Positions 1 through 64,000 of a stretch of DNA of 64,000 nt are shown piece by piece. Under the pieces are notes generated by a model. The model ran no database searches. It was not told the DNA's origin and saw nothing but the letters and a program-made list of their open reading frames with translations. The position numbers and the translations under genes were made by a program. The stretch spans positions 186,001 to 250,000 of the forward strand of contig NZ_QMEL01000004.1 in NCBI RefSeq assembly GCF_003390885.1, in the 5' to 3' direction. Origin of the DNA: Pelagibacterium sediminicola (lineage in GTDB: Bacteria > Pseudomonadota > Alphaproteobacteria > Rhizobiales > Devosiaceae). How positions within the stretch are numbered: the stretch's first letter is position 1; each line of letters opens with the position of its first letter.

Positions 1-1406
1 AGATTGCGCCGTGCGATGCGACGGCCCGTATCGTTCCAGAATTGCGGGTCCTCGGGCCGCCAGTCGTCGATCACATGGGGCATGACCGTACGTTCGGGAT
101 CATGGACTTCCGCAAGTTCTGGAAAGTTGGGCAGCCGGTCGAGAGCCGCGCCCTGCGCCTGGCGCTCCATGACTCGGATGGAAAGATGCATCCAGCCCAG
201 CGATACGGCCACGATCGCGAGCAGCAGCACGAAGGCCGAGGTCCATATCCCGGTCACATCGAGCAGCGCACCGAAGACGATAGGCAGGATAAAGCCGCCC
301 AGCCCGCCGATCATCCCGACCAGCCCGCCCACCGAACCTACATGTTTCGGATAGTAGATCGGGATATGCCGGAAGACGGCCGCTTTGCCCAGGCTCATGA
401 AAAAGCCGAGCCCGAAAAGGGTCGCAACAAACGGCCACAGGCCCATCTCGGTCGAAAAGGCGATCGGCCCGTCCTTGCCGCGGATCACGTAATGCGTGGG
501 CGGATAGGACAGCATGAAGAGGAACAGGAGCGAAAAGCCCAGCGTCCAGTACATGACGGCGCGAGCGCCGAACCTGTCCGACAGCACTCCGCCATAGGCG
601 CGAAAGACGCTGGCGGCAAGGCTGAAGATGGCGGCGGCGATACCAGCCGTGCGGACGTCCACGCCATAAACCTGCACGAGATAGTAAGGCAGCCACAGGG
701 CCAGCGCGACGAACCCGCCGAAAACGAAGAAATAATAAAGTGAGAAGCGCCAGACCTGAAGGTTCTTGAGCGGCGCGAACTGCTCGGCAAGGCTGGGTGT
801 TGCAATGCCTTGGGCGCGCCGGGCCGTGAACTCGGGATCGTCCTTGGCCAGAAGGTAGAATATGATGCCCATGGCGGCGATGACCGCTGCCCATAGCTCC
901 GCAACGCCATGCCAGCCCCAGGCGACCAGGGCGAAGGGGGCCAGAAACGTCGTCAGCGCCGCACCCGCATTGCCCATGCCGAAAACCCCGAGCGCCGTCC
1001 CCTGCCGCGCCTGCGGATACCATTTGGTGACATAGGCGACCCCGATGATGAAGGACCCCCCCGCCAGGCCGACGCCAAGCGCGGCCAGCAGAAAGGTCGG
1101 ATAGCTATGGGCCCAGGTCAGGGCATAGGTCGCGGCGCCGGTCAGGAGCATCTGGGCGGCGAACACCAGCCGCCCGCCATAGCGCTCGGTCCAGACCCCG
1201 AGGATCAGCCTGGTCAGCGAGCCGGTCAGCACTGGCGTCGCGATCAGAACGCCATATTCGAGCTCGGTAAGCCCCAGTTCGTCCTTGATGGACAGGCCGA
1301 TGATGGAAAAAAGCGTCCAGACGGCAAAGCACAACGTAAAGGCGATGGTGCTCAGCCAAAGGGCCCTTTGCTGATCGCTGCGGCTCGGTGTCGTATGGCC
1401 TGCCAT
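1..1406 (-). CDS. narK: NarK-type nitrate/nitrite MFS transporter (C-terminus off the left edge)
   Basis: Inner-membrane major facilitator protein that should import nitrate or exchange nitrate for nitrite in anaerobic respiration. The frame begins MAGHTTPSRSDQQRALWL and stays open for 468 codons to the window edge. It has many hydrophobic segments and NarK/NasA-like glycine-rich stretches such as GNAGAALTTFLAPF and a later GSVGGLVGMIGGLGG. The ATG at 1406 is the first start that precedes the first membrane segment. An FNR-type palindrome lies about 85 nt upstream, which fits anaerobic control. A nar operon may lie beyond the edge, but this is inference. Nitrate versus nitrite specificity cannot be told from sequence alone. 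Confidence 0.85.
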   Translation of the reverse strand, partial: MAGHTTPSRSDQQRALWLSTIAFTLCFAVWTLFSIIGLSIKDELGLTELEYGVLIATPVLTGSLTRLILGVWTERYGGRLVFAAQMLLTGAATYALTWAHSYPTFLLAALGVGLAGGSFIIGVAYVTKWYPQARQGTALGVFGMGNAGAALTTFLAPFALVAWGWHGVAELWAAVIAAMGIIFYLLAKDDPEFTARRAQGIATPSLAEQFAPLKNLQVWRFSLYYFFVFGGFVALALWLPYYLVQVYGVDVRTAGIAAAIFSLAASVFRAYGGVLSDRFGARAVMYWTLGFSLLFLFMLSYPPTHYVIRGKDGPIAFSTEMGLWPFVATLFGLGFFMSLGKAAVFRHIPIYYPKHVGSVGGLVGMIGGLGGFILPIVFGALLDVTGIWTSAFVLLLAIVAVSLGWMHLSIRVMERQAQGAALDRLPNFPELAEVHDPERTVMPHVIDDWRPEDPQFWNDTGRRIARRN

Positions 1407-1485
1407 GGTTTGGCTCCCGATCGGATTCCACCTGCTGGATAAGCGAACTCATGAACAGGGAAACACGCGCGGCGGCGACAGGTCG

Positions 1486-1499
1486 TTGACTTGGGTCAA
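1486..1499. promoter_or_regulatory. FNR-family binding site upstream of narK
   Basis: TTGAC-TTGG-GTCAA is a perfect inverted repeat of the FNR/NNR type. Its centre is about 86 nt upstream of the narK ATG. If it acts as a -41.5 site, the narK transcript would start near 1451 with a leader of about 45 nt. GTCAA half-sites are typical of FnrL/NNR-class sites in alphaproteobacteria. Confidence 0.7.
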
Positions 1500-1618
1500 T
1501 TGTATTGAAGTCCGGCCGGCCGTCCGACCATTTCAGTGAAACACCAGGGTTTTAGGGTATATCCGAACATTCACATGGTTGATGCACCCGCTACAATTGA
1601 CATTGTTGCATCACCGGA

Positions 1619-1632
1619 TTGATAAATATCAA
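1619..1632. promoter_or_regulatory. Consensus FNR box before the nnrR-like gene
   Basis: TTGAT-AAAT-ATCAA matches the FNR consensus at all ten fixed positions. It ends only 28 nt before the ATG at 1661, so a -41.5 activator position would put the RNA start inside the coding region. It may therefore repress the regulator gene or act on the divergent narK promoter. It also shows that the longer frame opening at 1619 is not the real start. Confidence 0.75.
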
Positions 1633-1660
1633 TTCTTGTGGCACCCGGAGAGCCGTTTCC

Positions 1661-2404
1661 ATGAATGCCAGCGAAAAGCCGAGTCTGCGGCGCCTGCCGC
1701 TGTTTCGCGAAATGACGACGCCGACTTTCGACAGCCTGATGAAACTCGCCTACTCCCAGTCCTTTCCCCCACGGCTGGAGTTGATCCGGCAGGGCGAATA
1801 TGCCGACTTCCTGCACGTCCTGATCAAGGGATCGGTCGAACTGCGCGCGGCGTGGAACGGGCGCAGCACGGTGATGGGCGTTGTCCAGCCGGTTTCGACC
1901 TTCATTCTGGCGGCCTGCGTCCGTAATGCGCCCTATCTGATGTCCGCCCGCACGCTGGAACGTGCGACGATCGTCATGGTCCCGGCCGCCGATGTGCGCG
2001 TCGCCCTGAGAAGCGACCCGGACTTCGCCATGGCCGCCATGGATGAACTGGCCCAGGGCTATCGCGGTTTCGTACGACAGACCAAGAACATGAAGCTGCG
2101 AAATTCGCTGGAGCGGCTTGCAGCATACATCCTCTATCGGTCCCGGCACGACGGCGATGCCGAGCGCATTGTGCTGCCGGTGGAAAAGCGCCATCTGGCA
2201 TCCTATCTCGGCATGACCCCGGAAAATCTCTCACGCTCGATGAAAGTCTTGCAGGCCGATTGCCTGACGGTCGAAGGCATGGACATCACCATCACCGATC
2301 GATCCCGCCTGACGGCAATCGCATCGCCCGACCCCTTGATGGACGAGCCGGTCGCAGGCGCTGTAAAGGCCGCATTTTCCCGGCAGGCCGAATCCAAGAA
2401 CTGA
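1661..2404 (+). CDS. Crp/Fnr-family regulator, NnrR/DNR-like
   Basis: A 247-residue Crp/Fnr transcription factor with an N-terminal cyclic-nucleotide-binding-type beta barrel and a C-terminal winged helix. The recognition region near residues 178-197 reads HLASYLGMTPENLSRSM, the pattern of the DNR/NnrR/NarR groups that respond to nitrogen oxides. It lacks the N-terminal Fe-S cysteines of FNR, so it is not an oxygen sensor of that kind. The ATG at 1661 is preceded by GGAGAG at 1647-1652. It is divergent from narK with two FNR boxes between them, suggesting control of nitrate or nitrite respiration. The NO-sensing role is inferred from family and context. Confidence 0.8.
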   Translation: MNASEKPSLRRLPLFREMTTPTFDSLMKLAYSQSFPPRLELIRQGEYADFLHVLIKGSVELRAAWNGRSTVMGVVQPVSTFILAACVRNAPYLMSARTLERATIVMVPAADVRVALRSDPDFAMAAMDELAQGYRGFVRQTKNMKLRNSLERLAAYILYRSRHDGDAERIVLPVEKRHLASYLGMTPENLSRSMKVLQADCLTVEGMDITITDRSRLTAIASPDPLMDEPVAGAVKAAFSRQAESKN

Positions 2405-2493
2405 TGCAGCGGGCGCGCTATGCCGAGCGAAGACGCTTGCGGGCATGACGTCAAATTCCGGGCAACATCGCATTTTCCCCGGGACAGATTATA

Positions 2494-3216
2494 TCAATTG
2501 CCCGCACGCGCCTTGAGCCGGCGGAGGTCCGGCACGACGATCTGGCGATTGTTCTCGATGCTGATGACCTTGTCGTCGCGCAGCCGCGTCAATTGCCGGC
2601 TGACGGTCTCGACCGTCAGGCCGAGAAAATCGGCGATATCGGCTCTGCTCAGCGGCAAATCGAAACGCGACGCATTCTGGCCCTTGGTCATTGACGGGTC
2701 GGTGTGGTGGGCAATCATCAGCAACAGGCTCGCGATCTTCTCGCTCGCCGTCTTGCGGCCGAGTGTCACCATCCAGTCGCGAGCTTCGTCCAGTTCGTCC
2801 AACGCCTGGTTATAGAGCCGCCGCTCCAGCTCCGGCGATTCGCGCAACATCCTTTCAACGGCCGCCTTTGGAAACGAGCACAGCGTGACATCGGTGGCCG
2901 CCTGAGCGTTGATCGCGCTGTCGGAGCGGAACGGCCTACCGAGGAAATCAGGAGAAAACTGGAGACCAACGATTTGCTGTCGCCCGTCCGAGAGCGTCTT
3001 GGAGAGCTTGACTACACCCGAAAGGATATTGGCGTAATTGTCGACCCGCTCGGCCTCCCATAGCAGCGCAGCCCCGCTCCCCGCCGCCGATCTGCATGAA
3101 GCGCCGGCCAGTTCGGCAAGCTGATCGTGATCGAGGGCACCACAAACACCCCTGTTGCGTCCCTTGCAAGAAGCGCACAGCACGGGAATAGCGTAACTGG
3201 TTGGTTCCTTCTCCAC
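2494..3216 (-). CDS. fnrL: FNR/FnrL oxygen-responsive regulator with four Fe-S cysteines
   Basis: A 240-residue Crp/Fnr protein with the N-terminal cluster C14-x2-C17-x7-C25 (CASCKGRNRGVC) and a fourth cysteine at C113. This is the ligand set of FnrN/FnrL proteins, which hold an oxygen-labile 4Fe-4S cluster. The helix-turn-helix near LSRADIADFLGLTVETVSRQ carries the E-x2-SR signature that reads TTGA-type half-sites. The start is GTG at 3216, with AGGG about 10 nt upstream. It is convergent with the neighbouring NnrR-like gene. It is the obvious candidate to bind the two TTGA-type boxes before narK. Confidence 0.88.
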   Translation of the reverse strand: MEKEPTSYAIPVLCASCKGRNRGVCGALDHDQLAELAGASCRSAAGSGAALLWEAERVDNYANILSGVVKLSKTLSDGRQQIVGLQFSPDFLGRPFRSDSAINAQAATDVTLCSFPKAAVERMLRESPELERRLYNQALDELDEARDWMVTLGRKTASEKIASLLLMIAHHTDPSMTKGQNASRFDLPLSRADIADFLGLTVETVSRQLTRLRDDKVISIENNRQIVVPDLRRLKARAGN

Positions 3217-3326
3217 GACATTGCCACCCTGGAAGGACTGATAGCGCCATTGACTACCATATGTGCCGGGCCAATTTGGAGCAGTCTAGAGGCCTTACGG
3301 TTCTCGAACAAGATCGGGTAGTCGAT

Positions 3327-3992
3327 TTATGGAAGCGTCACTCCCTGCTCCTCGACATCACGTGCCTTTGAAATTCCGTCCAGATAAATGGCGAAGACAC
3401 GCGGCGCATCGGCACGCATTTTTTCCATGCCGCCGGCGATCAGGGATTGCATCACGAGGCCCTGAATAGTGCCGATGAACAGTGTGGCCGCCGCCGCCGC
3501 ATCCAGATCGTCATGCAATTCGCCGCATTCCTTGCCACTCGAAATAATATCGCACAGCCGCTCGATGTATTGTTTCATCATGGTTTGCGCGAGGCGCTTG
3601 GCCGGCGTCTGTCGAGCGCCCTGAAGCTCTCCGAACAGCATGCGCGGTGCGCCAGGGTGATCGGCGACAAACGCGATATGGGCGAAAAACATCGCCTCGA
3701 TCTTTTCCTTGGGCGAAGTCATGTCCCTGGCCGCGCGATCGATCCGGGCCATCAGGTTGCTGGCCACCCAGTTCATGACTGCTTTCCAGATCGCGTCCTT
3801 GTTCGGAAAATGACGAAAGATAGCGCCCTGCGTCAGCTTCATGTGCTTGGCAATGGCCGTAGTCGTGATGCTGTCAGGGTTGGAAGAGCCGGCCAGTTCG
3901 ATGACCGCCTCCACCGTGATATTACGGCGTTCTTCCGCCGGAATCTTCTTGGGGAGCCTCGCGCCGGTCAATGAAATGTCTCCGTGTACCAT
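3327..3992 (-). CDS. TetR/AcrR-family regulator
   Basis: A 221-residue TetR-type repressor. The N-terminal HTH reads TTTAIAKHMKLTQGAIFRHF with the usual FPNKDAIWKAV continuation. The C-terminal half is helical, with a TLFIGTIQGLVMQSLIAGG stretch typical of a ligand and dimer domain. It lies downstream of the RND efflux operon on the same strand, so it may have replaced the truncated TetR remnant that heads that operon. The ATG at 3992 has no clear ribosome binding site. A TTG seven codons later follows GGAGAC and could be the real start. Confidence 0.82.
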   Translation of the reverse strand: MVHGDISLTGARLPKKIPAEERRNITVEAVIELAGSSNPDSITTTAIAKHMKLTQGAIFRHFPNKDAIWKAVMNWVASNLMARIDRAARDMTSPKEKIEAMFFAHIAFVADHPGAPRMLFGELQGARQTPAKRLAQTMMKQYIERLCDIISSGKECGELHDDLDAAAAATLFIGTIQGLVMQSLIAGGMEKMRADAPRVFAIYLDGISKARDVEEQGVTLP

Positions 3993-4011
3993 ATATATAC
4001 AGCGGTCCCTG

Positions 4012-4176
4012 TCATCGCCGGTATCCAGCGTTCCGGCCGCAATATTGATGAACGGTCACCGCACAGGTGGCGATCTGCTGCGCCTTGCCCGGCGCGAAAT
4101 CGCGCAGGGGGATCGGTACGCGTCCATATAGCATGAAGAATGCCGGAAACGTGACATTCGTCTCGCTCATCAGCAT
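4012..4176 (-). CDS. Possible small ORF, 54 aa, unknown
   Basis: In the roughly 315-nt gap between the efflux pump and the TetR gene, an open frame begins with ATG-CTG-ATG (MLMSETNVTFPAF). A strong GAGGAAG lies six bases upstream. The product resembles no family I recognise and ends HQYCGRNAGYRR. It could be a real short gene or the surviving 5' end of a lost one. Nothing else stands out in the gap, apart from an AT-rich run at 3990-4000 near the TetR start that could be its promoter or operator. Confidence 0.3.
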   Translation of the reverse strand: MLMSETNVTFPAFFMLYGRVPIPLRDFAPGKAQQIATCAVTVHQYCGRNAGYRR

Positions 4177-4307
4177 GCGTTTCTTCCTCGGCCACACACG
4201 GCAATTGCCAGCCTTGCCGTGTGTGCATGCCCCAAAGCCCGGCCAGATCCGTGGCCGTATCGACTCTCGTGGACAGACATGCGGGCGCTGGACCGGCGGT
4301 GTCTCCA

Positions 4308-7300
4308 TCATGACGGCGTCGCCTTCTTCTCGTCTGACGCAATCGGGGTTTTGTCACCCTTCGCCCGCGCAAGGCCGAGGTCGCCGAGAATGGCGTAAAA
4401 GGCCGGCATGACGATCAGGATAAGGACGGTGGCGGAAAACAGGCCAAAGACCACCGAGATCACCAGCGGCTTCAACGTCTGGGCCTGAGTACTGGTCTCG
4501 AGCAGCAGCGGCACAAGCCCCATTATCGTGGTCGAGACCGACATCAGGATCGGACGAAACCGAGCGCGGCTGGCCTGGCCGGCGGCGCGCGCCAGATCCA
4601 TGCCCTCGGCGGCGCGCGCCTTGATGACCTGCACCAGCAGGATGGCATTGTTGACCACGATGCCGGCCAGCGACGCGGCGCCGATCAACGATGGCATCGA
4701 GATGTTGTAGCCCATGATCAGGTGCCCCAGTACCACGCCGATGAAAGCCAGCGGGATCGACAGCATCACGATCACGGGCTCCACATAGCTGCGGAACTGG
4801 AAGGAAAGTACGACATAGATGCCGATCAGCCCTATGAGAAAACCGCGCAGGATCGAGGCGACGGTTTCTGCCGAATTGGCGCTCTGCCCGGCAACTTTGA
4901 AACCAAGGCCGGGGAAATCGGTTGCAAGTTGCGGCAGGAAGCCGTTCGTCAGTTCGGATACGATCGCATCGGCATTGCCGATGCGCGTGTCGACATCGGC
5001 CTGCACCGTCACGGTACGCTGCCCGTCTACATGGGTGATGGAGGACCAGCCCCGTGCCTCTTCAACCAGCACGACAGTCGATAGCGGTACGGCGTGGCCG
5101 TCCGGCAGGACGATGGTGAAGTCGCGCAGATCGTCATAGGAGTCCCGATCTTCCACGGCCTGCTCAAGCACGATCTCGTGGGCGACATCGCCTTGCTGCA
5201 CTCTCGTTATTACACGGCCCAGATAGGCGGCACCGATCTGATCGGCCACATCTTGCGCCGTCAGTCCCAGACCAGCCGCGCCTTCGGCGAGGCGCAGCCG
5301 AAGTTCCGGCTTGCCGGGGCGCAGGTCGTGGGTGGCGTTGAACGTCCCGGAATAGGTCTGGACCTCGGCCAGAAGGCGATTGCCGGCCATCGCCAATTCT
5401 TCAAGATCCGGTGCCGACAGCCGGATCTCGATGGCGATCCCCTGTGGACCGATGCCCGGTTCCATAAGCAGGATCGCAAGGGCACCGGGCACATCCCCGA
5501 TCTCCTCGCGCCAAAGCGTCACGATCTCATCGAGCGTCACGGTGCGTGTCTCGGCGCCCAGCAGATCGGCGCTGATCGTGCCGACATGCGGGCCGGATTC
5601 GCCGGCGGTGGGATTGTAGTTGAAGCGCGTCTGGACGGACTTCACCAACGCTGCACCACCCGGCTGATCGGGCGCAAAGGCGGCATCGACCCGGCCCAAT
5701 GCGGCGCTCACCCTATCGGCCACCTCTGCGGTGCGCGCAAAGGGCGTGCCCTGCGGCATGAGTATGCGTGCCTCCAGCACGTCGCCATCGATCGCCGGGA
5801 TCGCCTCGCGCTTGAGATGCCCGCCCCCCAGAAGCCCCACAGTCACGATCAGCGCCGCGATTGTGGCCCCCGTTACAAGATATCGCCAACGGATCGCCAT
5901 GTCGGCCAGCCCGCCAATGCCCCGCTCGCGAAACAGCTCGAAGCGCGCATCGAAACCGGCACGGAACCGCGACGGCGGCTTGTCCGCACCCTTGAGACCG
6001 TGGCTGAGGTGATGCGGCAGCACCCAGAACGCCTCAGCGAGACTCGCCGCCAGCGCCGCGATCAGCACCATGGGGATCACCTCGAGGATGGTGCCCAGTT
6101 CGCCCACCAGAAAGGCCAGCGGGCCGAAGACCGCGATGGTGGTGGCGAAGGATGAGAGCACCCCCGGCATCACCGCCATTGTGCCTTTCACTGCTGCCTC
6201 GGTGCGCGAGGCTCCGTTCGCCGCGGCTTCGGCGATGGCATCGGAAATGACGATCGAATCGTCCATCACGATCCCGATGGCCATCAACAACGCCACCAGC
6301 GTCATCATGTTGAGCGACAGGCCCTGCAGTGCCATCGCAACGAATGCGCCCATGAAAGCCACCGGGAGGCCCATCGCCGCCCAGATCGCAAAGCCGGGGC
6401 GAAAAAAGAGGCTCATCACCGCAATGACCAGGATCAGACCCAGCACACCGTTTTCCACCAGCATCGTCAGCCGCTCGCGCACTATGCTGGTCATATCCTT
6501 GACGATCTCCAGCCGTAGCGTGTCGGGCAGGGCGATACGTTCGGACGCGACCAGTTTCTCGATGCCGTCGAACACGTCCAGAGCGTCGGCTCCAAGCGCC
6601 TTGTCGACTTGCAGGTAGACCGCGCGTTGCCCGTCCAGAAAGGCGCGTTCCTCCTCCGGCGAATAGTGCTCGGTGATCGACGCGATCTGTCCCAGGGTAA
6701 GCTCGGCGCCGTTCGGCCGGGACAGGACGACAAGGCTGGCAAGGCCGGCTGCGCTGCGTCGTTCATCGGCGAAACGCAGACTGAGTTCGCGCTCGGGAGT
6801 CTCAAGCGTCCCAAACGGGCGGTCCAGGCTTTGTGCGCCGATTGTTCCGGCAAGTTGCGTGACGGTCAAGCCGTGTTGTTCCAGCACCGCTCGAGGCACC
6901 GTTATCCGGAACTGGCGCGTTCCGAAGCCGGACATCGTAACCTTTGCCACCCCCGGAAGAGTCGACAATCTGTCCTGAAGATCCGCTGCGTAGCGCTCCA
7001 GATGCGCGGGCGGCAGATCGCCCGCCACGGCGACCGAGGTAACGTTGTCGGTGCGGTGAAGCTCGCGTACGATCGCTGGGTCGGCCTGGTCGGGAAGGTC
7101 GTCGATGGCGGTAACCTCGGTGCGCAAATCGTTCACGAACCTGGTGCTGTCGCCCGATGGGGCCATCGTGGCGATGGCGCGCGCGACGCCACCCTGCGCG
7201 GTGCAGGTCAACTCGTCGAGATTCTCGACGCTTTCGACCCCATCCCATATCCGTCGACAGATGGCGTCCTCGACCTCTTCGGCCGTGGCACCGCGATAGA

Positions 7301-7442
7301 CCACGCTGATTTCCGCCTCGACAGGCCGGAAATCGGGAAAGGTCTCACGCTTCAGCGTCGGCGCGGCCACGAAACCGGCGACAAAGATAAGCACGAGAGC
7401 CAGATTGGCCGCCGTGGGATGCCCGGCGAACCAGCGGATCAT
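4308..7442 (-). CDS. RND-family efflux transporter, inner-membrane pump
   Basis: A 1044-residue AcrB/MexB-superfamily pump that uses the proton gradient to expel substrates. The N-terminus (MIRWFAGHPTAANLALVL) is the first membrane helix. The TM4 proton relay is present as D394-D395 in GIVMDDSIVISDAIAE. Two large periplasmic loops and the second membrane bundle follow, at the usual family length. The start overlaps the membrane fusion protein stop as ATGA, so the two are translationally coupled. The subfamily resembles the diverged alphaproteobacterial RND group (FPDFRPVEAEISVVYRGATAEEVE) rather than classical AcrB. The substrate is unknown, and no outer-membrane channel gene is adjacent. Confidence 0.9.
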   Translation of the reverse strand: MIRWFAGHPTAANLALVLIFVAGFVAAPTLKRETFPDFRPVEAEISVVYRGATAEEVEDAICRRIWDGVESVENLDELTCTAQGGVARAIATMAPSGDSTRFVNDLRTEVTAIDDLPDQADPAIVRELHRTDNVTSVAVAGDLPPAHLERYAADLQDRLSTLPGVAKVTMSGFGTRQFRITVPRAVLEQHGLTVTQLAGTIGAQSLDRPFGTLETPERELSLRFADERRSAAGLASLVVLSRPNGAELTLGQIASITEHYSPEEERAFLDGQRAVYLQVDKALGADALDVFDGIEKLVASERIALPDTLRLEIVKDMTSIVRERLTMLVENGVLGLILVIAVMSLFFRPGFAIWAAMGLPVAFMGAFVAMALQGLSLNMMTLVALLMAIGIVMDDSIVISDAIAEAAANGASRTEAAVKGTMAVMPGVLSSFATTIAVFGPLAFLVGELGTILEVIPMVLIAALAASLAEAFWVLPHHLSHGLKGADKPPSRFRAGFDARFELFRERGIGGLADMAIRWRYLVTGATIAALIVTVGLLGGGHLKREAIPAIDGDVLEARILMPQGTPFARTAEVADRVSAALGRVDAAFAPDQPGGAALVKSVQTRFNYNPTAGESGPHVGTISADLLGAETRTVTLDEIVTLWREEIGDVPGALAILLMEPGIGPQGIAIEIRLSAPDLEELAMAGNRLLAEVQTYSGTFNATHDLRPGKPELRLRLAEGAAGLGLTAQDVADQIGAAYLGRVITRVQQGDVAHEIVLEQAVEDRDSYDDLRDFTIVLPDGHAVPLSTVVLVEEARGWSSITHVDGQRTVTVQADVDTRIGNADAIVSELTNGFLPQLATDFPGLGFKVAGQSANSAETVASILRGFLIGLIGIYVVLSFQFRSYVEPVIVMLSIPLAFIGVVLGHLIMGYNISMPSLIGAASLAGIVVNNAILLVQVIKARAAEGMDLARAAGQASRARFRPILMSVSTTIMGLVPLLLETSTQAQTLKPLVISVVFGLFSATVLILIVMPAFYAILGDLGLARAKGDKTPIASDEKKATPS

Positions 7443-8743
7443 TCCAGACCCTCCGCCGGTTCGACGATCATGCCCGGGATCGCTGGCATCAGATCGTCGG
7501 CGATAACCTCTTCGCCCTCCGCGATGCCACCATCCAGTACCGCCATTCCCGACTGCCGCCAGTCGACCGACACGTCCCGCAATTCAAGACGGCCGTCTCC
7601 GTTCCGAAGGTAAACGATATTGCCCTCATGGATTGCGCCAGCGGGCAAAGCGATGCGTGCCGGGCCTTCGGGCCCGGTGAGGACGACCTCCACATACATG
7701 TTCGGCACCAGCGGCAAGCGCAGAGGCGGGGCCGCCCCGGCATAGGGATCGTCAACGGCGATGACGGCAGGAACCGAGCGGGCCTGCGGATCGAGTGCAC
7801 TTTCCACCCGCACCAGCCGGCCTCTCCAGGTCTGCGATGGATCCGAGACCAGCCGTACATTCGCCGAAACCTCCGCGAACCGGCCGGAAAGGCCCGAAGG
7901 CGTCATTGCGTCGCTTCCCGTCGTGCTGCCCAGCAGTCGGCGGAACGAATCTACCGGGATCTGCGCAGTGATCTCGACCCGATCCATGCCGTCGGCGGTT
8001 ACCAAAGGTTGACCGGCACCCACATACTGATGGCGTTCGACATGCACTTGACCAACCCGGAGATCGAACGGCGCCACGATATCGGTCTTGTCGAGGTCAC
8101 GTTTTGCTCGGGCCAGAACGATTCTCGTCCGCGCCACCTGCGCCTCGAGCCGTGCGCGGCGCGACGGGACCAGTGCGTTGGCATTGCGCAGTTCCTCCAC
8201 ACCCCGGCGCACTTGCAGGGTGGTGCGTTCCTGGGCGTCGAGCGCCGACGGGGCTGCCACCCCACGCTCGGCCAGGTCCCGGACCCGCGCCAGTTCAGCC
8301 TCGGCCAGCGCCAGTCGGCCTTCTTCCAGGGTCAGAAGACGGCTGGTGTTTGCCTCGTCTACGGCCAGTTGCGCGGCGTCGGCTTCCAATGCGGCCAGAT
8401 CGGCCTCGGCCTGGGCAACAGTCAGTTCATAACCCGTTGGGTCGATCCGGAGAACCTTTGTCCCCTCGGCAATGATATTACCGGTCTCCAGATCGGGATG
8501 ACGCCACACGACCGTTCCGGCAATTTCGGCCACCGCTTCCCAGTTTCGTGCCGCCTGCACATTGCCATGGCCCCGCACGGTGGTCCGTACACGCGCCATC
8601 TCAGCTATCACAATGCGCGCGACGACGCTGCGCTCGGATTGGTCTATCCGCGCCGGAGGCTCCGCCGTCGAGATAAGCCATGCAGCAACGCCGGCGCCGA
8701 GGACGATAGGTGGTGCGAATTTCAACAAACGCGGGATTTTCAC
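7439..8743 (-). CDS. RND membrane fusion protein (periplasmic adaptor)
   Basis: A 434-residue HlyD/AcrA-type adaptor that should connect the RND pump to an outer-membrane channel. An N-terminal membrane anchor (LLKFAPPIVLGAGVAAWLI) is followed by a split lipoyl domain. A long alanine/glutamate-rich helical hairpin spans about residues 130-230, and beta-barrel domains follow. The start is GTG at 8743 with GGGAGA seven bases upstream. The GTG overlaps the stop of the truncated TetR frame (GTGA), so translation is probably coupled. It is followed by the pump with a four-base overlap. Confidence 0.88.
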   Translation of the reverse strand: MKIPRLLKFAPPIVLGAGVAAWLISTAEPPARIDQSERSVVARIVIAEMARVRTTVRGHGNVQAARNWEAVAEIAGTVVWRHPDLETGNIIAEGTKVLRIDPTGYELTVAQAEADLAALEADAAQLAVDEANTSRLLTLEEGRLALAEAELARVRDLAERGVAAPSALDAQERTTLQVRRGVEELRNANALVPSRRARLEAQVARTRIVLARAKRDLDKTDIVAPFDLRVGQVHVERHQYVGAGQPLVTADGMDRVEITAQIPVDSFRRLLGSTTGSDAMTPSGLSGRFAEVSANVRLVSDPSQTWRGRLVRVESALDPQARSVPAVIAVDDPYAGAAPPLRLPLVPNMYVEVVLTGPEGPARIALPAGAIHEGNIVYLRNGDGRLELRDVSVDWRQSGMAVLDGGIAEGEEVIADDLMPAIPGMIVEPAEGLE

Positions 8744-8958
8744 AACCTGTTTCTCCCGGCTTCCAGTCCGGACAGGGGGTGCTCAATTCTGGCTCGGCCC
8801 TCGATCCAGAGGCCGTCCTTGCTGGCAAAACACCCGAAGAGGCCAGCTTGAGCAATGGCAATATAACCGGCATCCGTCCGGGCGGACAAACCATCTTCAC
8901 CCAATTTGGACAGCAAACGAAGGGGCATGTCCACGATTTCCTGCCGACGCTCAGCCAT
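8740..8958 (-). pseudogene. Truncated TetR-family regulator remnant heading the RND operon
   Basis: A 72-codon frame beginning MAERRQEIVDMPLRLLSK, with AGGA before its ATG. Residues 10-50 align by eye with a TetR HTH: LLSKLGEDGLSARTDAGYIA, then IAQAGLFGCFASKDGLW, where family members read ITQAGLFRHFPSKDALW. The recognition helix has lost usual residues (GCFA for RHFP), and the whole ligand domain is missing. The frame's stop overlaps the adaptor GTG start. It may survive as a translated leader that couples translation to the adaptor. It is decayed rather than functional as a repressor. Confidence 0.7.
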
Positions 8959-8994
8959 TGGTTTTCCTGGCGATCGTCGCCCGGCTACCCCAAA

Positions 8995-9016
8995 AGATAG
9001 TAATCTATTACTATCT
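8995..9016. promoter_or_regulatory. Perfect palindromic operator upstream of the RND operon
   Basis: GATAGTAAT-CT-ATTACTATC, with one more A/T pair outside, forms ten-base arms around a two-base centre about 40 nt upstream of the TetR remnant ATG. Size and symmetry fit a TetR-family operator. A weak leftward sigma70-like promoter (TTGCAT, then an AT-rich -10 inside the palindrome) overlaps it. The repressor that now reads it is unknown. Confidence 0.65.
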
Positions 9017-9035
9017 ATCGAATCTCGATGCAATG

Positions 9036-9149
9036 GAGCGTTTCAGGTTTTGATGAACCGACCTGCCCTGCCACCATTGGAGTGCGGATCGCGACGGTTT
9101 CCGGGAACAGGTCCCGGAATGACATTGGCGGCTCTGGCCGATGCCCGCC
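9036..9149 (+). repeat. Dispersed intergenic repeat family B, copy 1
   Basis: About 115 bp in the gap between the RND operon and livM. It aligns by eye with the reverse complements of 36989-37101 and 44494-44612. Shared blocks include CGTTTCAGG, CTTGATG-like and GGAATGACATTGGCGG motifs around an inverted GGTTTCCGGGAA/TCCCGGAA core. Nothing else is visible in 9017-9234. Confidence 0.6.
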
Positions 9150-9234
9150 GATCACCCCCAAATTTATTCCCGGGGTCCGGACCAAGCCCGCCGCAATCGC
9201 GGAAGCATCGGCCAGGCCGTCATAAGCAGCCCGC

Positions 9235-10215
9235 TCACATCGGTTTTTTCAGCCACCGCCCGATAACGCCTAGCACCCCCTCGCGGAACAGGAGCACCGC
9301 GATGACGAAAATCGTGCCTTGCAACACCGTCACCCACGCGCCGAACCCGGCGAAATAGTTCTGCATGGTGACGATTACCGCCGCGCCCACGATGGGTCCG
9401 AACACCGTGTGCATTCCCCCGATCAGCGCCATCAGAACCACCTCTCCCGACATGGTCCAGTGCACGTCGGTGAGCGAAGCGAGCTGGAACACCAGCGCCT
9501 TTGTCGCGCCCGCCGTTCCCGCGAGCGCCGCCGACATGACGAACACTGCGAGCTTGTAGCGGTTGACTTGATAGCCCAGCGATATCGAGCGCGGTTCGTT
9601 CTCGCGGATGGCTTTCAGCACCTGCCCGAAGGGTGAATGGATGATGCGGTAAAGGATCAGCAGCCCGCCAAAGACGATGGCGAGGACGAAGAAGTAGAAC
9701 ACGCGGTCCTGGGCGATATCGAAGATACCGAACAGCATGTTGCGCGGCACCGCCTGAATGCCGTCCTCGCCGCCGGTAAACGGGGCCTGCAAGGCAAAAA
9801 AGAACACCATCTGCGCAAAGGCCAGCGTCACCATGGCGAAATAGATACCCTGCCGCCGGATGGCGAGAAGGCCGATCACCAGCCCGAGCAGCGCCGCCGA
9901 TCCGGTGCCGAGCAGGACCGAGAGTTCGGGTGTGACCCCCCACGCCTTGGCCGCGTGTGCCGAGACATAGGCCGCGCCGCCGAAATAGGCCGCGTGTCCG
10001 AAGCTCAGCAGCCCTCCATAGCCGAGCAGCAGGTTGAAGGCGCACGCAAACAGCGCAAAGCAAAGCACCTTCATAAGGAACACCGGATAAAGAAAGAACG
10101 GTGCGACGAGGAAGAACATCAACAGGCCGGCGAAAATGACGAGGTGATGGCGCGGCATCCCCATCGATCTTTCACCTGTGGCCGTCCCCGTGCGTTCGAG
10201 TGTCTGGTCGGTCAT
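9235..10215 (-). CDS. livM: Branched-chain-type ABC transporter permease LivM
   Basis: A 326-residue inner-membrane permease of the HAAT (LivHM) family. Multiple hydrophobic helices are present, with the family-specific GYGGLLSFGHAAYFGGAAYV segment and the EAA-like cytoplasmic stretch SPFGQVLKAIRENEPRSISLGY that contacts the ATPase. GGAGG precedes the ATG. It is the last gene of the bdhA-liv operon, one base after livH. Substrate is set by the binding protein, and the operon context suggests a hydroxy acid or short acid rather than leucine. Confidence 0.9.
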   Translation of the reverse strand: MTDQTLERTGTATGERSMGMPRHHLVIFAGLLMFFLVAPFFLYPVFLMKVLCFALFACAFNLLLGYGGLLSFGHAAYFGGAAYVSAHAAKAWGVTPELSVLLGTGSAALLGLVIGLLAIRRQGIYFAMVTLAFAQMVFFFALQAPFTGGEDGIQAVPRNMLFGIFDIAQDRVFYFFVLAIVFGGLLILYRIIHSPFGQVLKAIRENEPRSISLGYQVNRYKLAVFVMSAALAGTAGATKALVFQLASLTDVHWTMSGEVVLMALIGGMHTVFGPIVGAAVIVTMQNYFAGFGAWVTVLQGTIFVIAVLLFREGVLGVIGRWLKKPM

Positions 10216-10216
10216 T

Positions 10217-11104
10217 TTACGCAGTCCTCCCGAACAGCCCGGCGGGTTTGACCATCAGGACGATGGCCATGATGACAAAGATCACGACAGCGGACCCCTC
10301 GGGATAGAACACCTTGGTCAGCCCCTCGATCAGCCCCAGCCCGAAGCCGGTGAGGATGGCGCCGAGGATCGAACCCATGCCGCCGATGACGACGACCGCG
10401 AAGACCACGATGATGAGATCGGCGCCCATATTGGGATTGACCGAATAGATGGGCGCGGCAAGCACACCCGCGAACGCCGCCAGCGCCACGCCGAACCCAT
10501 AGGTGAGCGTAATGAGACGCGGCACATTGATCCCGAAGGCGCCCACCATGGTGGGGTTCTCGGTCGCGGCGCGCAAATAGGCCCCCAGCCGCGTCTTTTC
10601 GATCATGAACCACGTCCCGAAACAGACGATCACCGAGGCGACCACCACCCAGGCGCGATAATTGGGAAGGAACATGAAGCCCAGATTCTGTCCGCCCTGA
10701 AATTCTGTGGGGATCGTATAGGGCAGCCCGGAAATACCGTAGCTGTTGCGGAACAGGCCCTGAATGATGAGCGCCAGCCCGAAGGTGAGCAGAAGGCCGT
10801 AAAGATGGTCGAGATGGTAGAGCCGCGCGATCATCAGCCGCTCGATCACAATACCCGCCGCCCCCACAAGAAGGGGCGAAAGAACGAGCGCCCCCCAATA
10901 GGGAATGCCCAGATAGGTGAGCAGCATCCACGCAACGAACGCGCCGGCCATATACTGGGCGCCATGTGCGAAATTGATGATGTTGAGCAGCCCGAAGATA
11001 ACGGCGAGCCCCAAGCTGAGCATGGCATAGAACGAGCCATTGATCAGCCCGAGCAGCAATTGGCCAAATAGCGCCTGCGGCGCGATGCCGAGAAGTTCAA
11101 ACAT
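10217..11104 (-). CDS. livH: Branched-chain-type ABC transporter permease LivH
   Basis: A 295-residue LivH-type permease with the N-terminal LLLGLINGSFYAMLSLGLAV helix. It also has the conserved NIINFAHGAQYMAGAFVAW motif and the coupling region KTRLGAYLRAATENPTMVGA. It pairs with LivM to form the membrane channel. It is separated from the upstream binding-protein gene by 70 nt that hold a strong hairpin, so its expression may be lower than that of the binding protein. Confidence 0.9.
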   Translation of the reverse strand: MFELLGIAPQALFGQLLLGLINGSFYAMLSLGLAVIFGLLNIINFAHGAQYMAGAFVAWMLLTYLGIPYWGALVLSPLLVGAAGIVIERLMIARLYHLDHLYGLLLTFGLALIIQGLFRNSYGISGLPYTIPTEFQGGQNLGFMFLPNYRAWVVVASVIVCFGTWFMIEKTRLGAYLRAATENPTMVGAFGINVPRLITLTYGFGVALAAFAGVLAAPIYSVNPNMGADLIIVVFAVVVIGGMGSILGAILTGFGLGLIEGLTKVFYPEGSAVVIFVIMAIVLMVKPAGLFGRTA

Positions 11105-11130
11105 GAGACTGCCCCGTCATGGTTAAGGCC

Positions 11131-11154
11131 GGGGACGCGCGATGGCACGTCCCC
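11131..11154 (-). other. Intergenic hairpin between binding-protein gene and livH
   Basis: GGGGACG...CGTCCCC forms a seven-base perfect stem just after the binding-protein stop, without a T-run. Hairpins at this place in ABC operons often protect the upstream message from 3' exonucleases and give an excess of binding protein. Confidence 0.5.
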
Positions 11155-11174
11155 GATTCTTTCAGCGTTTCGGT

Positions 11175-12368
11175 CTACTGGACCAGTTCGCAGCCGCCAT
11201 CGGCAAGCGGGCGGAAAGCGCTGTCGGCCGGGATGGTCGCCACCAGCTCGTAGTAGTCCCACTCACCGGTCGATTCCTCGGGCGACTTGACGCGGAACAG
11301 GTACATGTCGTGCACCTTGCGCCCGTCGGCACGCACCTCGCCCTCGCCGAACAGCGGGTCGGAGGTAGGCGTTGCCTTCATTTCGGCCATGACGGTGTCC
11401 GCATCCGTGCTCTGGGTCGCTTCGATCGCCTTGAGGTAGTGCAGCACCCCAGCATAAACGCCCGCCTGCACCATGGTGGGTTTTGCGTTGCGCCGCTCCT
11501 GGAAGCGCGCCGACCATTCGCGGGTCTCGTCATTGAGGTCCCAGTAGAAGCTCTCGGTCAGCACCAATCCCTGCGCAGTCTGGAGGCCCAGCGCATCAAC
11601 GTCGGTAATGAAGATGAGCAGACCGGCGAGCGCCTGCCCGCCCTGGGTGATGCCGAATTCGGCCGCCTGCTTGATGGCGTTGACGGTATCACCGCCGGCA
11701 TTGGCCAGCCCGATCACCTTGGCGCCCGAAGCCTGGGCCTGCAACAGGAAGGACGAGAAGTCCTGTCCGGGGAAGGGATGGCGCACCGTGCCCAGCACTT
11801 CACCACCCATCGCCTCGACAACGGCCATCGTGTCACGCTCCAGCGCGTGGCCGAAGGCGTAGTCGGCGGTCAGGAAATACCAGGTATCGGCACCGGTCTG
11901 CACCATCGCCGAGCCCGTGCCGTTGGCCAGCGCCCAGGTATCGTAGGTCCAGTGGACGGTATTGGGCGAGCACTGCGTTCCCGTTATCTCCGAGGCAGCC
12001 GCACCCGAGTTGATGAAGATCTTGTCCTTTTCACGGGTGATCTCATGAACGGCGAGCGCCGCCGAGGAGGTGGGCACGTCGAAGATCGCGTCGACCCCGT
12101 CCTGATCGTACCACTGGCGGGCGATGGTCGAGGCCACGTCCGGCTTGTTCTGGTGGTCGGCGGAGACGATCTCGACATTGATGCCCTTTTCGGCAGCCCC
12201 GAAATCCTCGATCGCCATCTGCGCGGCGATCACCGACCCTTCGCCCGAAAGGTCTGCGTAAACGCCGGAACGGTCATTGAGCACGCCGATCTTGACATCG
12301 ATGGCCATCACGGGCCCCGCCATGATCAGCCCCAGGGCCGTTGCGGTGATTAAAGTCTTCAGTTTCAC
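11175..12368 (-). CDS. ABC transporter periplasmic substrate-binding protein, LivK-like
   Basis: A 397-residue type I periplasmic binding protein. A Sec signal peptide (MKLKTLITATALGLIMAGPVMA) is followed by IDVKIGVLNDRSGVYADLSG, the usual opening of the LivK/amide/urea-type fold. Two lobes are recognisable (AAQMAIEDFG, and later YFLTADYAFGHALERD). The start is GTG at 12368 with GGGAGGA upstream, the strongest ribosome binding site in the operon. It captures the substrate for LivHMGF. The ligand is not known from sequence. Co-transcription with bdhA suggests 3-hydroxybutyrate or a related acid. Confidence 0.88.
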   Translation of the reverse strand: MKLKTLITATALGLIMAGPVMAIDVKIGVLNDRSGVYADLSGEGSVIAAQMAIEDFGAAEKGINVEIVSADHQNKPDVASTIARQWYDQDGVDAIFDVPTSSAALAVHEITREKDKIFINSGAAASEITGTQCSPNTVHWTYDTWALANGTGSAMVQTGADTWYFLTADYAFGHALERDTMAVVEAMGGEVLGTVRHPFPGQDFSSFLLQAQASGAKVIGLANAGGDTVNAIKQAAEFGITQGGQALAGLLIFITDVDALGLQTAQGLVLTESFYWDLNDETREWSARFQERRNAKPTMVQAGVYAGVLHYLKAIEATQSTDADTVMAEMKATPTSDPLFGEGEVRADGRKVHDMYLFRVKSPEESTGEWDYYELVATIPADSAFRPLADGGCELVQ

Positions 12369-12401
12369 TTTGGTATCCTCCCTTTAAGTGAAGCCCTTGC
12401 A

Positions 12402-13122
<721 letters not shown>

Positions 13123-13130
<8 letters not shown>

Positions 13131-13881
13131 GACCGGCTCCGATATAGGCATCGATGACACGCTGGTCCTTTGAGACGGTTTCGTAATCGCCCTCGGCGAG
13201 CACCTGCCCGCGCGCCAGCACCGTGATGGTGTCCGAAAGATTGGCGACGACCGAGAGGTTATGCTCGACCATAAGGATCGTGCGGTTGGCGGAAATCCGC
13301 CGGATCAGTGCCGAGATGCGCTCGACGTCTTCCTGCGCCATCCCGGCCATGGGCTCATCAAGCAGCAGCATTTCGGGTTCGAGCGCCAGCGTCGTCGCGA
13401 TTTCGAGCGCCCGCTTGCGGCCATAGGAGAGCTCCCCCGCCGTCTCGTCCACAAAATCGCTCAATCCCACCTCCTCGATGCGGCGCAGCGCCTCGTCGTC
13501 GAACTGGTTGAGCACCGTCTGGCTGCGCCAGAAGTCGAAATTGTCGCCACGCCGTCTTTGCAGCGCGACACGCACGTTCTCGAGCACCGTGAGGCGCGGA
13601 AAGACCGCCGAAATCTGGAACGAGCGCACCATGCCCAGCCGCGCGATGTCGGAGGCGGCCATACTGGTGATATCCCGGCCATTGAGCGTTATGGTGCCAG
13701 CACTGGGCTGCAGGAACTTGGTGAGCAGGTTAAAGCACGTCGTCTTGCCCGCCCCGTTCGGCCCGATCATGGCGTGGATCGATCCGCGCCGCACATCGAG
13801 ATCGACATCCTTGACCGCGATGAGCCCGGCGAACCGCTTGCTCAGGCCGCGGGCTGAAAGAATTATGTCGGCTTGCGTCAT
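13123..13881 (-). CDS. livG: ABC transporter ATP-binding protein LivG
   Basis: A 252-residue ATPase with Walker A GPNGAGKTT, the signature ELSYGRKRALEIA, and Walker B LLLDEPMAGM, characteristic of LivG. The ATG at 13881 overlaps the bdhA stop as ATGA, which implies translational coupling. An upstream ATG at 13893 sits too close to the GGAGG. It is the second gene of the operon after bdhA. Confidence 0.9.
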
Positions 13882-14669
13882 TTGGCGGTCCATCCTCCGT
13901 CTATCGAAAGCGCCGCCCCGGTGATTGAGCGCGCCAACTCGCCGGTGAGGTAAAAGGTCATCTCAGCCACTTCCTCGGGCTGCACGAACCGCCGCGTCGG
14001 CTGGGGCGCCAACATCACCTTGCGCACCACCTCCTCCTCGCTCATGCCGTGCACCCGCGCCTGATCGGCCACCTGCGCGGCGACCAGCGGCGTCCACACA
14101 TAACCCGGACAGATGGCATTGCAGGTGATCCCCGCTTCGGCAGTCTCGAGCGCCACCGTGCGCGTCAGCCCCACCACCGCGTGCTTGGTCGCGACATAGG
14201 CCGATTTGAAGGGCGAGGCCCGCATCCCGTGCGCCGACGCAATGTTGACGATGCGCCCCCAGCCGCGCGCCTTCATGCCCGGCAGCGCCGCGCGGATGAT
14301 ATGGAAGGTGCTGTCAAGGCTCACCGCAACGATCCGCGACCAGTCGGCGGGGGGAAGTTCATCGACCGGCGCGACCTTCTGGATACCGGCGTTGTTGACG
14401 ACGATGTCGAGCCGCCCCAGCCGCGCAATCACCTCCTGCGCCAGGCCGTGGCTCGCCTCGCCGTCGGCCAGGTCCGCATGAAGATAAACCGGCGGCACAC
14501 CAGCCTCCGCCCCCACTTCGGTCAGCGCCGCCCCGGCATCGGCCTCGCTTTCCAGCCCGTTGACGACAACCTTATAACCGCCCCTTGCCAGCCGGCGCGC
14601 AATGGCCAGCCCGATCCCCGAAGTCGATCCCGTTACGAGCGCAACTTTATTCTCGACGTCCTCCGACAC
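13878..14669 (-). CDS. bdhA: 3-hydroxybutyrate dehydrogenase
   Basis: A 263-residue short-chain dehydrogenase that should interconvert 3-hydroxybutyrate and acetoacetate with NAD. It has the cofactor motif TGSTSGIG, NNAGIQ, the catalytic S (NIASAHG) and Y-x3-K (YVATKHA). It also has the late segment LAPQPTRRFVQPEEVA, which is typical of BdhA. The start is GTG at 14669 with GGAGA about six bases upstream. It is the first gene of the operon, 60 nt after a sigma54-like promoter. The pairing with a Liv-type importer suggests uptake and oxidation of hydroxybutyrate-like compounds. Confidence 0.9.
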   Translation of the reverse strand: MSEDVENKVALVTGSTSGIGLAIARRLARGGYKVVVNGLESEADAGAALTEVGAEAGVPPVYLHADLADGEASHGLAQEVIARLGRLDIVVNNAGIQKVAPVDELPPADWSRIVAVSLDSTFHIIRAALPGMKARGWGRIVNIASAHGMRASPFKSAYVATKHAVVGLTRTVALETAEAGITCNAICPGYVWTPLVAAQVADQARVHGMSEEEVVRKVMLAPQPTRRFVQPEEVAEMTFYLTGELARSITGAALSIDGGWTAK

Positions 14670-14729
14670 CGCGTCTCCATCCCTTTATACGTCAGCACCT
14701 TGCGCGCCGATTATTGTTGGAGACACCGT

Positions 14730-14746
14730 ATCAAGATGCGTGCCAA
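14730..14746 (-). promoter_or_regulatory. Candidate sigma54 promoter of the bdhA-liv operon
   Basis: On the minus strand TTGGCACG-CATC-TTGAT matches the sigma54 consensus YTGGCACG-N4-TTGCW except for A in place of C at the -12 GC. The predicted RNA start near 14719 would give a leader of about 50 nt before the bdhA GTG. Two inverted repeats lie 85-140 nt upstream. Confidence 0.65.
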
Positions 14747-14831
14747 TGTACGGCGGAAGCGGGAATATGGAGATTTTTCAATGGGATGATAAAAAAGGGC
14801 TAATAAGCACGCTCAAACTGCGTCAACCCAA

Positions 14832-14847
14832 GTCCGGAAATCTGGAC
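14832..14847. promoter_or_regulatory. Upstream activator site 1 (inverted repeat)
   Basis: GTCCGGAAATCTGGAC is an imperfect 16-bp palindrome of the same type as the one 22 bp away (centre to centre, two helical turns). A pair on one helix face at about -120 and -142 is the usual layout for a Fis-type sigma54 activator. Confidence 0.65.
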
Positions 14848-14853
14848 ATATAC

Positions 14854-14869
14854 GTCCGCAATTCCGGAC
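14854..14869. promoter_or_regulatory. Upstream activator site 2 (inverted repeat)
   Basis: GTCCGCAATTCCGGAC shares the pattern GTCCGNAATTNCGGAC with its partner and lies between the activator gene stop and the sigma54 promoter. The likely ligand is the activator encoded at 14930-16345. Confidence 0.68.
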
Positions 14870-14929
14870 GAAAGCCTCGGCCCAGTCGCTCCCTTCCCTC
14901 AGCAGGATCGAAAGGTCGAACGTCCCTTC

Positions 14930-16345
14930 CTACCCGCCCAGATCGTACCGCCTGAGCTTTTCATAGAACTGGCTGCGCGATACGCCCAAAAGGCGCGCTG
15001 CCTCGGTCTTTTGCCCTTCGGTTTTCCGCAGCGCATCGAGAATGGCTTCGCGTTCGGCACGCGCCAGCGTTTCGGCGAGGTGGCCGGTTTCGGGGATGGA
15101 TCGGGGCGCGGCGTTGACGAGTTTGGGCATGGCCCGCGCGATAACGCCCACATCCAGCACCTCGTCGGGCGCCATGGCGGCAGCGCGTTCGAGCACGTTG
15201 CGCAGTTCGCGTACATTGCCCGGCCAGTCGTACCGCTGCAAAAGCCGCACCGCGTCCGGCTCGATGATCCAGCCGCGCATGTCTCCGGCGCGCGGAATAT
15301 CCTCGAGCAGCCTTTCGCAGATCACCTCGATATCCTCGGCCCGCTCTCGCAAGGGCGGCACGGCGATGGTCAGCACGGCGATGCGATAGTAAAGATCGGC
15401 CCGGAACGTCCGCGCCGCCATCAACGCTTCGAGGTCCTGCGAAGTGGCCGCAATGATCCGCACGTCGACCTTCTTGAGCGCGTTGGACCCCAGCGCCTCG
15501 ATCTCGCCTTCCTGCAACACGCGCAGGAATTTGGCCTGGATCGAAAGCGGCATATCCCCTATTTCGTCGAGAAACAGCGTGCCTCCATGGGCCAGCTCGA
15601 ACTTGCCCTTACGCGGCTTTTTCTCCGCGCCCGTATAGGCGCCCGGCGCGACACCGAAAAATTCGGATTCCAGCAGCGCCTCGGGAATCGCCGCCATATT
15701 AACGGCCACGAACGGCCCGTCGGCGCGGTCGGACGCCTGATGGATGGCATGGGCCAGGAGTTCCTTGCCCGTTCCCGTCTCGCCCAGCAACAGCGCCGGC
15801 CCGTCGCGCAGCGCAAAACGGCGAATCTGGCTCTTGAGTTCGGCGACCTTGTCGCTCACGCCCACGAAATTGGAGAGCGAATATTTGGTCCGGCGCTGCC
15901 TGTCGAGCGCCGCCTGCGCGCGCGAGAGCTGCTTTTGCAGCGTCTCGACCTTTTTCATGATCGGTTCGAGATAATCGACATTGTCGTAAAAGACGAACCC
16001 GATGGCCCCCTGCACCACCCCCTGATCGTCCTTGAGCGGAATGCGGCAGACGACGAGCTGACGTTCGGCGATACGCATGATGTCAAGCAGGATCGGGCGT
16101 CCCGTCTCCACCACCTTGCGCAGCATGGAATTGGGCAGCGTATCCTCGACCGGGCGGCCGAGCGGCTCGAAATCATCGGGCATTCCGAGCAACTTGCGAT
16201 AGCGCGCATCGATCCAGGTGATGCGCGCCTGCGCATCCACCATGATCGCGCCCTCGAAATATTCGCGCAACAACTCGAACACCCCCATCGCCGCGTTGAC
16301 CAGCGCGGGCGGCGTCGTGCCGATGGGTTGTATCTTTTCGGCCAA
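14930..16345 (-). CDS. Sigma54-dependent activator (PAS - AAA+ - Fis HTH)
   Basis: A 471-residue enhancer-binding protein. An N-terminal PAS-like sensor (YFEGAIMVDAQARITWIDAR) is followed by a short coiled linker and an AAA+ domain. The AAA+ domain has Walker A GETGTGKE near residue 188 and Walker B GGTLFLDEIGD. The C-terminal Fis-type HTH includes TEAARLLGVSRSQFYEKL. The sigma54-contact loop reads GAYTGA instead of GAFTGA. I chose the TTG at 16345 because AGGGGA precedes it; a TTG at 16381 is also in frame. It lies immediately upstream of the bdhA operon control region, so that operon is its likely target. The PAS ligand is unknown. Confidence 0.88.
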   Translation of the reverse strand: MAEKIQPIGTTPPALVNAAMGVFELLREYFEGAIMVDAQARITWIDARYRKLLGMPDDFEPLGRPVEDTLPNSMLRKVVETGRPILLDIMRIAERQLVVCRIPLKDDQGVVQGAIGFVFYDNVDYLEPIMKKVETLQKQLSRAQAALDRQRRTKYSLSNFVGVSDKVAELKSQIRRFALRDGPALLLGETGTGKELLAHAIHQASDRADGPFVAVNMAAIPEALLESEFFGVAPGAYTGAEKKPRKGKFELAHGGTLFLDEIGDMPLSIQAKFLRVLQEGEIEALGSNALKKVDVRIIAATSQDLEALMAARTFRADLYYRIAVLTIAVPPLRERAEDIEVICERLLEDIPRAGDMRGWIIEPDAVRLLQRYDWPGNVRELRNVLERAAAMAPDEVLDVGVIARAMPKLVNAAPRSIPETGHLAETLARAEREAILDALRKTEGQKTEAARLLGVSRSQFYEKLRRYDLGG

Positions 16346-16599
16346 GAGCGGTCCCCTTGCCCAGCATATCCGGGCCGGCAAAGTCTAGTCTCCCGCCCGC
16401 CGTCCCGCAACCGCGTCATCCTGCGCGCTGGCCCCGCCCGTTGGGCCCGGAAATGGCCTCGATGCCCCTGCGGCTCCCATCTCGCCTGTGGTCCTTCCGG
16501 CTCCCGCACGCACACCCTATTCCAAAACCCACCGTCATGGCCTACATACGGGGCCAATCCCGCAAGCGGCAACCAGATCACAACGAGGCTTTCAGCTTT

Positions 16600-18255
<1,656 letters not shown>

Positions 18256-18279
18256 TCAAAGCTTGCTGCTATAGCCGAG

Positions 18280-18308
18280 GGGACCGGACTTATGCCCGGT
18301 CCCTTTTT
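18280..18308 (+). terminator. Rho-independent terminator after ettA
   Basis: GGGACCGG...CCGGTCCC forms an eight-base perfect stem followed by TTTTT. It lies before the alpha/beta hydrolase and shows that the in-frame ATG at 18292 is not that gene's start. Confidence 0.85.
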
Positions 18309-18324
18309 CAGTTCAGAGTTAGTC

Positions 18325-19164
18325 ATGTCAGAGCCGTTCACCCTCGAAATCGACAACGCCTCTTTCGCCGGGGTTGAAGCGGGCGAAGGCATTCCGGTTA
18401 TCTTTCTCCACGCCGGGGTCTGCGACAGCCGCATGTGGGCCACCCAGATGAAGGCAGTGGCAGAAGCCGGATTCTGGGCCGTCGCCTATGACCGGCGCGG
18501 GCACGGAGAGACCAACTCGCCCGACGAGACCTTCTCCCATCTCGAAGATCTCGAAGCCGTGCTCGATGCGCTCGATATCCATGCGGCGGTGTTCGTGGGG
18601 TCCTCGCGCGGCGGGGCGCTGGCCATCGATTTCGCGCTGGCCCACCCCGAGCGAGCGGCCGGTCTCGTGCTCGTCGGCACCTCGATCACCGGCTCCAGAA
18701 AGCCCCTGTTCTCGCCCGATGTCATGCGCGTCGTTCACGCCATGGAGGCCGTGGCCGAAAGCGGCGATGTCGAGGCGATCAACGCCGTCGAGACCCACGC
18801 CTGGCTCGATGGCCCGCTCTCGGAAAGCGGGCGCGTCACCGGTCCGGTGCGCGAGCTGTTCCAGGCCATGAACCGGTCCATTCTCGAAAAGCCGCGCCTC
18901 ACCCGCGAGGAGCCCGCCGACGCGGCCATCGATCTGGTTTCCGGCATCGATACGCCCGTCCTGCTGGTTGCCGGCGATCTTGATTTCCCCCACATCGTCA
19001 ACCGCCACGACGACCTCTCCGAAGACATGGACAACGCCTTCGCCGTCGTCATCGAAGGCACCGCGCACCTGCCCAGCCTCGAACGCCCCGACCTGTTCAA
19101 CCCGTTCCTGCTCGAATTTCTCGTCGCCCTCACCGGCGCGCCGGATAGCGCGGAAAAGCTCTAA
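18325..19164 (+). CDS. Alpha/beta hydrolase
   Basis: A 279-residue alpha/beta-hydrolase-fold enzyme. The oxyanion stretch IPVIFLHAGVCDSRMW and the nucleophile elbow GSSRGG (serine near residue 93) are visible. An acid lies in the VAGDLDFPH segment, and a late histidine sits in IEGTAHLPSLERPD. That completes the Ser-Asp-His triad. The family covers esterases, lactonases and haloperoxidase-like enzymes; the substrate cannot be told. The ATG at 18325 lies after the ettA terminator; its ribosome binding site is weak. Confidence 0.82.
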   Translation: MSEPFTLEIDNASFAGVEAGEGIPVIFLHAGVCDSRMWATQMKAVAEAGFWAVAYDRRGHGETNSPDETFSHLEDLEAVLDALDIHAAVFVGSSRGGALAIDFALAHPERAAGLVLVGTSITGSRKPLFSPDVMRVVHAMEAVAESGDVEAINAVETHAWLDGPLSESGRVTGPVRELFQAMNRSILEKPRLTREEPADAAIDLVSGIDTPVLLVAGDLDFPHIVNRHDDLSEDMDNAFAVVIEGTAHLPSLERPDLFNPFLLEFLVALTGAPDSAEKL

Positions 19165-19237
19165 ACTGGCGCTGGATCGTCCCCGGTTTCGGGCGTAGGG
19201 TGCGGGGATCGTCGACTCCTTGCGTGAAGGCATTTTC

Positions 19238-20176
19238 ATGACATCGCTGGAAGGCGCACCCCTTGTTGCCGGGGCCAATGCGCCACGTCCGTCCCGCCCG
19301 CAAGGCAATGTGCGCATGGGCGTCGTCGCCGCCTTTTCGGTCTATTCGATCTGGGGTTTCCTGCCGCTGTTCTTCAAGCTCCTCGAAGACATCGATCCGG
19401 TTCTGGTCGTTGCCTCGCGGATCGTCTTTTCGCTGTTCCTGGTCGCCATCGTGCTCGCCGCCCGCCGCAAGATGGACGAGGTCGCCGCCGCGTTTCGCGA
19501 TCGCAGGGTGCTGATAACGCTCACCGTCTCCGCCGTGCTCGTCGCAGCCAACTGGCTGGTGTTCATTTGGGCCGTGGCCAATGAAAAAGTCCTCGATGTG
19601 AGCTTTGGCTATTTCATCAATCCCATGGTCAGCGTCCTCATCGGGCTGATCCTTCTGGGCGAGGATCTGTCACCCACCCAATGGGTAGCCGTGTCGCTGG
19701 CGGCGATTGCCGTTGCCATTCAGGTGGTCGGGCTCGGCAGTCTGCCATGGATCGCGATTTTGCTCGCGCTCACTTTCGCCTTTTACGGCTATGTCCGCAA
19801 AACCGTAAACGTCGGCTCGGCTGCGGGACTGATGATCGAAACGATCATCCTCACGCCGCCCGCCCTGCTCTATATCGGCTGGACGATGCTCGCCCCCGCC
19901 CCCCATCCCATGTCCGATCCCTCCATGCTGCTGCTTCTCGCGCTATCGGGGCCCGCCACCGCCGTGCCCCTGATGCTGTTCGCCTTCGCCGCCCGCCAGC
20001 TCCGGCTTTCAACCATCGGCATGTTCCAATACATCGCCCCCTCGATGGGCTTCCTGCTGGCGGTCTTTGCGTTCGGCGAACCGCTGCAACTGCCTCGCCT
20101 TGTGAGCTTCGCGCTGATCTGGATTTCCGTCGCGATCTTCACCGCTGGCTCGCTCCGCACCCGCATCGCGCGCTGA
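19238..20176 (+). CDS. rarD: RarD-type EamA/DMT transporter
   Basis: A 312-residue inner-membrane protein with about ten hydrophobic helices in two EamA repeats. The RarD hallmarks VYSIWGFLPLFFKLL, NWLVFIWAVANEKVLDVSFG and YFINPMVSVLIG are present. RarD proteins are permeases of unknown substrate, named for the chloramphenicol-sensitive phenotype. The ATG at 19238 follows GAAGG; a TTG at 19220 is a weaker alternative. It is tail to tail with glgX with no bases between. Confidence 0.88.
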   Translation: MTSLEGAPLVAGANAPRPSRPQGNVRMGVVAAFSVYSIWGFLPLFFKLLEDIDPVLVVASRIVFSLFLVAIVLAARRKMDEVAAAFRDRRVLITLTVSAVLVAANWLVFIWAVANEKVLDVSFGYFINPMVSVLIGLILLGEDLSPTQWVAVSLAAIAVAIQVVGLGSLPWIAILLALTFAFYGYVRKTVNVGSAAGLMIETIILTPPALLYIGWTMLAPAPHPMSDPSMLLLLALSGPATAVPLMLFAFAARQLRLSTIGMFQYIAPSMGFLLAVFAFGEPLQLPRLVSFALIWISVAIFTAGSLRTRIAR

Positions 20177-22195
20177 TCAGTCCGCTTTTGCGGTCAGCAT
20201 CACGACGCTGCGCGCCGGCAAATTGACCTTGCCGTCCCCCGGCACGGCCTCGATCCCGGGGCACGAGACCAGCGCGGTCTCGAACGCCAGCCCCTTCTCC
20301 TGCGGCAATACGGCTTCGACGGGCTCGCTCAGCCTGTTGAGCCAGACCAGCATCACCTCGCCCGCTTCGTGCAGCAACATGCCCACCACCGAGGAGCCGG
20401 GGTGCATCCAGTCTCCCACGGCCATCTCCCGCCCCTCCGGGTGCAGCCAGGTGACGTCCCTGAACCCGTCCTGTTCCTTGCCGGTAAGGAATTTATCCGC
20501 GCTCAATGCGGGGTGTTCGCGCCGCAGGCGGCTGAGCGCAGCGACAAAATTGACCAGTTCCCCATCCGCGTTCTCCCAGTCGAGCCAGGTGATCTCGTTG
20601 TCCTGCGCATAGGCGTTGTTGTTGCCCTGCTGGGTGCGCCCGAACTCGTCGCCCGCCGTCAGCATCGGGGTTCCGCGCGAAACGAACAGCGTTGCGAGCA
20701 TCGCCCTCACGTCCCGGTCGCGCGCGGCGAGGATATCGGGGTCATCGCTGGGGCCTTCCACGCCGCTGTTCCACGAATAGTTGGCGTCGTGGCCGTCGCG
20801 ATTTTCCTCGCCATTGGCCTCGTTGTGCTTGCCCTCATAGGCAACGACGTCCGCCAGCGTAAACCCGTCATGGGCGGCAAGAAAGTTGACGCCCGCCGAG
20901 GGCTTGCGCCCATCGTGGTCGAACTGATCCGCCGCACCCGCCAGCTTGCCTGCCAGCGCCCCCAGCACCCCCGAATCTCCACGCCAGAAGCGGCGCACCT
21001 CGTCGCGGTACTTGTCGTTCCACTCCATGAACGGCTCGCCGAACCGCCCCACGTGATAGCCTCCCGGCCCGGGGTCCCAAGGCTCGGCGATCAGCAGGCA
21101 GTCTTTCAGGATATCGTCGTTGCGGATGCGTTCGAGCAGCGCCGCATCGGTCGAAAACCCATCCATCGAACGCCCCAGCACGGTCGCAAGATCGAAGCGG
21201 AACCCGGCGACCCCATATTCGGTGACCCAGTATCTGAGGCTGTCGACCACCAGATCCTGCACCGCCGGATGGTCGCATTGCAGCGTGTTGCCGGTGCCTG
21301 AATCGTTGACCAGATGCAATTGTCCATCGGCCTCGACATGGCGGTAATAGGTCCGCGCATCGAGCCCTTTCATCGAAAGCACCGGCCCGTCCGAATCCCC
21401 CTCGCCGGTGTGGTTGTAGACCACGTCCAGCACAACCCGGATGCCCTCCTCGCGGTACATCTCCGTCATCGCCCGCAACTCCTGCCGCCCGCGCGGCAGG
21501 ATGCGCGGATCGGGCGCAAAATACGTAACCGGATTATACCCCCACACATTGGTAAGCCCCAGCGCCGGCAGGTGCCCGTCATCGATCCACGCCGCCACCG
21601 GCATCAATTCGACCACATCGACGCCGAGATGTTTCAGATGATCGATCACGAAGCGCGTGGTCAGTCCCGCCACGGTCCCGCGCAGCGGCCCCTGCACCGA
21701 GGGGTACCGCATGGTGAAGGGCCGGACGTTGAGTTCGTAGATGAGGTTGGGCCGCGCGCTGTTGTCGGGCAGCGGCTCGCCCTCCGCCGGGCCCATGACG
21801 AACGCCTTGGGCATCACCGGCGCCGTATTGACGCTTTCCTCGCGCGGCAACCGGAGCTTGGGGCTGCGCACGAAGGTACGGTCGATGCGCCGCGCGTAAG
21901 GATCGACCAGCAGCTTTTCGGGATCGAAATAAAACCCTTGCGCGCGGTCGTACGGTCCGTCGGCCCTCAACCCGTATTTCGCCCCCGCCGCCAATTCGTC
22001 GATATGGACATGCCACACATTGGCATCGCCCCGCGCCAGCTCCACGCGGTCTGTTTCCTCGTCCGCCTCGTTGAAGAGGCAGACCCACATCTTTTCCGCC
22101 GTCTCGCTATAGACCGAAAACCCGACACCCGTGTCGGTCACCGTCGCTCCGAGGGGCGTCGGCCCTACCGTGCCGGCATTGCTTTTTTTCAGCAT
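20177..22195 (-). CDS. glgX: Glycogen debranching enzyme GlgX
   Basis: A 672-residue GH13 isoamylase-type enzyme that hydrolyses alpha-1,6 links in phosphorylase-limit glycogen. The N-terminal CBM48-like domain begins GATVTDTGVGFSVYS. The GH13 motifs are DVVYNHTGEG, GFRFDLATVLG (nucleophile Asp), LIAEPWD (acid Glu) and FLAAHDGF. It is the last gene of the glg operon, seven bases after pgm. AGGG precedes the ATG. Together with GlgP it mobilises glycogen. Confidence 0.93.
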   Translation of the reverse strand: MLKKSNAGTVGPTPLGATVTDTGVGFSVYSETAEKMWVCLFNEADEETDRVELARGDANVWHVHIDELAAGAKYGLRADGPYDRAQGFYFDPEKLLVDPYARRIDRTFVRSPKLRLPREESVNTAPVMPKAFVMGPAEGEPLPDNSARPNLIYELNVRPFTMRYPSVQGPLRGTVAGLTTRFVIDHLKHLGVDVVELMPVAAWIDDGHLPALGLTNVWGYNPVTYFAPDPRILPRGRQELRAMTEMYREEGIRVVLDVVYNHTGEGDSDGPVLSMKGLDARTYYRHVEADGQLHLVNDSGTGNTLQCDHPAVQDLVVDSLRYWVTEYGVAGFRFDLATVLGRSMDGFSTDAALLERIRNDDILKDCLLIAEPWDPGPGGYHVGRFGEPFMEWNDKYRDEVRRFWRGDSGVLGALAGKLAGAADQFDHDGRKPSAGVNFLAAHDGFTLADVVAYEGKHNEANGEENRDGHDANYSWNSGVEGPSDDPDILAARDRDVRAMLATLFVSRGTPMLTAGDEFGRTQQGNNNAYAQDNEITWLDWENADGELVNFVAALSRLRREHPALSADKFLTGKEQDGFRDVTWLHPEGREMAVGDWMHPGSSVVGMLLHEAGEVMLVWLNRLSEPVEAVLPQEKGLAFETALVSCPGIEAVPGDGKVNLPARSVVMLTAKAD

Positions 22196-22202
22196 CGGGA
22201 CC

Positions 22203-25269
<3,067 letters not shown>

Positions 25270-25273
<4 letters not shown>

Positions 25274-26541
25274 CGCGCTGCAAGATAGTTGTTGATCATG
25301 GGTTGGGTAATGAGCACGACGCCATTTTCGGTTCGCCGGAACCATCTTGCGTCAAATTCGGGGTCCTCCCCCACCACCAACCCCTCGGGAATGTCCACCC
25401 GCGCATCGACCACGGCCTTGGAAAGCCGCACCCCGCGCGCAATGGTACACCGGGGCAGCACGACCGCCTCGTTGAGTTCCGAATAGGAATTGACCCGCAC
25501 CCCCGTGAACAGCAGCGTGCGCTTGAGCTGGGCCCCCGACACGATGCAATCGCCCGAAATCAGCGACGAGATCGCCTGCCCGCGCCGCCCTTCCAGATCG
25601 TGGACGAACTTGGCGGGCGGGGTGATCTCGGCATAGGTCCAGATCGGCCAGTCGCGGTCGTAAAGGTCGAGTTCGGGCAGCGTATCGGTGAGATCGACAT
25701 TGGCCTCCCAATAGGCATCGATCGTCCCCACATCCCGCCAATAGGCCACGTCCTCATTGGTCGAGCGCACGCAGGACCGCGTAAACCGGTGCGCCCAGGC
25801 CGAGCCGTTCTTGACGATATAGGGGATGATGTCCTTGCCGAAATCGCGCGAGGAGCCTTCCGTCGCCGCATCGCGCCGCAACTGGTCCATGAGGAATTTC
25901 GTCTCGAAAACATATATCCCCATCGAGGCCAGCGACACCCCCGGCTTGTCGGGGATCGAGGGCGGGTTCTTGGGCTTTTCCACGAAATCGATGATCCGGT
26001 CGCGCCCGTCCACGTGCATGACCCCGAACGCCGACGCCTCGTGCGACGGCACTTCGAGACACCCCACCGTCACGTCCGCGCCGGTATCGACATGCTGGCG
26101 CAGCATGATCTCGTAGTCCATCTTGTAAACATGGTCGCCCGCCAGAACGACGATGTATTTCGCGCCATAATCCTCGATGATATCGATGTTCTGATAAACT
26201 GCGTCTGCCGTCCCCGCATACCACATGTCCTCGGCAACCCTCTGGCTCGCCGGAAGAATATCAAAACTCTCGTTGCGCTCGGTGCGCAAAAAATTCCAGC
26301 CCCGTTGCAAATGCCGGATCAGACTGTGCGCCTGGTATTGCGTCGCCACGGAAATGCGCCTGATGCCCGAATTGATCGCATTGGACAGCGCGAAATCGAT
26401 GATCCTCGACTTGCCCCCGAAATAGACGGCGGGCTTGGCGCGGCGATCGGTCAACTCCATCAACCGCGTCCCCCGCCCCCCCGCCAGCACATAGGCCATG
26501 GCATCACGCGCCAGTGGTGCCGGGTGTGTCTTGTAGGCCAT
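25270..26541 (-). CDS. glgC: Glucose-1-phosphate adenylyltransferase (ADP-glucose pyrophosphorylase)
   Basis: A 423-residue enzyme making ADP-glucose, the committed step of glycogen synthesis. It carries the nucleotidyl loop [20 protein letters not shown] and [20 protein letters not shown]. It also has the substrate motif [12 protein letters not shown] and a C-terminal left-handed beta helix. GGGAGAGG lies just before the ATG. It is followed by glgA with a four-base overlap and preceded by a 142-bp repeat element. Confidence 0.95.
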
Positions 26542-26598
26542 GATCCTCTCCCTTTATGCGCCCTATGACTGGGCTTTGATTATTGCGTTTGCGGTTCG

Positions 26599-26740
26599 CA
26601 TCGCTGGCCCCCTCACCCCCGACCCCTCTCCCACAAGGGGAGAGGGGGGCTCAAAAGCCGCAACATCCCCGGAACCCCCTTCTCCCCTCGCGGGAGAAGG
26701 GGGCCCGGCAAAGCCGGGTCGGATGAGGGGGCCAGCGATG
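26599..26740. repeat. Palindromic intergenic repeat family A, copy 1
   Basis: A 142-bp element between glgC and glgB with perfect 17-bp terminal inverted repeats (CATCGCTGGCCCCCTCA). It has two internal hairpins built from CCCTCTCCC/GGGGAGAGGG and CTTCTCCC/GGGAGAAG blocks. The same element occurs three more times in this window. It fits a non-autonomous RIME/MITE-like intergenic repeat. Confidence 0.85.
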
Positions 26741-26766
26741 CCTGCAAAATACCCCGCACCATCCCC

Positions 26767-28968
26767 CTACTCCCCCTCGAACTGCAAAATCAGCGTCGCC
26801 AGCGGCGGCAGCACCAGTTCCGCCGTTGCCGGATACCCGTATTCGTTCCCCTCTGACGCCTCGACCACGCCCTGATTGCCCATATTGGTCCCGTTATACC
26901 ACCCGGCGTCCGTGTTGATCCGCTCGATCCAGCGCCCCGCCGCAGGCATGGGCAGCCGGAACTTTTCGCGCGGCACGGGGGTGAAATTGGTGATCACCAC
27001 CACCGGCGCTTGGCCCGGCGCGCGCCGTATCCAGGCGAGGATGGAATTGGCCTGGTCGTTGGCGATGATCCACTCGAACCCTTCCGGCTCGCAGTCGCGC
27101 TGGTGGAGCGTGGGCAGTTCGCGATAGACTGCGTTAAGGTCGGCCACCAGCCGACGCACTCCCTCATGGGCGGGAGCGTCAAGCAGCCACCAGTCGAGCG
27201 CCTTGCCTTCATCCCACTCGTCGCGCTGGGCGAACTCCTGCCCCATGAACAACAGCTTCTTGCCCGGATACCCCCACATGAAGGCGTAGTAGGCGCGCAG
27301 ATTGGCAAACTTCTGCCAGTCATCCCCCGCCATTTTGGAAAGGAGCGAACCCTTGCCGTGCACCACCTCGTCATGACTGAGCGGCAGGATAAAATTCTCC
27401 GAAAAGGCGTAGAGCAACCCGAACGTCAGGTCGTTATGGTGGTAGCGGCGATGGGCGGGATCGCGCTGCATGTAGCGCAGCGTGTCGTTCATGAACCCCA
27501 TGTTCCACTTGAACCCGAACCCGAGCCCGCTGGCATAGGTCGGCGCGGTCACCCCGCTCCAGCTCGTCGATTCCTCGGCGGCGGTGAAAATGCCCGGATT
27601 GTGCCCGTAGGCCTCCGCATTGACCCGCTGGAGGAACGCCACCGCTTCCAGATTATGGTTTCCGCCCAGCCGGTTGGGCACCCATTCGCCGGGCTTGCGC
27701 GAATAATCGAGATAGAGCATCGAGGCCACCGCATCGACGCGCAACCCGTCGATATGGAATTTTTCCAGCCAGTAGAGCGCGTTGTTGGTAAGATAACTCG
27801 ACACCTCCTTGCGCCCGAAATTGTAGATCGCGGTGTTCCAGTCGGGATGATAGCCCTGCCGGGGGTCGGCGTGCTCGTAAAGCGCCGTACCATCGAATTT
27901 CGCCAACCCGTGCTCGTCGGTCGGGAAATGCGCGGGCACCCAGTCCATGATGACCCCCAGCCCCGCCTCGTGCGCCGCGTTGACGAAATGCGCGAACCCC
28001 GCCGGCTCCCCGAACCGGGCCGTGGGCGCGTAAAGCCCGGTGGGCTGATAGCCCCAGCTCGGATCGTAAGGGTGCTCGGTCACCGGCAGCAGTTCGATAT
28101 GGGTGAAGCCCAGATCCGCCGCGTAAGGCACGAGCTGCTCGGCCAATTGCTCGTAGGAGAGGAACGAGCCGTCAGGCCGCCGCCGCCACGACCCCAGATG
28201 CACCTCATAGATCGACATGGGCTCGCGCCGCATGTCCCGGCCCTGCCGCGCCACCATGTGCGCCTGATCGGTCCACTGAAAAGGTGTGGGATCGGCCACG
28301 ACCGACGCCGTCTTCGGCCTCAGTTCCGATTGCTGGGCGAAGGGGTCGGCCTTGAGGGGCAGCCTTGTCCCATCCTTGCCGATGATTTCGTATTTGTACT
28401 GCGCGCCGGGATGAACGCCGGGGATGAACACCTCCCACACGCCCGTTTCATGACGGCTGCGCATCGGGTGCCGCCGCCCGTCCCAGTCGTTGAACGAACC
28501 GACGACGCTGACCCGCTGCGCGTTGGGCGCCCAGACCGCGAAATGCGTGCCCTCGACCCCCTCGAACGTCATGAAATGCGCACCCAGCTTGTCGAACAGC
28601 CGCAGGTGCGAGCCCTCCCCGATATAATAATCGTCCATCGGCCCCAGCACCGGCCCGAAGGAATAGGGATCGAGCACATCCCATTCCCCACCCGCGTTTT
28701 CCGCCCGATACCGGATCGGCTGCCGCGCATCGATCTCGAGCTGGCCCTCGAAAAACCCCGCCTCATGCCTGCGCGTCATCTCGCCGAGCGGCGTTCCATC
28801 GAGCGCGTGGGCGGCAAGCGTTTCGGCGTGGGGCACGAAGGCACGGGCAACCCAGACCCTGCCGCTTTCGTGCAGGCCCATCACCCCGAACGGATCAGTA
28901 TGCCGCCCCGCAACGATGCGCTCCACATCCCCGTCCGCCGCCCGCCACTCCGATTTTGCCTTAGCCAA
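26767..28968 (-). CDS. glgB: 1,4-alpha-glucan branching enzyme
   Basis: A 733-residue GH13 enzyme introducing alpha-1,6 branches. An N-terminal carbohydrate domain pair (GRHTDPFGVMGLH and later FAVWAPNAQRVSVVGSFNDW) precedes the catalytic barrel. The barrel has DWVPAHFP, DGLRVDAVASML (nucleophile Asp), TAAEEST (acid Glu) and LSHDEVVHGKGSL. The start is TTG at 28968 with GGGGGAG about 11 bases upstream, and no better in-frame ATG is present. It sits between two family A repeats in the glg operon. Confidence 0.94.
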   Translation of the reverse strand: MAKAKSEWRAADGDVERIVAGRHTDPFGVMGLHESGRVWVARAFVPHAETLAAHALDGTPLGEMTRRHEAGFFEGQLEIDARQPIRYRAENAGGEWDVLDPYSFGPVLGPMDDYYIGEGSHLRLFDKLGAHFMTFEGVEGTHFAVWAPNAQRVSVVGSFNDWDGRRHPMRSRHETGVWEVFIPGVHPGAQYKYEIIGKDGTRLPLKADPFAQQSELRPKTASVVADPTPFQWTDQAHMVARQGRDMRREPMSIYEVHLGSWRRRPDGSFLSYEQLAEQLVPYAADLGFTHIELLPVTEHPYDPSWGYQPTGLYAPTARFGEPAGFAHFVNAAHEAGLGVIMDWVPAHFPTDEHGLAKFDGTALYEHADPRQGYHPDWNTAIYNFGRKEVSSYLTNNALYWLEKFHIDGLRVDAVASMLYLDYSRKPGEWVPNRLGGNHNLEAVAFLQRVNAEAYGHNPGIFTAAEESTSWSGVTAPTYASGLGFGFKWNMGFMNDTLRYMQRDPAHRRYHHNDLTFGLLYAFSENFILPLSHDEVVHGKGSLLSKMAGDDWQKFANLRAYYAFMWGYPGKKLLFMGQEFAQRDEWDEGKALDWWLLDAPAHEGVRRLVADLNAVYRELPTLHQRDCEPEGFEWIIANDQANSILAWIRRAPGQAPVVVITNFTPVPREKFRLPMPAAGRWIERINTDAGWYNGTNMGNQGVVEASEGNEYGYPATAELVLPPLATLILQFEGE

Positions 28969-29013
28969 ACCTTTTCACTCCCCCGCCGGATGTCAGTTCA
29001 TCGTTCCTTGTAG

Positions 29014-29158
29014 CACCGCAGCACCCCTCACCCCCAACCCCTCTCCCTCAAGGGGAGAGGGGGGCTCAAAAGCCGATACATCCACGGAGCTTCCCTTCTC
29101 CCCTTGAGGGAGAAGGTGGCCGAAGCGAAGCGGAGGTCGGATGAGGGGTGCAGCGATG
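29014..29158. repeat. Palindromic intergenic repeat family A, copy 2
   Basis: About 145 bp between glgB and glgP. The right end TGAGGGGTGCAGCGATG and a degenerate left end (CACCGCAGCACCCCTCA) match the family A termini. The internal CCCTCTCCC and CTTCTCCC hairpins are retained. It has the same orientation as copy 1 and is more diverged at its left end. Confidence 0.8.
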
Positions 29159-29177
29159 GATGCAATTTCCCGCCGGA

Positions 29178-31640
29178 TCACATCACCTTCCATATCTCCT
29201 CCGCATACTCCCTGATCGTCCGGTCCGAGGAAAACCACGCCACCCTCGCCGTATTGCGGATGGCCATGGCGTTCCACTTCTCCCGATCCGCCCAAACCGT
29301 GTCCACCGCGCGCTGCGCCTTTGCGTATCCGTCGAAATCGCGCGTCACCATGAACCAGTCGTGATCGTAAAGCCCGTCCATCAGCGGACGGTAACGGGCC
29401 CGGTCGTCGGGCGAAAAGACCCCGCCGGAAATCCCCTCCATCACCTCGGCCAGACCCGGCGAGGCCGCGATGATCTCGCGCGGCGAGCGGCCAAGAGCCC
29501 GGACGTCCTCCACCTCGTCGGCGGAAAGCCCGAAGATGAAGATGTTTTCCGGCCCCACCCGCTCCCGGATCTCGACATTGGCTCCGTCCATCGTCCCGAT
29601 GGTCACCGCGCCATTGAGCGCGAACTTCATGTTGCCCGTGCCCGAGGCTTCCATCCCCGCCGTCGAAATCTGCTCGGACAGGTCCGCCGCCGGGATGATC
29701 GTCTCGGCCAGCGACACGTTGTAGTTGGGCAGGAACACCACCTTCAAAAGCCCCCGCACCGCCGGGTCGTTGTTGATGACCCGCGCCACGTCGTTGATCA
29801 GCTTGATGATGAGCTTGGCGTTCCAGTAGCTCGGCGCGGCCTTGCCCGCGAAGATCTTGACGCGCGGCACCCAGTCCCGTTCCGGGTGCGCGCGGATCAT
29901 GTTGTACTGGGCCACGGCCTCCATGATGTTGAGCAGTTGCCGCTTGTATTCGTGGATGCGCTTGATCTGCACGTCGAACAGCGCATCGGGCGAAACCACA
30001 ACCCCCACCCGCTCTTTTACGAGCGCAGCCAGCGTCTCCTTGTTGCGGCGCTTGACCTTGGCGAACTGGTCCTGAAAACCCTTGTCCTCGGCATGCGCGT
30101 CGAGCTTGATCAACTGCTCGATATCGTCCTTGAACTCGGGCCCGATCCGCTCCGAGATCAGCCTGGTCAGCCCCGGATTGCACTGCATCAGCCAGCGGCG
30201 CGGGGTCACCCCGTTCGTCTTGTTGTTGATGCGCTCGGGATAGAATTTGTGCAGTTCGGCGAACACCGTCTGCTTCATCAATTCGGTATGGAGCGCGGAA
30301 ACGCCGTTGACCGAATGCGAGCCCACAAAGGCCAGTTGCCCCATGCGCAGCCGCCGCACCCCGTTCTCGTCGATCAGCGAGATGGCCGCGATCTGGCTGT
30401 CCGACAGCCCCTTTTCGCGCGCATCGGCCAAAACCATCGCATTGATCGCATAAACGATCTGCATCTGGCGCGGCAAAAGCCGTTCGATGAGCGCCACCGG
30501 CCAGGTTTCCAGCGCCTCTGGCAAAAGCGTGTGATTGGTATAGGCGAAGGTTTTCTGCGTGAGCGACCACGCCTCGTTCCAGCCCAGTCCCTGCACGTCC
30601 ACGAGGATGCGCATCATCTCGGCGACCGAGATCGCGGGATGGGTATCGTTGAGCTGGATCGCCACCTTGTCGGGGAGCGAGCCCAGATCGCCATATTGCT
30701 GCAGGTGCCGCCGCACGATGTCCTGCAAGGACGCCGAGGAGAAAAAGAACTCCTGGCGCAGCCGCAATTCCTGCCCCGCCGGGCTCGAATCCGCCGGATA
30801 GAGCACCCGCGTTATCGCCTCGGCCTTGGCGCTTTCCTCGAGCGCCCCGATATGGTCGCCCGAATTGAACCGGTCGAGCAGGATCGGGTCGATCGGCTGC
30901 GCGCTCCAGAGCCTCAGCGTATTGACCCGCGCCCCGCGCCACCCCACCACCGGCGTATCGAACGCCACGGCATTGAGATGTTCGGCCGGATGCCAGACCT
31001 GCCGCACCGTGCCGTCCGGCTGGGTCACCGGCTCGACAGACCCGCCGAACCCGATTTCATAGGCGCTTTCGCGCCGCTCGAATTCCCAGGGGTTCCCGTG
31101 CGCCAGCCACGTTTCGGGCAATTCCACCTGCCAGCCATCGCTCATTTCCTGCCGGAACATCCCGTTCACATAGCGGATGCCATAGCCATAGGCGGGCACC
31201 TTGACCGTGGACATGGATTCCAGAAAACACGCCGCCAGCCGCCCCAGCCCCCCATTGCCGAGCGCCGCGTCCGGCTCGCGCTCGATCAGTTCGTCGATCG
31301 AGACGTTGAACCCTTCGAGCGCCTCGCGCACCGCATCGGCCATCCCCAGATTGGACATGGCATCGCGCATCAGCCGCCCGATGAGGAATTCGAGACTGAG
31401 GTAATAGACCCGCTTTTGCGAGTTGCGCCACGTATCGCGCGTCGACTCCATCCACTGGTCGATCGCCCGGTCGCGGATGGCAAGGATGGTCGCCGTCAGC
31501 CAGTCGTTGCGCCGCGCAACGATTGGGTCCTTGCCCACCGAATAGGTCAGCTTTTCAAGAATTTCCTCGCGAAGACTCGCAGCGTCAGTGGCGCGCGGAC
31601 TGGGAGTCGGAGCGTCGTAGACAATCGGCTTTTGCGGCAT
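29178..31640 (-). CDS. glgP: Glycogen phosphorylase
   Basis: An 820-residue GT35 enzyme releasing glucose-1-phosphate from glycogen. It has the N-terminal RVYYLSLEFLIGRLM and NGGLGRLAACFLESM motifs. The pyridoxal-phosphate segment EASGTGNMKFALNGAVTIGT holds the Schiff-base lysine. AAGGTG precedes the ATG. It is the first gene of the six-gene glg operon (glgP-B-C-A-pgm-X), so degradative and synthetic enzymes share one transcript. No clear promoter motif was found upstream. Confidence 0.95.
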   Translation of the reverse strand: MPQKPIVYDAPTPSPRATDAASLREEILEKLTYSVGKDPIVARRNDWLTATILAIRDRAIDQWMESTRDTWRNSQKRVYYLSLEFLIGRLMRDAMSNLGMADAVREALEGFNVSIDELIEREPDAALGNGGLGRLAACFLESMSTVKVPAYGYGIRYVNGMFRQEMSDGWQVELPETWLAHGNPWEFERRESAYEIGFGGSVEPVTQPDGTVRQVWHPAEHLNAVAFDTPVVGWRGARVNTLRLWSAQPIDPILLDRFNSGDHIGALEESAKAEAITRVLYPADSSPAGQELRLRQEFFFSSASLQDIVRRHLQQYGDLGSLPDKVAIQLNDTHPAISVAEMMRILVDVQGLGWNEAWSLTQKTFAYTNHTLLPEALETWPVALIERLLPRQMQIVYAINAMVLADAREKGLSDSQIAAISLIDENGVRRLRMGQLAFVGSHSVNGVSALHTELMKQTVFAELHKFYPERINNKTNGVTPRRWLMQCNPGLTRLISERIGPEFKDDIEQLIKLDAHAEDKGFQDQFAKVKRRNKETLAALVKERVGVVVSPDALFDVQIKRIHEYKRQLLNIMEAVAQYNMIRAHPERDWVPRVKIFAGKAAPSYWNAKLIIKLINDVARVINNDPAVRGLLKVVFLPNYNVSLAETIIPAADLSEQISTAGMEASGTGNMKFALNGAVTIGTMDGANVEIRERVGPENIFIFGLSADEVEDVRALGRSPREIIAASPGLAEVMEGISGGVFSPDDRARYRPLMDGLYDHDWFMVTRDFDGYAKAQRAVDTVWADREKWNAMAIRNTARVAWFSSDRTIREYAEEIWKVM

Positions 31641-31743
31641 TGCGCACCTTCGTGTTCATGTCTCGCGCCTCCCTCGCCTCGTGTCAGTCTTGCACGCGCG
31701 TGGGCCGGTTTCCAGCGTCTTTTACTTTATTGCGCCCGCTGCG

Positions 31744-31769
31744 GGAACCAATTGCGGCCTTTGCGTGTT
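31744..31769 (+). promoter_or_regulatory. Degenerate EcfG-type promoter for sRNA 1
   Basis: GGAAC at 31744-31748 is followed after 17 bases by TGTT, one mismatch from the CGTT -10 of the general stress sigma factor. The expected RNA start near 31776 fits the candidate sRNA. Support comes mainly from the adjacent perfect example. Confidence 0.45.
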
Positions 31770-31775
31770 GTTGTA

Positions 31776-31860
31776 CCAGTGATGAAGGCTTCCCCTACCT
31801 TCATTGCGCCCAAGCCCTACCCTGTGGAGGATTGCCGCCCGGCAGTCCTCCACTTTTTTT
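31776..31860 (+). ncRNA. Candidate stress sRNA 1 with C-rich hairpin loop
   Basis: About 85 nt, divergent from glgP. The first hairpin has arms ATGAAGG/CCTTCAT, extended by G-T and G-C pairs to ten, and a nine-base loop CTTCCCCTA. A single-stranded linker TTGCGCCCAAGCCCTACC follows. Then comes a strong terminator with GTGGAGGA/TCCTCCAC arms at 31824-31853 followed by seven T. The C-rich loop could pair with purine-rich ribosome binding sites, as in known CUCC-loop sRNAs. No protein frame with a ribosome binding site spans it. It is probably made under the general stress response. Confidence 0.6.
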
Positions 31861-31871
31861 AATTTTTTCTT

Positions 31872-31896
31872 GGAACCCTATTAGTGGGCGCGCGTT
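31872..31896 (+). promoter_or_regulatory. EcfG-type promoter for sRNA 2
   Basis: GGAAC-N16-CGTT matches the alphaproteobacterial general stress sigma factor promoter exactly. It starts 12 bases after the T-run of sRNA 1. The predicted RNA start is near 31903, just before the second hairpin. Confidence 0.75.
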
Positions 31897-31902
31897 TTCT
31901 TG

Positions 31903-31976
31903 CCGAGCGAAGGCGCTTCCCCCAACCCCTTCGCGACCAAGAAGGCCGGCTGCGAAAGCGCCGGTCTTCTTTTCTT
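31903..31976 (+). ncRNA. Candidate stress sRNA 2, paralogue-like C-rich loop RNA
   Basis: About 74 nt. The first hairpin GCGAAGG/CCTTCGC has a 14-base loop CGCTTCCCCCAACC, and a six-base linker follows. The terminator GAAGGCCGGC/GCCGGTCTTC (ten pairs including one G-U) is followed by TTTTCTTT. The order of parts, the GAAGG/CCTTC stem core and the CTTCCCC loop are shared with sRNA 1, which suggests tandem duplication. The stretch from here to 32145 shows no gene; a GGCGCCC/GGGCGCC hairpin at 32102-32118 lies at the end of the DUF1328 message. Confidence 0.65.
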
Positions 31977-32145
31977 TCGTGTAGAGAAACTGGGCCTTCC
32001 TTGGCCAGATCGTTTCAACCTTAACGGAAACAATCGTCTTTTGATCTGTAGGGCGGTGACGGGGTTTTCGGGAGTCACACTTGAATGGCGCATATGATGG
32101 CGGCGCCCCATGGGCGCCACCGCTGAAATCGATGATACGGTTCCG

Positions 32146-32310
32146 TCAGGCTCGCCGGCCAAGACCGAAGATCAGCCCGATTACCATGGCGACCAGGAAC
32201 ACGAAGAACAGAATCTGCGCAATCGAGGTGGCTGCGCCGGCAACACCGGTAAACCCGAGCACCCCGGCAATGATTGCGATAACCAGAAAGGTCAGAGCCC
32301 ATCCAAGCAT
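32146..32310 (-). CDS. DUF1328 small membrane protein
   Basis: A 54-residue protein with two hydrophobic helices ([20 protein letters not shown] and [18 protein letters not shown]), the size and pattern of the YtjA/DUF1328 family. I chose the ATG at 32310 because GGGAG lies eight bases upstream. The in-frame ATG at 32343 sits at the -10 of an EcfG promoter and would precede the RNA start. The function is unknown; the family is often stress-induced. Confidence 0.82.
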
Positions 32311-32346
32311 GGCGATTACTCCCATCAATATTGAGTTCGCCATGAA

Positions 32347-32372
32347 AACGTCAGGACCCGCGCGACAGTTCC
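32347..32372 (-). promoter_or_regulatory. EcfG-type promoter of the DUF1328 gene
   Basis: GGAAC-N17-CGTT on the minus strand. The predicted RNA start is near 32337, about 27 nt before the ATG at 32310. Confidence 0.72.
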
Positions 32373-32408
32373 TTGCCGCACGGGCGTTTTTTTCCTGGGG
32401 AAGGACCT

Positions 32409-33206
32409 TCAGGCCGCCTGCTCCATTTGCTCCGAAAAGAACAACACCTGGCTGACCAGAGCCTTGACCATGTCGGGCTGGAAAGGCTTGGTGACGAGGA
32501 ACGCAGGCTCGGGCCGCTCCCCGGTCAGCAACCGCTCGGGGAATGCTGTAATGAAGATCACCGGCACGCTCACCGCGCGCAGAATGTCGTTGACCGCATC
32601 GATCCCCGAACTTCCGTCCGCAAGCTGGATATCGGCTAGCACCAGACCCGGCCGCCGCTCGTTGAACAGCTTGATCGCCTCGTTATGGGTGCGGGCAACG
32701 CCGGTCACCGAATGGCCCAGCGATTCCACCATGCTCTCGATATCCATGGCGATCAGCGGCTCGTCCTCGATGATGAGCACGCTGGTTGCCACCTGCTGCG
32801 CCATTTCGCGGGCCGCCTCATCGATGAGGCCGGAGAACTCCTCGTCTGGGACGCCCAGTATATAAGCCCCCTCCTCGTGGGAAAACCGCTCCACCGCCAA
32901 CAGCAAGAAAGCCTGGCGGGGCAGCGGGGCGATGGCCTTGAGGCTGCGCCGTGCCTGGTTTTCCCAGCGGTCCTCGGTCGGGGGCAGGTCATGCAGATTG
33001 ATGTCGACCGACTTCCAGAGTTGGCAGAATATCCGATAGAGCGCCACCTTGTGGTCCACGTTCTCGGGGAAGATGGACCTGTCCGTTATCAGGGCTTCGA
33101 GCGTCGCCGACACATAGGCGTCACCACTCGACTGGCTGCCGGTCAAAGAGCGCGCAAACCGCCGCAGATAGGGTAAATGCGGCGCGATCAACTCGGCAAG
33201 ATTCAT
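32409..33206 (-). CDS. phyR: General stress response regulator PhyR
   Basis: A 265-residue anti-anti-sigma response regulator. The N-terminal sigma-like domain (residues 1-130, for example [21 protein letters not shown]) mimics EcfG. The C-terminal receiver domain has acidic residues E147-D148, phospho-acceptor D192 ([11 protein letters not shown]) and the lysine of VTKPFQP. When phosphorylated it binds NepR and frees EcfG. It is divergent from nepR-ecfG with its own EcfG promoter, giving positive feedback. No partner histidine kinase is in the window. Confidence 0.95.
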
Positions 33207-33268
33207 GAATAAACTCCCTCGTAAAGCCGGCCCTGATCATCCCTTGGAAGGGCTCGGAACTGCCAATT

Positions 33269-33293
33269 AACGATTGAGCACCGGGAAAGTTCC
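33269..33293 (-). promoter_or_regulatory. EcfG-type promoter of phyR
   Basis: GGAAC-N16-CGTT on the minus strand, 62 nt upstream of the phyR ATG. Its -35 is only nine bases from the divergent nepR -35. Confidence 0.8.
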
Positions 33294-33302
33294 AGAACCA
33301 TT

Positions 33303-33327
33303 GGAACTTTTTTTGCTGGCCGGCGTT
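33303..33327 (+). promoter_or_regulatory. EcfG-type promoter of nepR-ecfG
   Basis: GGAAC-N16-CGTT with a run of seven T after the -35. The predicted RNA start is near 33335, about 30 nt before the nepR GTG. It makes the sigma factor autoregulated. Confidence 0.82.
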
Positions 33328-33365
33328 CATCGTCCAATCTAGGACTGCCTGATCGGGGATAATAA

Positions 33366-33572
33366 GTGACACAAATGACTAGTAGCAGGAAGCAACCGGC
33401 TGAGCCCGTGGAAACACCAGCGAAGCCGGGCCCGCGCCTGAGCGAGGAATCGCAGGCCTTTATCGGCCTCAAGCTTCGCGAGCTTTACGACGACGTCGTC
33501 GCCGAGCCGGTGCCGGATCGTCTCCTTGAGCTGCTGAACAAGCTCGGGGCCAAAGACGACGAAACCCGTTGA
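33366..33572 (+). CDS. nepR: Anti-sigma factor NepR
   Basis: A 68-residue anti-sigma factor that holds EcfG inactive until PhyR is phosphorylated. The core helix region AFIGLKLRELYDDVVAEPVPDRLLELLNKL is typical of NepR in length and spacing (quoted here only as a 30-residue span at residues 32-61, key residues GLKLRELY and EPVPDRL). The start is GTG at 33366 with GGGGA seven bases upstream; an ATG at 33375 is a weaker choice. It is followed by ecfG after 13 nt. Confidence 0.92.
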   Translation: MTQMTSSRKQPAEPVETPAKPGPRLSEESQAFIGLKLRELYDDVVAEPVPDRLLELLNKLGAKDDETR

Positions 33573-33585
33573 GGTGAGCCCGGCC

Positions 33586-34137
33586 ATGACTGCATATGAT
33601 TTTCGTTCCGAACTTCTGTCCGTCATTCCGAACCTGCGAGCCTTCGCCATGTCGCTCGTCGGCGCCGCCGACCGCGCCGACGATCTCGTGCAGGAAACGC
33701 TGGTGCGCGCCTGGGACAAACGCGACACCTTTACCCCCGGCACCAATCTGAAGGGCTGGTTGTTCACCATCCTGCGCAACGAATTCTACAGCCAGATGCG
33801 CAAGCGCAAGCGCGAGGTGTCCGATCCCGAAGGGGCGATGGCCGCACGGCTCTCGACACACCCTGAACAGGTCGGAAAGCTCGATATGGAAGATTTCAAG
33901 ACAGCGATCAGCTCCCTGCCCCATGATCAGCGCGAAGCGCTGATCCTCGTGGGCGCCTCGGGATTCTCCTATGAGGAGGCCGCCGAGATCTGCGGCTGCG
34001 CCATCGGCACGATCAAGAGCCGCGTCAGCCGTGCCCGCGCCCAGCTCGCCACGACCCTCAAGCTCGAGGGCGATGGCGAGTTCGGGCCCGATGCGGTCGC
34101 GGTGGGCGTGATGAACTTTTCCTCGCCCGCCGCCTGA
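33586..34137 (+). CDS. ecfG: General stress response sigma factor EcfG
   Basis: A 183-residue ECF15-group sigma factor. Region 2 reads AFAMSLVGAADRADDLVQET and region 4 reads FSYEEAAEICGCAIGTIKSR. It directs RNA polymerase to GGAAC-N16/17-CGTT promoters, of which at least seven lie within 5 kb. GAGGTGA precedes the ATG at 33586; a GTG at 33574 is inside that ribosome binding site. It shares a transcript with nepR. Confidence 0.94.
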   Translation: MTAYDFRSELLSVIPNLRAFAMSLVGAADRADDLVQETLVRAWDKRDTFTPGTNLKGWLFTILRNEFYSQMRKRKREVSDPEGAMAARLSTHPEQVGKLDMEDFKTAISSLPHDQREALILVGASGFSYEEAAEICGCAIGTIKSRVSRARAQLATTLKLEGDGEFGPDAVAVGVMNFSSPAA

Positions 34138-34171
34138 CACCCCAACCATCCATTCCGGCCCCTTTGCTACA

Positions 34172-34194
34172 GGTTCCGGCCACCGGCCGGAACC
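34172..34194 (+). terminator. Terminator of nepR-ecfG overlapping the next promoter
   Basis: GGTTCCGGCC-ACC-GGCCGGAACC is a perfect ten-base stem with a three-base loop followed by TCCTTTATTT. Its 3' arm contains the GGAAC of the next gene's EcfG promoter. Confidence 0.75.
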
Positions 34195-34213
34195 TCCTTT
34201 ATTTCTGGGCGTT
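34189..34213 (+). promoter_or_regulatory. EcfG-type promoter of the DUF883 gene
   Basis: GGAAC-N16-CGTT, about 39 nt upstream of the ATG at 34252. The -35 is embedded in the terminator stem of ecfG. Confidence 0.8.
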
Positions 34214-34251
34214 TATCCCCCATCGATAACTCCGGAACGAGGGAGGCCCAT

Positions 34252-34596
34252 ATGGCCCGTGCTGCAACGACGACCCGTCCACTCAAGACCGATGGCAACG
34301 GAAAGGATTCCGCAAAGGATCTCGATGTGGAGATCGCTGCCCTGCGCGAAGATATTGCCGCCATCACATCGACCCTGGGCAACATTGCCAAACAGCGCAC
34401 CAATGAAGCGAAATCCGAAGTGGAACGCGCCAGCCGCAAAGCCGTAGCCAAGGGCGAGGAAGCGCTGGAAACCGCCCAGCAGAATTTCGAGCACGCCGAG
34501 GACGAACTCAAGACCATGATCCGCGACAAACCGATTACCTCGGTGCTCGTTGCGGCGGGCGTGGGGTATCTGCTCTCGAAGGTCCTGAGGGCATAG
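34252..34596 (+). CDS. DUF883/ElaB-like membrane-anchored stress protein
   Basis: A 114-residue protein. The N-terminal charged region and long amphipathic helix (residues 24-85, rich in A, E, K) are followed by DKPITSVLVAAGVGYLLSKV, a C-terminal membrane anchor. This is the layout of the ElaB/YqjD/DUF883 family, which associates with ribosomes and membrane in stationary phase in enterobacteria. GGGAGG precedes the ATG. It is probably co-transcribed with the following membrane gene, three bases apart. Confidence 0.85.
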   Translation: MARAATTTRPLKTDGNGKDSAKDLDVEIAALREDIAAITSTLGNIAKQRTNEAKSEVERASRKAVAKGEEALETAQQNFEHAEDELKTMIRDKPITSVLVAAGVGYLLSKVLRA

Positions 34597-34599
34597 CCC

Positions 34600-35028
34600 A
34601 TGGCGTTGCCCGCTCCCCTGTCCTCGCTGACCCATCAGGCGGGGCGCATCGTACAATCCGCCGGCAGGACGGCGGCGATCTATGCGGCGTTGACCCTCAT
34701 GGGTTTCATCGGCGCAGGGTTCCTCATCGCCGCCGCCTTCATCTGGCTCGCAGCGCTCACCGACCCGCTGATTGCATCGCTGATCATGGCGGCGCTATTC
34801 CTGCTCGTCGCCGCAATCTGGCTCGCCATCCTCATGGCGCGCCACGAGCGCATCAAGCTCGAACGGCGTTCGTCCGCTGCCAACACTGCGCTGGTCGCCT
34901 CGAGCATTTCGCTCGCCGATGCGGGACTGCGCATCCTGTCCCGCGCCCGCGGTCCCATGTTCCTTCCCGCCGCCGCCACGCTCTTTGCCGCGTGGTACAT
35001 CTCACGCGGAGGCGACCGCGACGAGTGA
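34600..35028 (+). CDS. Phage holin-like (superfamily III) membrane protein
   Basis: A 142-residue protein with two central membrane helices (AALTLMGFIGAGFLIAAAFI and LIMAALFLLVAAIWLAILMA) and a C-terminal hydrophobic segment. Holin-X/YqjE-type proteins of this pattern commonly follow DUF883 genes. The link to phage holins is a domain name only; in this context a stress role at the membrane is more likely. A terminator follows. Confidence 0.75.
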   Translation: MALPAPLSSLTHQAGRIVQSAGRTAAIYAALTLMGFIGAGFLIAAAFIWLAALTDPLIASLIMAALFLLVAAIWLAILMARHERIKLERRSSAANTALVASSISLADAGLRILSRARGPMFLPAAATLFAAWYISRGGDRDE

Positions 35029-35054
35029 TCAGGAGCCCTCAGATGCAATAGAAA

Positions 35055-35085
35055 GGCCGGGAAATCCATTCCCGGCCCTTTTTTT
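35055..35085 (+). terminator. Terminator after the DUF883-holin-like pair
   Basis: GGCCGGG...CCCGGCC followed by CTTTTTTT. The A-rich left flank lets it work weakly on the other strand for the convergent gene ending at 35088. Confidence 0.8.
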
Positions 35086-35087
35086 GG

Positions 35088-35312
35088 TCATCGTCCGTCA
35101 TTGGCAAGTGAATTGAGCTTCAGCAGCTTTTCCAGCTCCAGATCGGCATCCCGCAACGCCCCCTTGTGCTCGGGCGCTGCGTAATGCTCCTTGTAGCTCT
35201 TGAGCAGTTCGATCTTGCGCACATTCGAGAGCGTGGCGTCGGCGGTGATCTCGCTGGGCTTGCGTGAATCGCTCCCCACATCGAACCCCGGCAATATGTT
35301 CTTGTCGGTCAT
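35088..35312 (-). CDS. Conserved small stress-region protein, unknown
   Basis: A 74-residue soluble, charged protein (MTDKNILPGFDVGSDSRKP, then a helical region rich in E, K and L). AAAGGAGAG lies just before the ATG, and an EcfG promoter lies 25-49 nt upstream. I do not recognise a named domain. Its promoter places it in the general stress regulon. Confidence 0.7.
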   Translation of the reverse strand: MTDKNILPGFDVGSDSRKPSEITADATLSNVRKIELLKSYKEHYAAPEHKGALRDADLELEKLLKLNSLANDGR

Positions 35313-35336
35313 CTCATCTCTCCTTTGTAATGACCA

Positions 35337-35361
35337 AACGCCAGGGGCCGGGGCCCGTTCC
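35337..35361 (-). promoter_or_regulatory. EcfG-type promoter of the 74-aa gene
   Basis: GGAAC-N16-CGTT on the minus strand, 25 nt before the ATG at 35312. The spacer is almost all G and C. Confidence 0.75.
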
Positions 35362-35377
35362 AAAAGCCGGGCAGCGA

Positions 35378-35403
35378 AAAGGGCCGGATCGCTCCGGCCC
35401 TTT
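35378..35403 (-). terminator. Terminator of the PRC-barrel gene
   Basis: AAAGGGCCGGA-TCGC-TCCGGCCCTTT has 11-base arms with T-runs on both sides, downstream of the gene ending at 35425. Confidence 0.8.
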
Positions 35404-35424
35404 CCGTGTTCGAGGCTGGCGCCT

Positions 35425-36471
35425 TTAATCAACGATCACGACGTTCTCGCCCGGCGCTGCCGTATAGGCTTCCTCATTATATTCCGGAGCCGCATCGAGC
35501 TGCTCGCGGGTGAGGTTGGTGCGCAGCACCAGGTCGCCATTCCCGTCGCGCAGGAACGTCAGATTGTCGAACCCGACTGCGACCGGCTTGGTGCCGATGC
35601 CGAGGAACCCACCGAAGTCGATGATGACGGCTTCCACCTCACCACCGTCCGAGAGGATGATGTCGCCGATAGAGCCGACATTCTCGTCGCCCGAACCATA
35701 GACCGTGGTGCCGGTCAACTCGTCCGCCGAGATTTCGCTGGTCACCACCGGCTCAAACGTATCCCAGTCGGTCCCGACGACGCCCTGCTCGGCGGCCATG
35801 TCGTCGGCAGGCGCACCGGGGGCCGCCGCATCGCCCGCCGCGGCAGGGTCGTTGAGTGTATCGGCAGGCGCTGCGTCCATGGGTGCGGTCGAATCCATTG
35901 GTGCAGCCGGGTCCATGGGGGCCGCAGGCTCCATGGGGGCTGCAGGCTCCATCGGGGCCATGCCCCCATCATCGAGCATGCCATTGCCGCCCGTTTCGCT
36001 GGCCAGCCATTCGGCCCGGTCGAATTCCGCGGCCGCTTCCAGTTGCTCGCGGGTCACCGAGGCAACGAGGCGCTGCTCGCCATCGGCGCCGACAACCAGT
36101 TCGAGATCGCCCCAGTCGACGGCGACATCCTTCTGGCCAATGCCAAGGAACCCGCCGACACCGACGACGACCGCACCGATCGCGCCGTTCTGGTCGAGCA
36201 CGAAATCATTGACCTCGCCGATCGATTCCGCATCGTCAGCCGACGAGTTGAAGATATCTTCACCGACGATCTCGCTGGCCAGCCAGCCATTGGCGCTGAT
36301 GCCGCGCTCGGCAGCGGTGACGAGAGGATCTGCGGGAGGCTCGGCAGGCGCTTCGACCGCCGGGGCCTGGTTCATGGGGTCCATGGGCGCAGGATCCATT
36401 ACGTCCTGAGCCAGTGCTCCGCCCGTCATGAGGAGCGAAAGCGCGGTAGTGGCAAGAAGCTTGCGATACAT
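35425..36471 (-). CDS. Secreted protein with two PRC-barrel-like domains
   Basis: A 348-residue exported protein. The signal peptide MYRKLLATTALSLLMTGGALA is followed by a Met/Pro-rich stretch. The first PRC-barrel-like domain (IGEVNDFVLDQNGAIGAVVVG) spans about residues 65-145. A low-complexity linker of PMEPAAPMDPAAPMD repeats follows, then a second barrel (VGSIGDIILSDGGEVEAVII). Each domain has a FGGFLGIG or VGGFLGIG motif. AGGAGA precedes the ATG at 36471. The EcfG promoter upstream suggests a stress role in the periplasm. The ligand is unknown. Confidence 0.82.
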   Translation of the reverse strand: MYRKLLATTALSLLMTGGALAQDVMDPAPMDPMNQAPAVEAPAEPPADPLVTAAERGISANGWLASEIVGEDIFNSSADDAESIGEVNDFVLDQNGAIGAVVVGVGGFLGIGQKDVAVDWGDLELVVGADGEQRLVASVTREQLEAAAEFDRAEWLASETGGNGMLDDGGMAPMEPAAPMEPAAPMDPAAPMDSTAPMDAAPADTLNDPAAAGDAAAPGAPADDMAAEQGVVGTDWDTFEPVVTSEISADELTGTTVYGSGDENVGSIGDIILSDGGEVEAVIIDFGGFLGIGTKPVAVGFDNLTFLRDGNGDLVLRTNLTREQLDAAPEYNEEAYTAAPGENVVIVD

Positions 36472-36548
36472 GGTTTTCTCCTGAAATCGCCTGTTTGTTG
36501 AAGCGACCGCCACCCGCGTTTCCGCTCGGGCCGCCGCTATGGGGGTTC

Positions 36549-36573
36549 AACGCAGGCAAATCTCCAAGGTTCC
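36549..36573 (-). promoter_or_regulatory. EcfG-type promoter of the PRC-barrel gene
   Basis: GGAAC-N16-CGTT on the minus strand, 77 nt upstream of the ATG at 36471. Confidence 0.76.
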
Positions 36574-36735
36574 GCTCCAGACGTCCGGTTTCCCGCCCCC
36601 GGCAACTTCCCGGAGCCTTCCCGCACCGACCCGCTCCGCCCCCGAAATGCCCCGTTCTCGGCATGATTGGGCCCAACGCACAGCACATTCCCCGCGCATG
36701 CATTGGCCTTGTCCAATCCGCAGGGGAAAACCTCG

Positions 36736-36912
36736 ATGCCCAGAACATCCGATCCCATCAAGGGATACAGCCACAAAGGCTTCATCGCCGGATGGTGTGC
36801 GATCATTCTGGTAGGGATAGCCGGCTTCAGCCTCCTCACCCTGCCCCTCGCCTATTCCAGCGCCGAACCTGGCGTAGCGTCCGCCGATTCTGTAGTCACA
36901 TCGGTAAACTAG
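36736..36912 (+). CDS. Small membrane protein, unknown
   Basis: A 58-residue protein, MPRTSDPIKGYSHKGFIAGW, followed by one hydrophobic helix (CAIILVGIAGFSLLTLPLAY) and a short polar tail. AGGGGA precedes the ATG at a workable distance. No family is recognised and no EcfG motif was found upstream. It could be a real single-pass protein next to the stress locus. Confidence 0.5.
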   Translation: MPRTSDPIKGYSHKGFIAGWCAIILVGIAGFSLLTLPLAYSSAEPGVASADSVVTSVN

Positions 36913-36988
36913 GACCGCTGGACCTGTCTTTGCGGCAATATCCGTTCTGGTTCCCGGTAATAAATACTGGGATGACATCGAGGAGGAG

Positions 36989-37101
36989 TGCAAATCCTGC
37001 CAAAACCCCATTGTCATTCCGGGATTTATTTCCGGAATCCAGCGCGATCTCACACCATGCACCAAGGCATACCGTTTCCATTAAAACGTAAAACAGTTCT
37101 A
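36989..37101 (-). repeat. Dispersed intergenic repeat family B, copy 2
   Basis: About 113 bp, inverted relative to copy 1. It contains CCATTGTCATTCCGGGA and TTTCCGGAATCCAGCGCG blocks and ends at the stop of the flavoprotein gene. Confidence 0.65.
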
Positions 37102-38277
37102 AGCCGTCTGCCCCGCCGCCCAGCCCGATGACCAGGCCCACTGGAAGTTGTAGCCCCCCAGCCACCCGGTCACGTCCACTGCCTCACCGATGAAATAGAG
37201 TCCCGGAACGGCCTTTACCTGCATGTCCCGGGCGTTGAGCGCGTCCGTATCGATCCCGCCCAGCGTCACCTCCGCCGTGCGGTAGCCTTCCGAGCCAACC
37301 GGCCTGACCCGCCAGTTCTTGGTTGCCGTCTCCAGCGCGCGCGCCTTGGCCTTGCCCTGATCGGCGATATTGCCCGCGATCCCCTCGGCCTCAACGATAT
37401 GCTGCGCCAGCCTGCGCGGCACGATGTCGGCCAGCGCGTTCGCCACTGCCTGCCGGCCTCCGGTCCTGCGCTGCCCCTCCAGCCACTGGCCGAAATCCAC
37501 CCCCGGCGCCATGTCGATGCCGATATCATCGCCCTCGCGCCAATATGAGGAAATCTGCAGAATCGCCGGTCCGCTCAACCCCCGATGGGTAAAAAGCATC
37601 GCCTCGCTGAACCGCGTCCTGCCGTGCGAGACCACCGCATCCACCGCGATCCCCGCAAGCGGCTTCAGCCTTTCCAGCATCCCCGTCTCGAAGGTCAGCG
37701 GCACGAGCGCGGGCCGGGTTTCCGTCACCGCGACATCGAACTGCCGCGCCACCCCATAGGCGAACCCGCTCGCCCCCATCCTGGGGATCGACTTGCCGCC
37801 CGTTGCAATGACCAGCGAGCGGCACCGCACCGTTTCCCCGCCAAGCGAGAGCAAAAATCCGTCCCCATCCCGCTCGATCCGCTCGATCGCCGTCTGCAAT
37901 CGCAGCTCGGCCCCCGCCTCGCGCATTTCCTTGACCAACATGTCGATGATCTGCTGCGCCGATCCGTCACAAAAGAGCTGGCCCAGGGTCTTTTCGTGCC
38001 ATGCGATCCCGTACCGATCGACCAGCTTGATGAAATCGTGCTGGGTGAATCGCCGCAGCGCCGAGATCGCAAAGCGCGTGTTCTGCGAGAGAAAGGCGTG
38101 CGGCCCACTATCCAGATTGGTGAAATTGCACCGCCCGCCGCCCGAGATCCTGATCTTTTTTCCCGGCGCCTCGGCGTGATCGATGACCAGCACCCGACGT
38201 CCGCGCCGTCCCGCCACAGCGGCGCACATCATCCCCGCTGCCCCCGCCCCGGCGATGACGATATCGAACTGCCGCAT
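37099..38277 (-). CDS. HI0933/YhiN-family flavoprotein
   Basis: A 392-residue FAD-dependent oxidoreductase of unknown substrate. The dinucleotide motif DIVIAGAGAAGMMCAAVAGR is followed by the family signature APGKKIRISGGGRCNFTN. A middle GGKSIPRMGASGFAYGVARQ segment and a final GEAVDVTGWLGGYNFQWAWS FAD motif are also present. Two adjacent ATGs exist; the second (38277) has better spacing from GGGAG. It is monocistronic. Confidence 0.9.
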   Translation of the reverse strand: MRQFDIVIAGAGAAGMMCAAVAGRRGRRVLVIDHAEAPGKKIRISGGGRCNFTNLDSGPHAFLSQNTRFAISALRRFTQHDFIKLVDRYGIAWHEKTLGQLFCDGSAQQIIDMLVKEMREAGAELRLQTAIERIERDGDGFLLSLGGETVRCRSLVIATGGKSIPRMGASGFAYGVARQFDVAVTETRPALVPLTFETGMLERLKPLAGIAVDAVVSHGRTRFSEAMLFTHRGLSGPAILQISSYWREGDDIGIDMAPGVDFGQWLEGQRRTGGRQAVANALADIVPRRLAQHIVEAEGIAGNIADQGKAKARALETATKNWRVRPVGSEGYRTAEVTLGGIDTDALNARDMQVKAVPGLYFIGEAVDVTGWLGGYNFQWAWSSGWAAGQTA

Positions 38278-38289
38278 CATGGCTCCCGG

Positions 38290-38324
38290 AAAAGCAAAAC
38301 CCGCCGCACAAACCTGCCGGCGGG
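38290..38324 (-). terminator. Terminator after the L,D-transpeptidase gene
   Basis: CCCGCCG/CGGCGGG stem with an 11-base loop, and on the minus strand a TTTTGCTTTT tail. It separates the transpeptidase from the flavoprotein gene. Confidence 0.8.
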
Positions 38325-38352
38325 CTCCGCTATAACCCAGTTTGCCGTTCTG

Positions 38353-39018
38353 TCACACCACGAGGATCGGCGCGCCCTGCGACACGCGGTCATAAAGATC
38401 GATGACGTCCTGATGCAAAAGCCGCACGCAGCCCGAGGACACCGCCTCCCCGATCGTCCAGGCTTCGCCCGAGCCGTGCACGCGATAGATGGTGTCGCGC
38501 CCGTTCTCGAAGATATAGAGCGCCCGCGCGCCGAGCGGATTGTCGAGTCCCCCCGGCTGGCCGTGACGCCACTCCTCCAGATGCGGCTCGCGCTCGATCA
38601 TGGCGGCGGGCGGCGTCCATGTGGGCCATTCGCGCTTGTACTGGATATAGCCCCGGCCCGACCACTCGAACCCGGCGCGCCCGATCCCCGCGCCGTAACG
38701 GATCGCCTGCCGCCCTTCGCGCACCAGATAAAGATAGCGCGAGGAGGTATCGACGACGATGGTGCCGGGCCGCTCACCGGTCGGGTCATCCACCACCTGC
38801 CGGTAATATTCCGGCTTGAGATAGCGCAGGTCCACCGCGGGAACAGGGAATTTCTCGTTCGGCAGCGGGCCGTACATATTGACATAGAAAGGATCGAACT
38901 GCGGCGCGGGGGGCTGGGTCACCCTCGGCGTGGAGGTGCACCCGGCGAGCGCAAGGGCGGACAATCCGGCCGCCCCCGCGATGAAGGTTCTGCGATCCAT
39001 GGTATTGATACTGGTCAT
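38353..39018 (-). CDS. L,D-transpeptidase (YkuD) lipoprotein
   Basis: A 221-residue enzyme that forms 3-3 peptidoglycan cross-links or attaches proteins to the wall. A Tat/Sec-like signal (MDRRTFIAGAAGLSALALAG) ends in a lipobox with C27. The catalytic YkuD motif near residues 178-200 reads YRVHGSGEAW, then SSGCVRLLHQD, with H181 and C197. The start could be ATG 39018 or ATG 39000; neither has a clear ribosome binding site. The 290-nt region upstream holds a family A repeat. Confidence 0.9.
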   Translation of the reverse strand: MTSINTMDRRTFIAGAAGLSALALAGCTSTPRVTQPPAPQFDPFYVNMYGPLPNEKFPVPAVDLRYLKPEYYRQVVDDPTGERPGTIVVDTSSRYLYLVREGRQAIRYGAGIGRAGFEWSGRGYIQYKREWPTWTPPAAMIEREPHLEEWRHGQPGGLDNPLGARALYIFENGRDTIYRVHGSGEAWTIGEAVSSGCVRLLHQDVIDLYDRVSQGAPILVV

Positions 39019-39306
39019 TGCGTTTACTCAAACCTCGAACGTCATAAAATGAGACGGGCGGATCTCCGCTCCTTCTTCACAAACCCAGACGCAAAGGATG
39101 GTTCCTGTTCGGATCGCCTGCCCCCGCCGGAACAGTGCCCCAACGACCCCATCCCCTGCCGCTTCTCGCGACGGCGCTGTACCAGACCAACAATTTGCGG
39201 CAACTGCGAAATTCACGCTCCACAGCACGGGAGCGATGCTTTAACCGAAATGGTTGAGAATTGGGTAACCGTGATGCCCGCTCGCAAAGATGTGAGCGAA
39301 ACGCAC

Positions 39307-39447
39307 CATCGCTGGCCCCCTCATCCGACCTCCGCTTCGCTCCGGCCACCTTCTCCCACGGGGGGAGAAGGGGAACCTGTGGGGCAACCACACGAGCCCC
39401 CCTCTCCCCTCGTGGGAGAGGGGCTGGGGGTGAGGGGGCCAGCGATG
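39307..39447. repeat. Palindromic intergenic repeat family A, copy 3
   Basis: 141 bp with perfect 17-bp terminal repeats (CATCGCTGGCCCCCTCA and its complement), inverted relative to copies 1 and 2. It lies downstream of uup and upstream of the transpeptidase gene. Confidence 0.85.
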
Positions 39448-39469
39448 TCTCGGCCAGCAATCCGTAGTC

Positions 39470-41275
39470 TCACCCCTCCAGTTCCTCCCGCAACATCTCC
39501 AGCTCCAGCCACTCATCCTCGGCCCGCGTCAGCGCTTCCTGAGCGGCCGTATAATCCTCGGTCGCCTTGGCGAACCCCTCGGGATCACGCGTATAAAACC
39601 CCGTATCATCGAGCTTTTCCTGCAAGTTCCCCATCGTCGCGCGCAAGCTGTCCATCGTTTTCGGCAGGGTTTCCAGCGCGTGCTTTTCCTTGAACGAGAG
39701 CTTGCGCCTGGCCTGCGGCGCAGCCGGGGCCGGCTCGGCCTTTTCCCTCGCCGGTCTGGACCTGCCCGCCCCCCGCGCCTCGACCCCCGCCCCGCGCTGG
39801 GCCACCATGTCCGCATAGCCCCCCGCATATTCGTTCCACGTCCCATCGCCCTCGGCAACGATGATCGAGGTCGCGACCTTGTCCAGAAAATCGCGGTCGT
39901 GGCTGACGACGACGACCGTCCCGTCATAGTCCGCAATCATCTCCTGCAACAGATCGAGGGTTTCGAGATCGAGGTCGTTGGTCGGCTCGTCCAGCACCAA
40001 AACGTTGGAGGGCAGCGAGAGCGCCCGCGCCAGCGTCACCCGGTTGCGCTCCCCGCCCGAAAGCTTGCCCACCGCTGTCCGTGCCTGTTCGGGGGTGAAC
40101 AGGAATTCCTTCATGTAGCCGATGACGTGCTTGGCCTCGCCGTTGATGGTCAGCGTATCGCTGCCCCCGCCGGTCAGCACGTCCTTGAGCGTCATGTCCG
40201 GATCGAGCGAGGCCCGCCGCTGGTCGAGCACCGCCATTTCCAGCCGCGTCCCGAGCCGCACCGTGCCCCTGTCGGGCGCCATCTCGCCGGTCAGCATGCG
40301 AATGAGCGTGGTCTTGCCCGCCCCGTTCGGCCCCACGATCCCCACCCGCGCCCCACGCATGATGCGGGTCGAGAAATCCCTGACGATCACCCGGTCCCCG
40401 AACGCCTTGGAGACGTTTTCCGCCTCGACCACCAGCGCGCCCGAAGCCTTCCCCTCCGCAACCGAGAGCTTCACATTGCCCTGCGGCCCGCGATAGTCGC
40501 GCACCTGCTGGCGCAGCCCCGATAGCAGATCCATGCGCCGCATGTTGCGCTTGCGCCGCGCGGTGACGCCGTAGCGCACCCAGTGTTCCTCGGCGACGAT
40601 CTTGCGCGCCAGCTTGTGCTGGGCCTGTTCTTCCTGTTCGAGAAAATCGTCGCGCCACGCCTCGAACCGGTCGAAACCCTGCTCGATCCGCCGCGTCTCG
40701 CCCCGGTCGATCCACACCGTCGCCCGCGTCAGGTCAGAGAGGAACCGCCGGTCATGGCTGATGAGCACCAGCGCCGATTTCAGCGATTTCAGTTCCCGCT
40801 CCAGCCACTCGATGGCCGGCAGGTCCAGATGGTTGGTCGGCTCGTCGAGCAGCAGCACATCGGGCTCGGGCGCCAGCACCCGCGCCAGCGCCGCCCGCCG
40901 CGCCTCGCCGCCCGAAAGCGAGCGCGTGCTTTCCGCGCCCGTCAGCCCAAGCTGTTCGATGAGATATTGCGCGCGATAGGGATCGTCCGCACCCTGCAAC
41001 CCATCCTCGACATAATCGAGAACCGTCTCGAACCCCGAAAGGTCCGGCTCCTGCGGCAGATAGCGCACCGTCGCGCCGGGCTGAAAAAACCGCTCGCCGC
41101 CATCGGACTCCAGTATCCCCGCCGCGATCTTGAGCAGCGTCGACTTGCCCGACCCGTTCCGCCCCACCAACGCAATCCGCTCCCCCGCCCCAACCGAAAG
41201 CTCCGCCCCATCGAGCAACGGCTGGCTCCCGACGATAAGCTTGATCGATTGCAGCGAAAGCAAAGGCGCGGCCAT
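39470..41275 (-). CDS. uup: ABC-F family protein Uup
   Basis: A 601-residue two-cassette ABC-F ATPase. The Walker A motifs are GRNGSGKST and GPNGAGKTT, the signatures are LSGGEARR and LSGGERNR, and Walker B are LLLLDEPTNHLD and LVLDEPTNDLD. The C-terminal extension after an R/P/A-rich linker is a coiled coil (MDSLRATMGNLQEKL) that distinguishes Uup from EttA. Uup binds DNA junctions and ribosomes in other bacteria. AGGA precedes the ATG. Confidence 0.9.
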   Translation of the reverse strand: MAAPLLSLQSIKLIVGSQPLLDGAELSVGAGERIALVGRNGSGKSTLLKIAAGILESDGGERFFQPGATVRYLPQEPDLSGFETVLDYVEDGLQGADDPYRAQYLIEQLGLTGAESTRSLSGGEARRAALARVLAPEPDVLLLDEPTNHLDLPAIEWLERELKSLKSALVLISHDRRFLSDLTRATVWIDRGETRRIEQGFDRFEAWRDDFLEQEEQAQHKLARKIVAEEHWVRYGVTARRKRNMRRMDLLSGLRQQVRDYRGPQGNVKLSVAEGKASGALVVEAENVSKAFGDRVIVRDFSTRIMRGARVGIVGPNGAGKTTLIRMLTGEMAPDRGTVRLGTRLEMAVLDQRRASLDPDMTLKDVLTGGGSDTLTINGEAKHVIGYMKEFLFTPEQARTAVGKLSGGERNRVTLARALSLPSNVLVLDEPTNDLDLETLDLLQEMIADYDGTVVVVSHDRDFLDKVATSIIVAEGDGTWNEYAGGYADMVAQRGAGVEARGAGRSRPAREKAEPAPAAPQARRKLSFKEKHALETLPKTMDSLRATMGNLQEKLDDTGFYTRDPEGFAKATEDYTAAQEALTRAEDEWLELEMLREELEG

Positions 41276-41337
41276 GGGAATCCTTTAGGTGGTTGTTACG
41301 CGTGGCGAGTGATGGCTAAAATCGGGCGGGACGCAAG

Positions 41338-41479
41338 CATCGCACCCCCTCATCCGACCTTTCGCTTCGCGAAAGCCCACCTTCTCCCACGAGGGGAGAA
41401 GGGGAACCGTGGGGCAAGCTACACGAGCCCCCCTCTCCCCTCCGTGGGAGAGGGGCTGGGGGTGAGGGGGCCAGCGATG
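41338..41479. repeat. Palindromic intergenic repeat family A, copy 4
   Basis: 142 bp, same orientation as copy 3, with an intact right end and a shorter left end (CATCGCACCCCCTCA). It flanks uup on its other side, so uup sits between two copies about 1.9 kb apart. Confidence 0.83.
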
Positions 41480-41501
41480 CTGCAACGCTCTGGGAATTCA
41501 A

Positions 41502-42227
41502 CTACCCCGCCGCCGCCATCTTCCTCCCCGCCGCATCGATCCTGATCCGCGCCCAGACGGGAAGATGGTCCGATCCCTTCCTTGAAAGATCCGACATATG
41601 CACCCCCGATGCCACCACCTCCACGTCCATCGTCGTGATGATCCGGTCGAACGCCAGCACCGGCTTTGAGGAGTGAAAGCTCGGCCCCGGTGCGATCACC
41701 TTGTGATCTTCGGCGAAATGAGCAAGGCAGCCGCCCTCGGTCGTCCACTGGTTGAGATCGCCCATGATGACGGTGGGCAGCGCTTCGTCGAGCACGTCGA
41801 GCTGGTTGAGCACCGATTGCGCCTGGCGCCGCCGCCACAGATCCACCAGCCCCAGATGCAGCCCGATCACCCGGAGTTTTTCGTCTCCGATCCGCAAATC
41901 CGCCATCACCGCCCCGCGCGGCTCGAGCGCGGGCAGCGTCAGCGTCGACTGGCCGAGCACCTCGACTCCTGCGCGCACAAGGATCGTGTTACCGTGCCAG
42001 CCAAGGCTCTGCTCGCGCACCCCGAAGCTGATCGGCTGATAGCCCGAACGCTCGAGGATCATTTCCGGCGACAGCGAGGATTTGCGCGAGCCGAACCGCC
42101 GGTCGACTTCCTGCAGGGCGATGACGTCGGCGTCGATTTCCCTGATGATGTCGAGAATGCGGTCCGGGTCGCGGCGCCAGTCCGTGCCAACGCTCTTGCG
42201 GATGTTGTAGGAGGCAACACAAATCAT
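41502..42227 (-). CDS. Endonuclease/exonuclease/phosphatase-family protein
   Basis: A 241-residue EEP-fold metal-dependent phosphoesterase. The motifs in order are ASYNIRKS, ALQEVDRRFG, IGLHLGLVDLWRRRQ, VIMGDLNQW and a final GSDHLPVWARI with the catalytic His. No signal peptide is seen. The substrate may be nucleic acid, a phospholipid or a small phosphate. A sigma70-like promoter sits directly before the ATG. Confidence 0.85.
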   Translation of the reverse strand: MICVASYNIRKSVGTDWRRDPDRILDIIREIDADVIALQEVDRRFGSRKSSLSPEMILERSGYQPISFGVREQSLGWHGNTILVRAGVEVLGQSTLTLPALEPRGAVMADLRIGDEKLRVIGLHLGLVDLWRRRQAQSVLNQLDVLDEALPTVIMGDLNQWTTEGGCLAHFAEDHKVIAPGPSFHSSKPVLAFDRIITTMDVEVVASGVHMSDLSRKGSDHLPVWARIRIDAAGRKMAAAG

Positions 42228-42232
42228 CGCGC

Positions 42233-42261
42233 TATTGTGGCCTGTGTTGACGACAGGTCAA
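42233..42261 (-). promoter_or_regulatory. Sigma70-like promoter giving a near-leaderless EEP transcript
   Basis: TTGACC-N17-ACAATA on the minus strand. The -10 ends five bases before the ATG at 42227, so the RNA would begin at or next to the start codon. The rest of 42228-42570 shows no gene. Confidence 0.5.
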
Positions 42262-42570
42262 TGGCCATGCCGTAGCTGCGTTCCCTTGCCACCGCCGAAC
42301 GCACTTGATTGCCAGCCGGCGCGGCTCGAATCCATCGCGTCCATATAAGGCTATGAGCCCCGCCGCTCAAGGCCCGTTCCTTTTCAAATCGCCGCTCCCG
42401 CCAGGAGTACGGGGCGGTCGGGTGTATCGGCGGTTGCGGCACGAACCAACCCGAGGCATATCTCTATGACACCCCTACGGCATCGCCGCGCCGCCACCTC
42501 CAGCGAGGGGCGGCCCCGGGAAGAATAAATTGCGGCAGGCCGGCGCGCTTCCCGCGGAGACGATATTGGT

Positions 42571-43842
42571 TTGAGACAGATTTTCTTGTCCCTTCGGGAC
42601 GTATTCACCCACCGCACGATCCGCGTCTATCTCATGGGGGCGTTGGGCTCGAACGTGGGGACGTGGCTCCAGCGCATCGTCGTCGGCTGGCTGGTTTTCG
42701 ATTTCACCGGCTCGGCGGCCTGGGTAGGTATCATCGCCGCCGCCGAAGTATTGCCCATGCTCCTCTTCTCCCCGCTGGCCGGAGCGATGATGGATCGCGG
42801 CGACCGCCTGCTTTATTTCGGCGTGAGCCAGATCTTCGGACTGTTGCAGGCCGTCCTGCTCGCCGTACTCTCACTCACCGGCCTACTCGATCTCCGGTGG
42901 CTGCTGATCGCAGCAGGGCTGCTCGGGCTGATCGAGGGAATCAGCAGCCCGGCCCGCCTTTCCATCATACCCGACATCGCGCCGCGCAATCTCATCCGCT
43001 CGACCATTTCCGCCAGTTCGATGGGTTTTAATCTCGCCCGCTTCATCGGCCCCGCGCTGGGCGGTTTCGTGCTCATCACCTTCAATCCCTCGGTGGCCTT
43101 TGCCGCCAACGCGATAAGCTTCCTGCCGCTCGTCTATCTGCTGTTTCTCCTGCGAAGGGCCCGCGCGCGCACCGCCCCGCCCGCCACCGCGCCCGAACAC
43201 GGAGGCATTGCCGCCGGTGTCATCCATGTGGCGCGGAGCCCGCTGCTCGCGCCCACCTTCCTCATCCTGATCAGCACCAGCCTGTGCCTGCGGGCCCTCA
43301 TCGATCTCGTCCCGGCCATCACCGGGCTGTGGTTCGCCAACGATCCGGCAATCCTTGCCCAACTCACATCGAGCCTCGGGCTGGGCGCCATGGTGGGCGG
43401 ATTGTGGATGCTGGGGCGGCCGGGGCTGGCCGGAGTCATGTCTTCTGTGCTGAGCATGCCCGGCGTCTCCATCACCGCGGTTGCCGTGCTGGCGCTGACC
43501 GGCGCCAATCTCTGGGTGGCCTACCCCACCCTTTTCATCATCGGGCTGAGTGTCGTCGCCAACGCCATCGGCATCCAGAGCCTTATCCACCTCACCATAA
43601 ATCCCGCCTATCGCGGGCGCGCCCTATCGCTGTTCTTTGTCGTCAATCGCGCCTTCCCGGCACTCGGCGCCATCCTCATCGGTTTTTTCGCCGACCGCAT
43701 CGGGCTCACGATAACCATCTTCGGGGCAGCCCTGGCGGCACTCGCCTTCTGGCTCCCGCTCTGGCTCAGGCGCCAGCGGATCAGTGCCCACCTGCCCCCG
43801 GAAGATAACGCCGCCACCTCGCCTGACACCGCTCAAATCTAA
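42571..43842 (+). CDS. MFS transporter, enterobactin-exporter-like
   Basis: A 423-residue, roughly 12-helix MFS_3-type exporter. TWLQRIVVGWLVFDFTGSAA and FSPLAGAMMDRGDRLLYF match the EntS-like group, with a second-half AYRGRALSLFFVVNRAFPAL. The start is TTG at 42571, with GGAGA ten bases upstream, and the first helix follows at once. The substrate is unknown. It ends in a short polar tail (PPEDNAATSPDTAQI). Confidence 0.83.
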   Translation: MRQIFLSLRDVFTHRTIRVYLMGALGSNVGTWLQRIVVGWLVFDFTGSAAWVGIIAAAEVLPMLLFSPLAGAMMDRGDRLLYFGVSQIFGLLQAVLLAVLSLTGLLDLRWLLIAAGLLGLIEGISSPARLSIIPDIAPRNLIRSTISASSMGFNLARFIGPALGGFVLITFNPSVAFAANAISFLPLVYLLFLLRRARARTAPPATAPEHGGIAAGVIHVARSPLLAPTFLILISTSLCLRALIDLVPAITGLWFANDPAILAQLTSSLGLGAMVGGLWMLGRPGLAGVMSSVLSMPGVSITAVAVLALTGANLWVAYPTLFIIGLSVVANAIGIQSLIHLTINPAYRGRALSLFFVVNRAFPALGAILIGFFADRIGLTITIFGAALAALAFWLPLWLRRQRISAHLPPEDNAATSPDTAQI

Positions 43843-43936
43843 GCAGGCGGCGGGTTCAAAAAAACGCGCAACCGTCATATTCTCGCACAACGGCGCCTTT
43901 AGGCTCGTCGCCCACGCTCAAACGGAGGAGCAGATC

Positions 43937-44341
43937 ATGAAAGTGGTTGCCAATATCGATTTCGATGGCGATTGCCGCGAGGCGTTCACCACCTATGCCA
44001 AGATCCTGGGCGGCGAGATTCGCGCCATGATCAGCCACCGCGACATGCCCGAGATGGCCGAAAACGTGCCCGAAGACCGGCTCGATCGCATCATGCATGC
44101 CTGGATCGATTTCGGCGACCAGTCGCTGATGGGGCAGGACATGCAGGATTTTTCCGGCCGCAGCGGCTATGGCGTCACAGTGGTCGCCGACTCCACCGAC
44201 GACGCCCGCCGCGTCTTCGAGGCACTCTCCGAAGGCGGCAACACGTTCATCCCCTTCGGGCCGCAACCCTGGTCGCAAGGGTTCGGCATGGCCACCGACC
44301 GTTTCGGCGTAACATGGGTCATCGACTCCCCGGCAGCCTGA
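43937..44341 (+). CDS. VOC-superfamily protein (PhnB/glyoxalase-like)
   Basis: A 134-residue protein of the PhnB/3-demethylubiquinone-methyltransferase-like VOC group. It begins MKVVANIDFDGDCREAFTTY and ends PWSQGFGMATDRFGVTWVID, the paired beta-alpha units of the fold. GGAGGAG precedes the ATG at 43937. The catalytic role is unknown; many members lack known activity. Confidence 0.82.
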   Translation: MKVVANIDFDGDCREAFTTYAKILGGEIRAMISHRDMPEMAENVPEDRLDRIMHAWIDFGDQSLMGQDMQDFSGRSGYGVTVVADSTDDARRVFEALSEGGNTFIPFGPQPWSQGFGMATDRFGVTWVIDSPAA

Positions 44342-44493
44342 CCCGGCGGCCACTGGAGGACGGTTTCGACGGGTTTCTGCCTCCTTGACTATCCCACTGG
44401 ATCACATTCGTCCTTGACGGAATCGTCGAGGCTCCCCTGATTGCGGTAGGTTCGGTCCGGCCCCCAGGACCCCCGGGGCGACAAGCGGGAATA

Positions 44494-44612
44494 GGGCAGG
44501 TATCCGCCAAAGCCACCAATGTCGTTCGGGGGCTTGTTCCTGGAATCCAGCGCGGTCCAACCCCAGCCGCCCGGCAGGCCGTTTCCATCAAGACCTGAAA
44601 CGATCTAAAGCG
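44494..44612 (-). repeat. Dispersed intergenic repeat family B, copy 3
   Basis: About 119 bp, inverted relative to copy 1. It contains CCACCAATGTCGTTC, TTCCTGGAATCCAGCGCG and GCCGTTTCCATCAAGACCTG blocks. It fills most of the 310-nt gap between the VOC gene and the tRNA fragment. Confidence 0.65.
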
Positions 44613-44644
44613 AAAGGGGCCAGCGATTTCTCGCCAACCCCTTT
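44613..44644 (-). terminator. Terminator downstream of the tRNA
   Basis: AAAGGGG...CCCCTTT with an inner GGCGAGAAATCGC loop region, seven bases after the tRNA CCA end. It is the original tRNA terminator left on the chromosome side. Confidence 0.6.
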
Positions 44645-44651
44645 ATGTATC

Positions 44652-44698
44652 TGGTGGGCCCGGCAGGACTCGAACCTGCAACCAGACCGTTATGAGCG
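44652..44698 (-). tRNA. 3' half of a tRNA with CAT anticodon (attachment site core)
   Basis: On the minus strand the sequence runs from the anticodon loop (CTCATAA) through CGGTCTGG, the T-arm GCAGG-TTCGAGT-CCTGC, then CGGGCCC-A-CCA. The 5' half is absent: no GGGCCCG acceptor strand or D-arm lies upstream, and the anticodon-stem 5' strand no longer pairs. The tRNA is Met or Ile2 and cannot be decided from half. It is best read as the left attachment site of the element to the right, with the intact tRNA expected at the far end. Confidence 0.8.
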
Positions 44699-44838
44699 TC
44701 CCGTAAGGGCAGCGAAACGCTGGTTTTCCGGGGAAACTTCACCACAATTTTGCGACTTGGGAACCTAGATTTGCCGTTTTGTTCACGGTGTACTCGGTTC
44801 CCTCTGGTTCCCTATTCAGCTTTGATCTTGGATTGTTC

Positions 44839-46077
44839 CTATGCCGACGCAGCCTTCGCCTGGACATAGGGCTCATCGGTCACAATCGTCGGGTGGTATT
44901 GGGGTGACCATATCTCGTCGAGGGGTGGCGGCGCCACCGGTCGCGACTGGAACGATGGGTGGTGGTGTCCGTATGTCCGCTCCAGCAGCGTTGTTGTCAT
45001 CCCGAGATACCCGGCAGCATCCCAAACCGATGCGCCACGCTGCATCAGCCAGGTTGCGCAGGTATGGCGCAAGGTGTGCGGTGTGACTTCAGACCCGAAT
45101 CCTGCCGCCTTGGCTACCACCCCAAAGCCCTTGTTGACCTCGCGGACGGGCTGCCCGTTCCATTCAATGACATACTTCTGGTCAGGATTTACTCGCTTCC
45201 ACCGTCGAATATGTGCCAGCAGCCGCTTGGGGAGACGGACAGGGGTTTGCCTTTTATTGGTCTTCCGTTTTCCAACCGCCTGGCGATAGAAGACCCCAGC
45301 CTCGATATCGACCCACCCTGCCCCATCAGTCTGCTCGAAAGCAGCAGATCCGATCGCGCCGGCGCGCGTGCCGGTGTAAAGGCCAATGAGGAGGAATCGT
45401 GCGATGTGATGTGCGGTGCGTCGGCCTGTCGGTCGACCATTGCGCAACTCCCGACGTCGATATGCCTCCATCACGATCTTTGCCGCCTCCTGCCGTGTTA
45501 GGAACCGGTCTCGGGCTTCGGACCTGGAAGGAAGCGTGACTTTAATATGCTCTCGATGAAGGCCTTCGCCGTGGTGATAATTGACCGCAGCCCGCAGATC
45601 CTCAAGCTCTCGTCTGGCACCGGCGGCAGTGACCATGCGCGGCGGCTTGCCGGTCTTCTCCGGCCTGGCTGATTTCCACGGCATTGCACATCGGTATGCG
45701 ACATAGTCCCTGCATGACCGCCCATTGATGTCGTCCAGGGTCTTGCCCTGCCAGAAGTCGAGCAGTTGAACAGCCCGTATAGCGGCTTTTTCGGGGCTGG
45801 CTTGCTCGGGGGCCCTGTCTCGCAAGTAGACACTGATGACATCGGACACCAGGACGTCGGCAGCACCCTGCCCCCGCTTCCTGTCCGGCTCATGTTTCTC
45901 GGCAAGGTATTCGTTCAGCAGCCTTTCAGCTGTTGAGCGATCCTCAAGGCTGCATCCCGTGACGCGCTTGCTCGATCCGTCGACGATGACCCAGACGCCC
46001 TTTTTTCGGAGCTTGCCGGTTTTGGGGTCGTGGTACGGTGGGCGGAAGTAGAGGTGAACGGGTTTTGGTTTGACCAT
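44839..46077 (-). CDS. int: Tyrosine-family site-specific integrase
   Basis: A 412-residue integrase. The N-terminal arm and core-binding regions are followed by the catalytic domain with R238 (YTGTRAGAIGSA), H334-x2-R337 (HTLRHTCATW) and the nucleophile Y369 (LLERTYGHHHP). The usual second His/Trp position carries Met in GYLGMTTT. It is transcribed toward the attachment site 140 nt away. It overlaps the excisionase-like gene by 163 bases in another frame. It catalyses integration at the tRNA. Confidence 0.92.
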   Translation of the reverse strand: MVKPKPVHLYFRPPYHDPKTGKLRKKGVWVIVDGSSKRVTGCSLEDRSTAERLLNEYLAEKHEPDRKRGQGAADVLVSDVISVYLRDRAPEQASPEKAAIRAVQLLDFWQGKTLDDINGRSCRDYVAYRCAMPWKSARPEKTGKPPRMVTAAGARRELEDLRAAVNYHHGEGLHREHIKVTLPSRSEARDRFLTRQEAAKIVMEAYRRRELRNGRPTGRRTAHHIARFLLIGLYTGTRAGAIGSAAFEQTDGAGWVDIEAGVFYRQAVGKRKTNKRQTPVRLPKRLLAHIRRWKRVNPDQKYVIEWNGQPVREVNKGFGVVAKAAGFGSEVTPHTLRHTCATWLMQRGASVWDAAGYLGMTTTLLERTYGHHHPSFQSRPVAPPPLDEIWSPQYHPTIVTDEPYVQAKAASA

Positions 46078-46355
46078 TTCTTGATCCAGTCGGCGATGTC
46101 GTGACGTTTGAGATAGATGGTGCCTTTGGGACCACCTGGCTGCGATGCAGGCAGCTCGCCCGCATGTATTGCATCACGCAGCGTCCGCTCGGAGACAACA
46201 CCCCCAAGCTCTGGCAGCTCCAGGGCAGTGCGAATGGTCAGCAGCCGGTCCTCGGGTGGCTTCTTTTCGAGGGCAATCTCGTGCTCAAGTTTGGCTGTTT
46301 CGGCAACCATCCAAACAAACGGCAAAAATCCGGATTCTATGGAAAAGGTCTTCAT
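45915..46355 (-). CDS. Excisionase-like helix-turn-helix protein
   Basis: A 146-residue protein whose middle (residues 49-92) is a MerR/AlpA-type HTH: GGVVSERTLRDAIHAGELPA, then PKGTIYLKRHDIADWIKKW. Such small DNA-bending proteins act as recombination directionality factors or activators. The C-terminal third is Ser/Thr-rich and overlaps the integrase start in another frame. GAGGA precedes the ATG at 46355. Confidence 0.72.
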   Translation of the reverse strand: MKTFSIESGFLPFVWMVAETAKLEHEIALEKKPPEDRLLTIRTALELPELGGVVSERTLRDAIHAGELPASQPGGPKGTIYLKRHDIADWIKKWSNQNPFTSTSAHRTTTPKPASSEKRASGSSSTDRASASRDAALRIAQQLKGC

Positions 46356-46487
46356 GGCTTCCTCGGCTCAATCGTGTCCGCGACAAGCCTGGCCGCTGCC
46401 AAAACCTGCGCTGTGGACCCTAAAATGCACAAAGCCGACACTCTTTCAAGCATCGGCTTTTGCAAAGATTAACGATGTGAGACCGGA

Positions 46488-47126
46488 TCAGTCACCCATG
46501 ACCATGACGGCGGCCACAGCCTTGGCATGATCACCATAGGTCCGGCTCATGCACGCGAGAAATGACCGGCCCGTCTGCTTCTCGATCTCCTTTGCCAGCC
46601 AGACGTAGTCCATGGAAAACAGGGTTGCGAGGAGCACCGCGTATTCCCCGGTCGAGGTCGCCGAACCCATGTCGCGAGCTTTCGCGATGACGGCGTTGTC
46701 GACACGGCCCGCGACGGCATTCACATAGTCCCGCCAGTTTTTGATCGGCTCGATGTCCAAACCGATCAAGGCGCGGACGGTGTCGCGAGCGGGAGCGGAT
46801 GATTTAAAATCTTCGAACGTCATGAGTGTGTTCCTTCGTGGTTCGATGGGGGTGTCACCGAACTCAATTTCCAGACGCTCAAGCTCGGCCATGCTATCGG
46901 CAATCGTGGTCCGCAGTTCGCGTGCATAGGCAGCAAGTTTGCGATCCATGGGCGGGCTGTCGTGGTCGAGGTCGAGGGTCGCAGTAATCGTGCTGCTGGC
47001 GGCACCGATCGCGCGTGCAAGCTTGCGCTGCCAGCCCTTCTCGGGCCGGCCGTCTTCGGCGCGCCCAAAGGCGATGGCGGCCAAGGCCTCAATGCGCTGG
47101 CGGCGTGTGTTTTGCGTGGTTTTCAT
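46488..47126 (-). CDS. Unknown mobile-element protein, 212 aa
   Basis: The N-terminal 40 residues look like a DNA-binding HTH (WQRKLARAIGAASSTITATL). A helical middle (YARELRTTIADSMAELERLE) and a C-terminal domain of unknown fold ending YGDHAKAVAAVMVMGD follow. GGAGGG lies before the ATG. It lies downstream of the 276-aa gene on the same strand. It may be a regulator. Confidence 0.6.
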   Translation of the reverse strand: MKTTQNTRRQRIEALAAIAFGRAEDGRPEKGWQRKLARAIGAASSTITATLDLDHDSPPMDRKLAAYARELRTTIADSMAELERLEIEFGDTPIEPRRNTLMTFEDFKSSAPARDTVRALIGLDIEPIKNWRDYVNAVAGRVDNAVIAKARDMGSATSTGEYAVLLATLFSMDYVWLAKEIEKQTGRSFLACMSRTYGDHAKAVAAVMVMGD

Positions 47127-47171
47127 AGTGGTACCCTCCGTGGGGTGTGGGGGCCGAAGCCCCCGTTAGGG

Positions 47172-48002
47172 CTATTCCTCGTCTTCAGAAACTTCTGAGA
47201 TGTCATTAGCTTCGTCGTCGAAGGGCAGCCACCACTCGAACATCGCGACCTTGTCTTCCAGTTCAGCAATCGCCTTCTTTGCGACCTCGTTCGGGCTCGG
47301 ATCGGGATCGCCGTAACCCGCTTCTGGCTGGCTGTTTGCCAGAATGGTCTCAATGAGAGGCATCACACGCTCGACGAAGCGGTAGATCGCGGGTTCATCG
47401 ACACGGAAGTAGTCGTCGTGCTGCCGGTTCTCAAAATACAAGTAGGTCCAGTCGCGGGCCGGCACTGGCTTTTCGTCCAGATCAGGGATGTCGATATCGT
47501 TGACCGCGATGACCTCAACCGTGTTGTCGATGGGCTTCAGTGCGATCCGGAATACACCGGCATAGCGAGGATCGAACGGTTCGGAAGTCCACAACTTGAA
47601 GCGGTAGTTGCGGGGAAATTCGAAATTCTTCACACCGCTTTCACGCATGTCCCGCAGATTGCGCCGGCGATACTCTTCGCAGCGCAGAGCAACAGCTTCA
47701 TTGCCGAGATCACGGGCATACGCTGCACTCAGCTCCCAGAAGTCGAGCTGCTCTGCGCGATCCTGCATGGCACCCTCGATCTCAAGCTCACCGATGTACC
47801 GATCTGCGTGACCCGACTTCAACCAGCAATGAGAGCCGCGATCCGGGCGAATGCTTTCGATGTCGAGTACGGCGACTTCGCCGGTTGAGAACTCACGAAA
47901 GAACGACACCCCGTCGACGCTGTGACGGCGGACGACGTTGTAGCCAAGGCGCTGTGCTGCCGCTTCCGAGAGCGGCAAAGGTTTGCTATTTGTATTCTGC
48001 AT
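47172..48002 (-). CDS. Unknown mobile-element protein, 276 aa
   Basis: An acidic, soluble protein beginning MQNTNSKPLPLSEAAAQRLG, with no recognisable catalytic motif. It has many aromatic residues (for example RDWTYLYFENRQHDDYFRVD) and a very acidic tail. I chose the ATG at 48002; in-frame sequence extends to 48095 but overlaps the upstream gene's end. It is in the leftward block with its neighbours. Acidic proteins of this kind in phages are sometimes anti-defence or DNA-mimic proteins, which is only a guess. Confidence 0.55.
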   Translation of the reverse strand: MQNTNSKPLPLSEAAAQRLGYNVVRRHSVDGVSFFREFSTGEVAVLDIESIRPDRGSHCWLKSGHADRYIGELEIEGAMQDRAEQLDFWELSAAYARDLGNEAVALRCEEYRRRNLRDMRESGVKNFEFPRNYRFKLWTSEPFDPRYAGVFRIALKPIDNTVEVIAVNDIDIPDLDEKPVPARDWTYLYFENRQHDDYFRVDEPAIYRFVERVMPLIETILANSQPEAGYGDPDPSPNEVAKKAIAELEDKVAMFEWWLPFDDEANDISEVSEDEE

Positions 48003-48075
48003 TTCGATTTCCAATCCTGGGTTTTGGAGTGCATGAGAGGGGTTGGAGAGTGTCCGCTTTCCAACCCCCGATTGC

Positions 48076-48333
48076 TTAGTAGTATGCTTCTTCAAGGTCT
48101 TCGGAATTCAGCTCATCATTGACGCGCTTGATGAGCGTCTCGAGCTTCATGCGCCGGCTCGCGGGAACTTCGACGACCACGAAGTCCCCGGTCAGCCAGA
48201 CACCCTCACCTCGTGTCATGACGTCGATTTCGGCAATCGGCGTGCCGCCCAAGCGGAAAGCCTGATTTACGCGGTACTTGATATCCCCGACGATGATCTC
48301 ATCGAACTGATGAACGGTAACGAATTTTGACAT
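48076..48333 (-). CDS. Unknown mobile-element protein, 85 aa
   Basis: A small protein, MSKFVTVHQFDEIIVGDIKY, with beta-rich sequence (EIDVMTRGEGVWLTGDFVVVEV) and an acidic C-terminal helix. AGGAGG lies before the ATG. It is the first gene of the leftward block that begins at the control region 48334-48681. Confidence 0.6.
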   Translation of the reverse strand: MSKFVTVHQFDEIIVGDIKYRVNQAFRLGGTPIAEIDVMTRGEGVWLTGDFVVVEVPASRRMKLETLIKRVNDELNSEDLEEAYY

Positions 48334-48506
48334 GCGTGCCTCCTGGGGCTTGATGTTGGCGTTGCACTAATGGCGCTGCCGATGATCCTAAGATGCTCCC
48401 TATCCTCGCGCCTTTCAATAGCTTTTTGTATTTTTTGCTCGAAAAATTGATAGTAATGCGAAAATGCGTTGTTCTTCAATGAGAAGGTGTGGACCTACAT
48501 TTAGCA

Positions 48507-48519
48507 TATCATAATGATA
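48507..48519. promoter_or_regulatory. Palindrome in the divergent control region
   Basis: TATCAT-A-ATGATA is a perfect six-base palindrome in an AT-rich part of the 348-nt gap between the leftward and rightward blocks. It is a good candidate operator for a repressor of the element. Confidence 0.5.
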
Positions 48520-48557
48520 CATTTGCAAGCATTTGATCGGGTGCGCGCGGAAAGTCG

Positions 48558-48639
48558 ATTTCAATCCTTGGCAAGCAATAGGAATAGACCATCGTAGTTA
48601 ATGGATTGCAATTTCAATCCTTGTAGCGACCAGGAATAG
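48558..48639 (+). repeat. Tandem direct repeats before the rightward block
   Basis: Two copies of ATTTCAATCCTTG (48558 and 48611), each followed after about 9 bases by AGGAATAG. The period is 52-53 bp, about five helical turns. A third TCAATCCTTG occurs at 49047, upstream of the AAA+ gene. The pattern suggests a regulatory protein site. Confidence 0.6.
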
Positions 48640-48681
48640 GATCGGGTATCGTGGCCAAAATCCAGACTGCAGGAATGCCCC

Positions 48682-49008
48682 ATGCCCAGAGCTGACTTTG
48701 TGACCGCTGCCATTTCCACGATTTTCCCCGAGTGGTCATCGACCAGGATCGCGCGCTGGTTGCAGGTCAATCCGCGGACGCTGCAGAGGTGGATGAAGAC
48801 CGGCTCGGGGCAGCTGGATGAGTCTGAAGTTCCTGCCGACCTGCAGGCCAAAATCCGCGATCAAGCAGCACGGGTGGCTGACATCGATTTGGCCGGCCAG
48901 CTCGATCATTTTATCGCCAGGCAGCGCGAAAATGGAATTGATGATGAGGTGTTGGCTGCGTGGCTGGCAGACAGATACAAAGACCTCGTGGGACGTGAAA
49001 TCGATTAA
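48682..49008 (+). CDS. Small helix-turn-helix protein
   Basis: A 108-residue protein with an HTH-like core ARWLQVNPRTLQRWMKTGSG near residues 24-43. It also has an acidic helical C-terminus (DEVLAAWLADRYKDLVGRE). AGGA precedes the ATG. It directly follows the palindrome and direct repeats, so it may be the element's regulator. Confidence 0.6.
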   Translation: MPRADFVTAAISTIFPEWSSTRIARWLQVNPRTLQRWMKTGSGQLDESEVPADLQAKIRDQAARVADIDLAGQLDHFIARQRENGIDDEVLAAWLADRYKDLVGREID

Positions 49009-49131
49009 TCACCCCTTAACCTTTGCTGACTCGATGGATTGATCACTCAATCCTTGTGTGCTTTATGAGCACCCTTGCTGCGGATCTCGGTATCGACCGG
49101 GTCTGGAGCGGTTAAAGACCGGAGACATCAG

Positions 49132-50646
49132 ATGCCAGCAACCGCCGATAGTGCACGCGCGTACCTTTTCCAGCGCGAAACCATCCAGAAAATGATTGAG
49201 CTCGGGCGCCTGCCCACGCTTCTCGACCTTCTCGAGGGCCATTACTTCGCGCGCGATGACGTCTATTTCGATCTCTTCACCTGGGCCGGCGAGACCATCG
49301 CGCACGCTCGCGAAGAGCTAAGCGCAGACACAGCCGCAGCCATCATCCCCACGCTTGAAAAGCTTCAGCGTCGCAATCCGGGTCACAAGTCCCTGAGTGC
49401 CGCCCTTGCTCTTTTTGAGCACCTTCAGATGGCAGATGAAGCCGCAAGGTGCCTCGCATATCTCGCATCCTTGGGCTCACGCGAAGCCCGACAGCGCCTC
49501 GCTGCCGTCGCTTCAAAGCGGGTGCAGAGGTGCCCGCGTGACATGACTATTCTTTATATGAGTGCGACCGTATTCGGCTTGGTGACTGGTGAATCCGGCC
49601 GCACATCGATGAGGGAATATTGCGAAGCCGGGCTTGCGCGATTCGATAGTTTGTCAAAGGACCTTGCTGCGCTGCACGAAGCCACGACGACGAAGCCGAC
49701 TGCACCCGATCCCGCTGATGATCTCGATGATGATTTCATGCAAGCTGTGCTCGAAGACCGTGCTGAATTTTTCAAGGGTAACAGGCTGAAGGGGCATGTC
49801 GTCGTTCCGAAGCTACCCGATAATCCTTCACGCGCTCAAGCCGACCTTTTCAAGTCGTGGAAGGATCTCGCCGGAAAGCGCCTGCGCGTCGTTCAGCGCG
49901 GTGAACTGCCTGCACAGCGTGCGGAATTGGTGGGCCGGTGGCCGCATGCAGTGGACGTTATCAACGTCATTCTCCGCGACCTTTCCGCAGACGAACGCGT
50001 CAGGATCAGGCCGACAATCCTTGTTGGCCCGCCAGGATCGGGGAAGTCGACATTGGCAAGGGCGATCGCTGAGACGCTGGGGTTGCCGGCGCAGCTTGTC
50101 CCCTTGGCCGGCCTGGCTGATGGCTCGGTGGCTGGCACATCGGCACAATGGTCGACGGCTCGGGAGAGTGTGCCCCTGCAGGTCATTAAGTCGTCTAAGT
50201 GCGCAAATCCGGCTGTCGTATGGGACGAAATCGACAAGACAACATCGTCTCATAACGGCTCGACCGTCGACGCCTTACTTCCGATGCTCGAGCCGTCGAC
50301 ATCCCGCCGCATCCGCGACCTAGCATTGGAAGTCGAAGTCGACTTGAGCCTGGTGTCGCACTTTGCGACTGCCAACTCGCTCGAAGGTGTGCCGGCGCCG
50401 CTCAAGGACCGCATGCGTATCATCTCGATGCCGGATCCCGAGTGGCAGCATGTCGGCACCCTTGTCCGGGGAATTTTGGATGATGTGTCAAAGGAACGCG
50501 GACTGGATCGCCGGTGGATCGATGACCTGGCCGAAGACGAATTGGACTTGGTTCACCAGCAATGGCCTGGAGGGTCACTTCGGCAGCTCCGGCGCATCAT
50601 CGAAATCATGGTGGACGGGCGCGAAAAGATGTGGGGGCGAGCATGA
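49132..50646 (+). CDS. Lon-like AAA+ ATPase without a protease domain
   Basis: A 504-residue protein. The N-terminal 230 residues are helical, with TPR-like pairs (LPTLLDLLEGHYFARDDVYF). The AAA+ domain follows, with Walker A GPPGSGKSTLAR near residue 298 and Walker B VVWDEIDKT near 361. The segment between them resembles the Lon ATPase pattern, with VAGTSAQWSTAR where Lon has its RTYVGAMPGR loop. The Lon serine-lysine protease domain is absent. GGAGA lies before the ATG at 49132. It leads an operon of small coupled genes; the target is unknown. Confidence 0.8.
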   Translation: MPATADSARAYLFQRETIQKMIELGRLPTLLDLLEGHYFARDDVYFDLFTWAGETIAHAREELSADTAAAIIPTLEKLQRRNPGHKSLSAALALFEHLQMADEAARCLAYLASLGSREARQRLAAVASKRVQRCPRDMTILYMSATVFGLVTGESGRTSMREYCEAGLARFDSLSKDLAALHEATTTKPTAPDPADDLDDDFMQAVLEDRAEFFKGNRLKGHVVVPKLPDNPSRAQADLFKSWKDLAGKRLRVVQRGELPAQRAELVGRWPHAVDVINVILRDLSADERVRIRPTILVGPPGSGKSTLARAIAETLGLPAQLVPLAGLADGSVAGTSAQWSTARESVPLQVIKSSKCANPAVVWDEIDKTTSSHNGSTVDALLPMLEPSTSRRIRDLALEVEVDLSLVSHFATANSLEGVPAPLKDRMRIISMPDPEWQHVGTLVRGILDDVSKERGLDRRWIDDLAEDELDLVHQQWPGGSLRQLRRIIEIMVDGREKMWGRA

Positions 50647-50885
50647 GCACCTTTGCCGATATCCCTGTGCGCGATGCCCAGGCGGCGATTGCTGCCTGGA
50701 ACGCGCTCGACGACTTGATCGAATGCATGGCCCTTACCGACCCTCGCGACCATGTCCGGATGGCGGCGCGGGCCACAGGGCTCTGCTTCGACAATATCGT
50801 TGCGCTTGCACGTGCTGTCGCCGGATCGCCTGCCAGTCAGCTTTTGAACGCTGCACTCATGAGGCTATACAATGAGCTCGGGTGA
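50643..50885 (+). CDS. Unknown small protein, 80 aa
   Basis: An alpha-helical protein (MSTFADIPVRDAQAAIAAWN; later FDNIVALARAVAGSPASQLL). Its ATG overlaps the stop of the AAA+ gene (ATGA), so the two are translationally coupled. It could be a partner or adaptor of the ATPase. Confidence 0.6.
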   Translation: MSTFADIPVRDAQAAIAAWNALDDLIECMALTDPRDHVRMAARATGLCFDNIVALARAVAGSPASQLLNAALMRLYNELG

Positions 50886-51372
50886 CATTTTCAGCGAAAC
50901 CCAGGCGATCCTCGCCCGCGCCATCACGCCTGACACCGACCCTGCCTTGGCCGAGGCGATGAAGCAAATTTTGGCAGCGGCACAAGTGTCCAGATGGCAG
51001 AGATATGATGAGTATGCTCTGTCTCTAGTGCCAGCGACCGATGCGGATATGAAGCAGCTGCGGGATAAATTCCGTGCTTGCCAAAATATTCCAGCTTGCA
51101 GCCTGGGGTGGTATGATTTGCTGCAAGCGACCTTCCAGATCTTGGAAGAACGCTGGCCCGATCGCGAATGGCAAACGACGGATATCAAGGAAAAATTTGG
51201 CGGCTTGAGGATCTACTGGGCTGGCGATTATCCCTATGCCGAAGACGTTTTCCTCGACGCTGCCGAGCTGTTGAGCGAGCACATTTGCGAGGAGTGCGGC
51301 GCGCCTGGCGAGAGCCGCGCAGGCGGGTGGATTCGCACGCTTTGCGACCAGCATGCGGAGCAAAAGCGATGA
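50872..51372 (+). CDS. Phage/element protein with C-terminal zinc-finger-like site
   Basis: A 166-residue protein with IKEKFGGLRIYW and a C-terminal Cys2-CysHis pattern (HICEECGAPGESR, then LCDQHA). The KFGGLR block followed by CxxCGAPG is one I know from uncharacterised phage and bacterial proteins. GAGG lies before the ATG, and the ORF overlaps the previous gene by 14 bases. Confidence 0.65.
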   Translation: MSSGDIFSETQAILARAITPDTDPALAEAMKQILAAAQVSRWQRYDEYALSLVPATDADMKQLRDKFRACQNIPACSLGWYDLLQATFQILEERWPDREWQTTDIKEKFGGLRIYWAGDYPYAEDVFLDAAELLSEHICEECGAPGESRAGGWIRTLCDQHAEQKR

Positions 51373-51638
51373 GTGAGCGATATCCAGAGCCACTTCCAAA
51401 AATTGTCCGCAATTCAGCGAGGTGTGACATGTGCGGCGACGAAATCGAGAGCATGCACAGACACGATTTCAAGTGGTGTACTTGCAGAAATATCGCTGTC
51501 GATGGTGGCACCGAATACCTTCGCCGTGTCGGCATGGAGGGCCTGTGGTCAGAAACGAGTGTCATGCGTCCGCTGACGGAATTGGAGCTAGCTAAGCACC
51601 ACCGGCGTTGGCGCGAAATCATGGAGCCAGGGCGATGA
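51369..51638 (+). CDS. Small Cys-rich protein with CGD...VDGG motif
   Basis: An 89-residue protein with CDMCGDEIESMHRHDFKWC, CRN and VDGGTEYLRR. This resembles a small uncharacterised family with paired CxxC-type sites and a VDGG turn, probably metal-binding. It starts in ATGA overlap with the previous gene. Confidence 0.62.
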   Translation: MSERYPEPLPKIVRNSARCDMCGDEIESMHRHDFKWCTCRNIAVDGGTEYLRRVGMEGLWSETSVMRPLTELELAKHHRRWREIMEPGR

Positions 51639-52186
51639 CCGATATCGAAATCTGCCTCGCTGCCGAGCGCCGGATGTGGTCCGCACTGCTCGAGCATGAC
51701 GACGGCACGCCCGATTTCTTCGACGAGCTTGTGCGTAAGACCGCACCCTTGGTGCCGGGCAGCCGCCATTTCTGGCCGCGATGGGATGCCAATAGCGCAT
51801 TCACACCCAGCTGCTGGATCGGGCTTGAGCACAATTATTATCGCCTGCCGCCAGAGCTGCTAGATGAATGGCGGTGCTATAGAAAGCGATGGCATACCCT
51901 GCTTGAGCTCAATCCTCGAATGCGGATTGCGGAAATGCTGAGCGACATCAGTGAAGGCCACGACTCGTCATCGTTTCCTCACGGGTGGGAGCAGCACGTC
52001 AGGGATTGGGTGCGCGAGGGCTGCAAAACCGAGCCGTCCTTTTTCCTTGATCTGCAGACGCGATCGCCAAATTTCCAAGCGAGATTCATGGTGGCGGCGA
52101 AGGCGGCTGGGCCTGGGTGGCTCTATTACACGTCGGGGGATGATCACCGGTACGAATGGAGATTCGACGATGACGGTATCGCATAG
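51635..52186 (+). CDS. Unknown mobile-element protein, 183 aa
   Basis: An acidic, aromatic-rich soluble protein (RRMWSALLEHDDGTPDFFDE; SFPHGWEQHVRDWVREG). No domain recognised. It starts in ATGA overlap with the gene before and overlaps the next by 17 bases. Confidence 0.58.
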   Translation: MTDIEICLAAERRMWSALLEHDDGTPDFFDELVRKTAPLVPGSRHFWPRWDANSAFTPSCWIGLEHNYYRLPPELLDEWRCYRKRWHTLLELNPRMRIAEMLSDISEGHDSSSFPHGWEQHVRDWVREGCKTEPSFFLDLQTRSPNFQARFMVAAKAAGPGWLYYTSGDDHRYEWRFDDDGIA

Positions 52187-52385
52187 AGTGCCACCTGGCT
52201 GGCGCCCCATCATCCTCGATCTCGAAGAAAAAGTGCGCGTCGTCGATGCATATGAAGATGTCGATACCGGTGAGCTTGTCGTGCGTGCTCTTTTTTCGCG
52301 TGAGGAAGACCGGCGGCTCGTTGACCAGGCGGTAGAGCGCGCGCGGGTAACAGAGAAAGGATCGAGCGATGACTGTTTTAACTGA
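52170..52385 (+). CDS. Unknown mobile-element protein, 71 aa
   Basis: A small charged protein starting MTVSHRVPPGWRPIILDLEE. The ATG lies inside the end of the preceding gene, and its stop overlaps the next gene's start by 17 bases. It has no recognised motif; the chain of overlaps argues that it is translated. Confidence 0.52.
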   Translation: MTVSHRVPPGWRPIILDLEEKVRVVDAYEDVDTGELVVRALFSREEDRRLVDQAVERARVTEKGSSDDCFN

Positions 52386-52680
52386 ATCACAGCTTAAACT
52401 CGACCACGCCATCACTGATCTGCAGGAGCGTTTTCCAAACGAAACGATCGAGATCATCGAGCTCTTTGACATCGCCTGGTCTGGCTGGGAATGCGACAGT
52501 CTGGGTGCTTTGATCCTGCGCGATAGTGTACCCGAGCTTGTCATCGTTGACCAGGTGGGCGGCGACTTTCGGCCAGTGCCGGAAATCCTGAAAGAGCGGG
52601 TGCAGGAATATAAACGCCTGTCCGCCGAGACAGAAGCAGTACTCGATCGATACCGCATGATGGGAGGCGGCAATGAGTAA
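52369..52680 (+). CDS. Unknown mobile-element protein, 103 aa
   Basis: A helical acidic protein (LDHAITDLQERFPNETIEII; EILKERVQEYKRLSAETEAV). AAAGGA precedes the ATG. It belongs to the same overlapping operon. Confidence 0.55.
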   Translation: MTVLTESQLKLDHAITDLQERFPNETIEIIELFDIAWSGWECDSLGALILRDSVPELVIVDQVGGDFRPVPEILKERVQEYKRLSAETEAVLDRYRMMGGGNE

Positions 52681-53497
52681 AACAGGCTGGCAATTCATCG
52701 CGCCGGCGCTCAAAAAAGAAGGCCTGAACTTCACGCATGCGTGCGTCCGGATCGACGGCCACTTCGGCCAGGTGCCGGTCGAAGACCTGAGGTCGTGGCT
52801 CGAGCAAATGACGTTCCTGGACGACCCCTCCGACAAGGAATGGCAGGACAATCCAGACCCAACACCGCCCGGGCGAGCATTCGATTTCGCACTGTGGGAT
52901 AACGAAGGGCATGTCTGGTATCCGAGCTCTCACGACGGTGTCGCGCACCTGGGCAGTCGACCGGCGCTGCCTGCTGCATGGCTGCGGGATTATCGCAAAT
53001 CCATCGACGAGCCGGGATTGATCGAGATCGAGCGGGATTTTGTCGGCGAGATTGAGCGGATCGTTGCTATCGGGCCCGAAGTGACAGAAATCCCAGAAGA
53101 ATATCGCTGGAATTCGGCCGAAGTCGACTTCGACCCCGATCGCGATTCCGCATATCACGTCGCCCGCGAAGCCATGCGCAACCACATCGCGCATCTGTCT
53201 GCTCAGGTCGAAAAGCTCGAAAACGAGATCGTGGAAACCGGCGTAGAGATGGGCGAACTCGACAGCACCGACAGGGATGCCATCGAGGCGACGATCGCGA
53301 AATATCGAGCGGGTCTGGCTGACAGGATTATCCATGATATCGAGGGGTGGCACCGAGCGCTGCCCGGATCAAAGAAGCCATTGAGCATTCGGGTGGAGGG
53401 CTTACCGGATCATGTCGCCGAACGTCTGGAAGTGCTGGCAGTAGGGGGGCTGCAGGTGAAAATTGAGATCATCGATGGGCAAGACTCGGAGACGTAA
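52673..53497 (+). CDS. Unknown mobile-element protein with coiled coil, 274 aa
   Basis: The N-terminal half is mixed (GWQFIAPALKKEGLNFTHAC). The C-terminal half includes a coiled-coil-like stretch (AHLSAQVEKLENEIVETGVE) and a short acidic end. GGGAGG lies before the ATG. It may take part in complex formation; the function is unknown. Confidence 0.6.
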   Translation: MSKTGWQFIAPALKKEGLNFTHACVRIDGHFGQVPVEDLRSWLEQMTFLDDPSDKEWQDNPDPTPPGRAFDFALWDNEGHVWYPSSHDGVAHLGSRPALPAAWLRDYRKSIDEPGLIEIERDFVGEIERIVAIGPEVTEIPEEYRWNSAEVDFDPDRDSAYHVAREAMRNHIAHLSAQVEKLENEIVETGVEMGELDSTDRDAIEATIAKYRAGLADRIIHDIEGWHRALPGSKKPLSIRVEGLPDHVAERLEVLAVGGLQVKIEIIDGQDSET

Positions 53498-53708
53498 GCG
53501 CTCAGGTGAGCCTGGCCACGATCGTGATGGGCAGTCGGGCATTTATAAGTCGCCGTCGACAGCGCATGACCACGCACTGCAGCGAATGCGTCCGGAACGC
53601 CGCCAAGAAGCCCACACGGCATGGCAAGTGGAGCGGGGTTGGGATGCTGATGATCTTGTCTGGCCGCCTGGCAATCGCAAGCCATTTGGGCGTGGTTGGC
53701 GCTGGTGA
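53475..53708 (+). CDS. Small basic protein, 77 aa
   Basis: MGKTRRRKRSGEPGHDRDGQ: a basic N-terminus followed by a Trp-rich C-terminus (RGWDADDLVWPPGNRKPFGR). The ATG lies within the preceding gene. It is the last gene of the rightward operon. It is compositionally consistent with nucleic-acid binding, but no domain is recognised. Confidence 0.45.
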   Translation: MGKTRRRKRSGEPGHDRDGQSGIYKSPSTAHDHALQRMRPERRQEAHTAWQVERGWDADDLVWPPGNRKPFGRGWRW

Positions 53709-53807
53709 CGCATTTCCGCCGTATTTAACCCCGCCCGCAAGCCATTGTTCTTGACAACTTTTTATCGATCCTGCGGAAAAATAAGTTACAGGGGAGTTGC
53801 CGGGGAG

Positions 53808-54398
53808 TTACGCGGCCATCCGCTTCAAATTGATTTCCTGCAGGGCACCGATCACTTTTCGCTCCAGGACTTCCAAATCGCCATCGTTGTCGATTCAGAC
53901 GTCGACCAAGCTCTCATCGAAGCGGTCGAACTCGTACCTGGATGGCTCCACGCTAGGCCGGCGAATGCCGAGTATAACGCCGCCCAGGGCGCGGTAAACC
54001 ACACCTTGCTGCCGGCGCACTGATCCGAAGGAATAGCGATTGCTGGGATCAAGGTTTTTGGTCTCTAACCATGCCAGTAAGTTTTCGCCGAGCTGGGTCT
54101 CAAGGGCGTTGCCTATGCGGCCCAAGACGTCCCGGTGTTGGATGTATCGGCCGTCGATAGTGCTGTGACAGTGCTTCCCGGCTTGGGTATAGACGTCATC
54201 GTGGGACAGCCCGAATTGATCTATGGCGATCGCGCGGAGTGGCTGCCCGTCATCGGTCGGCGTGTAATGGAAGTGCTTTTCCAAGGCGTTTTGGACGTCG
54301 GATTTGCCGGCGCCAGGGTGGCCACAGATCCCGATCAGACGGGGCAAATGTAACAAATAACTGACATTCACCGGCTTAATGTAACAAATTTCAGTCAT
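53808..54398 (-). pseudogene. dNMP-kinase-like gene interrupted by an in-frame TGA
   Basis: The reading frame encodes a P-loop kinase of the phage deoxynucleoside-monophosphate kinase type, with Walker A GHPGAGKS at residues 26-33 and the segment LRAIAIDQFGLSHDDVY. It stops at a TGA (53895-53897) after DESLVDV. The same frame then continues for 28 codons with IDNDGDLEVLERKVIGAL to a TAA at 53808-53810. IDNDGDLEVLE is the usual C-terminal strand of this family, where Trp is expected at the TGA. It is either a nonsense mutation or a read-through gene. A full-length enzyme would be about 195 residues. Confidence 0.65.
54347..54389. repeat. Direct repeat AATGTAACAAAT, two copies
   Basis: AATGTAACAAAT occurs at 54347-54358 and 54378-54389, 31 bp apart (three helical turns), at the 5' end of the dNMP-kinase frame and upstream of the primase-helicase gene. 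It may be a regulatory site. The kinase start may lie downstream of it. Confidence 0.5.
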
Positions 54399-54590
54399 GC
54401 GGGTCTTTCAACCACTTTTCCGTCAGGTATTTGGCGCGTCTGCATGAAGCCCGTGATGAGCTCCAAAGTTAAGGTCTTGACCCGTAAATCGCACAATCGG
54501 TCTTGATTCGTTCATGGTCTGGAGTGATTTTAGACAGGAGGTCGGCAATAGATCGACCGCATCAACGATTTGCATGTAAGACTAGGGCTA

Positions 54591-57500
54591 ATGTCATCAT
54601 GGATTGATCCGCGTGACGCGGCAACCACCACCAAAATCACTGATTATCCAAGCGGTATTGCGCTGCATCCGAACCCGCGCGCGCTGCCCCGAAGGTATGA
54701 CAGCACGTTCCTTTATGGATCTCTGGGTTTGCCACTACACGAGATGGGCTGGGCAACGATCCCGGAGACGCGCGATGCCGACAATCGCAAGCCCGGACGC
54801 GTGAAAGGCGCCGGGCCAACAGCCGGGACGATAAAGTACAAAAACGTTTTCCACATGCACCAGCAGCTAGCGCCGATCAATGCTGTCAAAGCCTGGGCTG
54901 ATGAGCTGGGGTATCTCAACGTCGCAGGCGTCACAGGCGATTCGTTTGGAACATGCGGATGGTTTTTGCTTGATTTCGATATCTTGCGCCCTGAACTCGC
55001 TGATCAAATCTACGCATTGGCGGATGAGATCTTTGGAGTGTCCCCCTTTATCCGTGGTCGGGACAGCGTCTCAAAACGTGCACGCATCTACACCAGACCC
55101 CTGGGCGCCCTGCGGTTGCCGAGCAAAAACTTCGTGCTCGAGGAAATGCATGACGGTGAAAAGCAAGCCATCGAAATCAAAGACGACGGTGGCTTGGCGA
55201 CCCTTTATGGTTTCCACCACAAATCAGGCGAGCGCTTCAAATATTACGGCAGCGCCGAACCCTTCACTGCCCCACCATCGGCAGCGCCACTCGTTGATGA
55301 AAGCCAGCTGATGGCATTCATCGAACGACTGCACACTGAAATTTCGCCTATTGTCGGGTTCGAAAAGCTCAAGCGTAAAATGACTGCAGTGCCGGTACGC
55401 TATGCTGATACCGATGTCGGCGATACCCGAGTGCCGCCCATGCCTGCCGAATTGGCGGCATTCTCTTATGCTTCTGAAGGTCGGAAGGACTGGCTGCTCA
55501 AACGTTCATTGCCGTGGGCTCGATGGAATGCCGGTATTGTCGCACCGCTCGATGGCGGTCGTCGCGATGTCTCTGAAGAGGGTATCGCAGCCATTGCTAA
55601 CGCTATGGTCCATGAGAGCGAGCAGCACCTAGACTTCAGCGCAGGCAAAGGATTGACGACAAATACCGTGCACCGGCACGTGGCAGACCTGCTGCGCTCG
55701 GCAGCACAGAAGATCGCTGATGGCGTTGAGGGCTATGAGGCGATCGGGACGAGGCGCATCAATGAGCTGACACAAGTCGTCGAGCACAATGTCGGCCAGG
55801 GCGTCGTGCAACTCGATGCCGAATTCTCATGGCTTCCAAAAACTGCCGACCGGAAGCGTATTCCGGATGACATTTACGCACGCAACGATCCTGATGCCTT
55901 GGCAGCAACTGCAGTCGCACTGGTGCACAATCGGATCGAAATCACACAGCGCGTGTCGAGGGAAATCAGGGCCGCGATCTGGCAATTCCTCGAAGATTTG
56001 TGGGAATGGAAAACGGCGGCGGATAGCAAGAATAAAAAAAAAACCCTGCTTCCTGCACACCTGCTGAAGGCACCCACGGGCTCTGGCAAGACTACCACCT
56101 TGCTGACGGTTTTGGGCGAGTGGAAACGCGAGTACCCCGATCGCACGCTCGGGCCCATCCTCATGCTCCTGCCGTCCTATGCGAATATCGAAGAAATCGC
56201 GGGCCGCGATGACCTCGGTGTTTGGACGAAAGAGACCCAGGAAGCAGCCGCCGACATTATCGCGAAAGCAGAGGGTCGTGGCGTAAAAGCCATGGTCTAT
56301 CGTGGCAAGATCGCAGCCGGCTGCATGATGGATGAAAAAGTTAAGCTCCTGCAGAGCGCAGGCATCAACACATCAGGATTGTGCAAGGCTGACGACATTG
56401 AAAAGGAAGAAGTGGACGGGGAAACCCGCAACAACAAGGTTACAAAGTGGTGCACATATCATCCCGAAAACCCCGACCGCGATGATTCCACACCGTCTTG
56501 CAATGCAATCCTACAGCAGCTCGGAATCCCTCTTTCAGACTTGGTTCTGGCACCCCATGCATTTATCACTACGAATACCCCTGCAGCTTTGAAGGACGTG
56601 ACCGCGGTCATCGTCGACGAACGCGTGTGGGACAAAGCCATCGGCACCAAGTTCTTTTCCCTCGACACTTTCACCACTCCACGTGACGAACCTGCAGTCA
56701 CAAAGAAGGAGAAGGAAAAGGGTGTCGTTGCATGGCACCGCGTGCAGTCACGCGATGAACTGGGCGCTGTCATCGTCGCGGCTCTCAAGGATCGAAAAGA
56801 CGTTGCTGCAGCCATTCTCGCGCACAAAGATGGGCCAACGCTGCTTGAGCACGGTCGCTGGGTCACAGGCCGCCTGCAACGCGTTGCGATGGACATCAAT
56901 CCTTCCACACCACTCGCAAATATCATCGCTGCCACGTCGGGGATGAGAGCCAAAAACCTGGTCGAAGAGCACCAGGCTCTCGGCATTTTTGAAGATCGAG
57001 TGCAGGCGTTTAAGCAGTCAGATATATCGCCAACCCTTGCGCCAAAAGGCGAGACCGACGCACGTGTACAACTTGTTGACGATGGCGAAAACGTCCGCAT
57101 CTCGTGGCGCAAAAAACTCAATTTCGACGACAAGCCTGTCCTGTGGCTCGACGCTTCGGGCGATCAGAAAGTCCTTGAAAAGATCTGGCAGCGTGACGTC
57201 ACCGTGCACGAGATCGAAGCACCCCTATTTGTGCGGTGCGTATGGGCTCCAGATGGATCGTATGCGAAATCCAGACTGCTGCCACATCATGGTGATAGCT
57301 TTGAAGCCCGACTCGGAAAAGCGGCAAAGCAATGCCTGCTGCGTGAAGGATTGACCGCCATTTCCATGTTGCATGGTGACGGCGGGGTGGTCGCTGCTGC
57401 AGCGCTCAATGTCCGCAAAGACCTGCAGCAGAATTTCCACCAGCCAGCCAACTTGCATTTTATGCACTTTGGAAATATCCGCGGTCTCGACTTTGCAAAG

Positions 57501-58805
57501 CACCACGGCGCTGCGGTTTCAATCGGACAGCTTGAGCTGCGCCCGCGCGATCTCGATGCAATTATCGGCGCTCTCACCTATGACGATGACGTGCCGGAGA
57601 AGCCCACTGATCCTTTCGGGAATGGACGCCAAGGACTGGAAGACGACGCTCCAAAAATCGAGCGGCGCATGGTCGACCGTGAGGTACCATTGCGCGATGG
57701 CGGCAAGGCAGTCGTCAAGGTCTTTGAGCCCGAGGGTGAATGGGCCAAGATCGTGGTCGAGCAAGTGCGCGAAGAAGAGTTGTCGCAATTCCTTGGCCGC
57801 CTACGCCCTGTCTATCGCTCCGGCCGTGCGCCCGTGTGGTACCATTTTGGGCGGGTGCTGCCGCGCGGCGTGGTCGTCGACGAGGTGATCACCCTGGAAG
57901 ATCTGGCACGCCCATTTGGTCGCTCTTTACCAATCATCCACGAACTCGGAATCGGGAAGGTCATCCGCGAGGATCGGCTTTTCAATCCATACTTTTCAGG
58001 TTTGGGCACTGCAGCCATTGAGGGGGCGTTCCAGACCCTATCGCGAAATGAACGCATGTCGCAGGGCTTTTATAAGATCCACTACACGCTGAAGAACGAG
58101 TGGGACGGCAAGATTCTACAGCACACACCGCACTTTGCATTCGTGCCGGGATACGAAGCCGATCCCTTGGCCATCGTCAAAGCACAAGTCTCCGAACTCG
58201 AGGATGAGCCGCGCATAGCTTTCGCACCGCGGCACTCAACGTTTACACTCCCTGCACCCGACAAGATCGAGATCGAGCTGGGTGATGATCGGACAAGCGA
58301 AATCACTGCCCTACTGTCTGGCCTCGATATGCGTGAAGAATATGGGCAGGTGACATACGATGAGAAGCGTCATGGCATTTTGCTCAATGGCCGCACACAG
58401 TCACCACACGTCTACGTCGCATTTGAAATGCTGTCAGACCGAGTGAAAAAGATGGCTGCCGAGCACGAAGTAGCGACGATATTGGACGGCGTTCCGGCAG
58501 AAGCCTTCATGCTTTCGGAAATGGATGCAGATCAAATCGTGACCACGCTGGAAGAGTTCGACGACAAGACTGTAGCAGTTATCCTTGAGCATGCCGAAGT
58601 TGATCAGGATCTGCGCCACGCCGTCACGAAAGAGCGGGCAAAGCGCCCGCCCGTTGAGCTATCATTCGGTAAGGGGCAGCCTGCACCCACACCGGCGAAC
58701 AGCTCGGAATCGATGGCAGACGCGCCAGACAACGTCGTGCGATTCGCGGCGCTGCCGAAGTTCAAGGCATTCAAGCCATCAACTATGCCAACGGCGTCCA
58801 AGTAA
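54591..58805 (+). CDS. Large primase-polymerase/helicase-like replication protein
   Basis: A 1404-residue protein. The N-terminal part resembles a bifunctional primase/polymerase domain, with an acidic pair in CGWFLLDFDILRP near residue 127. The middle has a helicase Walker A, LLKAPTGSGKTTTLLTVL near residue 497, and a DExx-like VIVDERVWD near residue 672. A long C-terminal region follows. The start ATG at 54591 has AGGG a few bases upstream. It is probably the element's replication protein. It is longer than most phage primase-helicases, and the catalytic Asp/His set of the primase part needs alignment to confirm. Confidence 0.72.
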   Translation: MSSWIDPRDAATTTKITDYPSGIALHPNPRALPRRYDSTFLYGSLGLPLHEMGWATIPETRDADNRKPGRVKGAGPTAGTIKYKNVFHMHQQLAPINAVKAWADELGYLNVAGVTGDSFGTCGWFLLDFDILRPELADQIYALADEIFGVSPFIRGRDSVSKRARIYTRPLGALRLPSKNFVLEEMHDGEKQAIEIKDDGGLATLYGFHHKSGERFKYYGSAEPFTAPPSAAPLVDESQLMAFIERLHTEISPIVGFEKLKRKMTAVPVRYADTDVGDTRVPPMPAELAAFSYASEGRKDWLLKRSLPWARWNAGIVAPLDGGRRDVSEEGIAAIANAMVHESEQHLDFSAGKGLTTNTVHRHVADLLRSAAQKIADGVEGYEAIGTRRINELTQVVEHNVGQGVVQLDAEFSWLPKTADRKRIPDDIYARNDPDALAATAVALVHNRIEITQRVSREIRAAIWQFLEDLWEWKTAADSKNKKKTLLPAHLLKAPTGSGKTTTLLTVLGEWKREYPDRTLGPILMLLPSYANIEEIAGRDDLGVWTKETQEAAADIIAKAEGRGVKAMVYRGKIAAGCMMDEKVKLLQSAGINTSGLCKADDIEKEEVDGETRNNKVTKWCTYHPENPDRDDSTPSCNAILQQLGIPLSDLVLAPHAFITTNTPAALKDVTAVIVDERVWDKAIGTKFFSLDTFTTPRDEPAVTKKEKEKGVVAWHRVQSRDELGAVIVAALKDRKDVAAAILAHKDGPTLLEHGRWVTGRLQRVAMDINPSTPLANIIAATSGMRAKNLVEEHQALGIFEDRVQAFKQSDISPTLAPKGETDARVQLVDDGENVRISWRKKLNFDDKPVLWLDASGDQKVLEKIWQRDVTVHEIEAPLFVRCVWAPDGSYAKSRLLPHHGDSFEARLGKAAKQCLLREGLTAISMLHGDGGVVAAAALNVRKDLQQNFHQPANLHFMHFGNIRGLDFAKHHGAAVSIGQLELRPRDLDAIIGALTYDDDVPEKPTDPFGNGRQGLEDDAPKIERRMVDREVPLRDGGKAVVKVFEPEGEWAKIVVEQVREEELSQFLGRLRPVYRSGRAPVWYHFGRVLPRGVVVDEVITLEDLARPFGRSLPIIHELGIGKVIREDRLFNPYFSGLGTAAIEGAFQTLSRNERMSQGFYKIHYTLKNEWDGKILQHTPHFAFVPGYEADPLAIVKAQVSELEDEPRIAFAPRHSTFTLPAPDKIEIELGDDRTSEITALLSGLDMREEYGQVTYDEKRHGILLNGRTQSPHVYVAFEMLSDRVKKMAAEHEVATILDGVPAEAFMLSEMDADQIVTTLEEFDDKTVAVILEHAEVDQDLRHAVTKERAKRPPVELSFGKGQPAPTPANSSESMADAPDNVVRFAALPKFKAFKPSTMPTASK

Positions 58806-58875
58806 CTCCCTGTGTGTGGGCGTTGCTGATGCGTCATGGAACAATCTAAGGCCAGCAGCCAATTCTTGCGTCAAC

Positions 58876-58910
58876 AAAAAAAGCACCGCCTGGAGATCCA
58901 AGACGGTGCT
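58876..58910 (-). terminator. Terminator of the leftward 130-aa gene
   Basis: AGCACCG...CGGTGCT stem with a 15-base loop. On the minus strand it is followed by TTTTTTT. It lies between the primase-helicase gene and the leftward gene and could serve both strands. Confidence 0.72.
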
Positions 58911-58967
58911 GTCAGTCGATTTGCATTGAGCAATCGAATATAAGCGTTACCTGTGTAAGACACAAGA

Positions 58968-58980
58968 GTGACCTTGTCAC
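58968..58980. promoter_or_regulatory. GTGAC-N3-GTCAC palindrome, site 1
   Basis: GTGAC-CTT-GTCAC, just downstream of the 130-aa gene's stop. One of three matching palindromes within 1.6 kb. Confidence 0.55.
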
Positions 58981-59021
58981 CGACGCATGCGTAACCTTGT
59001 TTGAGGGGGTAACGGGGGTGT

Positions 59022-59414
59022 CTAGGCAGTTTGTGCTTGCGCAGCTCGATCTGCTTGCGCATCTGGATTAGGCTGCAAGCTGGGGATAAAACTGGCGTCC
59101 AAATGCTCCGGTCGCATCGATATTCGACTTCTGAGAGCAGTCACAGCTTCATCGCGGGCAAAACCCTTTCGATCAACCAGAATGGCCGTGGCGGTCTTTA
59201 AAAGACGTCTCACGTTGATTTCGGTTGATCCGTCCGCAGGAGCTCCAGTCATGGCTGCTTCCGCCAGTGCGAAAGCCAAAGCTTCCACCAGGGCAGTGTC
59301 GCATCGAGCGGTATCCGGCCGGCCCCTCTCGGACATGCGCTCTCGCCGGCGGGATTGCCGGGTGCGTTGACTGGAGAGCCGCTGTGCTCGTTTTTGCGCG
59401 TTCGTTCGTGCCAT
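59022..59414 (-). CDS. Unknown basic mobile-element protein, 130 aa
   Basis: An Arg/Gln/Ser-rich N-terminus (RAQRLSSQRTRQSRRRERMS) precedes an alpha-helical middle (ALVEALAFALAEAAMTGAPA). The N-terminus suggests nucleic-acid binding. The gene lies between two GTGAC-N3-GTCAC palindromes, one of them about 30 nt upstream of the ATG, so it may be autoregulated. No family recognised. Confidence 0.55.
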   Translation of the reverse strand: MARTNAQKRAQRLSSQRTRQSRRRERMSERGRPDTARCDTALVEALAFALAEAAMTGAPADGSTEINVRRLLKTATAILVDRKGFARDEAVTALRSRISMRPEHLDASFIPSLQPNPDAQADRAAQAQTA

Positions 59415-59443
59415 GCCTTCCTATATGGACTGAGACTATGCAA

Positions 59444-59456
59444 GTGACAAGGTCAC
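59444..59456. promoter_or_regulatory. GTGAC-N3-GTCAC palindrome, site 2
   Basis: GTGAC-AAG-GTCAC, about 30 nt upstream of the 130-aa gene's ATG, where an operator would sit. Confidence 0.6.
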
Positions 59457-59564
59457 TGATTGAGGGCGCCATAAACGGCCATCTGACGGTCGATTTCGGC
59501 GGGGCGGGAGTTGGATATCGGACATGCGTCCATGACTGCGAAGAGCAAAGGTATCGCTATCAAA

Positions 59565-59605
59565 GGACTGCGCTTAGGCGCGAAGCGCCGTAAAGAGTGC
59601 AGTCC
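59565..59605. other. Nested hairpin in the 472-nt gap before the Rep-like gene
   Basis: Outer arms GGACTGC/GCAGTCC enclose an inner GGCGC-GAA-GCGCC hairpin. The gap 59415-59886 otherwise holds an AT-rich stretch (about 59755-59860) before the Rep-like gene, such as might contain an origin or promoter. No DnaA box matching TTATNCACA was seen. Confidence 0.4.
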
Positions 59606-59886
59606 AATTATATTCAATAATCGATATCGCTCATTGCCTGATCCTGCCAATGCAGTTTTCCCTTGGCTTCCTCGCAGCTATCGACCAGCCGATTCAGTCA
59701 GCAGAAAAGACGCCACATCGGGCCTGCGGCCCTCGCGCGCGCAGTTCGCTGACTCATAGTAAGATTAGATAGCTATTATATTGGACCTTACAAAAAACAA
59801 CGCACCCCCACTTGTGCCCTGCTACGCAAGGGATTACATTAGCCGAGCTTTGTTTATTGTAAGCCACCCGTTTTTGAGGTCTGACC

Positions 59887-60753
59887 ATGCCCGTGCACCG
59901 CAATATCGCCATCCCTCTGGCTGTCCTTAGCAGTGCCTTTTACACTCCTCATAAAGACGGCGAGGGTAGCCTCCGTCCGTCCGGCAAATCGCTCACTGGA
60001 TCAGACCTGCAGATCTGGTACCTGATCCTTGATGCGGCCGAGCATGCTGTCGATTACATCGTCGACATTCCGCAGGTGAGCATCACGAAACTGCTGGATC
60101 GCGAAAACCCCACCCGCATCCGTGCTGGGCTGGATCGGCTTCGGGGAACGAATATGGTGTTGTCCAATGGCACGATCATGCCAACCGTCATTGCCTTCGA
60201 TCATGTGGGTGTTGGGACCGAGCCACGGGTATGGCGCATTCAGATCGATCGCAGGGCTTATGAGTTGGTGCAAGCATCGATTCGCATGGGCAAGCGAGGG
60301 AACATCCGGACTGACGAGTTGAAGGAAATGTCCTCAAGGTATTCTTTCGGTCTCTATAGTCGGTGGGTGGGCTGCCTACACGGTGAATTCCCGTCTGACC
60401 GTGCAATCGGGATGGGGAAGCGTCCGAGCAAGCAAGCTTTCCAGCTCGACATCCCACTCGACAAAATTGGCGCCATTTTCGCTATAGGGGATCGGCTGCG
60501 TCCTAGCGAAGTCGAAAGACTGCTGGTGACCAAGTCACCAAAGTCGCCTCTGAAGCGAGAGATGGGACGGGCTGGGATCGATGTCGACAGTCATCTGACG
60601 CTGTCCGATGCCACAGACTTACCAGCATCGCTTCGCATTCTGATATCGTCGAAGTCGCTCAAACAGCTCAGCTTCTTTAATGCTCTCGAGCGGCATAAAG
60701 AGAACGATTTTCGGGTGAGGCGTGAGCGGTATCGTCAGCACTCGACAAATTAA
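59887..60753 (+). CDS. Replication-initiator-like protein (winged-helix Rep)
   Basis: A 288-residue protein whose middle includes LKEMSSRYSFGLYSRWVGCL, resembling the YSxRLYxLL pattern of plasmid Rep_3-type initiators. Basic and Arg-rich surroundings follow. It lies next to AT-rich DNA and GTGAC-N3-GTCAC sites, one of them inside its own gene. This suggests an episomal replication stage. The match to Rep_3 is by eye only. No strong ribosome binding site is seen before the ATG. Confidence 0.5.
   Translation: MPVHRNIAIPLAVLSSAFYTPHKDGEGSLRPSGKSLTGSDLQIWYLILDAAEHAVDYIVDIPQVSITKLLDRENPTRIRAGLDRLRGTNMVLSNGTIMPTVIAFDHVGVGTEPRVWRIQIDRRAYELVQASIRMGKRGNIRTDELKEMSSRYSFGLYSRWVGCLHGEFPSDRAIGMGKRPSKQAFQLDIPLDKIGAIFAIGDRLRPSEVERLLVTKSPKSPLKREMGRAGIDVDSHLTLSDATDLPASLRILISSKSLKQLSFFNALERHKENDFRVRRERYRQHSTN
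60526..60538. promoter_or_regulatory. GTGAC-N3-GTCAC palindrome, site 3
   Basis: GTGAC-CAA-GTCAC inside the Rep-like gene; the third copy of the motif in this segment. Confidence 0.4.
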
Positions 60754-60826
60754 ATAGGATCCTGGACATTCCTTTTATGGGATCGAAGGATCAGAGTGCT
60801 AGGCTTTTGGAAAGTGGAGATTGATC

Positions 60827-61057
60827 ATGCATATCAGCGACGGTGAAGCAGGCCTTGCCCTCGGGTTTCAAAGCGCTATCCGGAAGACTGAGCGCGCCTA
60901 TGACGCTGCTATCGTCGAGCGTGACCAGCACATCCAGATGTTGACTGCAGCACTCCAGGCTGCCCGTGCCGACCTAGTGACCGAACGGGCAAAGCGTCAT
61001 GCACTGCAGTTCCAAGTTGATCGGCTCAACGCCGTCTTGGATACCCCTATCGACTGA
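60827..61057 (+). CDS. Small coiled-coil protein, 76 aa
   Basis: MHISDGEAGLALGFQSAIRK followed by a predicted long helix (QMLTAALQAARADLVTERAK). GGAG precedes the ATG at 60827. It follows the Rep-like gene and ends at a strong bidirectional terminator. Confidence 0.55.
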   Translation: MHISDGEAGLALGFQSAIRKTERAYDAAIVERDQHIQMLTAALQAARADLVTERAKRHALQFQVDRLNAVLDTPID

Positions 61058-61077
61058 CAAACGGCCACTCGACCACG

Positions 61078-61118
61078 AAAAAGGCCTGCCAGTGATGAAC
61101 TGGCAGGCCTTTCCTTTT
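61078..61118. terminator. Strong bidirectional terminator
   Basis: AAAGGCCTGCCAG/CTGGCAGGCCTTT has 13-base perfect arms and a seven-base loop, with T-runs on both strands. It separates the rightward 76-aa gene from the leftward 162-aa gene. Confidence 0.9.
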
Positions 61119-61135
61119 GCGCGACTGTTGGCGGC

Positions 61136-61624
61136 TTAAGGATGGATACCTTGTTCCGCGAGTGCCGCGCGCAGAGTTTTGCGCGGCTCGGGCTGCCGCG
61201 CATTGGCGGCAAGCACATCTTTGATGGCGGCGGTGTCATAAGGCACCATCCCGCGTATTGGCGCCTTGCCGCGCATGTGCGCGCGCAACTGGGAAGCATC
61301 GGCCGCCAGCACCGCGCACAACGACCGACGATCCAAAGCCCGCAGCCAATCAATGGCCTTGTCGCTTAAGCCCTTGGTGTCGTCCTCGGATGGTGTCTGG
61401 TCCTGAACCAAGACGCCAGCTAGACGCTTCATGCCCTTGATTTCCTCGAGGTCAGCCGTATTGCCTGACGCCTCGCCGCCTGGCGCGGGGGCAGCCTCCA
61501 CTGGCATGGCCGGCACCGCGACGAGCTGGCTGATCCACTCACCGCACACACAGACCTTTTGCCAGACAAACCTCGGCATCGCGGCAAGTACAGCGGCGAC
61601 TTTCATAAGGATTGATTTCATCAT
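61136..61624 (-). CDS. Unknown mobile-element protein with N-terminal hydrophobic segment, 162 aa
   Basis: Hydrophobic N-terminus (MMKSILMKVAAVLAAMPRFV), a Pro/Ala-rich linker, then an acidic helical region. GGGGA lies just before two adjacent ATGs (61624 and 61621); either could be used. The N-terminus could be a signal or an amphipathic anchor. No family recognised. Confidence 0.5.
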   Translation of the reverse strand: MMKSILMKVAAVLAAMPRFVWQKVCVCGEWISQLVAVPAMPVEAAPAPGGEASGNTADLEEIKGMKRLAGVLVQDQTPSEDDTKGLSDKAIDWLRALDRRSLCAVLAADASQLRAHMRGKAPIRGMVPYDTAAIKDVLAANARQPEPRKTLRAALAEQGIHP

Positions 61625-61640
61625 TCTTCCCCGGGAAAAC

Positions 61641-61664
61641 ATGAGCGGCGAGGTTGCCGCTCAT
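61641..61664. other. Perfect hairpin upstream of the 162-aa gene
   Basis: ATGAGCGGC-GAGGTT-GCCGCTCAT has nine-base arms in the leader of the leftward gene, 17 nt from its ATG. It may be an attenuator or operator. The remaining stretch to 61860 shows no gene. Confidence 0.45.
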
Positions 61665-61889
61665 TTCTTCGGGCATGATGGCGCGAATCGATGCAAGGAA
61701 CGATTCGTTCTAAGCCTTTGAAAAAGGCCGGAAAAGGACATAACCTAAGGTTTTGTCAATGGTTTTTCGACCTGCTCACGGCCTTGTGATCACTTTTTTT
61801 AGGCGTCTGAATGCCAATAATGACGGGGTTTCTGGCGTTAATGTTGACACGCCAAGGGCTTAGGAGGCGAGAGAAATGCAGACGGGTGA

Positions 61890-62186
61890 TTGATTAAATC
61901 ATTAATCGCCCCGATCTTTGAATGGTCACGAACGCACAGGGTTAGAGACATGGGGTTCAAAGGTTTCATTCCACACATCGAGCAGCGGCCGGCTTTGTCC
62001 GACCGGGTTCGTCCAGTGGGATTGAAATCTCAAACCGCGCCCAAGGTCTCAATTCATCAGCCGCCTGACCTAGACGACCTTATGGACAGATTCGATGCGC
62101 CCGAATTCTTGAAGCGGGAAACGCAGACGAAAACCAGGAGGCGTTGGGCTGGCAAGGGTTGGCGTCCAGGAGACACCCAGGACTAA
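61890..62186 (+). CDS. Unknown mobile-element protein, 98 aa
   Basis: Starts at TTG (61890) coupled to a five-codon leader ORF (ATG 61876, MQTGD, stop overlapping the TTG) preceded by AGGAGG. An ATG at 61950 (MGFKGFIPHI) is an alternative start. The sequence is basic in its C-terminal third (RETQTKTRRRWAGKGWRPGD). No domain recognised. Confidence 0.45.
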   Translation: MIKSLIAPIFEWSRTHRVRDMGFKGFIPHIEQRPALSDRVRPVGLKSQTAPKVSIHQPPDLDDLMDRFDAPEFLKRETQTKTRRRWAGKGWRPGDTQD

Positions 62187-62208
62187 CCAGCTCAACGGAG
62201 AGCTCCAG

Positions 62209-62709
62209 ATGAATTCGAAAGTAAATGCGCCTTCGGGCGCCACGGCGAAGCCTTGCCTAAATATCGATAAGATCACCGACGCAATCGTTGCCGTCGCTGA
62301 CGTCCGTAACCTTTTGTCAGATGAACTCGACGTTGCCGTTGCTCACAAGCTCACGACTTTTGACCTGAAAGGTGATGGCAAAGACATTTCGGCTCTCGTG
62401 GTAGCCATAGATGATCTTGGCAGCGTCATGACTGCCCTGGACGGCATTCATGCCCGTGCCAGCCAGCGTGAGCGCGATGCCAATGCTGCGCCGGTCAAGG
62501 AAATCTTCCAGGAAGCATTGGAAAAGGGCGACGACGCCGATCCTTACGACACCGAACGCCTCAAAGCCGATATCGCTGCCGACCCTTTCGTCGAAGAACG
62601 GCTGCTGAGTGGGTTGACCGTAAGGTTCGCCGGCAAATCGAGGGGGCGCGAACGTGATGGTCAAGTACGACACCTCCACTATCGGGCGGCTGGTTGCGAT
62701 GGCACGTGA
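62209..62709 (+). CDS. Unknown mobile-element protein, 166 aa
   Basis: A helical acidic protein (DKITDAIVAVADVRNLLSDE; GSVMTALDGIHARASQRERD). GGAGAG lies just before the ATG. Its 3' end overlaps the next gene by about 53 bases. Confidence 0.55.
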   Translation: MNSKVNAPSGATAKPCLNIDKITDAIVAVADVRNLLSDELDVAVAHKLTTFDLKGDGKDISALVVAIDDLGSVMTALDGIHARASQRERDANAAPVKEIFQEALEKGDDADPYDTERLKADIAADPFVEERLLSGLTVRFAGKSRGRERDGQVRHLHYRAAGCDGT

Positions 62710-62986
62710 TGGCGCTTCTCGCGCTGTCATAGCTCGCCGTCTCGACATGCCCCAGGTCACCATCGCTTACCACTGTGCGGCTGCAGGCATCGATTCCCCG
62801 CGCTGTGGACAGGGTCAGCGGACGGCGTTTGCGCCTGGGTCGACACCTTACACCCCCGAGGACGACGCCCGCCTCGTGGCAATGCTGAATGAAGGTAAGA
62901 GCTACAGCTTCATCGCTGATGCCATGGGTCGCAATCGGTCCTCGATCCGGTCCGGTGTTATGTCCCTTCTTGGACAGCCGTGGTGA
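62657..62986 (+). CDS. Protein with two tandem helix-turn-helix-like units, 109 aa
   Basis: The first unit reads GRLVAMARDGASRAVIARRL and the second ARLVAMLNEGKSYSFIADAM. Both share the RLVAM start and the spacing to a following RR/NR turn, so the protein is probably an internal duplication. It is likely DNA-binding. A GTG at 62654 is also possible as start. Confidence 0.6.
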   Translation: MVKYDTSTIGRLVAMARDGASRAVIARRLDMPQVTIAYHCAAAGIDSPRCGQGQRTAFAPGSTPYTPEDDARLVAMLNEGKSYSFIADAMGRNRSSIRSGVMSLLGQPW

Positions 62987-63065
62987 ACTCGACCTCGGGC
63001 TTAACGAACTCAAATTGTCCGGCCGCTCGACGAAGCGCCGGCGCCGGCGCCGGAAAGGCTAAACC

Positions 63066-63332
63066 ATGGAAACGAAATTCACGCCGCGGTTCGCCGCAGG
63101 AATCATCAAGTGCATTCGTCGCGGTGAGCCTGCCGCCAAAGTCGCCCAGTCGGTGGGCATGACACTTGCCGAACTGGACCAAGCATTTGCCGATGTTGGT
63201 TTTCGTCTGCAGGGCAACGATGTCGTCCATGATTTCGGTGGCGGGATAGGCACTCTCCATCGTCGAGCAAACTTCGTTGACGCAACCGAGCGCTGCATCT
63301 CTGGTCACGAGATTTTTGGAGCACGTTCATAA
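63066..63332 (+). CDS. Small protein with HTH-like N-terminus, 88 aa
   Basis: The N-terminal part (RRGEPAAKVAQSVGMTLAEL) resembles a helix-turn-helix. GGAAAGG precedes the ATG. The stop at 63330-63332 is followed in the same frame by about 35 further codons of plausible protein-like sequence. Confidence 0.5.
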   Translation: METKFTPRFAAGIIKCIRRGEPAAKVAQSVGMTLAELDQAFADVGFRLQGNDVVHDFGGGIGTLHRRANFVDATERCISGHEIFGARS

Positions 63333-63560
63333 GCCGACTTTACCTCTATCCGTGAGGAAATCGAGCGTGCGCTGACATCGCTTCGCCAAGGGCCTCGCGT
63401 CCTCAATGACCTCGGTGCTTACGCTGGCTGGATGCCGAAATCCAGGAGAAGGGATCGATCGCGGCAGCTGCGAGGGAGTGGGTGTCACGCGCCAAACCTT
63501 GTTTGCTGTTTTAAATCCGATCGCCCGTGTCCTCCGTTGACATTCACCTAGGGCTGCGGC
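63333..63560. pseudogene. Possible frameshifted regulator remnant
   Basis: Three overlapping frames each hold a protein-like piece: SIREEIERALTSLRQGPRVL, then LDAEIQEKGSIAAAARE, then GVTRQTLFAVLNP. The last resembles the recognition part of HigA/Xre antitoxins (LGVTRQTLSAVLN). Together they look like one gene broken by two frameshifts. Sequencing error cannot be excluded. Confidence 0.35.
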
Positions 63561-63653
63561 GGATTGAGCAAGGGCGGCGGCTTTTCACGCTGGTGGACTG
63601 ACTGCCGGACAATATCCCCAGGTGTTTATCGTGTACTGACTAGTAAGGGGGTA

Positions 63654-64000
63654 ATGCCTGTTTTTGGGCATTTTCGCTTACCGTTTGTTTGCATCGGGCA
63701 GCTCGAAAAAGATCAGCCCGAAGGTTGGAGCGGTGTTTGGCTTGAGATGAACGACAGGGCCATCAAAACGGATCGCGGAGCGCGGCGGCTGTGCGCTCGC
63801 CGCACCCGACGACAATATTTGCAGCGCACGCATTCTCGATATGCCAGTGGAATCGTGGGCACTGTTGGAGGGCGCGTTGCAGAATGCCTGGACGGCCGAA
63901 CTGATCTGCAGACGCAAGCTCGAAGCGCTCAAGCGCGGCAAGAGCTGTCCGAACCGATTCCCCTCGATATTGCTTCGTTGATTGCTGTATTGGGGTCGGC
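63654..64000 (+). CDS. Partial unknown gene running off the right edge
   Basis: Open frame of 115 codons to the window edge, MPVFGHFRLPFVCIGQLEKD at the start. AAGGGGGTA lies directly before the ATG. The product is basic in the middle (RGARRLCARRTRRQYLQR). No domain recognised. An antisense frame exists here but lacks a ribosome binding site. Confidence 0.4.
   Translation, partial: MPVFGHFRLPFVCIGQLEKDQPEGWSGVWLEMNDRAIKTDRGARRLCARRTRRQYLQRTHSRYASGIVGTVGGRVAECLDGRTDLQTQARSAQARQELSEPIPLDIASLIAVLGS

Follow-up and report, generated by a model that had tools for sequence, protein, structure and literature searches.

Does the interval between glgP and the stress-response genes phyR-nepR-ecfG of Pelagibacterium sediminicola (Devosiaceae, Hyphomicrobiales) encode two small RNAs (sRNAs), and are they of a kind already described? 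The original prediction placed two units there with the same layout, an EcfG-type promoter followed by a hairpin and a terminator, and the layout was confirmed by pattern scan, folding and conservation (Table 1). We consider it probable that units A and B are separately transcribed, noncoding, intrinsically terminated GsrN-like sRNAs that are made by EcfG under stress and pair with G-rich mRNA. This reading draws on promoter conservation, structure, covariation, loop invariance, position and the lack of a reading frame shared by all genomes; we infer transcription, dependence on EcfG, base pairing and targets. The window is the whole stretch of DNA analysed, 64 kb long. Its genome (G000) and 12 relatives make up the genus set of 13, which includes P. 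limicola (G002), P. montanilacus (G003), P. lentulum (G004), P. xiamenense (G005), P. luteolum (G006) and P. lacus (G010).

Table 1. Units A and B and the neighbouring genes, in window coordinates.
Feature	Position	Strand	Remarks
Unit A overall	31744-31860	+	EcfG-type promoter, 5′ hairpin with C-rich loop, terminator hairpin
EcfG-type promoter of A	31744-31769	+	GGAAC-N17-TGTT, one mismatch from CGTT
sRNA A	31775-31860	+	Predicted transcript of ~85 nt; start placed from the promoter
5′ hairpin of A	31779-31807	+	Stem ATGAAGG/CCTTCAT; loop CUUCCCCUA at 31789-31797
Linker of A	31808-31823	+	Single-stranded, C-rich; AAGCCCU invariant in 13/13
Intrinsic terminator of A	31824-31860	+	With U run; folding and simple terminator scan
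Unit B overall	31872-31978	+	EcfG-type promoter, 5′ hairpin with C-rich loop, terminator hairpin
EcfG-type promoter of B	31872-31896	+	Perfect GGAAC-N16-CGTT; pattern scan
sRNA B	31903-31978	+	Predicted transcript of ~75 nt; start placed from the promoter
5′ hairpin of B	31907-31934	+	Stem GCGAAGG/CCTTCGC; loop containing GCUUCCCCCAACC
Terminator of B	31939-31978	+	Hairpin (31939-31971) and U-rich tail; folding, covariation in relatives
glgP	29178-31640	-	Glycogen phosphorylase (PF00343); divergent from unit A
DUF1328 gene	32146-32310	-	Small protein (PF07043); EcfG-type site 32347-32372
phyR	32409-33206	-	Pfam PhyR_sigma2, PhyR_sigma-like, Response_reg; EcfG-type site 33269-33293
nepR	33366-33572	+	PF18557; EcfG-type site 33303-33327
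ecfG	33574-34137	+	Sigma factor; Pfam sigma-70 regions 2 and 4

EcfG-type promoters are concentrated at this locus. The window holds eight perfect GGAAC-N16/17-CGTT sites against 1.02 expected (0/100 shuffles reach eight), and seven of them fall within 31.8-36.6 kb. By position, six of the eight lie upstream of B, the DUF1328 gene, phyR, nepR-ecfG, a gene at 34252 (a small protein without a Pfam match) and a PRC-barrel gene; the seventh clustered site (35337-35361) may lie upstream of a start at 35312. The pattern scan agreed with the original prediction that the promoter of B is perfect and that of A has one mismatch. As in GsrN-like RNAs, a near-consensus sigma-EcfG site stands directly upstream of all 25 units in the genus set (13 A and 12 B), with GGAAC kept in every one, 16-17 nt ahead of the second element. 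That element is CGTT in 15, CATT in nine and TGTT in one. It is mostly CGTT in A (11, with TGTT in this genome and CATT in one other; n = 13) and CATT in eight and CGTT in four of the 12 B units. Over distinct sequences the GGAAC columns each carry 2 bits, and most columns of the flanks and spacer carry 0.7 bits or less. The C after GGAAC is conserved, and most of the remaining flank and spacer columns vary freely.

Both units fold as hairpin plus terminator, and RNAalifold returned the same two elements from both alignments. The fold of A (-37.2 kcal/mol, z -7.15) was matched by 0/200 shuffles and that of B (-33.6 kcal/mol, z -3.42) by 1/200. A simple terminator scan found one terminator, that of A, and missed that of B; 1.1 were expected in shuffles. 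In the A alignment 95.3% of the cells are paired and the covariation score is 0.252 (0.166 shuffled, at most 0.133 when slid); for B the values are 93.3% and 0.311 (0.178 shuffled, at most 0.231 slid). Both scores exceed 500/500 shuffles and all slid controls. Over the 13 genomes, three of the 11 pairs in the 5′ stem of A changed on both sides. Further pair types in A were no more numerous than in shuffles (17 vs. 16.5; 269/500 shuffles as high), and in B six pairs changed on both sides, a count reached by 29/500 shuffles and surpassed (nine) when the alignment was slid by -1. The loops are fixed at their cores, CCCCUA in A (13/13 genomes) and UCCCCCA in B (12/12 B units). That the loop letters are invariant while the stems vary argues that a partner reads the loops themselves. 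The rest of the loop is less constant: A has CGCCCC in 10 of the 12 relatives, TCCCCC in one and CCCCCC in one, and the 11 other genomes with B have UUUCCCCC (10) or UAUCCCCC (one). The original prediction gave both loops the motif CTTCCCC. This is correct for this genome, but the motif is peculiar to it and absent from both loops in the other 12 genomes.

The proposal that the hairpins are conserved in relatives held for A in 13/13 and for B in 12/13 genomes of the genus. A BLASTN of a 237-base stretch matched 13/13 genus genomes (weakest 1.3e-7); among the matches listed, the best E-value in the other 48 genomes was 2.3e-4, and the overall tally of 56/61 genomes at E ≤ 1 is mostly chance. 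A covariance model of unit A (R1) scores 79.4 bits on the unit's own sequence, which is part of the model. It matched 13/136 genomes of the family at E ≤ 0.1, all in this genus, with no match at that threshold in the other 123. In a sample of 397 genomes from the order the model gave six matches, again all in this genus. These large searches were run with strict filters, by which weak matches are lost. When named genomes were scanned for the pattern of the conserved A core, eight stretches were returned, in six named Pelagibacterium species and two MAGs (Pelagibacterium MAG SP179 and Rhizobiales bacterium UBA3584). The corresponding model of unit B (R2; 65.5 bits on its own sequence, also part of the model) matched 12/13 genomes of the genus, each with an E-value of at most 4.3e-13, and gave no match in P. 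lacus. In P. lacus (L004/L040) a short sequence after A resembles, by eye, a remnant of the B stem without promoter or loop.

In all 13 genomes the pair is next to the stress-response genes, with A between glgP and phyR-nepR-ecfG in 13/13 and B next to A in 12/13. The gene order in the 12 relatives is glgC-glgB-glgP, A, B (11/12), a histidine kinase (12/12), DUF1328, phyR and nepR-ecfG, with glgP adjoining A in all 12 and DUF1328 matched at the locus in 10/12. The kinase is of the HWE type (PF07536). In 12/12 relatives it separates the sRNA pair from DUF1328/phyR, but it is absent here (31980-32146). The best match to it in this genome reaches 36% over residues 139-265 and is located at another place. 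Judging from these matches, this species seems to have lost its stress-locus kinase.

The original prediction took A and B to be paralogous, and the model comparisons do not bear this out. R1 scores 17.7 bits on B (E 0.00042 in 501 bases, E 0.25 over 303 kb) and R2 scores 10.9 bits on A (E 0.0024 in 501 bases). With R1 the terminator of A itself, read on the reverse strand, reaches 17.2 bits (501 bases); thus, such cross-scores can come from terminator pairs alone. A and B have a layout in common, and paralogy by descent is not shown by these sequences.

GsrN of Caulobacter offers a precedent. In the available part of its description (PMC5869019), GsrN is EcfG-controlled, usually near the stress locus, and pairs with G-rich mRNA through a C-rich 5′ loop; the pairing with the katG leader is backed by a compensatory mutation, and katG expression goes up. 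In the same part of the source, R. etli, S. meliloti, Brucella, Agrobacterium, Rhodopseudomonas and Bradyrhizobium are proposed to have GsrN-like RNAs, which beyond Caulobacter are mostly predictions. According to it, GsrN and GsrN-like RNAs combine an EcfG-type promoter, a position usually near ecfG/nepR/phyR, a 5′ C-rich loop and a terminator, and so does the pair. Besides the promoters described above, proximity to ecfG/nepR/phyR was found in 12/12 relatives and the window, both units are predicted to expose a C-rich loop close to the 5′ end, and a 3′ intrinsic terminator is present in A (fold and scan) and in B (fold and covariation; the scan misses it). The likeness is one of layout. Here there are two tandem RNAs with different loops, by model in one genus only, whereas the GsrN text, so far as available, describes one gsrN homologue per genome (PMC5869019). 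A tandem arrangement is known from CcsR1-4 of Rhodobacter sphaeroides, which the accessible portion of the source (PMC10253847) describes as stress-induced sRNAs that share one RpoHI/RpoHII promoter with a DUF1127 gene, are co-transcribed with it and are cleaved by RNase E. Units A and B each have their own promoter and terminator hairpin instead; we found separate GGAAC promoters, not a single RpoH-type promoter ahead of a DUF1127 gene and sRNAs, and the neighbours are glgP and DUF1328. The covariance search proposed in the original prediction placed R1 in this genus only, and Rfam 15 gave no match at the gathering score in the window or in 20 loci, of which 13 carry the pair. With E up to 10, the best of five Rfam matches was CbSR12 (E 0.11; 20.1 bits, where the cut-off is 195). 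The claim that such a pair had not been described holds in part. Single GsrN-like RNAs by this locus are already published, and the pair is a tandem variant of them; a description of the tandem pair itself was not found in the open-licence literature. The apparently new element is the tandem arrangement, with two loops that are distinct and fixed, by model confined to one genus.

GsrN-like RNAs represent a post-transcriptional arm of the alphaproteobacterial stress response. On our reading, under stress PhyR would free EcfG from NepR, and EcfG would then read both GGAAC/CGTT-type promoters. Each RNA would display its C-rich loop on the 5′ hairpin and pair with G-rich stretches of mRNA, altering translation or stability as GsrN does in Caulobacter. 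With the different invariant loops, CCCCUA and UCCCCCA, one sigma factor could address two target sets. A conserved pair under one sigma factor in a cultured genus raises the question of why there are two C-loop RNAs and whether they have any targets in common.

The search for complementary targets that had been proposed gave different results for the two loops. Complements of the A loop before start codons were not enriched (75 matches vs. 84 for the reversed pattern). For the B loop, 53 rows had a complement before ATG, of which eight are B's own antisense and some are seeds counted with two ATGs. The controls gave two (own pattern reversed), nine (reversed seed before ATG) and 12 (seed before GTA; four of these also with ATG and one B antisense). 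Many of the B rows lie away from real gene starts, and G-rich start regions could account for the B excess without any sRNA. When downstream frames of at least 60 amino acids were clustered (70 loci for A, 48 for B), no group had more than three members, and the only group of three was B's own antisense. We found no conserved mRNA target by seed searches, clustering or pairing with neighbouring genes. A candidate for A, fliM, was rejected: GTAGGGGCG stands directly before the start in this genome and P. lentulum, i.e., in 2/13 fliM starts only, and P. montanilacus has it with one extra G. For B, TTGGGGGAA, a match to the loop, occurs ~30 nt upstream of the same protein in two genomes (G001, L117; G007, L293). 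We read this protein as RpoN, a possible second lead for B.

The other lead is nepR. Three RNA segments were paired with 11 neighbouring genes (33 tests), and the most extreme value came from the B loop and nepR (mean z -1.93 over 12 genomes, among which several are near copies). On approximate gene calls this pairing ranked 4th of 170 gene starts in G007 and 6th of 167 in P. limicola, and 0/30 shuffled loops were as good in either genome. The start region of nepR has GTGGGGTAAAC or CGGGGGAA before GTG in several species. The pairing is weak in this genome (-11.6), P. xiamenense (-9.8) and P. lentulum (-4.6), and in P. montanilacus the best B-loop site is away from the nepR start region. Predicted as the best of 33 tests and weak in three genomes, nepR is only a lead as a B target. 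On these pairing predictions it is improbable that B, as a product of EcfG, binds by its loop the start region of nepR, the mRNA for the anti-sigma factor of EcfG, and thereby acts back on the stress switch.

Other explanations of the two units are less probable. B, and perhaps A, might be no regulator at all but mainly a terminator for transcripts from the kinase/DUF1328/phyR side on the opposite strand, with 5′ hairpins that have no role of their own. The kinase gene in the 12 relatives is indeed on the opposite strand and ends directly after the sRNA pair, and the terminator hairpins of the pair fold on the reverse strand too. A terminator, however, needs neither a GGAAC promoter conserved in 12/12 B units nor an invariant unpaired UCCCCCA loop, and we regard this explanation as distinctly improbable. 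Small peptides are a far weaker proposal still. A 26-codon ATG frame does run across A in this genome, but no frame over A was found in all 13 genomes and 3/13 have none of at least 12 codons; close relatives share segments of frames, with different starts and lengths, and the loop and linker of A carry indels of 1-2 nt. We give the peptides next to no credence.

If the units are regulatory RNAs, the C-rich loops might bind a protein or another small RNA, as a sponge, and not mRNAs. Such a role would suit loops that are invariant and yet have no conserved mRNA target that we could find. The GsrN precedent, so far as the available text goes, is one of mRNA pairing, and the B-loop complements before ATG outnumber their controls, so that we think a sponge unlikely, though the least so of the alternatives. 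The units could also belong to the alpha-r14/cuckoo (NfeR1, CcsR) anti-Shine-Dalgarno family, to which the original prediction likened them along with GsrN. The available part of the NfeR1 source (PMC10746234) describes alpha-r14 members as having three hairpins, each with an identical CCUCCUCCC, and as raised upon salt shock. C-rich unpaired motifs meant for Shine-Dalgarno regions are common to them and the pair, and tandem stress-induced copies are known in CcsR1-4. Neither A nor B contains CCUCCUCCC, however; each has one C-rich hairpin plus a terminator and not three hairpins, each has its own promoter, and Rfam gave no match at the gathering score. We therefore rejected membership of this family, which has hardly any probability left; the likeness to GsrN, in design, is supported. 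Units A and B as GsrN-like sRNAs remain our preferred reading.

In the family as a whole, R2 matched 89/136 genomes at E ≤ 0.1, with 1.4e-6 as the best E-value outside Pelagibacterium. Most of the loci examined among these (L068-L085, without L074) resemble plain terminators. At least four (L069 in G071, L077 in G077, L078 in G078 and L080 in G066), from another Devosiaceae genus, have a hairpin with a C-rich loop ahead of the terminator. In none of the loci in this range do the 120 nt ahead of the C-rich motif contain an EcfG-type site. At 20 phyR loci of other genera R1 gave nothing below E 0.17, and the best R2 match was L264 (E 0.0034, 21.3 bits; the next was 0.079).

Sister genera within the Devosiaceae have a C-rich hairpin and terminator in 7/11 loci (L256, L259, L261, L262, L263, L264 and L265), where a DUF3309-type gene stands on one side and a small gene that has an EcfG-type site of its own on the other. 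Six of the seven stretches contain the whole DUF3309 gene and the seventh only its end; Pfam PF11752 was tested for L264. Of 18 predicted pairs, 14 changed on both sides (seven sequences, with some alignment slippage), and Rfam gave no match in the seven loci. A model built from them (R3) matched 78/136 family genomes in 6/16 genera at E ≤ 0.001 and none of the 13 Pelagibacterium genomes at that threshold. Among the five loci with 900 nt of upstream sequence, four have an EcfG-type site 440-526 nt upstream. The hairpin is likely part of the 3′ UTR of an EcfG-type operon. Among the matches listed, R3 reached two of the 12 B units, that of P. limicola with 26.3 bits (E 0.0057), where an unrelated place in the same region scored 26.7 in the same search, and that of G001 with 17.6 bits (E 0.32). 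By these weak cross-scores B and the sister-genus hairpin may be related. The hairpin after DUF3309 raises the question of switching between standalone and 3′ UTR forms within one family.

We scanned 15-17 kb around phyR in 20 genomes from other genera for GGAAC promoters with a terminator after them; of the 11 matches, eight look by eye like genes or chance. Three other families of the order each have a candidate single RNA with an EcfG-type promoter and a C-rich loop in the vicinity of phyR (L270 at -8819 in G050, L272 at +3704 in G054 and L273 at -9264 in G058). By eye, these look GsrN-like in their layout.
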